A program made the position numbers and the translations under genes. The notes beneath the pieces were generated by a model, which saw nothing but the letters and a program-made list of their open reading frames with translations, did not search any database and was not told the DNA's origin. Below are positions 1 through 48,253 of a stretch of 48,253 nt of DNA, piece after piece; positions within the stretch are counted from its first letter, which is position 1; each line of letters begins with the position of its first letter. The stretch lies in contig WFMW01000045.1 of NCBI GenBank assembly GCA_015488885.1, positions 1 to 48,253 on the forward strand, in the 5' to 3' direction. This DNA comes from Gammaproteobacteria bacterium. Lineage in GTDB: Bacteria; Pseudomonadota; Gammaproteobacteria; SZUA-229.

Positions 1-133
1 AATGTTGTTAATGATGATAAGCGCTGGTGTAAAAGATTATACTGCAACCGGGTGGCAACCTGAATACCTGTTGACGGAATCAGGCGGGTGTTTACCTTAC
101 CAGGTAAGGGTGCCTTGGCATAAAGAAGAATGA
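1..133 (+). CDS. possible C-terminal end of an unidentified protein (cut by left edge)
   Basis: One plus-strand frame is open from the window edge to a TGA at 131-133 (about 44 codons), ending in residues GCLPYQVRVPWHKEE. ATG codons occur near the edge, so this could be a fragment of a longer gene or a chance frame. I do not recognise it. It runs convergently towards the glycosyltransferase at 219-917, and the 85 bases between their stops show no clear terminator. Low confidence. Confidence 0.3.
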   Translation, partial: MLLMMISAGVKDYTATGWQPEYLLTESGGCLPYQVRVPWHKEE

Positions 134-218
134 CAGTATCTTTATATTTCATCATTGATGACAGGCGCTGAACAAACTGACTAAACTAAAATTAACGAGG
201 TATCAAGACATCGATAAT

Positions 219-917
219 TCAACTGATTTTTTCAGGATAATACATTTTCGCCAGTCGTGATGGCGATATACCGATGAAGTACAATAGCCTTAACTTCCAC
301 ATCAAGACTATCGTTGCTATAACTCCCTGCTTTTCCCAACGCCGACTGGAAGTTATTACCTGCGCAGATAAACAGGCAGGTAATGTATGCTGGCGAAGTC
401 GTCTGGATATTGCAATATCTTCCATTAAATCAATTTCAGGGAACCCATTTATACGTCGAAATAGACTGGCCTGAATAAAGATTGCCTGATCCCCCGTTGC
501 AATAGAAAAAAGACGTGAACGTAAATTAATCAGTTTTTCTACTATTCTAAAGATTATTTTATCACTGGATAGACGCACATCAAATCGTCCCCAGAGATTA
601 GCTGCTGACTGCTGTTTATCGAACAACGCCTGAATCTGGTCAATGGCGGTTTCCGGCAACCGGGTATCTGCATGTAGAAATAACAGCAGGTCACCTGTGG
701 CGATCGCTGCCCCGGCATTCATTTGCCGGGCACGCCCCGGGTTCGTTTGCAGGGTATGATCGGCCAGTGCGCGAGCAATATCTATCGAAGCATCTTCACT
801 CCTACCGTCAACGACAATGATTTCATGGCCTTGTTTGCGGTAGGACTGCAATGATTTCAATGTTCGGGACAGATTTTTGTCCTCATTTAATACCGGCAGA
901 ATAATCGATAAATGCAT
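219..917 (-). CDS. family 2 glycosyltransferase, arsenosugar-biosynthesis type (TIGR04283-like)
   Basis: This is a GT2-fold glycosyltransferase of about 232 residues. Visible features are the N-terminal strand HLSIILPVLNED, the nucleotide-binding segment IIVVDGRSEDAS, and the NAG...GDLLLFLHADTRLP region with a DxD-like HAD motif that would hold the metal and sugar nucleotide. Members of this subfamily are commonly found beside arsS and are assigned to arsenosugar synthesis by that context. The frame is open further upstream to 956, but the ATG at 917 is chosen because the conserved domain begins there and because the longer version would overlap arsS. The arsS stop is only 17 bases upstream, so the two are likely co-transcribed. 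The substrate is inferred from the neighbour, not from residues. Confidence 0.8.
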   Translation of the reverse strand: MHLSIILPVLNEDKNLSRTLKSLQSYRKQGHEIIVVDGRSEDASIDIARALADHTLQTNPGRARQMNAGAAIATGDLLLFLHADTRLPETAIDQIQALFDKQQSAANLWGRFDVRLSSDKIIFRIVEKLINLRSRLFSIATGDQAIFIQASLFRRINGFPEIDLMEDIAISRRLRQHTLPACLSAQVITSSRRWEKQGVIATIVLMWKLRLLYFIGISPSRLAKMYYPEKIS

Positions 918-934
918 TTTATCAGATCGCCCTA

Positions 935-1891
935 TTAAACAAATGCACCACCGCAACTGCTACCCTGACCTGCTGTGCAGCCATAACAATGATCCATGAT
1001 GGTAATATCTTTACCCACAAAACGCATATCCTGCAAATCATTTAAATGCTTTTTTCGTGCTGCAAACCCGGCAGGTAGTTGCAGCATCTGATTAAAATCA
1101 CAATCATAAACATAACCCTGCCAGTCAACACTAAGGGTTGAACGACACATAACAGAAGCTACATTATCCTGCTGATGTGACTGTTTGAGTAGCTGCATAT
1201 AATCAGCAAATAGACCTTTTGACAATAACGTGCTACCGAAGCGTTTTATTGGCATATTGGCAATGGTGAACAAATGATTAAATACAATACCATACTTCTG
1301 TTTTAATGCATTTTTATAGGCCAGTTCCAGTTCCTGTTGAGCCGGTGGCAGATTAATACCCTGTGGGTTATAAACCAGATTTAACGATAATGCGGGATTG
1401 ATGCCATAACCCTGTTCATTTAATTGTTTCAAACCCTGAATGCTTTTCTCAAAGACGCCATTACCGCGCTGCGCATCAACATTCTGCTGTAGATAACAGG
1501 GTAATGATGCAACCACTTCGACCTGATTTACGGCCAGAAAACCAGCCAGTTCAGTATAATCTTCCTCACCAAGAATGGTCAGATTGCAACGGTCGATAAC
1601 GTGAACACCAAGATCACATGCCGCACGAACAAGATACTGAAAATCAGGGTTCATTTCCGGTGCCCCACCGGTTAAATCCAGCGTCTGAATATGTCGATGT
1701 TGGAGAAAAGTTAATACCGAATGAATTGTTGCGGTATCCATTATCTCATGACGACGCGGACTCGCATCAACATGACAATGCAGACATTGCTGGTTACACA
1801 GGTAACCAAGATTAACCTGAAGAGTATCCAGTGTACTGCGTTTTAACGATGGAAAATCTGTTTTACGCAAAAGCTCTAGTGTATCTTTCAT
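935..1891 (-). CDS. arsS: arsenosugar biosynthesis radical SAM protein ArsS
   Basis: The 318-residue product has the radical SAM CxxxCxxC cluster motif (C32, C36, C39 in LCNQQCLHCH), followed by the LDLTGGAPEMNP glycine-rich SAM-binding segment. A C-terminal cysteine-rich region (CRSTLSVDWQG, YDCDFNQ, and the final CYGCTAGQGSSCGG) matches the ArsS/DUF3641 arrangement. In the family, ArsS adds a 5'-deoxyadenosyl group to a methylated arsenical as a step to arsenosugars. The ATG at 1891 begins the usual short N-terminal helix before the cluster. It lies upstream of the glycosyltransferase with 17 bases between. No arsM methyltransferase is visible in the window, so it would have to lie elsewhere or the pathway may differ. 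Confidence 0.85.
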   Translation of the reverse strand: MKDTLELLRKTDFPSLKRSTLDTLQVNLGYLCNQQCLHCHVDASPRRHEIMDTATIHSVLTFLQHRHIQTLDLTGGAPEMNPDFQYLVRAACDLGVHVIDRCNLTILGEEDYTELAGFLAVNQVEVVASLPCYLQQNVDAQRGNGVFEKSIQGLKQLNEQGYGINPALSLNLVYNPQGINLPPAQQELELAYKNALKQKYGIVFNHLFTIANMPIKRFGSTLLSKGLFADYMQLLKQSHQQDNVASVMCRSTLSVDWQGYVYDCDFNQMLQLPAGFAARKKHLNDLQDMRFVGKDITIMDHCYGCTAGQGSSCGGAFV

Positions 1892-1989
1892 CTTTATTTT
1901 TTCTAAAAGATTTTATACGATAGAGATGCAACAGAAAAAAAGTCTGAATGTTTAATCATTTTTTTCATAAAGGTATTGTGCAAAGGCTT

Positions 1990-2388
1990 CTATAGTACTT
2001 TACCCATTAAGCCAAATGATTTAACAAAAGCGCCAGCCAGACCGGGGTCTTTAATCATCGTGGCATAATCACCTTTGGTAAAACGTAATTTACGTGAAGT
2101 ATAAGCAATACCCAGCTTCATTAAACCAGGTGGTTTTACGATAAGGGATAGCCAGTTATCATGCGTAGCACGAATATCCCAGTTTGCTTCAGCGCTATTT
2201 ATAGTATTCACCGAGACAACCTTACCTAGTTGAATTTTCATAATATATGCCGGCTCAGGCTCATCAGGGTAACCAAAAGCCACCACTGAACTAAAGCCTG
2301 CACGAGCTAATGTTGTGGTAATATTTTCATCATCATTCCAGGCAGCCATGTAGGCATCTGCCCATTCTCTAGAGAACAATTCCGCCAT
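1990..2388 (-). CDS. SCP2 sterol-binding-domain-like protein
   Basis: The 132-residue protein has no signal peptide or membrane segment. Its organisation resembles a small SCP-2-like lipid-binding fold: an N-terminal helix (FSREWADAYMAAWN), a central strand pair (AYIMKIQLGKVVSVN, ANWDIRATHDNWLSLI), and a hydrophobic C-terminal helix region (KGDYATMIKDPGLAGAFVKSFGLMGKVL). Ligand and role are unknown. It starts at an ATG at 2388 with only a weak ribosome site. It is downstream of nothing on its strand and is separated from arsS by about 100 bases, so it could be transcribed into arsS. The family call is from overall pattern and is moderately sure. Confidence 0.6.
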   Translation of the reverse strand: MAELFSREWADAYMAAWNDDENITTTLARAGFSSVVAFGYPDEPEPAYIMKIQLGKVVSVNTINSAEANWDIRATHDNWLSLIVKPPGLMKLGIAYTSRKLRFTKGDYATMIKDPGLAGAFVKSFGLMGKVL

Positions 2389-2844
2389 TAATTAACCCTT
2401 TTGTTGTGTTTGATACATTAAATTAAGCGCTAAAAGTAAATGCTAATTTATCATACATGAATGACCAGCACATATTCATTAAATATTTAACATTAGCTTA
2501 AGTTTCCCCGAAAATTTGAATTTTGTCAAAATATTCAATTACTTCCAGAAATAACTGGGAGAACAGCCCCGTTTACTGACGCCTGTCTTATATAAAATCT
2601 CCTATTATTCAATATGTTATTACTAAAACGGATAAAAAGAATAGTTAATGAACACAATGTTATAATAAAACCTGTCAATTACTTAATGGCAATATGCTTA
2701 ATGGCAATAGATTAATTGAGTAAAATCAAGGTATTTATTCTATCAATAAATAAACTATGTCTTCTTAGACGTCATGTTTCAACATGCTACACAAAAAACG
2801 TTGAAAAATTAAAATTAACATTATCCAATTATAGGGAACCGGTC
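2389..2844. other. divergent intergenic region without a gene
   Basis: This 456-base A+T-rich stretch separates the divergent SCP2-like gene and the DUF1451 gene. A plus-strand frame stays open from a TTG at 2716 into the DUF1451 gene, but that upstream peptide is not conserved with the paralogue at 9277-9792. A near-exact 13-base repeat, CTTAATGGCAATA, occurs at about 2682-2694 and 2697-2709. It must carry two promoters; I could not fix them with confidence. Confidence 0.5.
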
Positions 2845-3375
2845 ATGCACAATCACTTTTTTCAGCATTCACTCGATGTTGTCAGTAAAAATTATACAAA
2901 ACTTTTAAATAATGCCATGGCAAAATTTAACAGCCTGCAGCACGAATCTGGCAGCTCCTTTTTCAAAGCCATTGATATAGTGGGAAATGAACTTGCTGAT
3001 GCCGAAGAATTAAGTGTCGATGAAACCAGGCAGCTTGCGAGTAGCTTAAAAAATGATTTAAGCAGTGCAGCGGAATATCTTAAATCGAATAAAGATGATT
3101 TAAAAAGCTGGTTGGATTTAGATGTTACTATTATTGAAAAAACGCTATTGAATGCTTTTCTCGATGCTGCCGATAAAACCACTGTCGAACTTTCTCAACT
3201 ACAGACCGATGCCATCATGGCTGAATATAAAAGTGGTGAATTAATTGGTATAGCTATCTTAAAGTGTGATAACTGTGGCGAGTTATTACATTTTCATAAA
3301 CCTTCACGTATTCCACCCTGCCCCAAATGTCAGCATAGTCATTTTCATCGTTTTATACCATCAATAACAGAGTGA
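2845..3375 (+). CDS. zinc-ribbon protein, DUF1451 / YbeL family (copy 1)
   Basis: The 176-residue cytoplasmic protein has an all-helical N-terminal two thirds and a C-terminal zinc ribbon with two CxxC knuckles (CDNCGELLHFHKPSRIPPCPKC), the hallmark of the YbeL/DUF1451 family. The molecular function of the family is not known. The ATG at 2845 is chosen over the longer TTG-started frame (2716) because AGGG sits about 10 bases upstream and because the size then matches the paralogue at 9277-9792. The two copies share the order ETDAVRL/DETRQLA, LKSWLDLD/LKDWLGFE, KTTV and the zinc ribbon. Its stop is 8 bases from the convergent stop of the histidine kinase. Confidence 0.85.
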   Translation: MHNHFFQHSLDVVSKNYTKLLNNAMAKFNSLQHESGSSFFKAIDIVGNELADAEELSVDETRQLASSLKNDLSSAAEYLKSNKDDLKSWLDLDVTIIEKTLLNAFLDAADKTTVELSQLQTDAIMAEYKSGELIGIAILKCDNCGELLHFHKPSRIPPCPKCQHSHFHRFIPSITE

Positions 3376-3383
3376 TAAATATA

Positions 3384-5285
3384 TCATAACCAGCGTCGCA
3401 CCAAACTTTCAAGCTCATCCATTTTAACCGGTTTGCCCAGATAGTCATCCATGCCGGCATCCAGGCAACGTTGTTTATCGCCTTCCATTACATTAGCCGT
3501 CATAGCAATAATTGGCATAGCGGTTTGCTTCAGAGATTGAACATTTTTACTACGTAGCTGGCGAGTGGCTTCAAATCCGTCCATTTCCGGCATCTGACAA
3601 TCCATCAGCACCAGATCAAACGACTGTGTTGCCAGTTTTTTCAGGGCTTCTTTACCATTACTGGCCAGGGTGGGAATTAAACCTATTTTTTCCAGCATTT
3701 TACTGGCAACCATCTGGTTGACAGGATTATCTTCAACCAGTAATAGCTTACCTTTAAGTGCTTCAAGCGGACTATCCTTGATCATCTTTTCAGTTTTTTT
3801 CACCGTTAAATGTGAAATTTCAAAAGGTATTACAAACCAGAAACATGAGCCTTCACCTTCTTTGCTGTCTACACCAAGTTCACCGTGCATTAAATCGACA
3901 AGTTGACTGACTATAGCAAGCCCCAGACCCGTACCACCATATTTACGCGTGGTAGATCCATCGGCCTGAGTAAACGCCTTGAACAGTTTAGACTGTACTG
4001 CATGAGGGATGCCAATACCTGTATCTTTAACTTCTATACGTAGATCCATACAGGTTTCACTTTTTGTCAGACCGCGAACATTAATAATTACCGTTCCCTG
4101 TTCGGTAAATTTAAGCGCATTGGAAACCAGGTTAACAAGTATCTGACGCAACCGGGTTGGATCACCCCGCAATATTTGAGGAACATGATTATCAATATGA
4201 TAATCAAGAAAAACCCCCTGTTGCTCGGCTTTTAATGACTGTAAGGTAACCAGTTCCTGAATGAGTTCAGGTAAGTTAAACGGAATGATTTCAAAACTTA
4301 GTTTACCTGCTTCAATTTTAGATAGATCAAGTATATCGTTCAGAATGGATAATAATGCTTCAGCTGATTTATTGGCAATTTTTACATATTCATGCTGAGA
4401 TTGATTCAGTTCACTGTCTTCAAGTAACTGCAAGGTACCCATCACACCATTCATAGGCGTACGAATTTCATGACTCATATTTGCTAGAAACTCGCCTTTG
4501 GCCTGACTCATTTTCTCCGCTTTATTTTTTGCCTGCTGCAACTCAAGCTCAATCTGTTTGCCGTGTTTTATTTCAGCCTTCAGATTACTGTTTAGTTCCT
4601 CCAGATTTTTACCTGCTATGGTTAAATCATTGATTAATTCCTCGTTACGATAGGACAACTTTAATTCAGTATTGGTCAGCTGATGCATCCGGTACGCAGC
4701 CATAATCATCACCCCAAGAAAAAAACCAGTCATTGCAGACAGCGCATAATAAACATCACCGCCAATATAAAATAAACGCATCATTAAAGGCACTAGAACC
4801 AGCCCGACATAGGCATAATAAACCCAGGCCACAGAAGCATAGGTTACGCCGCTGGCTGATACGCCCACCAGTAAAAAGGCCAGTACAATCTGGTTTATTT
4901 CATTGTAGGGGAACATTAAAACAGGTGTAATTCCCCAGCCTGCGCCAGTCAATAAAACAGCAATCAGATACCAGCGCCGCACAATATCACTGTTTATTTT
5001 AAGCCGGTTATCAGCTTCATAAAGATGGTAATAATGAACCACTGCACGGTACAGAAACAAAGCTGTCATCATACCCAACCACACACTAAGTACCAGCCTG
5101 GGCAGACTATTCCATAACAGACCAGTCCAGATAATTGCCATGGAAATACCCGCCAGATTACTAAAGCTGGAAGCCTCAATTAAACGGCTGATCTGGGTTT
5201 GTTCAATACGATCATCATGATCAATATTTTTTACAAATATCAATGCAGTGTTCTGTATAGCAAGATTGAGTGTTTTAGAAGGCAT
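3384..5285 (-). CDS. membrane hybrid sensor histidine kinase with receiver domain
   Basis: The 633-residue protein begins with about six predicted membrane helices (residues ~45-198), then a coiled coil (~205-260). A HisKA domain follows with the phosphoacceptor in NMSHEIRTPMNG (H272). The HATPase domain shows the N box (LVNLVSNALKF), DTGIGIP, and GGTGLGLAIV. A C-terminal receiver domain (from ~510) carries the acidic pair LLVEDNPVN, phosphoacceptor D562 in LVLMDCQMPEMDG and the lysine in GKPVK. It has no periplasmic sensor loop of size, so it probably senses something in or near the membrane. No cognate response regulator or HPt gene is next to it. A hybrid kinase without HPt usually passes phosphate to a separate HPt protein encoded elsewhere. 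Confidence 0.9.
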   Translation of the reverse strand: MPSKTLNLAIQNTALIFVKNIDHDDRIEQTQISRLIEASSFSNLAGISMAIIWTGLLWNSLPRLVLSVWLGMMTALFLYRAVVHYYHLYEADNRLKINSDIVRRWYLIAVLLTGAGWGITPVLMFPYNEINQIVLAFLLVGVSASGVTYASVAWVYYAYVGLVLVPLMMRLFYIGGDVYYALSAMTGFFLGVMIMAAYRMHQLTNTELKLSYRNEELINDLTIAGKNLEELNSNLKAEIKHGKQIELELQQAKNKAEKMSQAKGEFLANMSHEIRTPMNGVMGTLQLLEDSELNQSQHEYVKIANKSAEALLSILNDILDLSKIEAGKLSFEIIPFNLPELIQELVTLQSLKAEQQGVFLDYHIDNHVPQILRGDPTRLRQILVNLVSNALKFTEQGTVIINVRGLTKSETCMDLRIEVKDTGIGIPHAVQSKLFKAFTQADGSTTRKYGGTGLGLAIVSQLVDLMHGELGVDSKEGEGSCFWFVIPFEISHLTVKKTEKMIKDSPLEALKGKLLLVEDNPVNQMVASKMLEKIGLIPTLASNGKEALKKLATQSFDLVLMDCQMPEMDGFEATRQLRSKNVQSLKQTAMPIIAMTANVMEGDKQRCLDAGMDDYLGKPVKMDELESLVRRWL

Positions 5286-5354
5286 AATGGACGCTATTTA
5301 ACAACGATAGACTATAAAAGTAGTCTAGTTCGTATCAAATATCCACCATTTTCA

Positions 5355-5789
5355 TTACCTGGTAGCATTCACCCAGCGTACAATATCCGCCGCCTGCATG
5401 GCACCAGACTGGCGCATCACCTCTCGACCATTTTTAAACATAACCATAGTCGGAATACTGCGTATATTTAACTGTGCCGCTATTGACTGCTCTTCTTCTG
5501 TATTTAGCTTTGCCAGACGTACCTGTGGTTCAAGCTGTGCTGCCGCCTGTTCAAAAGCCGGTGCCATCATTTTACAGGGGCCACACCAGGGTGCCCAGAA
5601 ATCCACCACCACAGGAATATCATTTCGCTGAATATGTTGCTGAAAATTAGCCGAATTCAGTGTCACAGGATGTCGGGTAAATAAAGGCTGATGACATTTC
5701 CCACATTTCGGTTCTGCTTTAAGCCTGGTCTCAGGAATTCTGTTAACAGCATTACACGCCGGACAAACTACATGTTTTAAATCACTCAT
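5355..5789 (-). CDS. trxC: thioredoxin TrxC (thioredoxin 2)
   Basis: The 144-residue protein is a thioredoxin with an N-terminal zinc-binding extension: C9/C12 in CPAC and C29/C32 in CGKC. The redox motif WCGPC follows at 68-72, with downstream RSIPTMVMFKNG including the conserved cis-proline. This layout and length are those of TrxC rather than TrxA. It reduces protein disulfides in the cytoplasm. It stands between the histidine kinase (downstream, 69 bases) and the tRNA-Ser terminator, so it needs its own promoter in 5790-5870. The E. coli gene is in the OxyR regulon; no OxyR site could be confirmed here. Confidence 0.95.
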   Translation of the reverse strand: MSDLKHVVCPACNAVNRIPETRLKAEPKCGKCHQPLFTRHPVTLNSANFQQHIQRNDIPVVVDFWAPWCGPCKMMAPAFEQAAAQLEPQVRLAKLNTEEEQSIAAQLNIRSIPTMVMFKNGREVMRQSGAMQAADIVRWVNATR

Positions 5790-5871
5790 GAATCGATACC
5801 TTCTATATAATTTATTAAAACTATAATAGGGGCACGGATTGATTTTTTAAACAATCACTTGCATGAGAAGA

Positions 5872-5922
5872 CCGCCAAATATAAAAACGCCCCATAAAAC
5901 GGGGCGTTTTTATATTTGGCGG
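5872..5922 (-). terminator. rho-independent terminator, 22-bp perfect palindrome overlapping the tRNA 3' end
   Basis: Bases 5872-5893 and 5901-5922 are a perfect 22-bp inverted repeat around a 7-base loop. The core on the minus strand is CGCCCC-loop-GGGGCG followed by TTTTTAT, a standard intrinsic terminator for the tRNA. The A-tract on the other side makes it usable from both directions. Unusually, the stem continues past the U-tract so that its upstream arm contains the CCA end and first acceptor-stem bases of the tRNA (5917-5922). Confidence 0.85.
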
Positions 5923-6006
5923 AAGAGGAGGGATTCGAACCCTCGATGGGCGTAAACCCATGCCAGTTTTCAAGACTGGTGCTTTCAACCGCTCAGCCAC
6001 CCTTCC
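5917..6006 (-). tRNA. tRNA-Ser (anticodon UGA)
   Basis: The minus strand gives a 90-base class II tRNA with encoded CCA. The acceptor stem is GGAAGGG paired with CTCTTCC (one G-U). The D arm GGCTGAGCGGTTGAAAGC is typical of tRNA-Ser. The anticodon stem CCAGT/ACTGG closes loop CTTGAAA with anticodon TGA. A long variable arm (GCATGGG...CCCATC) and T arm GAGGG-TTCGAATC-CCTC follow. It decodes UCA and related serine codons. Confidence 0.95.
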
Positions 6007-6055
6007 GGTTTCGTTTGAACCGAGCATGCATCAGGATGCGCGAGTCAAGGCGCGT

Positions 6056-6083
6056 ATATTACGTGAAAATGTCAGGGATTCAA
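6056..6083 (-). promoter_or_regulatory. sigma-70 promoter for tRNA-Ser with G+C-rich discriminator
   Basis: On the minus strand, TTGAAT (6083-6078) and TAATAT (6061-6056) are separated by 16 bases. The ACGCGCC just after the -10 is a G+C-rich discriminator of the kind known in stringently controlled stable-RNA promoters. The start of transcription would fall near 6049, about 43 bases before the tRNA. Inferred from consensus only. Confidence 0.6.
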
Positions 6084-6140
6084 TCACCAACCGTATAGTT
6101 TTTTTAAATTTATTGAAAATAAATAGAAAAACAGGAGGAT

Positions 6141-6390
6141 TTAACCCGGATATTTCATGGGAATGCAGGATTTTGGGACAATCTCAGTGCGTCCATTTGG
6201 ATGATTCGCCAAAAAGCGTAGCCATAGCTACGGTTACAGGCGAATCATTCAAAGGGGCCACTGAGATTGGTCCAAAAACGGTATAGCGGGCAACAGGTAC
6301 ATAGTGTATTTTTCTAATATACCAATATCTACTTGTTAATTCATGATGTTAAACAAAAATTATAGCGTTCCCATGAAATATTCGGGTTAA
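6141..6390. mobile_element. MITE-like 250-bp element with 23-bp terminal inverted repeats and nested palindrome
   Basis: The ends TTAACCCGGATATTTCATGG (6141-) and, inverted, TTAACCCGAATATTTCATGG (-6390) match at 22 of 23 positions. Inside, about 6170-6280, a second long palindrome has arms starting near CAATCTCAGTG and ending GATGATTCGCC / GGCGAATCATTC. At its centre is a small hairpin CGTAGC-CATA-GCTACG. No open frame of a transposase is present. A TTAA is found at both ends and may be the target duplication or part of the repeat. A diverged shorter relative lies at 18632-18752, and a single similar terminus at 9967-9990. I infer a non-autonomous transposable element; the mobilising family is not identified. 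Confidence 0.7.
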
Positions 6391-6493
6391 TCTCTTTATT
6401 AATACCGCCACAGTCATTTCAGGCTTGTTTTTAACCAATGATCTCGCTATAATCTGCCATATTCATGTCAAATTAACAGGAAAAGATGACATT

Positions 6494-7885
6494 ATGTCAT
6501 ACACCAACCATATCTCAATCAATCTACAAAGTGTTATTGATGCCACTGATAACGCTTTTGTTTTGATTGACGAAAATTATCAGATTGTCGCTGCGAACAA
6601 AGCCTACTGTAACGCCTATGGCGTTAATGAAGAAGAGATTATCGGCCAGAAATGTCATAAAATTTCTCATCACTCTTCGGTACCCTGCCACCTCAATAAT
6701 GAAGACTGCCCACATAAAGCCGTTTTTACCAGCAGAAAAGCCCATAATGTCCTACACATTCATTATGATCAGAACAATGAGGAGGAGCATGTACGCATAA
6801 AAGGCTCTCCAATTTATGGTACTGATGGTCAGTTATTTCTTGGTGAGGCTGTTTTCCCGGTAGCAAAATCGGATGATCTGGGTTGTGATCAGCAGCGAAT
6901 GCTTGGGACATCACCCGCCTTTCTTGCCTGTATTGAAGAAATGGCCAATGCAACTAGCTCTGATATGCCTGTTTTACTTAATGGTGAAAGCGGTGTTGGC
7001 AAAGAACTGGCCGCACAGTTCATCCATAAAAAATCCAGCCGAAAACACAATCCTTTTGTTTCTATCGATTGCGCCTCTATCTCTGAAGGCATTTTTGAAA
7101 GTGAATTATTCGGCCATGAACGTGGTGCCTTTACCGGTTGTGTTGGACGCCGACACGGCTTAATAGAATCAGCTGAAAACGGCACCCTGTTTCTTGATGA
7201 AATCGGCGAAATACCCCTGGCACTTCAGGGACGCCTGTTACGTGTACTGGAAACCGGTTACTACCGACGTCTGGGTGGACGTGAGGACATACATGCTAAC
7301 GTCCACTTCATCTGCGCAACCCACAGTCATTTAAGAAAAATGGTTGAACAGGGTAGCTTCCGTGCTGATCTTTACTACCGTATCGCAGGTATCTGTATCA
7401 CCATTCCACCATTAAGGGAACGTCGCCCGGATATTTCTCCACTGGTAAAAGCTATACTTGGAAAAAACCGAACAAGGATGGGAGGGCCTCCCCGCATTAC
7501 TGACGAAGCCCTGGCAGACCTGAATCAATATGATTATCCCGGCAATATTCGTGAGCTGAAAAACATTCTACAAAAAGCCACCTCATTAGCCACTAATGGC
7601 ATAATAGAAACGGACATGTTAAACCTGAATACACTGACTAACAGCTATACAGATTTGACGAATAGCAACGTAGAGTCGCCCGCAGCTTTCCACATCCATA
7701 GCCCCACGACCAATCGATCTTTAAATGACATAGAAGCCACACATATTGAATCTTTATTACATCAGTATGATGGCCACCGAGCAAAAGTTGCTGAAGAATT
7801 ACGCATTAGTGAGCGTACTTTATACCGCAAACTCAAGCAATATAATCTGCAAAATGTTGGCAAAAGAAGAATCGCTAATGCCTGA
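6494..7885 (+). CDS. PAS-domain sigma-54-dependent transcriptional activator (Fis-type HTH)
   Basis: The 463-residue product has three parts. An N-terminal PAS domain (~10-115) contains a Cys/His-rich insert, GQKCHKISHHSSVPC followed by EDCPHKA. An AAA+ sigma-54 interaction domain (~130-360) shows Walker A GESGVGKE, the loop ESELFGHERGAFTGC, Walker B GTLFLDEIGEIP and the arginine-rich PPLRERRPDI. A C-terminal Fis-type helix-turn-helix (VAEELRISERTLYRKLKQYNL) completes it. The ATG at 6494 is chosen over the upstream TTG at 6425 because AGGA lies 12 bases before it and the PAS begins directly after. The GAFTGA loop reads GAFTGC. No receiver domain is present, so the PAS with its Cys/His insert is the likely sensor (metal, heme or redox; inference). 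It converges with the 387-residue orphan gene. Confidence 0.9.
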   Translation: MSYTNHISINLQSVIDATDNAFVLIDENYQIVAANKAYCNAYGVNEEEIIGQKCHKISHHSSVPCHLNNEDCPHKAVFTSRKAHNVLHIHYDQNNEEEHVRIKGSPIYGTDGQLFLGEAVFPVAKSDDLGCDQQRMLGTSPAFLACIEEMANATSSDMPVLLNGESGVGKELAAQFIHKKSSRKHNPFVSIDCASISEGIFESELFGHERGAFTGCVGRRHGLIESAENGTLFLDEIGEIPLALQGRLLRVLETGYYRRLGGREDIHANVHFICATHSHLRKMVEQGSFRADLYYRIAGICITIPPLRERRPDISPLVKAILGKNRTRMGGPPRITDEALADLNQYDYPGNIRELKNILQKATSLATNGIIETDMLNLNTLTNSYTDLTNSNVESPAAFHIHSPTTNRSLNDIEATHIESLLHQYDGHRAKVAEELRISERTLYRKLKQYNLQNVGKRRIANA

Positions 7886-7943
7886 ACAGATAAAGAACGA
7901 AATCTATTTTCGTCTGAACCTGCCCGGGAAGGGAATAATCCGC

Positions 7944-9107
7944 TCAACTGCTGCCCCAATAAGGGGTTTCAATCCCCTCGCCCAGGTCGGCATTAATTAA
8001 ACGCTTCCTGACTTCGAGTAATTTTTCAATTAATGCTGGTTCAGCTTTTTCATATTCTTCTGCATTGGGCTCACGTTTAACGACCACCCCCAGCAATTCA
8101 GTAATTGCATTGCCGATGGAGTTCTGGCTGATGGTAACGATGAGATCACCTTCATCATTACGGTAAATTAACTGTTTAAAGGCCGGTTGCCAGCGAATTA
8201 CATTGGCATATTTAGCATTATTAATACACTGGTCACGCACTTTTTTTGCAGCCCCCATGAAATCATTATTAAATAATAGAATGCGTTCAATCTGATCGGG
8301 GAAATATGCCTTTTCCGGCACCGGGGCATTACGCGTGGATACCTGTGAGAAGAAGGCGCGATAAAAATCCAGAAACCCTTTTAATACCTGATCATATTCA
8401 CGCCAGAAACAGATATCTTTAAGTGCGTCAACACCACCCTGAATTTTCCAGCTGGGCAGACCTTGCGGATAACCGGTGAGTTCGATTTTTGACGAACCTT
8501 TGCTGGTCTGTTTTAAAATATTAAAATTCAGTGAAGAGAAAAAATCGCTATAAACATCGCGCATATAGGACTGAAACAGACTGTTCTGACCACCATCGGT
8601 TAAATTTGGATTATTCTGGTCGGCCATGTCTGCCTTGCTTAGCCGGTTTTTATCAAATGCCATAAAATGGTTATGCAACATACGAATACTGGGCACTCCC
8701 GGCGATGTTAATGACCAGGTAGCATCCAGACTGGCTTCACCAGCGAGCAGTAATGTCTGTTCTGGATCAGGATAAATTTCAATCATATAGTTGATGAGTA
8801 CCTGATTCATCCGATTCCAGACTTTTTTAGTGGCTGTCGGTACCTGTGTGCGTCGTACCGGTCGCCCCAGCGGATCCAGTATCTTTTTAGAAGTATTATA
8901 GATAATTGACGTATCAAATTCATTGCTGTGCCCCAGCGCTTTTCGATACATCAATAAATTTTCAGGGTTCTTCAGCAGGCCATTATTATTTGCCAGGTCA
9001 TTAAGATTTTCTGTGCTGTTAAAAAATTCATTCGGTGCCATACCTTCAGGCACATCAAGTGGAATAGGACGAAACGGGGTAACAATTTGACGGGGGCCGA
9101 ATTGCAT
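7944..9107 (-). CDS. hypothetical protein, 387 residues, no recognised family
   Basis: This is a long, well-composed cytoplasmic-looking protein with no signal peptide, membrane helix or obvious nucleotide-binding motif. Noticeable blocks are PDPEQTLLLAGEASLDATWSL, VPSIRMLHNHFMAFD, LTGYPQGLPSWKIQGGVDAL, a helical FLDFYRAFFSQVS, and an acidic C-terminus ending in YWGSS. The HNHF block could be a ligand or metal site but does not fit the HNH nuclease signature. The ATG at 9107 has GGAG 8 bases upstream, supporting the start. It is convergent with the sigma-54 activator and upstream (on its own strand) lies the second DUF1451 gene, 169 bases away. I do not assign a function. Confidence 0.8.
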   Translation of the reverse strand: MQFGPRQIVTPFRPIPLDVPEGMAPNEFFNSTENLNDLANNNGLLKNPENLLMYRKALGHSNEFDTSIIYNTSKKILDPLGRPVRRTQVPTATKKVWNRMNQVLINYMIEIYPDPEQTLLLAGEASLDATWSLTSPGVPSIRMLHNHFMAFDKNRLSKADMADQNNPNLTDGGQNSLFQSYMRDVYSDFFSSLNFNILKQTSKGSSKIELTGYPQGLPSWKIQGGVDALKDICFWREYDQVLKGFLDFYRAFFSQVSTRNAPVPEKAYFPDQIERILLFNNDFMGAAKKVRDQCINNAKYANVIRWQPAFKQLIYRNDEGDLIVTISQNSIGNAITELLGVVVKREPNAEEYEKAEPALIEKLLEVRKRLINADLGEGIETPYWGSS

Positions 9108-9276
9108 AAAATTCTCCAGACAGATTTATGAAATATCGCTTACTATATACGAAACCAGCCCGATGCTAAAATCCCCAAAATGAATATATGCTAAAAAGTA
9201 GTTTATATGATATTCGCTGCTTTGATGAACTCTGTTTAAAACATCACTTACTACTATCGCTTACTTCTTAACCCGG

Positions 9277-9792
9277 CTATTTAAAATTCCGATGAAAATC
9301 TGTGGCATGACATTTCGGGCATGGCGGTATTTTTCCGGCCCGGTGAAAATGAATTTTCTCACCGCAATTATCACAAACCAGTGTGCCAGGACCGACAACT
9401 TCACCAGTATGATAAACTGAATGGCTGGCTTTTTCTTTTAAGGCAAGCAGAGCAACAGTGGTTTTATCGGCTGTTTTTAACAGGGCATCGAGAAATTCGT
9501 CTTTAAGAAAGGTGGTTTCAAACCCCAGCCAGTCTTTAAGCTCATAATCAGTTTCGGCCAGGTAATTAACTGCGTCATCCAGATCTCGTTTCAACCAGTC
9601 ACCTAACCTGACTGCATCAGTTTCAGAAACCTTTTCCAGTTTAATGGCCTTCGCCTGCGCATCATCAATTAACGCATGCAATAATGGCCGACTCTTGTGT
9701 TCAGCCTGATGAAAATCTTTCGCGACATCTTCATACATACTTTCATAGACTTCGCCAAGTACATCAATGGGATCATGCTGTGGTGTTTTCAT
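9277..9792 (-). CDS. zinc-ribbon protein, DUF1451 / YbeL family (copy 2)
   Basis: This 171-residue paralogue of the protein at 2845-3375 has the same helical N-terminal region and C-terminal zinc ribbon (CDNCGEKIHFHRAGKIPPCPKC followed by FHR). The ATG at 9792 is preferred to an in-frame TTG at 9807. It is more acidic in the helical part than copy 1 (YEDVAKDFHQAEH, ETDAVRLGDWLKRDLDDAV). Family function unknown. It lies upstream of the 387-residue orphan on the same strand and divergent from cbpA. Confidence 0.85.
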   Translation of the reverse strand: MKTPQHDPIDVLGEVYESMYEDVAKDFHQAEHKSRPLLHALIDDAQAKAIKLEKVSETDAVRLGDWLKRDLDDAVNYLAETDYELKDWLGFETTFLKDEFLDALLKTADKTTVALLALKEKASHSVYHTGEVVGPGTLVCDNCGEKIHFHRAGKIPPCPKCHATDFHRNFK

Positions 9793-9900
9793 TTTATTTT
9801 TCCGCAATGGTGAGATATAAAGAACCTCTGTTTAACTTAAAAACCACTTTCTATAATTAATGGTGGTGCTGTACTGATAATTCAAGAAACACATGTCTGA

Positions 9901-9939
9901 TCAACCATAAAAAACATCCATGGCATTTTTCATGGTTGA
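9901..9939. repeat. A+T-rich inverted repeat between divergent DUF1451 and cbpA genes
   Basis: TCAACCAT (9901-9908) pairs with ATGGTTGA (9932-9939), and the pairing continues through the flanking A/T runs with one mismatch. It lacks a G+C-rich core, so it is a weak terminator candidate; an operator-like role is equally possible. Confidence 0.4.
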
Positions 9940-9966
9940 TTGAATAATTGTCTGTATACCTTATAT

Positions 9967-9990
9967 TTAACCCGGATATTTTATGGAAAC
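9967..9990. repeat. single terminus similar to the 6141-6390 element
   Basis: TTAACCCGGATATTTTATGG (9967-9986) matches the left end of the MITE-like element at 19 of 20 bases, and the match weakens after this. No inverted partner is visible within the next few hundred bases. It may be the remnant of a degraded copy upstream of cbpA. Confidence 0.5.
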
Positions 9991-10036
9991 GTATAAACAG
10001 GCGATCAATTCAGCTACCCGGTGAAAGTGACCCATA

Positions 10037-10064
10037 ACACTGGATTTTATACACTGGATTTTAT
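10037..10064. repeat. exact 14-bp tandem duplication upstream of cbpA
   Basis: ACACTGGATTTTAT occurs twice without spacer (10037-10050, 10051-10064). It is in the untranslated or promoter region of cbpA. About 70 bases further, CTCCTC (10135-10140) and GAGGAG (10149-10154) can form a 6-bp hairpin in the leader. Confidence 0.6.
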
Positions 10065-10185
10065 CAGCTTTATATATTCATTAGCTATTGATTTGTATCC
10101 ATACTACCCCCAATATGTCGATATAACTTTCAACCTCCTCGATGAGCAGAGGAGCCTTAAGTCATTAACTGAAAAACAGACTTCG

Positions 10186-11190
10186 ATGGAATATAAAGAT
10201 TATTACAAGATTATGGGTATTGAGCGCAGTGCGACTCAGGACGAAATTAAACGCACCTATCGTAAACTGGCACGAAAATATCACCCCGATGTCAGTAAAG
10301 AGGCCAATGCTGAACAACGCTTTAAAGAAGTAGGCGAAGCCTATGAGGTACTTAAAGACCCTGAAAAGCGTACAGCTTATGACCAGTTAGGCGCCAACTG
10401 GAAAGCAGGCCAGGACTTTAATGCCCCACCCGGCTGGGACGCGGGTTTTGAATTTGGTGGTGGAGGCTTCACCGGTCGCACCCAGTCACAGGGGTTTAAC
10501 AGTGCCGACGCCAGTGCTTACAGTGATTTTTTTGAATCTCTGTTTGGTCAGGGTTTTTCTCAGGCCGGTGCCCGCAGTGGTGGCGGGTACCAACAGCAAG
10601 GTGGATTTCAGGCCAGGGGCAGCGACCATCATGCCAAAATTCTCATTGATCTGGAAGATGCTATGCATGGCGCAAGCCGATCCATCAGCTTACGGGTACC
10701 TGATGTCGATAACAGCGGCCATGTCACCAGCAAAGAACGGGTACTCAAAATCAATATTCCCAAAGGTATTAAGCAGGGCCAGCATATCCGGCTTGTCGGC
10801 CAGGGTAATCCGGGCATGGGCACGGGTAAAGCCGGTGACTTATACCTTGAAATTGAATTTAACCCGCATAGCCTGTATCGTGTTGATGGCCGCGATGTGT
10901 ATCTCGACCTGCCAGTTGCCCCCTGGGAAGCGGCTCTGGGAGCCAGCATAAAAGTACCGACACCAGCAGGTACTGTTGATATGAAAATTAAACCGGGCTC
11001 GACCAGCGGTAACAAAATGCGCCTGAAAGGACGCGGTATTCCAGCCAGCTCCAGTAATAATATGCCCGGCGATCTGTATGTGGTATTAAAAATTGCGCTA
11101 CCACCGGCAAAAACCACCGAGGAGAAAGCGGCTTACGCCAGGCTGCAGAAAACATTCAACTTTAATCCACGTGCAAAGTTAGGGGTGTAA
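10186..11190 (+). CDS. cbpA: DnaJ-class co-chaperone CbpA
   Basis: The 334-residue protein starts with a J domain (EYKDYYKIMGIERSATQDE, with the HPD triad in KYHPDVSKEAN) that stimulates DnaK ATPase. A Gly/Phe/Gln-rich linker (~85-140) follows, then two DnaJ C-terminal beta domains that bind substrate (from HHAKILIDLEDAMHGA to PGDLYVVLKI). The DnaJ zinc finger is absent, which separates CbpA from DnaJ. The frame is open 55 codons further upstream, but the J domain begins immediately after the ATG at 10186. The modulator gene cbpM starts 4 bases after its stop, as in E. coli. Confidence 0.93.
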   Translation: MEYKDYYKIMGIERSATQDEIKRTYRKLARKYHPDVSKEANAEQRFKEVGEAYEVLKDPEKRTAYDQLGANWKAGQDFNAPPGWDAGFEFGGGGFTGRTQSQGFNSADASAYSDFFESLFGQGFSQAGARSGGGYQQQGGFQARGSDHHAKILIDLEDAMHGASRSISLRVPDVDNSGHVTSKERVLKINIPKGIKQGQHIRLVGQGNPGMGTGKAGDLYLEIEFNPHSLYRVDGRDVYLDLPVAPWEAALGASIKVPTPAGTVDMKIKPGSTSGNKMRLKGRGIPASSSNNMPGDLYVVLKIALPPAKTTEEKAAYARLQKTFNFNPRAKLGV

Positions 11191-11194
11191 AACG

Positions 11195-11500
11195 ATGCAG
11201 CAGACAATGGACATTTTAAACGGTCACATCATTGAAAATGAAACCCGGTTAACATTGCGCCAGTTATGTGACAGTTGCGCTGTTCATGCTGAATATGTGA
11301 TTGAACTGGTGAATGAAGGCATTATTGAACCCAGTGGTATGGAAAAATCACACTGGTGCTTTAATGGTATCAGCATCAACCGGGTGCGCAAGGCAAAACA
11401 TCTACAGCGTGATCTGGGGATTAATCTGGCCGGTATTGCACTGGCTCTGGAACTGATTGAGCAGATTGATGCCTTACATGCAAAATTACATCAGTATTAG
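11195..11500 (+). CDS. cbpM: chaperone modulator CbpM
   Basis: The 101-residue product is the size of E. coli CbpM and has its MerR-like fold pattern: LTLRQLCDSCAVHAEYVIELVNEGIIEPSG, then the HWCFNGISINRVRKAKHLQRDLGINLAGIAL helices and LELIEQID. CbpM binds the CbpA J domain and inhibits it. AGGGG at 11181-11185, inside the end of cbpA, serves as ribosome site. The 4-base intergenic distance implies coupled translation. Confidence 0.9.
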   Translation: MQQTMDILNGHIIENETRLTLRQLCDSCAVHAEYVIELVNEGIIEPSGMEKSHWCFNGISINRVRKAKHLQRDLGINLAGIALALELIEQIDALHAKLHQY

Positions 11501-11531
11501 GCATAATACTGAGTATTGACTCAATATTGAT

Positions 11532-11918
11532 TCACTTTTTATTGTCCAGCATATTTTTCAGGCCAGCAAATGGGTTAAAGGTTGCCGCCGGTGCTTTTGT
11601 CCCATCCAGCGCAATCCCCTGGCTGGCAAGTGCTTCAGTGTGGCGCTGATGTTCATTATCATGGCAATACAGACACAATAATTCCCAGTTACTGCCATCA
11701 GCAGGATTGTAATCGTGGTCATGATTTTTATGATGTACCGTCAACTCAGCCAGGTTGCTACGGGTAAATTCCCGCCCACAGCGACCACATATCCAGGGAT
11801 ACAGCTTTAATGCCTGTTCGCGATAACCATGGCCACGCTGTTCACTTTCCTGCCTGGCTTTTGCTACCAGCCGATCCAGCCGCTCACCCGATGCTGCCTT
11901 ATTTGAAGATTTTTTCAT
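11532..11918 (-). CDS. yajD: HNH nuclease family protein YajD
   Basis: The 128-residue protein has an HNH (zinc-finger nuclease) domain. Paired cysteines CGRC and CLYC frame the core LTVHHKNHDHDYNPADGSNWELLCLYCHDNEH, in which the HH and the NWELLCLYCH segment give the catalytic and metal ligands. The N-terminus is basic and helical. It matches the E. coli YajD family; cellular role unclear. It is convergent with cbpM (31 bases between stops). Confidence 0.88.
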   Translation of the reverse strand: MKKSSNKAASGERLDRLVAKARQESEQRGHGYREQALKLYPWICGRCGREFTRSNLAELTVHHKNHDHDYNPADGSNWELLCLYCHDNEHQRHTEALASQGIALDGTKAPAATFNPFAGLKNMLDNKK

Positions 11919-12122
11919 AAATAACTCGATAAAATAGAAGAGATAGACAGATTATCCTGAATTATTATCATTGCCCACTAAAAAATCATTGATGACTGTT
12001 TTTCATGGTCAGCGAATTTTCCTGAATTATAATGGTAATATACTAAGAAGAAGCTTAAAAATAAAGCATCGTTCAGTATGTTATGCTTTATATGTATTCT
12101 ATAACCACTACTGTTATTGACC

Positions 12123-12128
12123 AGGAGG
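12123..12128 (+). promoter_or_regulatory. strong Shine-Dalgarno deciding the start of the heme-binding protein
   Basis: AGGAGG is 6 bases before the ATG at 12135. It rules out the upstream TTG at 12117, which would begin before this site. Confidence 0.8.
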
Positions 12129-12134
12129 CTTAAC

Positions 12135-12689
12135 ATGACTGATTTTTTCCAATGTCATTTTCAGCAGTATATTTCATCTCTGAGACTGCCTGCTGGTGCC
12201 ATACTGCTTATCACCATAATGCTGTCTTTACTATCCACCACAAACAGCGTTGCCAGTGACATGATACATACCAGTAATATCGGTATGGAACTGGCTCGCG
12301 ATATTGCTAGCGCAAGTATTCAGGCATGTAGGAAAAAAGGTTATCAGGTCAGTGCGGTAGTGGTTGACCGCAACGGTTTAATCCGGGCAGCATTACGCGA
12401 TGACCTGGCACCGCGATTTACGCTGGAAATTGCTCGCGGCAAAGCCAATAGCGTGATTCTTTCTGGCGTCAGTTCGGGTCAGTTCAGAAAAAATCGTGGT
12501 GATATTCGCGCTGATCTGGAACATATTGATGGCATGATTATCATGCAGGGTGGTTTGCCGATTAATGTGGCCGGTTCACGTATCGGCGCGATCGGCGTCA
12601 GTGGCGCACCTGGTGGTGATCTTGATGAAAACTGCGCACGGCAGGCGCTTGACAGTTTAAGTGAGCGGATAGATTTTATTGATCAGTAA
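12135..12689 (+). CDS. exported GlcG/HbpS-type heme-binding protein (DUF336)
   Basis: The 184-residue precursor has a long signal-like hydrophobic stretch (LPAGAILLITIMLSLLSTT) ending near NSVAS. The HbpS/GlcG fold then follows: MELARDIASASIQACRKKGYQVSAVVVDRNG, LARGKA-like IARGKANSV, and the C-terminal GSRIGAIGVSGAPGGDLDENCARQAL, in which the glycine-rich IGAIGVSG loop is typical. Proteins of this family bind heme or corrinoids, and in some species are secreted. Export to the periplasm is inferred from the N-terminus. Its last 7 bases overlap the end of the convergent Rof-like gene. Confidence 0.85.
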   Translation: MTDFFQCHFQQYISSLRLPAGAILLITIMLSLLSTTNSVASDMIHTSNIGMELARDIASASIQACRKKGYQVSAVVVDRNGLIRAALRDDLAPRFTLEIARGKANSVILSGVSSGQFRKNRGDIRADLEHIDGMIIMQGGLPINVAGSRIGAIGVSGAPGGDLDENCARQALDSLSERIDFIDQ

Positions 12690-12943
12690 GACCAGTCAAT
12701 AATTCTATCGAGACGAATACGCTGACAAATATCGCTATGTATAAATTTAACCAGCAGGTGTTCTTCTCCCTGTTTAACTTCAATATCAATAGCTAACACG
12801 GATTCTTCATACCGCTTACCAGCGGCATCCTTCCATTTCAGATGCAGCCGTTTTTTATGCATAATGGCAATTTCATATTCATCGTGCAATGCACAGGCAA
12901 TTGGCATATATGGCGGAGAAGATGAACTATTTTTCAATTTCAT
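12683..12943 (-). CDS. Rof-like protein (Rho-binding antiterminator family)
   Basis: The 86-residue protein follows the Rof pattern: YMPIACALHDEYEIAIMHKKRL, a central strand pair (LHLKWKDAAGKRYEESVLAIDIEV) and the C-terminal IRLDRIIDWSY. E. coli Rof binds Rho and blocks termination. The ATG lies within the last codons of the ClC gene, overlapping by 17 bases in another frame, so translation is probably coupled. The family match is by pattern of conserved positions and moderately strong. Confidence 0.75.
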   Translation of the reverse strand: MKLKNSSSSPPYMPIACALHDEYEIAIMHKKRLHLKWKDAAGKRYEESVLAIDIEVKQGEEHLLVKFIHSDICQRIRLDRIIDWSY

Positions 12944-14294
12944 CTACTGGTGATTCCTGTTCCTGCTCTCTCTCCCATTGTCGCTGATCAGAGAACATAA
13001 CCAGTAAATTTTCTGCCAGAGCTTCATAAATAGGTTTCCGGCTTATCAGTTTTGATATGCCTGCGGCAATCAGCGCAGTTACCATCATCGCCAGTACCAG
13101 ATCCTGATTATCCGTCATTTCCATAACGATAACAAAGGAGGTGATGGGTGTCTGTACGACACCGGTAAAATAACCGACCATACCCAGTACCACCACAATG
13201 GAGCTTAATTCAGGTGGGAACAGGTGTGCCAGATCCGCACCCAGCGCGGCACCGCTGGCCAGTGAAGGTGCAAATAGACCACCGGGTAATGTCGTTAGAT
13301 AAGTGACAATGGTCGCAAGAATTTTATAGACAGGATACATCATCCCAATATCGGCATTACAACGTGTAGTGCCTGTACATATCACAATCTGTTTTGCTTC
13401 GAGATAGCCGGTTCCAAATGCCAGGCCATGGCTTAAATAACCTAACATAGCCATTACCAATCCAAAAACAAGGGCAATTTTTGCCCAGTGTTGCGGCATC
13501 AAAGGGGCAAGTTTTTTTGAGCCTTCGATGAGAATGCGACTGAAAATACCACCCAGTAAGCCACCTGATACCCCGCAGATAATTGCGATTAGCCAGACCC
13601 AGCTAAAATCTATATTTGCCGGTGAAATACCATAATAATGGTAATTGTCGTAATGCACGACAACTGCCGCCATGCCAGCAAGGACGATGCCTATCATCAT
13701 CATGCCGTTATTTCGCCGGTCATAGGAACGCGCCAGTTCTTCGATAGCAAACATAATGCCTGCCACCGGGGTATTGAAGGCAGCAGCAATACCTGCACCG
13801 CCACCAGTAAGAATAAGCCCACGTTCGATATAACTCGCCGGTAAATGTGTATATCGACCTAACGAATGCATGATCGCTGCGCCCAGATGAACGGTCGGAC
13901 CTTCACGCCCCATTGACCCACCAACTGCCAGCGCCATCACTGTCATGACCACCTTACCTACTACCATACGCATAGAAAGCAGGCGGTTACTCAGACCGCC
14001 GCCGGACTCACCCAGTGAGATTAATACCTGGGGAATACCGCTACCTTCTGCCCCGCTAAAATATTTGCGGGTTAGAAAAACCCCTAAAACAAAACCCGCC
14101 GGGGTAAGCAGAAAAGGGATATAGGGATTCCAGGCGAATATTGAGCGATAAAAAAGATCGGCCTTGCCACTGGTAATTGCGAATACGGCCGCTACCACAC
14201 CAACTAAAATTGCCCCGCCCCAGGAGACAAAATGAATGTAGAGCATTTCAGGACGCAGAAAACGATATTTTATTTGACGGGTATGACGACGCAT
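12927..14294 (-). CDS. ClC-family chloride channel / H+-Cl- antiporter
   Basis: The 455-residue protein has the four chloride-selectivity segments of the ClC fold: GSGIPQ (84-89), GREGP with the external gating glutamate (E131), GGGAGIAAAFNTPVAGIMFAIEE (with E186 equivalent to the internal proton glutamate of E. coli ClC-ec1), and the later GGLFAPSLASGAALG segment. Both glutamates suggest H+/Cl- exchange rather than a pure channel. There are no C-terminal CBS domains. In enterobacteria such exchangers help in acid stress. It is directly upstream of, and overlaps, the Rof-like gene. Confidence 0.92.
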   Translation of the reverse strand: MRRHTRQIKYRFLRPEMLYIHFVSWGGAILVGVVAAVFAITSGKADLFYRSIFAWNPYIPFLLTPAGFVLGVFLTRKYFSGAEGSGIPQVLISLGESGGGLSNRLLSMRMVVGKVVMTVMALAVGGSMGREGPTVHLGAAIMHSLGRYTHLPASYIERGLILTGGGAGIAAAFNTPVAGIMFAIEELARSYDRRNNGMMMIGIVLAGMAAVVVHYDNYHYYGISPANIDFSWVWLIAIICGVSGGLLGGIFSRILIEGSKKLAPLMPQHWAKIALVFGLVMAMLGYLSHGLAFGTGYLEAKQIVICTGTTRCNADIGMMYPVYKILATIVTYLTTLPGGLFAPSLASGAALGADLAHLFPPELSSIVVVLGMVGYFTGVVQTPITSFVIVMEMTDNQDLVLAMMVTALIAAGISKLISRKPIYEALAENLLVMFSDQRQWEREQEQESPVDEIEK

Positions 14295-14328
14295 AACCCT
14301 GATTATACCTGATTAATATCGCAAACGC

Positions 14329-17300
14329 TTAATATAGAAACACAACCTGATTATGACCAAAATTTTTATACAGCCGGGTTAATAATTCATCAGAGGGTGA
14401 AACCTGCCAGCTATCACCAAGTTTTATCCGCGAACGACTGGCACCAGTATAATAGTTGATGGTTACTGGACAGGAACCATCTGTGTAAGTCTGTAATACA
14501 GCCATTAATTGCTGGGATATTTTTGTATCCGACCAGCTACCATTTGCCTGTGAACGATCAAATTTAATTTCCAGTCCGCGGGAGAATTTTTCACGCGCAC
14601 CGGTTATATCATAAATAGCACTGGCAGTAATACGGTAGGAAGCATTAAAGTCATCGTAACTCACACTGCCCTCAACAATGCACAGTTTGTCTTTTTCCAG
14701 TAAAGGTGAATATTGCGCATAAACTTCTTCATACATCACCATATCAATACGTGCCGTTCTGTCATCCAGGGTAGCCGTAACAATTTTACTGCCGCGACTG
14801 GTTTTCCGTACTCTTAACCCCATCAATAAACCCGCCAGGCAAACCTGTTTTTTATTCTTTCTATAACCACCATAGGTATTACTATTTTTTTCGGCTTCAG
14901 GAACCAGCGCCGGGACATCAACAAAACGACATTCAATAAAATGACTCAGCTCTTTTTCAAAACGAGTAATCGGGTGGCCAGTCAGATAAAGCCCGAGTAT
15001 TTCTTTCTCATTCGCCAGCCGAACATCATCCTCCCAGTCATCAACAATAATAACTGGTACCGGTGCATCACTCGGGCCATCATCCAGAGAAGCAAACATA
15101 TCATCCTGGCCCATGCTGGCATTTTTCTGATCCTGTTCAGCCAGCTGTACCGCATTACTTAAACTGGCAGTTAAACTTGCCCGGTTATTACCCAGAGTAT
15201 CCATTGCACCAGCCTTGATTAACGCCTCCATCACTCGTCGATTAACTTTCCGGGTATCGCTGCGCCGACAGAAATCGTATAAATCTGTAAACAAGCCATT
15301 GGCAGAACGTTCCTGAATAATACCTTCAATTGCTGCTTCACCTACACCTTTTAAAGCACCAAGTCCATAAATGATAGTATGTGCGTTGGCGATACTAAAA
15401 CGATAATCCGATTGATTTATATCCGGGGATAACACGGTTAGTTGCTGTGCATGACAATCTTCAATCAGAGTAACCACTTTATCCGTGTTATCCATATCAG
15501 CAGACATGACTGCGGCCATAAACTCAGCCGGATAATGGCATTTCAACCAGGCAGTCTGGTAAGACAGTAGCGCATAGGCGGCTGAGTGTGATTTATTGAA
15601 ACCATAGCCGGCAAATTTTTCCATCAGGTCAAAAATCATCGTAGCCAGATCTGCATCCACCCCACGTTTAACGGCACCTTCCATAAATAACACCCGTTGC
15701 TCGGCCATCACTTCGGGTTTTTTCTTACCCATGGCACGGCGTAACATATCCGCACCACCCAGGGTATAATTTGCCAGCACCTGGGCAATCTGCATGACCT
15801 GTTCCTGATACAATATAACGCCATAAGTCGGGGTCAACACCTGTTCAAGATCAGGGTGAAAATAATCAACCTGGGCACGCCCATGTTTGCGATTGATAAA
15901 ATCATCGACCATCCCCGACTGTAGTGGCCCCGGGCGGAACAATGCCACCAGCGCCACCACATCCTCAAAACTATCCGGTTTAAGGCGAGTGATCAGGTCT
16001 TTCATGCCACGTGATTCGAGTTGAAACACTGCGGTGGTGTTTGCCGCCTGCAACAGGGCAAAGGTTTCGGCATCATCCAGTGGTAACTGGTCAATCAGCA
16101 ACGCTGGTTCCGCTTCGCTTTCACGACGCCGGTTAATGTGTTTGACTGCCCAGTCAATAATGGTCAGAGTACGTAACCCCAGAAAGTCGAACTTGACCAG
16201 CCCCACCGCTTCCACATCCCCTTTGTCAAACTGGGTGACAATGCTATGCCCATCTTCCTCACAGTAGAGCGGGCAGAAATCGGTTAGCACAGTTGGCGAA
16301 ATCACCACACCACCAGCATGCTTACCTGCATTACGCGCCAGGCCCTCCAGGCTTAATGCCATATTGATAATACTGGCAACATCTTCTTCGTTGTCGTAGG
16401 CTGCTTTTAATTCTTCGGAAGTTTCCAGTGCCTTATTCAGCGTCATCCCCAGTTCAAACGGAATCAGCTTGGCAATGCGATCAACAAAACCATAAGGCTG
16501 CCCCATCACCCGACCCACATCACGCACCACAGCCTTCGCTGCCATAGTGCCATAGGTGATAATCTGTGAAACACTACGGCGGCCATAGGTTTGTGCAACA
16601 TAATCAATGACCCGATCGCGACCCTCCATACAGAAATCGACATCAAAGTCAGGCAATGAAACCCGCTCAGGATTGAGAAACCTTTCGAACAGCAGATCAA
16701 ATTTTAGCGGATCAAGATCGGTGATTTTTAAGGCATAAGCCACCAGTGAACCAGCGCCTGAACCCCGTCCCGGGCCGACCGGGATAGCATTATTTTTTGA
16801 CCACTGAATAAAATCGGCCACAATCAGGAAATAACCTGGAAACCCCATTTTAAGAATAACATCAAGCTCAATTTGCAAACGTTCCAGATAAGGCTGACGT
16901 TGCTGAGAGTAGTCTGCTGCTGTTTCATCAAGTAAGACTTTCAGTCGTTGTTCCAGCCCTTCATAAGCCAGACGGGTAAAATACTCATCTTCCGTCTCAC
17001 CTTCAGGAATCGGAAATTGCGGCAGGAAACTTTCTCCAAGCTTTATCTCGAAATTACAACGTCTGGCAATTTCGACAGTATTGGTCAGTGCTTCTGGAAT
17101 GTCAGCAAACAATTCCCGCATTTCTTCGGCGCTGCGTAAATATTGTTGCGGACTGTAATTTTTGCTGCGTCGTGGATCATCCAGTGTGCGCCCATCATGA
17201 ATACAGACACGCACTTCATGGGCATCAAATTCACTACTGTGTATAAAACGTACATCGTTGGTAGCCACAACCGGGGTATCGGTTTCCAGAGCCAGTCTAA

Positions 17301-17856
17301 CTGCCGCCTCAATATAATCATCTTCATTTTGCCGACCGGTACGCTGTAATTCCAGATAAAAACGGTCGCCAAAAACGCTCCGCCATTGTTGTAACCGTTG
17401 TTTGGCCTGTGCATGCTGACCAGCAATTAAAGCTCGGCCAATATCTCCGTTACGTCCGCCAGACAGCGCAATAATACCCTCAGCATGCTGCTCAATCCAT
17501 TGTGCTTTCATCACTGCAACACCGCCATGCTGGCCTTCCAGATAACTACGCGAAATCAGTTCGGAAAGATTTAGATAACCACGCCGGTTCTGCGCCAGTA
17601 AAACCAGCGGAAACGGAGCTTCCTGACCATCGCTGCTGACCACGGCATCGACACCCAGAACCGGCTTGATGCCAGCTGTAAGTGCTGCGCTGGTAAACTT
17701 CACCATAGCAAATAGATTACTCTGATCAGTCAGTGCTACAGCGGGCATTCCGGCTTCGCTGAGTGCCTGCATCAGGGGTTTTATCCGTACCAGACCATCG
17801 ACCAGCGAATATTCAGTATGGAGACGAAGATGGATAAAATCAGGTTGTACTGCCAC
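14329..17856 (-). CDS. dnaE: DNA polymerase III subunit alpha
   Basis: The 1175-residue protein has the replicative polymerase alpha layout. A PHP domain starts at [17 protein letters not shown]. The C-family palm follows with [16 protein letters not shown] and catalytic aspartates in [15 protein letters not shown], with the third in [11 protein letters not shown]. The fingers come next ([50 protein letters not shown]), then helix-hairpin-helix, OB ([20 protein letters not shown]) and the tau-binding C-terminus. Length is close to E. coli DnaE (1160). It is next to rnhB, as usual in gammaproteobacteria, with 152 bases between, so it may have its own promoter. Confidence 0.97.
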   Translation of the reverse strand: [1175 protein letters not shown]

Positions 17857-18008
17857 GTTGGTTGTTACCAGAAAGGTTTACAGATTAAGGTACAAGTTTA
17901 TCAAATCGTTACCGGCTAAACAGCAAATCATGGCTGAATAAAAAAATAAATCTAAGGATATCTTGATCAGGCAGGATTAAAATCAGACATACTCAGAGTA
18001 ATCCTGAA

Positions 18009-18632
18009 CTACTCAGAGCGTTTGCAGCCGTCCACCAAAACTGTGCGTACCGGTGCGAAACTACGCCGGTGTTGAGGACAGGGGCCAACTTTATTAAGTA
18101 TTTCACGATGTTTTCTAGTGGGATACCCCTTGTGCTGATCAAAACCATATTCGGGGTAGCGTTTATGCAGGCTCAGCATCTGCTTATCACGAGTCACTTT
18201 TGCCAGGATAGAGGCGGCACTTATTTCCGCCACTCTGGCATCCCCTTTTATAATCGCGGTAGCACGACAGGGTAAATGATCGGGTAAATGATTACCATCC
18301 ACAAAAACATGATCCGGTAATACAGCCAGCTTTAATACCGCCTGTTGCATGGCAAACAGCGAAGCGCGCAGGATATTCATCGTATCGATCTGCGCGGGGC
18401 GAACACTGACCACCGACCAGGCCAGTGCGTACTTTTTGATTTTCAGTGCCAGTATTTCACGTTTTTTTGCACTGAGTTTTTTTGAATCGTCCAGGCCTTG
18501 AATACATTGTTCAGGGTCTAGTATAACCGCTGCGGCCACCACATTGCCTGCCAGCGGCCCGCGCCCGGCTTCATCGGTACCAGCAAGCCACCCCTTAACC
18601 AGTGGAAGATCATCCTGCAATCGTATTATCAT
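18009..18632 (-). CDS. rnhB: ribonuclease HII
   Basis: The 207-residue enzyme removes ribonucleotides from DNA. The active-site block [19 protein letters not shown] holds the catalytic Asp-Glu pair. Later aspartates are in VFVDGN and [13 protein letters not shown], and [14 protein letters not shown] is the family C-terminal motif. The ATG is at 18630-18632; the left terminus of the small palindromic element at 18632-18752 touches it. It is upstream of dnaE, but separated from its usual partner lpxB, which is here on the other strand. Confidence 0.96.
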
Positions 18633-18752
18633 AAACCTGGATTTTTCACAGCAAGACTACAAATTTATTTTAACATGAGAATATATTAATAAATATTGGT
18701 ATATTAGTAAAATACACTATGTAGTGGATATCGCTATCGATATCCAGGTTAA
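18632..18752. mobile_element. diverged 121-bp relative of the MITE-like element, in the rnhB/lpxB promoter region
   Basis: The ends AAACCTGGATTTTTCA (from 18633) and, inverted, TTAACCTGGATATC (ending 18752) resemble the termini of the 6141-6390 element. Its interior 18693-18723 equals bases 6298-6328 in reverse complement at 30 of 31 positions (ATATTGGTATATTAG...ATACACTATGTA). The intervening part aligns more weakly. The large internal palindrome of the longer element is missing; instead GGATATCG-CTAT-CGATATCC forms an 8-bp hairpin at 18726-18745. It has no ORF. It occupies nearly all the space between the two divergent genes. Confidence 0.6.
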
Positions 18753-18802
18753 AGTTATATCCCCTGACATCATTAACAAAAGACATGTTGGACTAATTCT
18801 AT

Positions 18803-19954
18803 ATGGCTGAGCGTTGTAAAACTATTCTGATCAGTGCCGGTGAAGCCTCAGGTGATGCGCATGCTGCCTGCATGGTTAAAGAGCTGAGAAAACTTGATAC
18901 GCAGATAAAATTTGTTGGCATGGGCGGTGATAATATGGCTGCAGCCGGCGTGGAGATCATCACTGATATAAAAAAAATGGCAGTGGTCGGTCTGGTTGAG
19001 GTATTGCTAAAATACCGTAGCATTAAAGCTGAATTATCACACCTGCAGAATTATATCGTTCAACACACACCGGATCTACTCATTCTGGTTGATTATCAGG
19101 AATTTAATCAACGTCTAGCCGCCTTTGCCAGAAAACAGGGTGTTAAAGTACTGTTTTATATCGGCCCGCAGGTATGGGCCTGGCGACCGGAACGGGTTTA
19201 TAAAATGGCCACTATTGTTGACCATATTGCGGTCATTCTCCCCTTTGAAGTAGACTATTATAAACAGGCAAATGTCCCAGTTACCTTTACAGGCCACCCA
19301 CTGACAGATCAGGTTATTGCTGATAAAACACCACTACAGGCACAAAAACAACTGGCACTGGCAGATAAAACCACCGTTGGGCTTTTCCCTGGTAGCCGTT
19401 CGACTGAGATCAAACGTATTTTACCCATATTACTGGAAAGCGCGGCATTATTACGCCAGCAACAACCTGAGATACAGTTCGTATTACCACTCGCATCAAC
19501 CATCTGTCAGACAGAGCTTGCCCCCTTTGCCGTTAAATTACAGCAGTTAAACGTACACATTATTAACAATAGATTCTATACTGTTAGTCAGGCATGTCAT
19601 GTTATTATAACTGCTTCTGGAACGGCAACACTGGAAATAACCCTGTTGGGCATTCCAATGGTTATTGTTTACAAAATTTCACCCTTAAGTTATTTTATCC
19701 TGCACCGACTGGTAAAAGTAAAACACCTGGGGTTAATGAATATTATTGCCAATAAAGAAATTGTAAAAGAATTTATTCAACACAGAGCACAACCGAAAAA
19801 TATCGCTAATGAAACTTTACGTTTATTAAATGACTCTGACTACAACAAAACAATGCGTCACGAATTATCCTTAATCAGAAAACAGCTTGGTAGCGGTAAT
19901 GGATGTAAAAATATTGCCAGACTGGCCTGGCAGTTAGTGAATGAAAAAGAATAA
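18803..19954 (+). CDS. lpxB: lipid-A-disaccharide synthase
   Basis: The 383-residue inner-membrane-associated glycosyltransferase joins UDP-diacylglucosamine and lipid X to make lipid A disaccharide. Recognisable are the N-terminal ILISAGEASGDAHAA, the FVGMGGDNMAAAGVEI block, GPQVWAWRPERVYKM, FTGHPLTDQV, GLFPGSRSTEIKRILP, and SGTATLEITLLGIPMVIVYK. The length is normal. It normally lies directly after lpxA; here it is alone on the plus strand with mlaA, 50 bases downstream of the palindromic element, which probably supplies or flanks its promoter. Confidence 0.96.
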   Translation: MAERCKTILISAGEASGDAHAACMVKELRKLDTQIKFVGMGGDNMAAAGVEIITDIKKMAVVGLVEVLLKYRSIKAELSHLQNYIVQHTPDLLILVDYQEFNQRLAAFARKQGVKVLFYIGPQVWAWRPERVYKMATIVDHIAVILPFEVDYYKQANVPVTFTGHPLTDQVIADKTPLQAQKQLALADKTTVGLFPGSRSTEIKRILPILLESAALLRQQQPEIQFVLPLASTICQTELAPFAVKLQQLNVHIINNRFYTVSQACHVIITASGTATLEITLLGIPMVIVYKISPLSYFILHRLVKVKHLGLMNIIANKEIVKEFIQHRAQPKNIANETLRLLNDSDYNKTMRHELSLIRKQLGSGNGCKNIARLAWQLVNEKE

Positions 19955-19974
19955 TAAAAAACTATAATAAAACA

Positions 19975-20748
19975 ATGAACATTCAAAAAATACTATCTAC
20001 GCTTAGGGCGCCTGTCATTCTCTTTGGTATTTTTTTCTCAACGGGCTGTGCGACACTCAATGGCCCACCCAATCCCGATGACCCGTTAGAAAGATATAAC
20101 CGCAGTATGTTTGCCGTGAATGACACCATTGATAAATACGCATTCAAACCTATCGCAAAAGGTTATAACTATGTCATGCCAGACTTTGCCAATAAAGGTA
20201 TCACCAATTTTTTTAATAATATTGATGATATTGTGGTTTTTTTCAATGAAATTTTACAATTTAAAATTCATCAGGCAACAGCAACCTCAGCACGTTTTGT
20301 CTTTAACAGCACGTTTGGTTTATTGGGATTTATTGATGTATCATCTGAGATGGATCTACCGAAACACGATGAGGATTTTGGTCAGACCCTGGCCGTATGG
20401 GGCGTTGGCAGTGGCCCCTACCTTGTTTTACCGATTCTTGGCCCATCGAATATCAGAAATACTGCCGGTCTTACCGTTGACTGGACTTTTTTCGACCCGA
20501 TTTTCAAACACCAGACACTTAGGCAGAGCCTGCCGACACTGTTCGTCAAATATATTGATAAACGCGCCGATTTAATAAAAGCCAGTGATATTATCGACCA
20601 GACTGCACCTGATAAATATGCATTTATTCGTGATGCCTGGTTACAACGTCGCCAGTACCTGATTTATGACGGCAATCCACCTGATGATGATATGGATATA
20701 AAAGATCTGTTTAACGATGATGATCTTAAAGATGATAAGCTTAACTAA
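19975..20748 (+). CDS. mlaA: MlaA (VacJ) outer-membrane lipoprotein of the phospholipid retrograde transport system
   Basis: The 257-residue precursor has a lipoprotein signal with lipobox FSTGC (acylated Cys near residue 26). The conserved MlaA core is DPLERYNRSMFAVNDTIDKYAFKPIAKGY, with NFFNNIDDIVVFFNEILQFK and the GPSNIRNTAGLTVDW segment with upstream GVGSGPYLVLPILGPS. MlaA removes mislocalised phospholipids from the outer leaflet with porins and passes them to MlaC. The tail is strongly acidic (DDDMDIKDLFNDDDLKDD). It begins 20 bases after lpxB, forming a two-gene operon for outer-membrane lipid asymmetry. Confidence 0.95.
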   Translation: MNIQKILSTLRAPVILFGIFFSTGCATLNGPPNPDDPLERYNRSMFAVNDTIDKYAFKPIAKGYNYVMPDFANKGITNFFNNIDDIVVFFNEILQFKIHQATATSARFVFNSTFGLLGFIDVSSEMDLPKHDEDFGQTLAVWGVGSGPYLVLPILGPSNIRNTAGLTVDWTFFDPIFKHQTLRQSLPTLFVKYIDKRADLIKASDIIDQTAPDKYAFIRDAWLQRRQYLIYDGNPPDDDMDIKDLFNDDDLKDDKLN

Positions 20749-20807
20749 TACGGACACTGATCAAGCGACATTCAATGTTCATATTAGTAAACAAGCTACG
20801 ACAATAA

Positions 20808-21593
20808 TCAACAAAACTCACCTGACACAACAAAAGAAACTATTTTCTGCAGTTGTTTATTGCCTTTCTCAATACAGGTTTTAATTTGCTGCACGGAGAT
20901 AACATCGCGAACAATATTCTCAGTTGTATTTTCAACGGACGGCATTTTTCCAGCTGCCCAGTTAACCACTATTGCACAGCTTGCATACGCCATCTCAAGT
21001 TCTCTGGCTAGTGCTGCTTCGGGCATAGCAGTCATGCCAACAATATCGCAACCATCATTTTGCATACGCCTGATTTCAGCAACGGTTTCCAGTCGTGGTC
21101 CCTGTGTCACCCCATAAGTAGCCCAGGTTCGACAGTTTATATGCTGACTGAATGCAGCTGAAATTAATCTCTGACGTAAGGACTCGGTAAAAGGGTAACT
21201 AAAATCAATGTGCTTAACTTCCTGGTTATTTTTTTCATTATAAGTATGCTCACGAGCATAACTATAATCAATAATCTGGTCGGGAATAACACACTGCAAG
21301 GGAGGCATCTCTGTATGAATACCACCGACTGCCGCACTGGCAATAACATGTGTCACCCCCAGTTGTTTGAGTGCATACATATTAGCGCGATAATTAACCT
21401 GATGCGGGGCAATAGTATGCGTTTTACCATGGCGGTTAAAATAAACCAGCTCATTCCCCGCGTACTGATAAACAGTAAATGCTGAAGATGTCTGGCCATA
21501 AGGGGTTCGAATAATTTCTTCATGCAGAATATTATCCGCTTCCAGACCATCAATCTGGGTTAATACGCTACCGCCAATAACTGCATATTTCAT
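20808..21593 (-). CDS. S-methyl-5'-thioinosine / thioadenosine phosphorylase family protein
   Basis: The 261-residue protein is a purine nucleoside phosphorylase of the MTAP class: YAVIGGSVL, YFNRHGKTHTIAPHQVNYRANMYALK (phosphate-binding RHG), SAAVGGI, TYGVTQGPRLETVAEIRRM, and DIVGMTAMPEAALARELEMAYAS. The strings VNWAAGK and the vicinity to nagZ and hpt agree with the Pseudomonas methylthioinosine phosphorylase (PA3004) type, which acts in methylthioadenosine salvage after deamination. Choice between MTIP and MTAP is by context, and not proven. It is downstream of hpt, with 62 bases between. Confidence 0.85.
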   Translation of the reverse strand: MKYAVIGGSVLTQIDGLEADNILHEEIIRTPYGQTSSAFTVYQYAGNELVYFNRHGKTHTIAPHQVNYRANMYALKQLGVTHVIASAAVGGIHTEMPPLQCVIPDQIIDYSYAREHTYNEKNNQEVKHIDFSYPFTESLRQRLISAAFSQHINCRTWATYGVTQGPRLETVAEIRRMQNDGCDIVGMTAMPEAALARELEMAYASCAIVVNWAAGKMPSVENTTENIVRDVISVQQIKTCIEKGNKQLQKIVSFVVSGEFC

Positions 21594-21655
21594 ATTTGTC
21601 TTTGTCTTTCCTGTCTAAGAAACGTCTTGATTACAGGATATCGAGCATGTCCTGT

Positions 21656-22183
21656 TTAGCGCTTCCCTAAAGCGTAGATTGCATCAAGCTGTCGGTAGTG
21701 ACCTTCGTAATCCATACCAAAACCAAAAACATATCTGTCTTCAACATTTAACGCAACAAAATCTGCCTGCACCTTATTATCACCACGTTGATGCAGTTTA
21801 TGTAACAACACGGCACTAATCACTTCTTTCGCACCATGTTTTATACAATAATGGGTAATAGCTTTCAAAGTTTCGCCTTCGTCGAGAATATCATCAAGAA
21901 TCAGAACCGTCCGGTTATTAACACTGGATGCCGGTTTTGCTTTCCAGTTAATGTCACTACCTACAGTGCCATTTTTATATCGTGTTGCATGAATATAATC
22001 AATATCGAGATTAAAATGCAGCCGGGGAATTAGCTGCCCGGAGAAAATCAGCCCCCCCTGCATCACACATAATACCAGTGGGTTGGAACCTGCCAGAGAT
22101 CGATTCATACTGGCCGCCAGTTTATCCAGCGCCGACAATATCTGCTGGTTATTAAAGATTAAGGATGAATTTTCAGGCAACAT
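21656..22183 (-). CDS. hpt: hypoxanthine-guanine phosphoribosyltransferase
   Basis: The 175-residue enzyme has the type I phosphoribosyltransferase PRPP loop VLILDDILDEGETLKAI, the N-terminal PLVLCVMQGGLIFSGQLI, the flexible-loop ATRYKNG, and the C-terminal DRYVFGFGMDYEGHYRQL. It makes IMP/GMP from purine bases and PRPP. Together with the adjoining phosphorylase it forms a plausible purine salvage pair: methylthioinosine gives hypoxanthine, which Hpt recycles. Confidence 0.92.
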   Translation of the reverse strand: MLPENSSLIFNNQQILSALDKLAASMNRSLAGSNPLVLCVMQGGLIFSGQLIPRLHFNLDIDYIHATRYKNGTVGSDINWKAKPASSVNNRTVLILDDILDEGETLKAITHYCIKHGAKEVISAVLLHKLHQRGDNKVQADFVALNVEDRYVFGFGMDYEGHYRQLDAIYALGKR

Positions 22184-22225
22184 AATGACATATGACCAAA
22201 ACGTAAATAAAGGCTATGTATTATT

Positions 22226-22597
22226 TTAATAAGTAAAAGTGACGGTATCGTCTTCCATGGCTTCACCGATAACATAGGCGGCACCCACTGTTTCTTCAAT
22301 TTCCTCAATCAGGTTTTCACCCCACATTTTTAATGATGGTGTACAGACTTTGAAAACCACACCCGCCTGATGTGCCTCCCTGATAACATCATACATGGTT
22401 CGATGGGTATCAATATTTAATTCAACCGTTTCCGCTTTACCTGCTATAGCCAGTATCCCTGAAAGGCCGGTAAAAATCACTTCTACCTCATGCGCCATGG
22501 CTGCTGCCACAGTTGCCTGAAACAGGGGGGCATAAAAACCTTCTGGATGGTTTGGATCAGAGTTAGCCATTATCACCAGTAACTTTTTTTTATTCAT
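22226..22597 (-). CDS. DsrE-like family protein
   Basis: The 123-residue alpha/beta protein has the DsrE/YchN-type organisation: KKLLVIMANSDPNHPEGFYAPLFQATVAAAMAHEVEVIFTG, a conserved single cysteine in FKVCTPSLKMWG, and a C-terminal ETVGAAYVIGEAME. Related proteins carry sulfur or assemble as small cytoplasmic oligomers; no partner sulfur-relay genes are visible nearby. An in-frame TTG at 22609 is possible, but the ATG at 22597 is used. It lies between nagZ and hpt on the same strand. Confidence 0.8.
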   Translation of the reverse strand: MNKKKLLVIMANSDPNHPEGFYAPLFQATVAAAMAHEVEVIFTGLSGILAIAGKAETVELNIDTHRTMYDVIREAHQAGVVFKVCTPSLKMWGENLIEEIEETVGAAYVIGEAMEDDTVTFTY

Positions 22598-22661
22598 GGT
22601 TTTTTTCAAATAAAGTCAAACAGAGTTATTCTTTGCGTTAATTTATACCTGAATCCGTAGG

Positions 22662-23708
22662 TTATATATCCAGCTCACGTTCTGGCGAATCGATTAAAGT
22701 ATCGATTATTTTCCTGGCCTGCTGCCAGCGTTTTGTTGACTGTAGGCGAGCCATTGTTAGCGGCTGTTGGCCATGCATTCGCATTAAGCGTAACTGACTG
22801 GCTGGATTGATATATCCGTGAATAGCCTCAATCGCTTCAACCACCCCTTCAGGATGATTACAGACCAGAGCCATATCACAACCAGCAGATAATGCTGCTT
22901 CAGCTCGTTCACCATAGCCCCCGGCAACACCTGCTGCTTCCATACTGAGGTCATCACTAAAAATGGCACCCTGAAAATGCAGACGCTGGCGTAATATATC
23001 CTTTAACCAGAATGTAGAATAACCAGCAGGTTTTTGATCGACTTTATCATAAATAACATGGGCGGGCATGATGCCAGGCAGACCGTTATCAATCATCCGT
23101 TGAAACGGAATGATATCATGCTCAAAAATAACCTTGAATTCACGATGATCAACAGGCATGGCAATATGTGAATCCTCGACCACCGCACCATGACCTGGAA
23201 AATGTTTGCCTACTGCACTCATACCAGCGGCTGCCATACCATGCATAAACGCATACGCCAGTGTCGCAACCGTTGCAGGACTGGCAGCAAAAGCACGGTC
23301 GCCGATAACCCCACTCACACCATGCGCCAGATCAAGTACTGGTGCAAAACTGAAGTCTACACCGATAGCACGCAGTTCCGCCGCCATTAGCCAGCCTGCT
23401 GTCGCAGCCAGTTGCCTGCCTTTTTGTTTGTCATGCTGATAGCTTTGCTGGTAAATGGCTGCTGGTGGCAGGGTGGTAAAACCATCATGAAACCTCTGTA
23501 CACGCCCCCCTTCATGATCAACAGCAACCAGCAAATGCGGCATTCTTACAGCATGGATTTCACTAACCAGTGATTCAATTTGCGGTAATGACGCAAAATT
23601 ACGGGCAAATAATATAACCCCGCCTACTTCAGGCTTAAGTAATAGATTCTTTTCATCATCACTGATCTGGGGCGCAGACAGATCAATCATCAATGGGCCT
23701 AGTGACAT
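22662..23708 (-). CDS. nagZ: beta-N-acetylhexosaminidase NagZ
   Basis: The 348-residue cytoplasmic GH3 enzyme removes GlcNAc from anhydro-muropeptides in peptidoglycan recycling. Diagnostic are VAVDHEGGRVQRF, the KHFPGHGAVVEDSH motif with the catalytic His-Asp dyad region, GLPGIMPAHVIYD, and AIFSDDLSMEAAGVAGGY with the nucleophile aspartate. The ATG at 23708 has GGTGA 8 bases upstream, better than the GTG at 23717. It lies 28 bases after the YqiA-like gene. The nagZ-hpt-phosphorylase grouping is also known in Pseudomonas. Confidence 0.95.
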   Translation of the reverse strand: MSLGPLMIDLSAPQISDDEKNLLLKPEVGGVILFARNFASLPQIESLVSEIHAVRMPHLLVAVDHEGGRVQRFHDGFTTLPPAAIYQQSYQHDKQKGRQLAATAGWLMAAELRAIGVDFSFAPVLDLAHGVSGVIGDRAFAASPATVATLAYAFMHGMAAAGMSAVGKHFPGHGAVVEDSHIAMPVDHREFKVIFEHDIIPFQRMIDNGLPGIMPAHVIYDKVDQKPAGYSTFWLKDILRQRLHFQGAIFSDDLSMEAAGVAGGYGERAEAALSAGCDMALVCNHPEGVVEAIEAIHGYINPASQLRLMRMHGQQPLTMARLQSTKRWQQARKIIDTLIDSPERELDI

Positions 23709-23736
23709 GCTTTTCACCGCTGTTTTACCATACTGA

Positions 23737-24336
23737 TTACGGCGCTGGGCAAATAATATGACTGAAGTTTAACAGGCGTTTTATATGATTTTCAAACCCA
23801 TTAAACGCGTGATTACCCCCCGGCTCAATAACACACTCTGCCTGACTGAATTTTCTGGCCGCATGATGATAGTCAAGAACTTCATCACCGGTTTGTAATA
23901 AAACCAGAAAATTTTCCGGATGGGATATTTCCGTCACATCCATTTGCCGTAACTGATCAATATGAACGGGCTTAAACTCCCAGGTTTGTTCGCTATAATA
24001 AAACTTATTTTCACCCAGATGTGCTTCGAGTGTTTTATACGGTTCAATAGCCGGATTAATCAACACAGCGGTACAATCATACTGTTCAGCCAGCCATGTT
24101 GCATAATAACCACCCAGTGAACTGCCAGCCACACTCAGATTATAATCTGTCAGAATAGATTCCGCTAACTGTTTCAACATGCTGGCGGCATCTGCGGGGA
24201 CAACAGGAATTTGTGGTATCACCAGTAAATCATCACAGCCCTGTTGCCGCATAACCGCTAACAGTTGCTGAGCCTTATGCGATTGCGGTGAACCACTAAA
24301 ACCATGTAGATAAAGTAATTTGTTCTTTTTCAACAT
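23737..24336 (-). CDS. YqiA/YcfP-family alpha/beta hydrolase
   Basis: The 199-residue protein has the small esterase-like fold of the YqiA family: LLYLHGFSGSPQSHKAQQL (oxyanion HGF), the nucleophile elbow VAGSSLGGYYATWLAEQY, INPAIEPY, LLQTGDEVLDYHHA with the acid, and a C-terminal histidine in PGGNHAFNGFENH. Substrate unknown. The ATG follows the U-run of the terminator of the upstream HU gene immediately, and its only ribosome-site candidate (AGGG) is in the hairpin. Confidence 0.88.
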   Translation of the reverse strand: MLKKNKLLYLHGFSGSPQSHKAQQLLAVMRQQGCDDLLVIPQIPVVPADAASMLKQLAESILTDYNLSVAGSSLGGYYATWLAEQYDCTAVLINPAIEPYKTLEAHLGENKFYYSEQTWEFKPVHIDQLRQMDVTEISHPENFLVLLQTGDEVLDYHHAARKFSQAECVIEPGGNHAFNGFENHIKRLLNFSHIICPAP

Positions 24337-24340
24337 AAAA

Positions 24341-24373
24341 AACCCTGTAAAAACGATTATGCTTTACAGGGTT
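24341..24373 (-). terminator. terminator of the HU-like gene abutting the start of the YqiA-like gene
   Basis: On the minus strand AACCCTGTAAA (24373-24363) pairs perfectly with TTTACAGGGTT (24351-24341), followed by TTTT directly before the ATG at 24336. It is a clear intrinsic terminator by shape. Its 3' arm contains AGGG at SD distance from the ATG, so a folded hairpin would also hide the ribosome site. Confidence 0.7.
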
Positions 24374-24465
24374 AACCTCATGCGCTGCTTTACTTATTAT
24401 TGTTATTAGACAGTTACTAACTTTTTAATGTTAACCATTAAAATAAAGACAGTAACCAGTTTGCC

Positions 24466-24864
24466 TTATTTTGCCGCCATATCTTTTAGGGCTTTCAGCG
24501 GTAAAACTTTTACCACCTTACGTGCAGGTTTAGCGGCAACATCCATAAATTCACCCGGCCGGAATGGGTTGGGAACGTTCTTTCTGGCTTTAGTTGCAGG
24601 CTTTTTATTCACTTTAATTTTTAATAAGCCCGGTACTTTAAATTCACCTGCACCACGTGATTTAATATGGCCTTCAATAATATCATTTAATTCATTAAAG
24701 ACTGCTGCAATGTCTTTCCTGGCCAGGCCAGTTTTTTCAGACAGTTGCGCATATAGTTGTGTTTTAGTATAAGCATTTCTGATTGCTGTTATCTTTTTCG
24801 CAGCAACCGCAGCTTTTTTTGCTACCTTTTTTTTAACGACTTTTTTCTTTTTTGCTATTGCCAT
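24466..24864 (-). CDS. HU/IHF-family DNA-binding protein with lysine/alanine-rich N-terminal tail
   Basis: The 132-residue protein is a HU-fold (from about residue 33: YTKTQLYAQLSEKTGLARKD) with the beta-arm region GAGEFKVPGLLKIKVNKKPATKARKNVPNPF. PNPF is close to the RNPQTG region of HU. It is preceded by a ~25-residue tail of Lys, Ala and Val (AKKKKVVKKKVAKKA). Ordinary HU is about 90 residues. The tail should increase DNA contacts, like histone-H1-type C-terminal tails. The gene is monocistronic: a 266-base region upstream, own terminator downstream. Confidence 0.88.
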   Translation of the reverse strand: MAIAKKKKVVKKKVAKKAAVAAKKITAIRNAYTKTQLYAQLSEKTGLARKDIAAVFNELNDIIEGHIKSRGAGEFKVPGLLKIKVNKKPATKARKNVPNPFRPGEFMDVAAKPARKVVKVLPLKALKDMAAK

Positions 24865-25130
24865 TCTATTTCCGCCCGTTGATTTATCTTTGAATAAAGT
24901 AATCCTGCCCCATCTTTTCCGTTATAAACTTTCTGCTTTTTATCTATTTATCTATCGATACAAATATCAAAGCAATAAACAGATTTTTTTTAGCTCTTCC
25001 CTAATAAAAAAACTGATGACTCTTTTTATAACTTAAATACAATAAAGTAAATAGTTTTTACAACATTTTTATAAAATATTTTCAATATTATTGCAATTTA
25101 AGGGTATTTTTGCTTACTATCAGCAAAAAA

Positions 25131-25697
25131 TCAGCCATCAGGGTGTTTTTTGTAAATCATTACCACAGCGTGAACAGCGATACCTTCTTCTCGGCCAGTA
25201 AACCCCAGATGTTCAGTTGTGGTTGCTTTAATATTTACCTGCTCAGCTGACAGTGAAAATATTGTCGCTAATCGGTCTTGCATCGGCTGAATATAAGCAG
25301 ATAATTTTGGTGTCTGGGCAATGATCGTAGTATCTATATTTGCCACTATATAAGCCTTTTCAGAAACCATCTTAATCACTTTTTCTAATAATATCTGGCT
25401 ATTGATGTTTTTATATCGCTTGTCATTATCCGGGAAATGTCGGCCAATATCACCCGCAGCGATGGCACCTAGCAGGGCATCGCATAAAGCATGAATCAAT
25501 ACATCACCATCTGAATGTGCAATAAATCCTGCATGATACGGAATATTTACTCCCGCCAGGACAATATGATCACCAGAACCAAAACGATGTACATCGTAGC
25601 CGTGACCTATACGAAACGGCAGGCTCCTGGCATCTGTACCATCAGCTATTGATGTTTGCTGAACCTCTGGATTTTCCTGTACCAATTTATCCGCCAT
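25131..25697 (-). CDS. ispF: 2-C-methyl-D-erythritol 2,4-cyclodiphosphate synthase
   Basis: The 188-residue MEP-pathway enzyme has the zinc ligands in GHGYDVHRFG and HSDGDVLIHALCDALLGA, and the C-terminal INIKATTTEHLGFTGREEGIAV pattern (here VNIKATTTEHLGFTGREEG). The core begins at about residue 29; the first 28 residues are an extra hydrophilic extension. The start is supported by the 1-base overlap of its ATG with the ispD stop (TAATG). Confidence 0.95.
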   Translation of the reverse strand: MADKLVQENPEVQQTSIADGTDARSLPFRIGHGYDVHRFGSGDHIVLAGVNIPYHAGFIAHSDGDVLIHALCDALLGAIAAGDIGRHFPDNDKRYKNINSQILLEKVIKMVSEKAYIVANIDTTIIAQTPKLSAYIQPMQDRLATIFSLSAEQVNIKATTTEHLGFTGREEGIAVHAVVMIYKKHPDG

Positions 25698-26443
25698 TAG
25701 CGACTCCGTTCTGTTATATGAGAAAGATACAGGCCTGCCAGTTCGAGATCATCTGGCCGGGTTATTTTTATATTATCTTCATGCCCGCACACCAGTCGTG
25801 GCGAATACCCGGCCTGCTCCATGGCGGAGGACTCATCGGTAACAGCATAGCCGTGTAATATGGCCGTATCCAGTGACTGTTTCAACTGTTTCCAGGGAAA
25901 ATACTGTGGCGTTAAAGCATGCCATAGACCTTCACGATCTACCGTGGTGGCCACCCGTGAGCAGCTGTTTTCTGTTTGTTTCACGTGTTGGCGTTTCATA
26001 GTATCACGTACTGGTAAAGCCAGCAGGCCGCCATCATCTGTTTTAACCTCAGTAATCAGCCGGGAAATATCCTGCGCACGCAGACAGGGACGCACTGCAT
26101 CGTGTACCATAACCCAGTCAGTATCAGGATTAAAACCCGCTTGCCCAGTCAAACCCCTTAATGCATTTAATACCGAGTCACAACGTTCACGCCCGCCTGC
26201 CACCCTAATCACTGGTTTACGTTTATCAATATTCAGACTATCCCAGATAAGGTCGTCTGGCTGCAATGCAATCACCAGACCAGTAATACAGTCGAAGGCT
26301 AACAGACGATTAACGGTATGCGCAAGAATAGGGATTTCATTAAGCAGCAGATATTGTTTAGGGAGGGTCGATTGCATCCGTTTACCGATTCCCGCTGCCG
26401 GAACAATGGCCCAGATAGTATGATTTTTATTATGCTCAGACAT
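25697..26443 (-). CDS. ispD: 2-C-methyl-D-erythritol 4-phosphate cytidylyltransferase
   Basis: The 248-residue enzyme has the CTP-binding AIVPAAGIGKRMQSTLPKQYL, VAGGRERCDSVLNAL, WVMVHDAVRPCLRAQDI and LWHALTPQYFPWKQL followed by TDESSAMEQAG and the final NIKITRPDDLELA. It makes CDP-methylerythritol. It is translationally coupled to ispF. It comes 54 bases after lpxA, an unusual position: in many gammaproteobacteria ispD-ispF follow ftsB. Confidence 0.95.
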   Translation of the reverse strand: MSEHNKNHTIWAIVPAAGIGKRMQSTLPKQYLLLNEIPILAHTVNRLLAFDCITGLVIALQPDDLIWDSLNIDKRKPVIRVAGGRERCDSVLNALRGLTGQAGFNPDTDWVMVHDAVRPCLRAQDISRLITEVKTDDGGLLALPVRDTMKRQHVKQTENSCSRVATTVDREGLWHALTPQYFPWKQLKQSLDTAILHGYAVTDESSAMEQAGYSPRLVCGHEDNIKITRPDDLELAGLYLSHITERSR

Positions 26444-26497
26444 TAACCAGTAATGCTCTCGTCGAAAATGATCTAATCGAATATATCCGATCCAGTA

Positions 26498-27268
26498 TTA
26501 CCGAATCCAGCCGCGCTCACTGTTATTGAGGAAATTTAACATTAAACGCACATTTTCATGGGTATCGGCCAGCAATTCGACTTCCTGCAAAACCTGCCGG
26601 TGTGAATAAGCTGATTTTACCAGAAGCCTAAATGCTGCCTGTAAAGCTCTGATCGATTCTGGATCGAACCCTCGACGTTTTAAACCTTCCTTATTGATAC
26701 CCACTGCTCTGGCACGATTACCTGCAACCGTAAAAAAAGGCAGGACATCCCGATCTATCGCGGTCGAGAACCCTGAAAAAGCATGTGTTCCAATACGGGT
26801 AAACTGGTGAACGGTGGTATAGCCACCCAAAATGGCATAATCACCAACTTCAACATGACCAGCCAGCGCGGTGGCATTTGCCAGAATACAGTGATTACCT
26901 ATCTGGCAGTCATGCGCGACATGGCTACTGACCATAAATAAATTATTATTGCCAATTCGTGTTACCCCACCACCACCAGGCGTACCACGATGTAAAGTTG
27001 CATATTCACGGATAGTGTTATTGTCACCCACTTCGAGCCGGGTTGGTTCATTATGAAATTTTAAATCCTGTGGCTTTTCACCCACCGAAGCAAATTGAAA
27101 AATGTGATTATTCCTGCCCAGTTTGGTTGGCCCATTGATAACCACATGTGACGCAATATCCGTACCGCTACCAATTTCAACGTTGGCACCAATTACCGTA
27201 AACGGCCCGATACACACGTTCTCATCAATACTCGCTGTGGGATCAATAATGGCCTGGGGATGAATCAT
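26498..27268 (-). CDS. lpxA: UDP-N-acetylglucosamine acyltransferase
   Basis: The 256-residue enzyme performs the first lipid A step. It is built of left-handed beta-helix hexapeptides (IDPTASIDENVCIGPFTVIGANVEIG at the N-terminus), with the catalytic histidine region VSSHVAHDCQIGNHCILAN and the C-terminal helical domain GLKRRGFDPESIRALQAAFRLL. It follows fabZ by 25 bases. Unlike the usual order, the next gene is ispD, not lpxB. Confidence 0.96.
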   Translation of the reverse strand: MIHPQAIIDPTASIDENVCIGPFTVIGANVEIGSGTDIASHVVINGPTKLGRNNHIFQFASVGEKPQDLKFHNEPTRLEVGDNNTIREYATLHRGTPGGGGVTRIGNNNLFMVSSHVAHDCQIGNHCILANATALAGHVEVGDYAILGGYTTVHQFTRIGTHAFSGFSTAIDRDVLPFFTVAGNRARAVGINKEGLKRRGFDPESIRALQAAFRLLVKSAYSHRQVLQEVELLADTHENVRLMLNFLNNSERGWIR

Positions 27269-27293
27269 GGTTAATTCAGGTTAAACCTGATGA

Positions 27294-27746
27294 TTATTTA
27301 TCCGACATTTGTTGAGCAGCGCACAACATATCCGCCTTAACACATAACTGTCCATCCACCGATGCTTCACATGAAAATTTCCATACTGAGCGAGTTTGTT
27401 TGAGTATGCTTGCTTTTAACATCAACTGATCACCGGGAACCACCTGCCGTTTAAAGCGTGCATGGTCAACACCGACCAGTAAATACAGGATATCGTCACT
27501 TGGCATCTCGCTCATAGTACGAAAACCGAGCAAACCGGTCGCCTGTGCAAGTGCTTCAATAATTAACACCCCCGGCATGATTGCCTGTTGCGGAAAATGT
27601 CCGGTAAAAAAAGGTTCGTTAACCGAAACATTTTTAATGGCCGTAATAGATTCACCCGGTGTACACGACAGCACCCGGTCAACTAATAAAAACGGATAAC
27701 GGTGTGGAAGAAACTGTCGAATTTCTTCAATATACATTTCACTCAA
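27294..27746 (-). CDS. fabZ: 3-hydroxyacyl-[ACP] dehydratase FabZ
   Basis: The 150-residue hot-dog-fold dehydratase has the catalytic histidine in LPHRYPFLLVDRV and the catalytic glutamate in GHFPQQAIMPGVLIIEALAQATG. It makes trans-2-enoyl-ACP for fatty acid synthesis and competes with LpxA/LpxD for hydroxyacyl-ACP, which explains its place between lpxD and lpxA. Confidence 0.97.
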   Translation of the reverse strand: MSEMYIEEIRQFLPHRYPFLLVDRVLSCTPGESITAIKNVSVNEPFFTGHFPQQAIMPGVLIIEALAQATGLLGFRTMSEMPSDDILYLLVGVDHARFKRQVVPGDQLMLKASILKQTRSVWKFSCEASVDGQLCVKADMLCAAQQMSDK

Positions 27747-27836
27747 AACGTTATTCCTGTATTAAGTTAAAAGATAGGTAACTACTGTTAATTTTAACTA
27801 CTCGCCAGGTAGTTACAGAATGATTAAACAGGCGAT

Positions 27837-28850
27837 TCATTCAGCAGGCTGTTTTTCAAGTTTTCTGATGCGCCTTGCCATTTCATCCAGATGTTTAAAA
27901 CGCATCACATTTTTCTTCCAGTTGCTGTTTGTGTCAACCAGTACACTGGAGGAGTAAACCCCGGGCTGTTTTATTGATGAGGAAACAAATGTTCTACCGG
28001 TAATCACCACATTATCACTAATTTCAATATTATCGCGAATACCAACACCACCGCCAATCAAACAGTTCGCACCAATTTTAGCCGAGCCGGCAATACCTGT
28101 ATAGGCGGAAACAACAGTATGTCTGCCAATTTCAACGTTATGTCCGACATGAACCTGATCATCAAGTTTAACACCTTCATGAATAACTGTATCAAGCAAT
28201 GCACCCCGGTCGATGGTTGCATTGGCACCAATTTCGACATTATCAGCAATACGAACACAACCAAGCTGCGGGATTTTAAGGTAGGCATCACCATCCTTGA
28301 TAAAACCAAAACCATCCGTACCAATAACCACACCCGAGTGAATAATACCGTTTTCACCAATATAACAATCATGCTGAAGTGTAACATTGGCATACAGACG
28401 TGTATTCCTGCCGATGATTACATTTTCTTCCAGTACACAGCCTGCGCCGATGTAAACATTTTCGCCAAGCTTGCAACCGGCACGTATAACGGCATTGTCA
28501 TCAATTTTTGCAGACGGGTGAAGCTCGGCACTGTCTGCGACCACTGCCAGTGAGGAAATACCCGCCGTCGGTTTATGCTCAGGGTTAAGCAATACCGCTG
28601 CACGGGCAAAAATGAGTCGTGGATTATCCGTAACCAGTGCCGCAACAGGACATTCTTTCAGCCAGGCAGGTTTCAGAATAACTGCTGAGGCAGAGCTTGT
28701 TTTTAATGCATCGAGATATTTCGCGTGATTAATAAAAACCAGATACCCGCTTGTCGCCTGAGAAATATCTGCAACATTTTTAATTTCGCAGTCATCGCCA
28801 ACCAGCTCACAGCCTGTACGCCCGGCAATATCAGAAAGCAGAAAAACCAT
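27837..28850 (-). CDS. lpxD: UDP-3-O-(3-hydroxyacyl)glucosamine N-acyltransferase
   Basis: The 337-residue enzyme has an N-terminal uridine-binding domain (ELVGDDCEIKNVADI, GYLVFINHAKYLDAL) and a long hexapeptide beta-helix (IGAGCVLEENVIIGRNTRLYAN onwards). The catalytic histidine lies in HEGVKLDDQVHVGHNVEIG, and the C-terminus is helical (FKHLDEMARRIRKLEK). It performs the third step of lipid A synthesis. It follows skp by 35 bases. Confidence 0.96.
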   Translation of the reverse strand: MVFLLSDIAGRTGCELVGDDCEIKNVADISQATSGYLVFINHAKYLDALKTSSASAVILKPAWLKECPVAALVTDNPRLIFARAAVLLNPEHKPTAGISSLAVVADSAELHPSAKIDDNAVIRAGCKLGENVYIGAGCVLEENVIIGRNTRLYANVTLQHDCYIGENGIIHSGVVIGTDGFGFIKDGDAYLKIPQLGCVRIADNVEIGANATIDRGALLDTVIHEGVKLDDQVHVGHNVEIGRHTVVSAYTGIAGSAKIGANCLIGGGVGIRDNIEISDNVVITGRTFVSSSIKQPGVYSSSVLVDTNSNWKKNVMRFKHLDEMARRIRKLEKQPAE

Positions 28851-28885
28851 AAAAGGTTATCTAATAATGGTTATCTAATTATCAG

Positions 28886-29395
28886 TTATTTTTTAAATTG
28901 CGCTTTCATGGCCTTAAGAACCTTGTTGGTAATATCCAGCTTGTGATCGGTATATGCCACACCATCACTGAGAATCAGATTATATTTACCTTTTTTAGCT
29001 ATTTTATTAATAATTTCACGTACTGATTTCTGCAGTTTAGCCAGTTCTTTTGTGCGCATGACTGATACCTGTTGTGACAGTTCAGCTTCTTTCTGTTTCA
29101 GGCTCTGAATTTTGTTGATAATCTTTTTCTTCAGATCATTCAGTTTATCTTCAGTCATCACCAGTTCATTACGTTTGTATTGTTCCTGTAGTTTCTGAAT
29201 ACCCTCACCCATTTTTTTCAACTCATCACGTTTAGGGCCAAACTTTTCCAGCATCCTGGTATTAACCGCCTCAACCTGTGGTGCCTTACTTAATATTTCC
29301 TGTACACTGACGACACCTATTTTAAGCCCTGCTGCTGCCGATGCCGTAGTAAGAACAGATACAACAAACACACTTGCTAATAATAACTTTTTCAC
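28886..29395 (-). CDS. skp: periplasmic chaperone Skp (OmpH family)
   Basis: The 169-residue precursor has a signal peptide (KKLLLASVFVVSVLTTASAAAG), the Skp start LKIGVVSVQEILSKAPQ, and a long charged coiled coil (residues ~45-125) that forms the tentacles of the trimer. It ends in YNLILSDGVAYTDHKLDITNKVLKAM. It carries unfolded outer-membrane proteins to the BAM complex. It is 12 bases after bamA, which fits that role. Confidence 0.93.
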   Translation of the reverse strand: MKKLLLASVFVVSVLTTASAAAGLKIGVVSVQEILSKAPQVEAVNTRMLEKFGPKRDELKKMGEGIQKLQEQYKRNELVMTEDKLNDLKKKIINKIQSLKQKEAELSQQVSVMRTKELAKLQKSVREIINKIAKKGKYNLILSDGVAYTDHKLDITNKVLKAMKAQFKK

Positions 29396-29407
29396 TTTTA
29401 TATCTCC

Positions 29408-31798
29408 TCAGAAGAAAGAACCAATACTAAACTGGAATGCACGTACATTATCACCCTGTTTTGCATTAAGCGTTTTTGCCCAGCTAAACCTTAGTGGACC
29501 AATCGGTGAAATCCAGACAACTGACAACCCTGCAGAAGTACGTAACTGATTAAATTGAAACCCGTCAACCGTCGAATTAAAGGTTGGTTTATTGTCAAGA
29601 AACACATTACCAATATCATAAAACCCGCTTAAGCGTAACGAACTCGGTGGTTTTTCCATAAATGGTATAGGAAATATGTAATCAATGCCACCTGTAACTC
29701 GTAAATTACCACCAATTGGCAGGCCGGTATCGGGATCACGCGGCCCTAATGAGTTGCTGTCATAACCACGGACGGTTCTAATACCCCCGGCAAAATACCT
29801 TTCAAAGAAGGGCAGCTCATGATTTCTACCATAACCATTACCATAAGCAATATTTGTACGTACCAGAAAAGTAGTATTGGTGGTAAATGGCAGGAAATTT
29901 TTTGTCAGATAACTCATCTTGTAATATTCAAGCCCGCTACCCGGCACGGTCATCTTCAATGCAATAATATGCTGAATACCTCTGGTGGCAAAGACGGTAC
30001 GATTTCGCGTATCATGAGAGAAGCTGGCATTCAGGGTCAGACTGTTAAACAGACTGCCGTTTTTATTGACAAAATCTGTCACATCATTGGATGGATTAAG
30101 CGTCGAGGGGGTAATGCGTATATGGCTATAACCATAACCAAGATTTAATGTATTAAATTCAGTTAATGGGATACCGTAACCAATATTGACATCACCCGAA
30201 CTGGTTTCAAAATTATTGATTAATTCTCGACTGGCATTACGGTTACGATAAGAGAAACTCAAGGTACGACTGATGCCATCAAGGGTGTAATAGGGATTTG
30301 TATAAGCGGCACTGTAAATAGTATTAGCCTTGTCAGTATTGACATTCAGACTTAAACGTTTGCCTGTACCAAACAGGTTTTGCTGGGTTATGCCAACATT
30401 AAACACCAGACCCTGAACCTGCGAAAACCCTGCGCCAATATTAAAACTGCCTGCAAGTTTTTCAACGACTTTGACATTCAGATCCACCTGATTATTAGTA
30501 CCTGCTACCGGTACGGTTTGTATATCGACAGACTCAACATAAGGCAGGCGCTGGATACGTATTTTTGAACGTTTCAGCCGATTACTCGCCAGTATGGAAC
30601 CTTCCATTAAACGCATTTCACGTCGAAACACCTCATCGTCCGTACCATCATTACCATGAATTTCAATTCGCCTGATATAGACTTTATTACCGGGGATCAA
30701 TTGATAGGTCAATGCAACCTTTCGCTTTTTATCATTAATAACAGGGGTTATTTTTACTTTTGAAAACGCATAACCAATTTTACCCATCTGTTCATTAAGC
30801 CTCTTTTCGGTCAGTGTCATTAACTGCCGCGAGAAAATCATACCGGGTTTGGTTAACATCTGTGCTTTCAGTACCGCTTTATTTACCACCATTTTACCGG
30901 TTAGCTGACTCGATGAGATAGAATACCGCTGCCCCTCGGTAATATTGATTGTAATATATATATCCTGTTTGTCCGGCGTAATAGATACCTGAGTAGAATT
31001 AATGGCAAATTTTATATAACCCCGGTCGAGATAATAAGAGCGTAAGGTTTCCAGGTCGGCATTTAATTTTGGTTTTGAATATTTGTCTTTACTGGAAAAG
31101 AAATCCCACATGCTCGGAATGCCTGACTGTAATTCACCCAGCAGGATTTTATTAGAAAAGACTTTATTGCCAGTAATATTAATATGCTTAATTAATGCCA
31201 CCTGTCCCTCAGAGATGGTAATCGCTATATCAACCCGGTTCTTATTCAGTTTTGTTACTTTGGTTTTTACTTTTACGCCATATTTCCCCTGGCTGAAATA
31301 AACACGTTGAAGTTCCTGAGACAATCTATCCAGCAGCGAGCGATTAAATATCTGTCCCTTGGTTGCACCAATGCCGGTTAAGGCTTTTTTTAACGCATCA
31401 TCATCAATATCTTTATTACCAGTAAACGTTACCTCATTAATTGAAGGCCGTTCTTTTACCTTCACAATTAAAGTTGTGCCATCACGAAACAGAGCAACAT
31501 CAGTAAAAAAACCGGTTTTATATAACTCTTTAATGGAAAAGATTACCTGTTTTTCATCCATGGGATCACCCACACTAACCGGCAGGTAATTTAGCAAGGT
31601 ACCATCTGGCAGGCGTTTAAGCCCTTCAATTTTTATTTTACTGACAATAAAAGAATCTGCCGAACCATCAGAGGGCATTGTTTCACCATCAGACATTGCA
31701 GTATCTGTGTTTGCATAGGCTGGCCGCAACAAAAACACCATCAACAATAAAGAAACAGTACAGAAAGAAATACGCATACAGCTAGTCAGTTTTACCAT
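29408..31798 (-). CDS. bamA: outer membrane protein assembly factor BamA
   Basis: The 796-residue precursor has a signal peptide ending near PAYANT, about five POTRA repeats (e.g. SKIKIEGLKRLPDGTLLNYLPVSVGD, INEVTFTGNKDIDDDALKKAL, IKHINITGNKVFSNKILLGEL), and a 16-strand barrel with the loop-6 motif VRGYDSNSLGPRD. It ends in the aromatic insertion signal FSIGSFF. BamA inserts barrel proteins in the outer membrane. The ATG at 31798 is one base from the rseP stop; an in-frame ATG at 31777 would give a shorter signal peptide and cannot be excluded. Confidence 0.96.
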   Translation of the reverse strand: MVKLTSCMRISFCTVSLLLMVFLLRPAYANTDTAMSDGETMPSDGSADSFIVSKIKIEGLKRLPDGTLLNYLPVSVGDPMDEKQVIFSIKELYKTGFFTDVALFRDGTTLIVKVKERPSINEVTFTGNKDIDDDALKKALTGIGATKGQIFNRSLLDRLSQELQRVYFSQGKYGVKVKTKVTKLNKNRVDIAITISEGQVALIKHINITGNKVFSNKILLGELQSGIPSMWDFFSSKDKYSKPKLNADLETLRSYYLDRGYIKFAINSTQVSITPDKQDIYITINITEGQRYSISSSQLTGKMVVNKAVLKAQMLTKPGMIFSRQLMTLTEKRLNEQMGKIGYAFSKVKITPVINDKKRKVALTYQLIPGNKVYIRRIEIHGNDGTDDEVFRREMRLMEGSILASNRLKRSKIRIQRLPYVESVDIQTVPVAGTNNQVDLNVKVVEKLAGSFNIGAGFSQVQGLVFNVGITQQNLFGTGKRLSLNVNTDKANTIYSAAYTNPYYTLDGISRTLSFSYRNRNASRELINNFETSSGDVNIGYGIPLTEFNTLNLGYGYSHIRITPSTLNPSNDVTDFVNKNGSLFNSLTLNASFSHDTRNRTVFATRGIQHIIALKMTVPGSGLEYYKMSYLTKNFLPFTTNTTFLVRTNIAYGNGYGRNHELPFFERYFAGGIRTVRGYDSNSLGPRDPDTGLPIGGNLRVTGGIDYIFPIPFMEKPPSSLRLSGFYDIGNVFLDNKPTFNSTVDGFQFNQLRTSAGLSVVWISPIGPLRFSWAKTLNAKQGDNVRAFQFSIGSFF

Positions 31799-31799
31799 T

Positions 31800-33170
31800 T
31801 CACTGCATTAAACGATGAATATCATTAAATATTGCAATACCCATCAGTAAAGCAAGAATCACCATACCCAGTTGTTGTCCACGCATTTCAAAAGCCTGTG
31901 AGACAGGTGAACCTTTAATAATCTCTATCAGGTAATAAAATAAATGACCACCATCAAGTAATGGAACCGGCAACAAATTTAGCACCCCAAGACTTACCGA
32001 GATAACAGCAAGAAAAGAAAGAAAAGGAACCAGGCCGATTGAAGCCGTCACCCCTGCGTAGGTTGCAATCGTAATCGGGCCAGATATGTTAGCCAGTGCA
32101 GCTTCACCTGAAATCATCTTCCACATAACACGTAAAGTAAGTGCTGACATATCCCAGGTTTTTTCCAGTGCATGAACAGTCGCATCTAATGGGCCATATT
32201 GTATTCGCCTGGTTAATTGTTCGCGTAACCCGTCAGGCATTTTCTGGTAAGCACCAATAAAGCCCTGAGTTTTACCCCCCACCTTGCGCGCACCTGGAAT
32301 AATGGTTAAATGGATGACTTGATTGTCCCGCTGTATTTCAAACAGCATGGGACGCCCGGCTTTCTGTTTGATTAAAGCAACCAGATCGGCCCAGTTTTTA
32401 ACTTTCCTGCCACCAACCGATAAAACCAGATCACCTTTTTGTAAGCCTGCTTTTTCTGCCGGACTCGCTTTAATAATACCGCCAATTTTTGCATCCAGAT
32501 CCGGCCACCATTGATGAAAACCCAGTTGGCCGATGATATCACCCGTTGTTTTCAGCAGCTGTTTATTGCCTAACTGCAGGTGTCTTTCAACACTTAAACC
32601 TTCTGCCGTTTTTACACGTATATTTAATTCGCCTCCATTCAGGCCTTTTTCAAGCAATGCCAGACGGAAACCAGCCCATGAATCGACCGATTTATCACCA
32701 ACCTGCAATATCTCATCTTTATTTTCAAACCCTGCCTGTGCGGCAACGGAATGTTGCACCACTTTACCAACCAGAGGACGATCTACGGTTGTCCCCATAA
32801 GAAAGACAATCCAGTAGAAAATAATGGCCAGAACAAAATTAAATATCGGGCCCGCCGCTACGATAGCAATACGTTTTGATACCGGTTGCCGATTAAAGGC
32901 ACGTTTACGTTCATTGGCAGGCACTTCACCTTCACGTTCATCCAGCATCTTGACATAACCACCCAGTGGAATAGCTGCAAGTGCGTATTCTATGCTGTCA
33001 CCTTCTCTGGTTTTTCGTTTCCAGATAAAAAAAGGTTTACCGAAACCAATCGAAAATCGCAATACCTTCACCCCAACCATACGCGCCACCCAGTAATGGC
33101 CGAATTCGTGAAAGGTAACCAGTACCCCGATGGCAACAATAAAAAAGAAGATATTATGTATAACACTCAT
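31800..33170 (-). CDS. rseP: RIP metalloprotease RseP
   Basis: The 456-residue inner-membrane protease has the zinc motif in VTFHEFGHYWVARM, two PDZ domains (centres near AAQAGFENKDEILQVGDKSVDSW and PAEKAGLQKGDLVLSVGGRKV) and the C-terminal LNLLPVPLLDGGHLFYYLIE with the third zinc ligand. It cleaves RseA in the sigma-E response and cleans signal peptides. Next to bamA and skp it links sensing of outer-membrane stress with assembly. Confidence 0.96.
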   Translation of the reverse strand: MSVIHNIFFFIVAIGVLVTFHEFGHYWVARMVGVKVLRFSIGFGKPFFIWKRKTREGDSIEYALAAIPLGGYVKMLDEREGEVPANERKRAFNRQPVSKRIAIVAAGPIFNFVLAIIFYWIVFLMGTTVDRPLVGKVVQHSVAAQAGFENKDEILQVGDKSVDSWAGFRLALLEKGLNGGELNIRVKTAEGLSVERHLQLGNKQLLKTTGDIIGQLGFHQWWPDLDAKIGGIIKASPAEKAGLQKGDLVLSVGGRKVKNWADLVALIKQKAGRPMLFEIQRDNQVIHLTIIPGARKVGGKTQGFIGAYQKMPDGLREQLTRRIQYGPLDATVHALEKTWDMSALTLRVMWKMISGEAALANISGPITIATYAGVTASIGLVPFLSFLAVISVSLGVLNLLPVPLLDGGHLFYYLIEIIKGSPVSQAFEMRGQQLGMVILALLMGIAIFNDIHRLMQ

Positions 33171-33265
33171 AATTAGATTATATCAAATAAATGCTCAGCA
33201 GTTTCCCTGATGTTTTATTTTCGGACAAGCTCCTGGCCCGGGTTGTTAGGTCATTATGCAGGAAA

Positions 33266-34471
33266 TCAGCTTCCACGGGATGAAACAGTTGCACGCGCAA
33301 TATCTCTTGCTTTTTTATCTGCATCAAGAATTAATGCCAGTGTATCAACCTCGGTGGAAATAGATGCCCGTGATAATGTTTCGTCAACCACTGTTGCAAT
33401 ATCAGTAAACCTGATCTGGCCGTTTAAGAATGCATCAACGGCTACCTCGTTAGCTGCATTCAATACAATACTTGCTGAACCACCCGTTTTAATTGCTGCA
33501 AAACATAAGGCCAGGCAGGGAAAGCGTGTCAGATCAGGGTGTTCAAAATCAAGTTGTGCGACCGTGAAAATATCCAGTGGTTCCACCCCTGATTCAATTC
33601 TTTCAGGCCAGGCCAGTGCATTCGCAATGGGTGTGCGCATATCCGGGTTGCCCAATTGTGCCAGCACCGAGCCATCGTTATAACTGACCATGGAATGAAT
33701 AATACTCTGCGGATGAATAACCACTTCTATATTTTCCAGCGCCACACCAAACAGCCAGTGCGCCTCAATCAGTTCAAGGCCTTTATTCATCATTGTCGCT
33801 GAATCGACCGAGATTTTTCTACCCATCTCCCAGTTTGGGTGGGCGATTGCCTGCTCCGGGGTTACTGAATGCAGTTTATCTAGTGAAAGCGTCCGAAACG
33901 GGCCACCGCTTGCGGTCAACAATAGCCGCTTAACACCTTTGTTGTATTTATCTAGTACACCATCATTACAGCGATCTGGCAAACACTGAAAAATGGCATT
34001 ATGTTCACTATCAACCGGTAATAACTGTGCCTGATTGCTTTGCACTGTATCCATAAATAACTGGCCGGACATAACCAGTGATTCTTTATTCGCCAGCAGG
34101 ATACGTTTTGCCGCTTTTGCTGCAGCCAGCGTGGGGACAAGCCCGGCTGCACCAACAATCGCAGCCACCACACAATCTGTCGCCGCATCGCAGGCCACGT
34201 CAACTAGACCTGATTGGCCGGATAAAACTGACACCGACAACCCTGCTCTGTGTAGACGTTGTTCAAGTATCTGCGCATTTTTTTCATCCGCCATTACTGC
34301 ATAAACCGGCTGCCACTGCTTGCACTGCTGCTCAAGCAGGTCAATATTTTTATTTGCAGTCAGCGCAAATACCTTATAACGGTCAGAATGTCGGGCAATC
34401 ACATCCAGTGTATTCACCCCAATACTGCCGGTCGAACCTAACAGAGTAATCGATTGTTTGATACGATTCAT
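33266..34471 (-). CDS. dxr: 1-deoxy-D-xylulose-5-phosphate reductoisomerase
   Basis: The 401-residue MEP-pathway enzyme has the NADPH site [28 protein letters not shown], the metal-binding [19 protein letters not shown], and [19 protein letters not shown]. Its ATG overlaps the cdsA stop by one base (TGATG). It is in the same operon-like run as uppS, ispD and ispF. Confidence 0.97.
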
Positions 34472-35313
34472 CAGGATAATGTTACCGGGCTGATTAACCA
34501 GTAGAAACCGGCAATAAATACCGGCATGGCAGCAAGCACACTGTCGATCCGATCAAGCATGCCACCATGACCTGGTAACAGCATACCGCTATCTTTAATC
34601 CCAGCTTCACGTTTGAGGAAACTAACATAAAGATCACCCGTTACAGAAATTAAAGTCATCATCACGGATAACAGCAGTAATAAAATGGCAGTTTCTCTGT
34701 CCAGATTAAAAAAATAGCTGACGATCAATGTATATAAAGTGGTCAACAATAATGCACCATATAAACCTTCACGGGTTTTACCCGGACTAATCTGTGGTGA
34801 AAGTTTCGTCTTACCAAAACGTTTACCACTGAAATAAGCACCAATATCAGCCACCCAGACCAGAGCCAGTGCATACATCAACCACCACTTTCCAGCGGGC
34901 ATATCACCCATGGGAGGAAGCGTATGAATAAGATGCATAGCGATAAACGCGGCCGGAAGAATAACCAGTGCAATCAGCAGCTTGTCTACCTGAATACCGC
35001 TAACCGCGTGACGGGGACAGGCACGTTTTAGATAATAGGTAAGACTAAACCACCAGATAACTGCTGCATAAACCAGCCAGATCGCCAGATGTTCAAATCG
35101 CAACAGGAATAGCCAGGGGATAACAAGCACCAGACCAGCATAGAGATAACGTAAAAGCCGTGACTTGACGAGTGCTAAACCTGCCCATTCACTGGCCGCA
35201 ATAAAAGTGACCAGAGTCAGCAAATAATCGACACTGCGTGTTGGCTGAAACAGGATAATCCAGACTACCAGTGCAGCAAGAGGTATCGCCGTCAGGATAC
35301 GCTGTATTAACAT
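34471..35313 (-). CDS. cdsA: phosphatidate cytidylyltransferase
   Basis: The 280-residue polytopic membrane enzyme makes CDP-diacylglycerol. The C-terminal signature [20 protein letters not shown] followed by GMLDRIDS is complete, including KR, KD and the HGG-DR residues. About seven to eight hydrophobic segments precede it. It overlaps both neighbours by one base (uppS stop / cdsA start and cdsA stop / dxr start), so the three are a coupled translational unit. Confidence 0.95.
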
Positions 35314-36062
35314 TAAGCCAACCCCTGACTAAGATTGCTGGAGTCATTCACCTGTTCACCAGTTTTACCAAAACGACGTTGCCGCCCACGGTACCATTCT
35401 ATTGCCAGTTTGAAATCATTATCACTAAAATCAGGCCATAAGGTATCGGTAAAATATAGTTCAGTATAGGCCAGTTGCCATAATAGAAAGTTACTAATAC
35501 GCTTTTCACCGCCAGTACGGATAAACAGATCAGGCACTGGCAAATCAGCAAGACTCAGCTGTTCACCAAAACTGTCTTCAGTTAAATCTTCTACTCTCAT
35601 TTCACCTTTATGTACTTTAGCCAGTATATTTCTGGTTGCATTTAGCATATCCCAGCGCCCACCATAATTGGCGGCGATATTAAATTGCAGACCAGTATTG
35701 TCGGCAGTCAGTTCTTCAGAATCTTTGATTTTTTGTTGTAATTTTGCTGAAAACCGTAACCGATCACCGATAAAACGAACCCGAATATTTTGCTTATGTA
35801 ATTTTTTTACTTCCGCCGATAAAGTGGTCACAAACAGCGTCATTAAACTACTAACTTCCGCCTGGGGCCTGGACCAGTTTTCACTACTAAAGGCAAAAAC
35901 AGTTAAGGCTAAAACATTAGCATTAACGCAATTGCCAACAATTTTACGGGTAGCATTAACGCCGGCTTTATGTCCAGCGACACGCGGCAAGTGTCGTTTT
36001 TTGGCCCACCGACCATTGCCGTCCATCACTACTACAATATGTTCCGGTTGTATATCAGACAT
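35313..36062 (-). CDS. uppS: undecaprenyl diphosphate synthase (di-trans,poly-cis)
   Basis: The 249-residue cis-prenyltransferase has HIVVVMDGNGRWAKKRHLPR with the catalytic aspartate, AGHKAG, FAFSSENWSRP, and the C-terminal LFIRTGGEKRISNFLLWQ and ELYFTDTLWPDF. It makes the C55 lipid carrier for cell wall and O-antigen. A palindromic insertion (36119-36277) separates it from frr. Confidence 0.96.
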   Translation of the reverse strand: MSDIQPEHIVVVMDGNGRWAKKRHLPRVAGHKAGVNATRKIVGNCVNANVLALTVFAFSSENWSRPQAEVSSLMTLFVTTLSAEVKKLHKQNIRVRFIGDRLRFSAKLQQKIKDSEELTADNTGLQFNIAANYGGRWDMLNATRNILAKVHKGEMRVEDLTEDSFGEQLSLADLPVPDLFIRTGGEKRISNFLLWQLAYTELYFTDTLWPDFSDNDFKLAIEWYRGRQRRFGKTGEQVNDSSNLSQGLA

Positions 36063-36118
36063 TAATAAACTACCACCTTGAACTTATTCAGAAGTTCCCT
36101 GTATTTCCAAAGGTCTCT

Positions 36119-36277
36119 GAGACCTTTGCACGAGTGAGATGCGAGCTAAAAATGAGATAAAATTTTCCTAATCGAGGCACAAAACGCAGGTAATAATCAG
36201 CTATTGCCAAGTTTTTCAACGAAGAGTAGGGAAATTTTAGCCATTTTTAGCCGTGGATTCACTCGCGCAAAGGTCTC
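36119..36277. mobile_element. 159-bp MITE-like element with IS-type ends GAGACCTTTGC, inserted at the frr stop codon
   Basis: The left end GAGACCTTTGCACGAGTGA and the right end, inverted, GAGACCTTTGCGCGAGTGA match at 18 of 19 bases. Weaker pairing continues over about 50 bases (CTAAAAATG, TAAAATTT). It has no ORF. TCT occurs directly outside both ends (36116-36118, 36278-36280), the right one lying in the frr stop codon region. Outside the left end a further inverted piece CAAAGGTCTC (36108-36117) makes a 10-bp palindrome with the element end, as if a second copy had abutted. An 11-base near-repeat CTGTATTTCCA / CTATATTTCCA (36099-36109, 36279-36289) brackets everything. The ends look like those of IS5-type elements (recollection, not verified). 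Confidence 0.7.
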
Positions 36278-36278
36278 T

Positions 36279-36836
36279 CTATATTTCCATTAATTCTTTT
36301 TCTTTCACCAGTAAGACATCATCCACATTTTTTACATAGCGGTCGGTAATTTTTTGCACTTTTTCTTCGGCCTGATGACATTCATCTTCCGATATTTCCT
36401 TATCTTTTAACATAGATTTAAGGTCACTGTTGGCATCACGGCGAATATTTCGTACAGCAACTTTTGCCGCTTCACCCTCAGCTTTTACCACCTTCACCAG
36501 TTCACGACGACGCTCCTCTGTTAAGGGAGGCATTGGGATACGAATCAAACTGCCAGCCGTTGACGGGTTCAGACCAAGACCGGAATTCATAATGGCTTTT
36601 TCAACCACGGAAACCATCTGTTTTTCCCAGGGGGCCACAGCAAGTGTACGTGAATCTTCTACCGTCACATTCGCCACCTGGCTTATCGGGGTTTCGCTAC
36701 CGTAATAATCAACCTGAATCTGATCAAGTAAACTTGGGTGCGCACGCCCAGTTCTGATTTTTGTCAGTTCTGTTCGTAATGCATCAACACTTTTCCCCAT
36801 CCGAGTTTGTGCATCTTTAAGTATTTCATTAATCAC
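36279..36836 (-). CDS. frr: ribosome recycling factor
   Basis: The 185-residue factor splits post-termination ribosomes with EF-G. The first residues [22 protein letters not shown], the block [58 protein letters not shown] and the final [19 protein letters not shown] align with the family. The start is a GTG at 36836 that overlaps the pyrH end by 8 bases; an ATG at 36829 is in the wrong frame. The stop TAG is at the boundary of the palindromic insertion. Confidence 0.96.
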
Positions 36837-37560
36837 TTAATGATTCCTCCCTTACAACAGTTGTACCAATAGTGGCATCTTTCATTACAGCTGGTAATAC
36901 ACCGGGGTCATTTAAATTAAACACCCGTAGTGGCATTTTATTTTCACGGCATAAAATGATCGCGGTCATATCCATTACTGCCAGATTTTTTTTCAACACT
37001 TCATCGTAGGAAAGTTTTTTATAGCGAACGGCATCCGGGTTTTTCAGCGGGTCAGAATCATAAACACCATCAACTCTGGTTGCCTTTAAAACACTGTCTG
37101 CTTCAATTTCTATGGCTCTTAAACAGCCAGCAGTATCTGTGGTAAAAAAGGGATTGCCGGTGCCAGCAGCAAAAATAACCACCCGACCATTTTGCAGATG
37201 CTCCATTGCCCGACGCTGATCATAATCTTCGCACATACGGTTTATTGATAGCGCCGACATCACCCGGCAGTTCACCCCCTGCTTTTCAATAGCATCCTGC
37301 ATTGCCAGGCTGTTCATAACGGTTGCCAGCATCCCCATATGGTCACCGGAAACACGCTTGATACCCGACTGCACCAGACCGGCACCACGAAATATATTAC
37401 CTCCGCCGATGACAAGAGCGACCTGAATACCTGTTTTTGTCACTTCAACCACTTCTGCAGCAACCCGGTTCAGAACGCTGCTGTCAATACCGAAGTCTAG
37501 CTCCCCCATCAAGGCTTCGCCACTCAATTTAACCAGTACACGCTTATAAATTGTTGTCAT
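36829..37560 (-). CDS. pyrH: UMP kinase
   Basis: The 243-residue amino-acid-kinase-fold enzyme has [72 protein letters not shown] and [15 protein letters not shown]. It makes UDP from UMP and is controlled by GTP and UTP in relatives. It follows tsf after a terminator, so it has its own promoter in 37561-37670, where a three-copy repeat lies. Confidence 0.97.
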
Positions 37561-37591
37561 TATTTCTGCTTCTTTAGTTTGCTTGAACTGC

Positions 37592-37648
37592 TACCCTGAA
37601 ACGCTATCTATCCTGAAACGCTATAAAGTATCCTGAAACATTATAAAG
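37592..37648. repeat. three imperfect tandem repeats upstream of pyrH
   Basis: TACCCTGAAACGCTATC (37592-37608), TATCCTGAAACGCTATAAAG (37609-37628) and TATCCTGAAACATTATAAAG (37629-37648) are adjacent copies with a period of 17-20 bases. They lie about 30-90 bases upstream of the pyrH start, in the leader or promoter. Confidence 0.75.
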
Positions 37649-37674
37649 GGTTACCCCTTTTCATTCGTTAATAT

Positions 37675-37698
37675 AAAAAACCGGAGATATTTCCCCGG
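37675..37698 (-). terminator. intrinsic terminator downstream of tsf
   Basis: On the minus strand CCGGGG-AAATAT-CTCCGG forms a 6-bp stem (one G-U), followed by TTTTTT. It is 45 bases beyond the tsf stop and ends the rpsB-tsf operon before pyrH. Confidence 0.8.
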
Positions 37699-37743
37699 CC
37701 TTGTTTTTATCATACTATGCTGATTACTCAGGAGTCTGTCGAG

Positions 37744-38640
37744 TTAGCCATTTACCTGTGCCATCACTTCGTCGGCAAAATTTTCCTGTTTCTTTTCAAT
37801 GCCCTCACCCACTTCATAGCGCACAAACCTAGTTACTTCAGCGCCCGCATCCGCTAACAGCGTGGCAATGGTTTTATCCGGGTCTTTAACAAAGGGCTGG
37901 CCTAACAGGGTAATTTCCGATAAATACTTGCGGATTCGACCCGTCAGCATTTTTTCGACAATATCAGCCGGTTTACCACTTTCCAGTGCCTGAGCACGTA
38001 GAATTTCTTTTTCTTTTTCGAGCACTTCAGTCGGCACATCGGCTTCGCTGACACAGAGTGGATTACTTGCCGCGATATGCATGGCGACATCCTTGATTAA
38101 ATCTGCATTGATTAAATCATCCTTGCCGCTCTGCATTTCAACCAGTACCGCCATACGCGTACCATGTGAATAACTGCCAAAAGCACCCTTCTCGGTATCG
38201 ACAATAACAAACCGTCGTAACTGAATATTTTCACCAATTTTAGCCACCATTGCCTGACGCACGGATTCAACCGTTTCATCCGAACCATCCAGCTGCATAG
38301 CAGATAAAGCTGCCACATCGGCGGGACGATTAGCCAGTGCTGTTTTTGCAGCGGCGGTTACAAAAGACATAAATTCATCACCGCCCGATACAAAATCGGT
38401 TTCACAATTCATTTCCAGTACCACAGCCGATTTACCATCAGCGCTCATTTCAACAGCAACTCGACCTTCAGCCGCAACACGAGATGATTTTTTATCTGCT
38501 TTGGCCAGACCAGCTTTACGCATATTTTCGATTGCTGTATCAATATTCCCTTCTGCTTCCTGCAGCGCTTTTTTACATTCCATCATACCCGAGCCGGTAC
38601 GCTCGCGAAGTTCTTTAACCATACTTGCTGTAATTTTCAT
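37744..38640 (-). CDS. tsf: elongation factor Ts
   Basis: The 298-residue nucleotide exchange factor for EF-Tu has KITASMVKELRERTGSGMMECKKAL, AEGRVAVEMS, the TDFV motif in EMNCETDFVSGGDEF, and the coiled-coil and C-terminal modules (LLGQPFVKDPDKTIATLLA, RFVRYEVGEGIEKKQENFADEV). GAGG 8 bases before the ATG at 38640 decides the start over the adjacent GTG at 38643. It follows rpsB by 135 bases in the classical order. Confidence 0.96.
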   Translation of the reverse strand: MKITASMVKELRERTGSGMMECKKALQEAEGNIDTAIENMRKAGLAKADKKSSRVAAEGRVAVEMSADGKSAVVLEMNCETDFVSGGDEFMSFVTAAAKTALANRPADVAALSAMQLDGSDETVESVRQAMVAKIGENIQLRRFVIVDTEKGAFGSYSHGTRMAVLVEMQSGKDDLINADLIKDVAMHIAASNPLCVSEADVPTEVLEKEKEILRAQALESGKPADIVEKMLTGRIRKYLSEITLLGQPFVKDPDKTIATLLADAGAEVTRFVRYEVGEGIEKKQENFADEVMAQVNG

Positions 38641-38708
38641 CACAGTAACCTCTTAACTTGTTCGATCTTCGATATAAAAATCGTGTTCTATAAAAAATGG
38701 ATATTAAG

Positions 38709-38730
38709 CCATGCTATAACCATGCTATAA
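38709..38730. repeat. exact 11-bp tandem duplication in the rpsB-tsf spacer
   Basis: CCATGCTATAA occurs at 38709-38719 and again at 38720-38730; a partial inverted copy (GCATGATTATA) follows. It lies between the rpsB stop and the tsf ribosome site. Confidence 0.65.
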
Positions 38731-38775
38731 GCATGATTATATCGGGGTATAACATATCGAGTATAACCTGGCTGA

Positions 38776-39654
38776 TTATTTTTCTTCTGCTACTGCTGCT
38801 GTATCAGTTACTGCTGTATCTGCCGCCGCCATATCTTCTGTTTTGGCTTCAGCCCTGTCAGCATCCGGCTTTTTCTTCACGGCAACTTTTTTGGCCGCAG
38901 GTTTTTTGGCAGCAGATTTGGCTGACGATTTAACTTTACCGGTATCCGCATCATTACTGCGTTGTAAAACGGCTGAAGCACGGCCTTCAATCACAGCATC
39001 AGCAATACCTTCTGCATAAAGCTGTATGGCTTTTATGGCATCATCGTTACCAGGGATAACATAGTCAATACCTTCAGGTGAATTGTTCGAATCAACAACG
39101 CCAAAAACAGGAATACCCAGTGTATTTGCTTCCTGAACGGCAATATCTTCATGGCCCACATCAATCACAAAAACAGCATTGGGTAAACCTTTCATGTCCT
39201 TGATACCGCCAATCACTTTTTCCTTCTTCTCCATTTCACGCGTTAGCATTAACTGTTCTTTTTTATTCAACTGGTTAAAACCACCATTTTCGCTCATATC
39301 TTCCAGTTCTTTTAAACGCTGAATCGACTGACGAATGGTTTTATAATTGGTTAACATCCCACCTAACCAACGGTGGCTAACGTATGGCATACCACAACGC
39401 CTGGCTTCTTCGGCAATAATTTTGCGCGCCGCTCGTTTTGTACCAACAAACAGAATAGTGCCACGATCAGCAGCAATTTTACCAATTGCATTGGTGGCTT
39501 CAAGGTACAATGGCAGCGTTTTTTCCAGATTAATAATATGAATTTTGTTACGAGCTCCAAAAATGTACTCGGACATCATTGGATTCCAGAAACGGGTTTG
39601 GTGACCAAAGTGAACACCGGCTTCAAGCATCAGACGCATAGAAACGTTAGACAT
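38776..39654 (-). CDS. rpsB: 30S ribosomal protein S2 with long charged C-terminal tail
   Basis: The 292-residue protein contains the full S2 fold: [77 protein letters not shown], and [20 protein letters not shown]. coli S2 has 241 residues; here about 55 extra residues follow, first Lys/Ala-rich ([19 protein letters not shown]), then acidic and Ala-rich. AGGAGA 7 bases before the ATG (39662-39667) is a strong ribosome site. Confidence 0.96.
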
Positions 39655-39661
39655 TATATTT

Positions 39662-39704
39662 TCTCCTGTGGGGTTAGGCCTCCATATACCCCATATGATA
39701 ACCC
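39662..39704 (-). promoter_or_regulatory. rpsB leader hairpin, candidate S2 autoregulatory site
   Basis: On the minus strand GGGTTA (39704-39699) pairs with TAACCC (39676-39671) around ATATGGGGTATAT and GGAGGCC, directly before the AGGAGA site. S2 is known to repress its own rpsB-tsf mRNA in gammaproteobacteria through the leader; this structure is the natural candidate. The rest of the 310-base interval to map (39964) shows no gene. Confidence 0.45.
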
Positions 39705-39964
39705 TTCAGATTATTATTGATTAAATCTGAAAAGCACCCAATTCACATGTGACGGTATATGTGCGTATTTAAATAAGATATAGTTGCACTATGGAAACCG
39801 ATGAAGCAGCCATAAGGCACCTGTATCACGTTGTTACGTCAGCTTTTACTAACGCGTGCGCTTTATACCATAAAGCAGGAAAGATCACAACGTTTTAAAA
39901 TACAAATCTCGACAAGTATTAGCAATAAGCTATTGTTTTAATAAGTTATTATATAAAATACACT

Positions 39965-40732
39965 ATGACAATTTTAATTAAAGATAAACAGGAAATTAAT
40001 AAGATGCGTATTGCCGGTCGTCTTGCCGGTGACGTGCTGCAAATGATTCGCCCGCATGTACAGCCAGGCATTACCACTGACGAACTGGACCGCCTGTGTC
40101 ACGATTATATCGTCAATATTCAGCAGGCAATACCAGCACCGCTTAATTACCATGGGTTTCCGAAATCTATCTGCACGTCGGTTAATCATCAGGTTTGTCA
40201 CGGTATCCCCAGTGACAAAAAACTGAAAAATGGCGATATTATTAATCTGGATATTACCGTTATTAAAGATGATTACCACGGCGACACCAGTAAAATGTTT
40301 TATGTTGGTGAGCCGTCGATTAAAGCAAAACGGGTCTGCGAAGTTTCACTGGAATGCCTGCGCCGAGGTATAGACATGGTTAAACCTGGCTGCCAACTGG
40401 GTGATATCGGCCATGTTATTCAACAATATGCCGAATCAAAAAACTGTTCGGTGGTGCGTGAATATTGCGGTCATGGCATTGGTCGCGGTTTTCATGAAGA
40501 TCCGCAGGTGTTGCACTATGGTAAAGCCCATACCGGAATAGAACTGGTTCCAGGGATGATTTTCACCATTGAACCGATGATTAATGCCGGTAAACGACAG
40601 GTTAAAGTCCTCAATGATCAATGGACGGTGGTCACCAAGGATCACAGCCCGTCCGCACAATGGGAACACACCATACTGGTCACCGAAGACGGCCATGAAG
40701 TACTGACACAGTGCGAAGGAGATGAGATTTAA
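39965..40732 (+). CDS. map: type I methionine aminopeptidase
   Basis: The 255-residue metallopeptidase removes the initiator methionine. Visible are KICTSVNHQVCHGIP-like KSICTSVNHQVCHGIPSD, the metal-binding INLDITVIKDDYHGDTSKMF, GHGIGRGFHEDPQVLHYG, GMIFTIEPMIN and the final glutamate in QWEHTILVT. It is divergent from rpsB as in E. coli. No SD is seen; the -10-like TAAAAT lies only 6 bases before the ATG. Its stop overlaps glnD (TAATG). Confidence 0.97.
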   Translation: MTILIKDKQEINKMRIAGRLAGDVLQMIRPHVQPGITTDELDRLCHDYIVNIQQAIPAPLNYHGFPKSICTSVNHQVCHGIPSDKKLKNGDIINLDITVIKDDYHGDTSKMFYVGEPSIKAKRVCEVSLECLRRGIDMVKPGCQLGDIGHVIQQYAESKNCSVVREYCGHGIGRGFHEDPQVLHYGKAHTGIELVPGMIFTIEPMINAGKRQVKVLNDQWTVVTKDHSPSAQWEHTILVTEDGHEVLTQCEGDEI

Positions 40733-43551
40733 TGGCCAGCACAAACATTCAAACAGACAACGTGCCTATAAATAACATGCCTATAAACAACATGCCGACA
40801 AATAACATATCAACCATACGTAGCGTTAACCCCGAGATTCACCGTCTGTTTGATCCGGCTGCATTCAGCCGGGCACTGGCACAGACAGCAGACAATCCTG
40901 TTAAACAGGTAAAAACTGCGGTGGCTGATATTAACGACGGCCTGCACCAGTATTATACCCATGGCGGTGACGTGAATGATATTGTTTATGGCCGTTCCCT
41001 GTTGATGGATCGCCTGCTTGACTGCCTGTACCAGTTTTTTTTCAGCGATCTGCAACAGAATCTTGCGCTGATTGCTGTTGGCGGCTATGGCCGGGGTGAA
41101 CTCCACCCGATGTCCGATATCGACCTGATGTTACTGCTTGATGAAAGTGAAGATACAAAAACAAAAGCCCGGATCGAGAAATTTCTCATGCTGTTATGGG
41201 ACAGCCGACTCGAAATTGGCCACAGTGTCCGCACGCTGCACGAATGCGTTGAAGAAGCTGAAAAAGATATTACCGTTACTACTAATATTATGGAGGCGCG
41301 TTTGCTTGTCGGCAGCCAGACCCTGTTCAGCCAGATGCAGGCACTCACCAGCCCTGATAAAATCTGGGACTCCAGAGCTTTTTTTCAGGCCAAACTGGAA
41401 GAGCAAATACAACGTAATGGTAAATTTAATGACACCGCTTACAACCTCGAACCGAATATCAAGGAAAGCCGCGGTGGCCTGCGCGATATCCAGATGATTG
41501 TCTGGGTGGCAAAACGCCACTTCAATGCCAGCACACTTAAAGATCTGGTCGATAACGGTTTTCTGCTTGAAGACGAATACCAGACATTACATCAGGGTCG
41601 GTATTTGCTCTGGCGAATCAGGTCCAGCCTGCACTACCTGGCAGGACGGCGCGAAGACCGTCTGTTGTTTGATTACCAACGTCAACTGGCAGACGATTTC
41701 GGTTTCAGTGATGATGAAGACAACCCCGGCAATCAGGCCATTGAACAGTTTATGCAACAGTATTACCGCACGGTAATGAAACTGGAACAACTCAATGAAA
41801 TGCTGTTGCAACATTTCCGTGAAGCCATCATTTATGCCGATGAAAAATCCTTACCGACGATCATTAATTCGCGCTTTCAGGTGCGCCACGGTTATCTTGA
41901 AATTCGTCATTCAGATTGTTTAAAAAAACATCCAACTTGTTTTAAAAAACATCCGACGGCGTTACTTGAACTGTTTTTAATCCTGGCGAAGAACGCAGAT
42001 ATTCAGGGCGTACGTGCGCTCACCATTCGAGAAATCAGACAGAATTTACATCGCATTGATGATCACTTTCGTCAGTCTGATGAAGCCAGAAAATTATTTA
42101 TCACTTTGATGAAACAACCGCGTGGTGTTACCCATGAGTTACGCCGGATGAACCGTTATGGTGTGCTCGCCGCGTATATCCCGGCATTTGATGCCATTGC
42201 CGGACAGATGCAATATGATCTGTTTCACGCTTACACGGTTGACCAGCACACCATGTTTGTGATCCGCAATTTACGTCGTTTTTCAGTCCCCGATTTCTGC
42301 CATGAATTTCCACTCGCCAGCGGTATTTTTCATCATCTGAAAAAACCCTGGCTGTTATATCTGGCCGGCCTGTTTCACGATATTGCCAAAGGTCGGCATG
42401 GCGATCATTCCCAACTTGGTGCCAGCGAAGCCTATGACTTCTGTATCAGCCATAAATTACATAAGCATGAGGCTCAGCTGGTTAGCTGGCTGATTGCCAG
42501 CCACCTTATTATGTCGGGAACAGCACAGGGGCAGGATCTAAGCGACCCGGATGTGATTGCCACTTTTGCCGGAAAAGTCGGTACCTTGAAAAGACTGGAT
42601 TATCTTTACCTGCTCACTGTTTCCGATATTCGTGCCACCAATACCAAACTGTGGAACAGCTGGAAAGACAAACTGCTGAGTGAACTTTATCACAAGACCG
42701 CCGCATTGCTGAACAAAGGGCTGGAAAATCGCTTAAGCAAGCTGGAAAACATTATTGAAACACAAACGGATGCCTTACGTAAACTTGAACGACTCGGCAT
42801 TTACCCGCAGCAGGCCCAGCGTGTCTGGAAAGCGATGACCAATGATTATTTTCAGAATCATACTGCAGGTGAAATAGTCTGGCATACCTCACTGATTAGC
42901 CATCTTGATACAGACAATCATCTTGATACAGACAATCATCCTGATACATATAATAGTGCCAGCAATGTACTTATTGACAGTCGCATTAATGCTCACAGTA
43001 ACAGTATTGAGCTGATGGTTTATATGAAATCACGTGATAATATTTTTCTTGATATTGTCAGTCTGTTATCAAACAGCGCGATGAATATTGTCAGTGCCCA
43101 TATTGTAAATTGCAGCAATCATTTTGCACTGGAAACGTTTCGTTTGATTCCTGTTAATATAGCCGATACCGAAACCACGGAGGCAGAACTTGAGCAGGCA
43201 GCCAGTGAAATTACCCAACGTTTAAGCGAACGTTTATTAACGCCGGTCAACCATGATAAAAAGGGTATAAAAACACTTAACAGGTATAAAAATTTCGACA
43301 CCAGTAGCGATATTGTCTTTGTTGAAAAAGAGAACGATACCCGGGTTAAAATTGAAACCATCAACCGTCCCGGGATATTGTTCACGATTGCAAAAGTCTT
43401 TGCCGATAATAATATCCGGCTGTTAAGCGCAAGTATTACTACGGCAGGTGAAAAAGTGATTGATTATTTTTATGTTACCAGTAGAGAAGATCTACCTCTC
43501 AGCGATGAAACGGAACTCAAACTCAAAACCGCTTTACTGGAACAACTTTAA
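40732..43551 (+). CDS. glnD: bifunctional uridylyltransferase / uridylyl-removing enzyme GlnD
   Basis: The 939-residue nitrogen sensor modifies PII proteins. The nucleotidyltransferase domain shows [20 protein letters not shown]. The HD hydrolase domain shows [19 protein letters not shown] and [17 protein letters not shown] with KVG. Two ACT domains (~757-840, ~865-935) bind glutamine. Relatives have about 850-900 residues; the excess comes from three repeat expansions: a 15-bp triplet at the N-terminus (residues ~11-25), [13 protein letters not shown] (~401-413) and an 18-bp triplet [18 protein letters not shown] (724-741) before the first ACT domain. The ATG overlaps the map stop. Confidence 0.96.
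40762..40806 (+). repeat. 15-bp triplicate repeat at the start of glnD
   Basis: GTGCCTATAAATAAC, ATGCCTATAAACAAC and ATGCCGACAAATAAC are consecutive in-frame units (40762-40806) coding V/M-P-I/T-N-N. They also give GTG/ATG codons in frame. Confidence 0.85.
42901..42954 (+). repeat. 18-bp triplicate repeat within glnD
   Basis: CATCTTGATACAGACAAT occurs twice exactly and once as CATCCTGATACATATAAT, in frame, in the linker between the HD and ACT regions. Confidence 0.9.
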
Positions 43552-43553
43552 CC

Positions 43554-44714
43554 ATGACGCCAACAACGATGTCAGCAACGCTGGAATTAGCCCGACAACT
43601 TATCAATATAAAATCGGTCACACCTGATGACAATGGCTGCCAGAAGATTATTGCCGAACGGTTGAAAAATATCGGCTTTCGTATCGAAACCCTGCGTTTT
43701 GGTGATGTCGATAATCTGTGGGTCAGGCTGGGCGACAATGCACCACTGTTTGTGTTTGCAGGGCATACCGATGTGGTACCTGCCGGCCCTGTTGATCAAT
43801 GGCACAGCGACCCGTTTACCGCAACCATTAAAAATCAGCGCTTATATGGCCGTGGCAGCGCGGATATGAAAAGCAGCATTGCCGCCATGGTCTGCGCCTG
43901 CGAACGACTGCTGCAACACAGCGCTACGAACAGGCAAATCCTTAACGGTTCTATCGCCTTTTTATTAACCAGTGATGAAGAAGGGTCGGCAGTTAATGGC
44001 ACGGTAAAAGTCATTGAAACCCTGCAACAGCGTAATGAAAAAATCGACTTCTGTCTGGTGGGCGAACCTTCAAGCACACAGCAAGTTGGTGATATCATCA
44101 AAAATGGTCGGCGCGGGTCGTTGTCCGGGCAGCTGATTATTCATGGCAAGCAGGGGCATATCGCCTACCCGCAACTGGCTGATAACCCCATTCACCATTT
44201 TGCCAACGCATTAAATGAACTGTGCACTGAAGTCTGGGATACAGGCAATGCCTTCTTCCCGCCTACCAGTTTCCAGATATCCAATATTCATGCCGGCACC
44301 GGTGCCAACAATGTCATTCCCGGTGAACTGGACGTCGTTTTTAACCTGCGTTTCTCAACTGAAATCACCGCCGAACAGATTCAGCAGCGGGTTGAGAATA
44401 TCCTTAACAAACACAAATTAAAGTATCAGCTGACATGGACTTTATCCGGCCAGCCATTTCTCACGGCAGCCGGTGAACTGGTTGATGCGGCCAGGACCGC
44501 TATCCACAGCGTATGCGGGCTGGATACCGAGCTCTCTACGGCGGGAGGAACCTCTGATGGCCGTTTTATTGCACCCACTGGCGCTCAGGTGGTGGAACTC
44601 GGCCCGGTCAATGCCAGCATCCACCAAATCGATGAAAACATTGACATTCAGCAGCTTGATCAGCTCAGCGATATTTACCAGCAAATTTTAACGTTACTCC
44701 TGACTGATACCTGA
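43554..44714 (+). CDS. dapE: succinyl-diaminopimelate desuccinylase
   Basis: The 386-residue M20 zinc peptidase-family enzyme makes LL-diaminopimelate for lysine and peptidoglycan. Motifs are [15 protein letters not shown] (metal His and catalytic Asp), [30 protein letters not shown] (catalytic and metal Glu), [14 protein letters not shown], and GTSDGRFIA. It begins 2 bases after the glnD stop; another in-frame ATG at 43569 is possible. Confidence 0.96.
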
Positions 44715-44751
44715 ATAACCCATTGTAAAATAAAACCCGGGGAATTTTATT

Positions 44752-45135
44752 ATGAATAAAGAAAAAGTTGCTTTCAGTTTTTTTATGATACTGGCTCTCA
44801 CCCTGAACTTCGGCTTCTTTTATGGCCAGATAGACGACGCGATTCACCACAATGTATATGAATTATTTGCCGTTGTCGTGGTTAATCTGATTGCTACGGT
44901 ATTAAAATTTGGTGACAAATCACAGATGGGTGCCATGCTACTTGCCACCAGTCTGGTTGCTGATGTACAGCTGCTTTCAGCATCTCTGGTCTGGGCCTAT
45001 GCCGCACACATGCAGGCCGGTGGTTTTATACCGGGCAATATGTCAACCATCGTCGCCCTCAGCGGTGGTGCGATGGTGGCGAATATTATTTCAGTCATTC
45101 TTTTAATGATAGAAACCAGCACCTTTCAACATTAA
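44752..45135 (+). CDS. small four-helix membrane protein, DUF6394-like
   Basis: The 127-residue protein has about four hydrophobic helices (FSFFMILALTLNFGFFYGQ, ELFAVVVVNLIATVLKFG, MLLATSLVADVQLLSASLVWAY, IVALSGGAMVANIISVILLMI). The pattern of short charged loops (QIDDAIHHNVYE, FGDKSQ) resembles the DUF6394 family as I recall it. Function is unknown. It starts after GGGGAA, 8 bases from the ATG, and precedes the potassium channel gene by 31 bases, so a membrane partner role is plausible (inference). Confidence 0.7.
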   Translation: MNKEKVAFSFFMILALTLNFGFFYGQIDDAIHHNVYELFAVVVVNLIATVLKFGDKSQMGAMLLATSLVADVQLLSASLVWAYAAHMQAGGFIPGNMSTIVALSGGAMVANIISVILLMIETSTFQH

Positions 45136-45166
45136 ATCGGCATTTACGCTACGCTCATCTGCTGAT

Positions 45167-46990
45167 ATGAACAAGGTAACCTCAATCACCCTCAGACGGA
45201 TGCGCACGCCTTTTCTGGTTTTGATCATCGTCTACAGTATCGCCATATTAGGTATGGTACTTATCCCCGGTGTTGATGATAAAGGCCAGCTCTGGCACAT
45301 GAGTTTTTTCCACGCCTTTTATTTTGTCAGCTACACGGCAACAACCATTGGCTTTGGTGAAATCCCCTACCCGTTAACCGATATGCAACGCTTATGGGCA
45401 TTAATCACCATCTACACGACAGTCATTGCCTGGTTCTATGCGCTGGGAAAAATTATCACTTTATTTCAGGATAAAACTTTCCAGCAGGTAGTCAGTGAAT
45501 CACGCTTCAGGCGCGAAGTTAACAATATTTACCAGCCTTTTTATCTGGTTTGCGGTCTGGGTGAAACTGGAAAAGCCGTCGTTTGTGCCTTAACGGAAGA
45601 ACATTATCGCGCTGTTGTGGTGGATCAGAACGCAGATAACATCAATGAATTAAGCATTATGGAAATGAAAGAATATGTTCCGGCACTTACCGGCAATGCC
45701 GCCCTGCCCCGGGTGCTGGAATACGCGGGCATTAAACACAAAAACTGTCAGGCGGTCATTGCCGTAACCATCAGTGATGAAACCAATCTGCAAATCGCCA
45801 TTACCAGCAAATTACTCCATCCCGGTGTGCCGGTTATCTGCCGCTCAGAAATAAAAGCATTTGAGAATAATATGTTATCATTTAATACTGATTACATAGT
45901 TAACCCGTTTGAAGTTTTTGCCAATGTATTTGCCATGGCGCTACATTCACCCGCTTTATATATGATCTATGACTGGTTAACCGGTGCCACACATACCACG
46001 CTTAACTCCCCGGTTCAGTTCGAGAAAAAAACCTGGATACTACTTGGTTATGGCCGTCTGGGTAAAGCGCTACATCAACAGCTAAAAAACGCTGCAATAA
46101 CCACCGTTGTGATTGACCCTTCTGTTAAAGCACAGGAAGTTTTTTATGCCAGTAATCACCACCATCAGGACGACCAGTTTATACTCGCTACCGGCACCGA
46201 TGCAGCAAGCCTCAAACAGGCCGGTATTGAAACCGCCTCCGGGCTGATTGTTGGCAGTGATAATGATGCCAATAACCTGTCTGCTATTATGACGGCACGG
46301 CAGCTAAACCCACAGATCTTTTTTGTTGCCAGGCAGAACAGTTTGAATAGTACCGAACTTTACACCGCTATTAACCAGAACAACATTGAACCTGCCAACA
46401 GGCCAGATAGCGGCCATGACGACAACCTGCCCGACACACTGAACCATCTGATCATGCGCCCACGGGAAATTATCGGGCGAAAAATTCGCGCTCTGCTTAT
46501 CTCGCCATTATTACTTGATTTTCTTAATCAGGCCAAAAAAGAAAGCACAGAATGGGCCAATATAACCATTAGCCGGTTAACTGCTGTGGTGGGTAAAAGT
46601 ACCCCGCATAACTGGACCATAACCATTAACAGGGACAACGCGCCCGCACTGGCTCGTGCTTTATCACTGGGCCGTCACATTACGCTTGGGCAGATTATTC
46701 AGAATCCGAAAAATCGTCGGCAGAAGATTGGTTGTATCCCCCTGCTTCTTCAACGTGACAAAAAAAATATCCTCTTACCCGATGAAAATTTTGTTTTAAA
46801 ACCCGGTGATCAGCTGCTTTTCTGCGGTAGCCGAAAAGTAAAAATCACCCTCACCGCAACGCTCGCCATACGTACCAACCTTGATTATGTCATGACCTTC
46901 AAAAATGACCCGGAATCCTTCATCGGGCGCAAGCTCAGTAACCTGTTCAACAAGCAGGATCGACGCAAACAAAACAGAATCAACAGGTAA
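45167..46990 (+). CDS. two-helix potassium channel with two RCK (TrkA-N) domains
   Basis: The 607-residue protein has TM1 (TPFLVLIIVYSIAILGMVLI), a pore loop with selectivity filter TIGFG (60-64, in TATTIGFGEIPYPL), and TM2 (LWALITIYTTVIAWFYALG). Two Rossmann RCK domains follow (VCGLGETGKAV ~129-138; LLGYGRLGKAL ~292-302). A TrkA-C-like domain is at the C-terminus (LPDENFVLKPGDQLLFCGS). The architecture is that of a K+ channel gated by intracellular ligands. The filter is GFG rather than the GYG common in selective channels; GFG is found in functional K+ channels too. Confidence 0.9.
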   Translation: MNKVTSITLRRMRTPFLVLIIVYSIAILGMVLIPGVDDKGQLWHMSFFHAFYFVSYTATTIGFGEIPYPLTDMQRLWALITIYTTVIAWFYALGKIITLFQDKTFQQVVSESRFRREVNNIYQPFYLVCGLGETGKAVVCALTEEHYRAVVVDQNADNINELSIMEMKEYVPALTGNAALPRVLEYAGIKHKNCQAVIAVTISDETNLQIAITSKLLHPGVPVICRSEIKAFENNMLSFNTDYIVNPFEVFANVFAMALHSPALYMIYDWLTGATHTTLNSPVQFEKKTWILLGYGRLGKALHQQLKNAAITTVVIDPSVKAQEVFYASNHHHQDDQFILATGTDAASLKQAGIETASGLIVGSDNDANNLSAIMTARQLNPQIFFVARQNSLNSTELYTAINQNNIEPANRPDSGHDDNLPDTLNHLIMRPREIIGRKIRALLISPLLLDFLNQAKKESTEWANITISRLTAVVGKSTPHNWTITINRDNAPALARALSLGRHITLGQIIQNPKNRRQKIGCIPLLLQRDKKNILLPDENFVLKPGDQLLFCGSRKVKITLTATLAIRTNLDYVMTFKNDPESFIGRKLSNLFNKQDRRKQNRINR

Positions 46991-47006
46991 AAACACCACC
47001 AGCACC

Positions 47007-47034
47007 GTAGAAACGCAATGTATTGCATCTCTAC
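47007..47034. other. short interrupted hairpin downstream of the channel gene
   Basis: GTAGA/TCTAC and, within it, GCAAT/ATTGC pair symmetrically around 47021. No U-run follows, so it is not a clear terminator. The remaining 46991-47223 space between the convergent genes is A+T-rich without a gene. Confidence 0.4.
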
Positions 47035-47223
47035 TTCGCGATCACAATCTATCCTTATTTGTTAAAGGTATTCCTGCTTTTCTATTGCTGTCGCATGTTG
47101 AGTTGCTCGATAATACTTACGACTCTGAAAAATCTTTTAGTGCGTCATCTGTGATCTTTATTTTTGATAAAATTGTATTTATTTTTTTTAATTTGTGAGT
47201 GTCATATTTTAGTTTTATATATT

Positions 47224-48253
47224 TTATTTACTATCAAACAGTTTTTGCAAACGAGCATCGCGACCATACACATCATGTCTGAAGTTCAAACTTCCGCCCT
47301 GATCAACCCATGCAGTCCAGTACACAAGGTAGATTGGTATAGCAACGGGTAATTTCACACTCTGATTGGTCGCCAGAAAAATATCTTGCAGTATCTTTTC
47401 CTGTATCTGCTGACTGCCATCATTTAACAGATAGGCTGCCAGCTGCACCGGATCTTTTACCCGGATACAGCCTGAACTAAAGGTGCGAACACGCCGATTA
47501 AACAAATATTTTTCCGGTGTACCATGCAGATAAATCGCATAGGGGTTGGAAAAAAGAAATTTAACTCTGCCCAAAGCATTCTTATCTCCCGGATCCTGGC
47601 GTAACCAGTAAGGAAAATAATTTTTATTCAGTTGTCTCCAGTTAACCGTTTGCGGATCAATCTGGCGCGCCTTTTCACCCCAGCCGCTGAATACGTGGAT
47701 TGATTTGCTGGCCAGGTAATGGGGGTCTCTAATCTGCCGAGGAAGAATATCCTTTAAGGCTATGCTCCGTGGAACCGTCCAGTAAGGATTGTATTCCATA
47801 TAAGTCAGCAGACCGGAAAAACTTGGTGTAGATCGGTAAGCCTTGCCAATAATGACAGGCATGCTCATCACCACTGAATTATTCTCCAGAAGATACAGCT
47901 TAAATCCGGCCAGGTTTACCATCAGATATTTTTTTCCCAGATTACGCGGCATCCAGCGCCAGCGCTCCATATTTATTTGTATCTGCTTAATTCGACTGCG
48001 AACCGGGATATTCAGGCTGTGTCTTGTCTGTGGCCCCACCTTACCATCAGCCGCTAGTCCCTGTCTGAGTTGAAAATGTTTAACCGCTTCAACAAGCTCA
48101 TTATCAAATACAGGCAGTGATAATGACTTTTTATTCGTCAGATCACCGCTGATCGCCAGCCTCTGCTTTAATTGTACGACCTGCCTGTTCTGTATACCAG
48201 CTTGAAGAACCGGCCCTTCAGCTAATGGTAACCAGCCACCTTGCTGTTCAATA
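47224..48253 (-). CDS. YcbB-type murein L,D-transpeptidase (5' end beyond the window)
   Basis: The frame is open from the right edge to the stop at 47224 (343 codons seen), not from the apparent GTG at 48039. The part beyond 48039 translates to a peptidoglycan-binding domain: LPVFDNELVEAVKHFQLRQG, LAADGKVGPQTRHSLN. This is followed by the linker RIKQIQINMERWRWMP and the YkuD domain (YLMVNLAGFKLYLLENN...). The catalytic part is YAIYLHGTPEKYLFNRRV and RTFSSGCIRVKDP with the nucleophile cysteine. It makes 3-3 cross-links or attaches proteins in the periplasm; the order of domains is that of YcbB (LdtD). The signal peptide must lie outside the window. Confidence 0.92.
   Translation of the reverse strand, partial: IEQQGGWLPLAEGPVLQAGIQNRQVVQLKQRLAISGDLTNKKSLSLPVFDNELVEAVKHFQLRQGLAADGKVGPQTRHSLNIPVRSRIKQIQINMERWRWMPRNLGKKYLMVNLAGFKLYLLENNSVVMSMPVIIGKAYRSTPSFSGLLTYMEYNPYWTVPRSIALKDILPRQIRDPHYLASKSIHVFSGWGEKARQIDPQTVNWRQLNKNYFPYWLRQDPGDKNALGRVKFLFSNPYAIYLHGTPEKYLFNRRVRTFSSGCIRVKDPVQLAAYLLNDGSQQIQEKILQDIFLATNQSVKLPVAIPIYLVYWTAWVDQGGSLNFRHDVYGRDARLQKLFDSK

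Follow-up and report, generated by a model that had tools for sequence, protein, structure and literature searches.

A predicted HIT-fold protein of Dsr/Apr-type sulfur-oxidising proteobacteria and its possible role as an APS:phosphate adenylyltransferase-like enzyme

Background

A 387-codon ORF lies between a sigma-54 activator gene and a gene for a DUF1451 protein on a gammaproteobacterial contig of 48,253 nucleotides (WFMW01000045.1), the whole of which is called the window here. The first-pass annotation described this ORF as long and intact with a good ribosome site, could name no family for its product and considered it a good candidate for a function not yet assigned. The question that the locus raises is what kind of protein this gene encodes and which reaction, if any, its predicted structure, its distribution and its neighbours point to.

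Results

The ORF is a real gene without a family model

The ORF was confirmed as a real gene and more than a chance reading frame, because it has a ribosome site and relatives that are under strong purifying selection. It opens with ATG, ends where it had been said to end and is preceded by GGAG, so the description of an intact 387-residue frame was accurate, as was its placing between the two flanking genes (Table 1). Reading the same interval on the plus strand gives 18 stops. In five pairwise comparisons silent differences were near saturation, with pS 0.77-0.94 against pN 0.10-0.19.

Table 1. Positions of the ORF, its conserved blocks and other features in the window
Feature	Position	Strand	Remarks
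ORF, 387 codons, ATG start	7944..9107	-	387-aa protein, 44.05 kDa, pI 6.07; predicted HIT fold; proposed APS:phosphate adenylyltransferase-like enzyme
GGAG ribosome-binding site	9114..9117 (9117-9114)	-	6 nt before the ATG at 9107; from sequence
Residues 123-131, GEASLDATW	8715..8741	-	8/9 invariant (83 sequences); at and after the end of predicted strand 118-125
Residues 140-148, SIRMLHNHF, proposed catalytic motif	8664..8690	-	Invariance; spacing compared with Apa2-like alignment; putative catalytic role
Residues 325-340, TISQNSIGNAITELLG, C-terminal conserved block	8088..8135	-	Alignment conservation
Sigma-54 activator	6425-7885	+	Convergent with the ORF; 58 nt between ends
DUF1451 protein	9277-9807	-	PF07295, E 4.8e-44; upstream of the ORF, same strand, gap 169 nt
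Second DUF1451-like zinc-ribbon protein	2716-3375	+	37% identical to the 9277-9807 (-) protein, which is the one of the two that the Pfam scan covered
tRNA-Ser(TGA)	5917-6006	-	
t44 RNA	39673-39783	-	Closely precedes the ORF at 38776-39654 (-), taken to be ribosomal protein S2

In the libraries searched, the product is a conserved protein without a family model. Its best matches in Pfam (E 0.053) and PHROGs (E 0.097) were not significant, NCBIfam and PADLOC gave zero matches, and a PDB sequence search gave nothing below E 0.3. When 44 family members were used as queries, the matches were scattered and below the cut-offs (best E 0.025 in Pfam and 0.0092 in NCBIfam). The earlier failure to name a family from sequence is borne out, and the ORF remains the good candidate that it was taken to be. 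Three other ideas were discarded. For a mobile or phage origin, plasmids gave no match, the single phage match (E 0.8) was a chance one and there was no viral relative; a defence role found no PADLOC match; and for sigma-54 control, candidate sites were no commoner than in shuffled sequence, and the gap ahead of the ORF contained none. The PAS domain of the neighbouring sigma-54 activator is rich in Cys and His (CHKISHHSSVPCHLNNEDCPHKA) and is possibly a metal or redox sensor.

Relatives and conservation

Relatives that are 66-85% identical were found at 57 loci in named genomes, 55 of them near full length (L067 and L074 are partial). The titles of these records, which include Sedimenticola, Thiolapillus, Thiohalocapsa, Rhodocyclaceae, Hydrogenophilales and Ca. 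Nitricoxidireducens, are mostly those of Gammaproteobacteria, which we took as the window's class. Two of the loci carry the titles Desulfobacterales (L029, 80% identical to the window protein) and Hyphomicrobiales (L066, 71%) and are possibly from mis-assigned bins. Searches of genomes listed matches for 21 of 58 relatives, for 42 of 369 genomes of the class (G124 counting with fragments and G145 with a broken copy), for 51 of 117 genomes of L045's family (among them several fragments and, in G490, a chance match) and for 31 of 398 genomes across the phylum, 27 of the latter being outside the class and those in G591, G653, G665 and G681 being partial. The 23 relatives examined from outside the class are 55-61% identical. 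Four genomes gave weak matches to profile positions 78-136 that are interrupted by one or two stops; three of these were read, at 12-15 bits, and the matches were taken as chance.

Across 83 aligned sequences 96 positions are unchanged, as counted from the position list. The fixed blocks are GEASLD, S140-x-R-M-x-H145-N-H147-F, N168-L-x-D and most of TISQNSIGNAITE. The two blocks that had been noted by eye as conserved-looking, VPSIRMLHNHFMAFD and SLTSPGVPS, are both present in the protein and overlap within one conserved stretch.

Predicted fold

The structure was predicted from 44 sequences (model 1, pLDDT 85) and from 58 sequences (model 2, pLDDT 87.0, pTM 0.89). With both models Foldseek gave nothing below E 0.001. 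Its top three for model 1 were CDP-diacylglycerol pyrophosphatase, a GalT-like protein and a uridylyltransferase, while for model 2 CDP-diacylglycerol pyrophosphatase, which we take to be a HIT-fold protein, came first with probability 0.80 and ranks 2-50 were dominated by beta-lactamases and penicillin-binding proteins with probabilities no higher than 0.08. VIA-align, which re-ranks Foldseek's own candidates, placed HIT-superfamily chains first for both models with similar lists. For model 2, rows 1-41 (Z 10.0-4.3) consisted of 34 HIT-superfamily chains, 5 spliceosome chains that are presumably CWF19-like, one DUF4931 protein and one uncharacterised protein; the first clearly unrelated row, an enzyme, was row 42, where Z drops from 4.3 to 3.2. 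At the top, with Z 10.0, stood the Apa2 phosphorylase 4i5t, aligned over 216 residues at 4.8 A, and two spliceosome chains. According to the VIA-align notes a best Z of 7-8 is typical for models without a clear match or true relative, and so Z 10 is a moderate excess. It is the uniformity of the list that carries the argument for the predicted fold: by VIA-align the predicted model falls within the HIT superfamily, and Foldseek alone was not significant.

Profile searches added nothing to this. Among the 44 members there was no match to PF01230 (classical HIT) even at E 1, and the Apa2 domains PF19327 and PF09830 were not matched in the family. Profile comparison with six Apa2-like proteins was negative (hhalign probability 0.2%), and homology to them at the sequence level was also unsupported with 30 divergent rows or with cut-out halves. 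Any relation to Apa2 must therefore rest on predicted structure, and we do not claim a C-terminal ISxN resemblance to Apa2-like proteins that was seen by eye, given the negative profile comparisons.

The putative active site

S140, R142, H145 and H147 are invariant in 83 of 83 sequences. Neither published-type motif fits: instead of the classical HIT motif HxHxHxx the protein has M143-L-H145-N-H147-F, and the GalT-branch motif HxHxQ would need Gln at position 149, which is I, M or V, and never Gln, in the sequences printed. Apa2-like proteins have, in our alignment, a Ser five residues before the second His of their motif, and this second His is the nucleophile. Since S140 and H145 have the same spacing, H145 is the likely nucleophile; the spacing was also compared with that of the HINT/GalT motif. 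In this Ser-anchored register, which we infer, H147 would take the place of the Gln or third His and the first His would be replaced by Met.

Co-occurrence with sulfur oxidation genes

Within the class the gene is a marker of some Dsr/Apr oxidisers, and its carriers mostly have Sat as well. The aprA gene was found in 109 of the 369 class genomes, namely in 37 of 42 carriers of the gene and in 72 of 327 non-carriers (Fisher p 4e-17, a value that ignores shared ancestry, the genomes not being independent). Counted by family, aprA occurs in the sampled genomes of 22 of the 24 families with carriers. Starting from 35 of the 57 named loci, 35 genomes were reached, at least 4 of which repeat the first sample; aprA is present in 29 of the 35 and absent in 6. 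The five class carriers without an aprA match are G124 (fragments of the gene only), G235 (64% complete), G351, G253 and G261, of which the last two were both scored 100% complete. Among the class carriers and the genomes of the named loci, occurrence with APS reductase is thus a strong tendency with exceptions (5 and 6, respectively), some of them in incomplete genomes. Conversely, 72 of the 109 aprA genomes do not have the gene.

The dsrA gene was found in 40 of 42 carriers and, among aprA genomes that lack the gene studied here, in 35 of 37. Sat was matched in 40 of 42 carriers, the two without a match being G261 and G324, and in 37 of 38 comparison genomes, and this rules out replacement of Sat as the rule. 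PF09830 was matched in 3 of 42 carriers and 5 of 37 others. One carrier genome has, at L196 1498-2514, a 338-aa protein with a long N-terminus and weak Ap4A_phos_N and ATP_transf matches.

Neighbouring genes

The first-pass annotation had proposed to test whether the activator and the DUF1451 protein recur beside orthologues. They are not lasting partners: among 68 clustered loci the DUF1451 cluster occurs in the window only, and the activator cluster occurs at 4 loci and is adjacent in the window only. The orthologues are mostly in varying contexts and so the idea fails. No neighbour is general over the 68 loci, the commonest being a DsrC-like protein (PF04358) and an unidentified 263-aa cluster, at 8 loci each. 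A DsrC-like neighbour was found at 12 of 96 loci (105 minus 9 with identical C-termini) against 2.3 expected from a count of 216 such genes across 40 of the 42 carriers (123 Mb); several of these loci being close relatives, the excess is only supportive. Most loci have no sulfur neighbour, and none of 12 reference proteins of the clusters described below was found in 25 loci of the phylum search, 23 of which are from other classes. The informative context is that of a minority of other genomes, where an APS-reductase region or adenylate kinase is nearby, together with the co-occurrence with aprA and dsrA.

In two families the gene lies in or beside the APS-reductase region, by different arrangements. 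At L026, in the window's own family, the order is phosphofructokinase, adenylate kinase, H+-pyrophosphatase, PF06155, histidine kinase, the gene, DUF4202, aprB and aprA; the phosphofructokinase, adenylate kinase, H+-pyrophosphatase, the gene, aprB and aprA share one strand, and aprA is cut by the contig end. L043, in the same family, starts inside the H+-pyrophosphatase gene and continues with the gene, aprB and aprA. The window organism itself has phosphofructokinase, adenylate kinase, H+-pyrophosphatase, Sat, aprB and aprA on another contig (C57, locus L145), the gene being on C45. At L026 and L043 the gene occupies the interval that holds Sat in the window organism's own genome. The DUF4202 gene of L026 (9350-9949) immediately follows the gene and precedes aprB, and a PF06155/ThiS-like protein is found in the apr regions of L026 and L145 and also, by clustering, of L043.

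In the second family (f110), L109 has cysS, a phosphoesterase, phosphofructokinase (PF00365, probably of the PPi type), adenylate kinase, the gene and H+-pyrophosphatase in this order, and its genome, G261, has neither an aprA nor a sat match. At L107 phosphofructokinase and the gene precede aprA, aprB and sat, which are encoded on the opposite strand, and the stretch contains no adenylate kinase. All of these neighbours, from phosphofructokinase, adenylate kinase and H+-pyrophosphatase to aprA, aprB and sat, are found at L108, and there the gene is broken: the damaged copy (G145 C1, about 13394-14548) lies between adenylate kinase and H+-pyrophosphatase, with sat and aprBA intact nearby, in a single-contig genome of 1.45 Mb. 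In a third family (L121, G353) adenylate kinase is encoded 1.3 kb upstream in the same orientation, and a single gene on the opposite strand separates the two. The gene and aprA are on one contig in seven class genomes, within 6 kb of each other in 3 (two of them in f110) and more than 400 kb apart in 4.

Discussion

Proposed reaction

The protein is predicted to be a HIT-fold nucleotidyltransferase of Dsr/Apr-type sulfur-oxidising proteobacteria. Since such an enzyme near adenylate kinase and aprBA fits the step catalysed by APAT ("ADP sulfurylase"), we propose that it works like APAT, converting APS and phosphate to ADP and sulfate, with adenylate kinase recycling the ADP, and we put the probability of this reading at a little under 60%. 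In the APS reductase/APAT/adenylate kinase route APAT transfers AMP from APS to phosphate, and the ADP is recycled by adenylate kinase (PMC8551704, PMC8232776). APS reductase makes APS from sulfite and AMP, and the invariant H145 would attack the alpha-phosphate of APS so that sulfate is released and AMP is held on the enzyme. Phosphate would then take the AMP from the enzyme to give ADP, and adenylate kinase would convert 2 ADP to ATP and AMP, the AMP going back to APS reductase. Sulfite oxidation would in this way have a phosphate-dependent exit that runs in parallel with Sat, which depends on PPi. The H+-pyrophosphatase and phosphofructokinase nearby could set a balance of PPi and phosphate that favours the phosphate route over Sat. 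Relatives in other classes may have the same function. Several results speak against the APAT-like reading: the weak Foldseek list, the negative profile comparison with Apa2-like proteins, the presence of Sat in most carriers, the carriers without aprA, the aprA genomes without the gene, the many loci that have no sulfur neighbour, the failure to find a match in the genome taken as T. denitrificans ATCC 25259, and the broken gene of G145, where sat and aprA are intact.

A further-reaching version, which we hold only tentatively and think somewhat more apt to be wrong than right, is that these proteins form a separate HIT-fold branch outside Pfam and NCBIfam, with no detectable sequence relation to Apa2-like proteins, and allow roughly one third (37/109) of the sampled aprA genomes of the class to end sulfur oxidation with a phosphate-dependent, PPi-free step that yields ATP. 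Such a step could have gone unnoticed because Sat is usually present too.

Alternative explanations

A HIT-fold enzyme could act on APS without phosphate, either as an APS hydrolase (giving AMP and sulfate) or as an APS:ammonia adenylyltransferase that keeps APS low, since HIT enzymes that hydrolyse or ammonolyse APS exist and the fold, the co-occurrence and the clusters would fit equally. We consider this unlikely, as adenylate kinase near the gene at some loci fits an ADP product better than AMP and the bond energy would probably be wasted by a hydrolase. Hardly different in its chances, and likewise unlikely, is an enzyme for another nucleotide (Ap4A, a nucleotide sugar or capped RNA) that is linked to sulfur oxidisers by lifestyle only; the best structural matches, which are Apa2, the spliceosome chains and uridylyltransferase or GalT-like proteins, would agree with it, as would the carriers without aprA and the varying context of most loci, but the gene's place in or beside the apr, adenylate kinase and H+-pyrophosphatase region of two families, by different arrangements, speaks against it.

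Less probable still is a non-catalytic HIT-fold protein that senses APS or AMP or regulates Apr or Sat. The Met in place of the first His and the extreme conservation of whole blocks could be read in this way, but the four invariant residues of the putative motif are kept as those of an active site would be. Finally, the structural match may be misleading and the protein not HIT-like at all, which we regard as very improbable. Such an error would accord with Foldseek's lack of a match below E 0.001, the mostly unrelated low-probability enzymes in the list of the better model, the negative profile comparison with the Apa2-like set, VIA-align's re-ranking of Foldseek candidates and the tentative identification of several leading structures; it is opposed by the HIT-superfamily chains that VIA-align puts first in both models, by the fall in Z at the first unrelated row and by Foldseek's own first hit, presumably a HIT-fold protein. 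The APAT-like enzyme therefore stays the reading that we prefer. If it is correct, a conserved protein without a family model gains a name, a gene for the phosphate-dependent step would make both routes testable, and the step would bear on differences in PPi and ATP yield between sulfur oxidisers.

Comparison with known systems

Yeast Apa2/Apa1-type enzymes also have ADP sulfurylase activity. As Ap4A phosphorylases (PF19327 and PF09830) they share with our protein the joint-best fold match and the Ser five residues before the second motif His, and differ in that there is no HMM or profile match and the motif is S-x-x-M-x-H-x-H here against S-Q-x-H-x-H-x-Q in Apa2-like proteins. Classical HIT proteins (Hint, Fhit, PF01230) share the core fold (Z about 4-8), but this protein, with 387 residues, has much extra sequence.

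APAT has a subunit of about 41 kDa and a GalT-like/HIT relationship, and the present protein, at 44 kDa, is similar in size. The proposed reaction, the position in the pathway and the adenylate kinase partner would also be common to both. The genome that we take as T. denitrificans ATCC 25259 (G499) gave no match to the gene and has no PF09830; it belongs to the 117-genome set of L045's family, the search across which had a positive control, and a second search of G499 had none. Since the published work reportedly used T. denitrificans strain RT (Brueser, Selmer and Dahl 2000), our family may despite this be identical with published APAT.

The full texts searched yielded no published APAT sequence, locus tag or gene in sulfur oxidisers. 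They cite APAT (adenylylsulfate:phosphate adenylyltransferase) from that 2000 work (PMC8232776, PMC6382920), give its gene name as Apt in a figure legend (PMC8780430) and name it as one of two enzymes that can complete the oxidation of sulfite (PMC8551704, PMC8232776). In three genome papers on sulfur oxidisers (PMC4287430, PMC4136832, PMC4612132) sulfite oxidation is credited to APS reductase together with Sat, and their main text does not contain the word stem 'adenylyl'.

The other enzyme to be compared is ATP sulfurylase (Sat, TIGR00339). Like the proposed enzyme it takes APS to sulfate, and in the apr cluster of the window organism it takes the place that our gene has at L026 and L043; it differs in using PPi, in a fold that is unrelated to the HIT fold, and in being present side by side with our gene in nearly all carriers.
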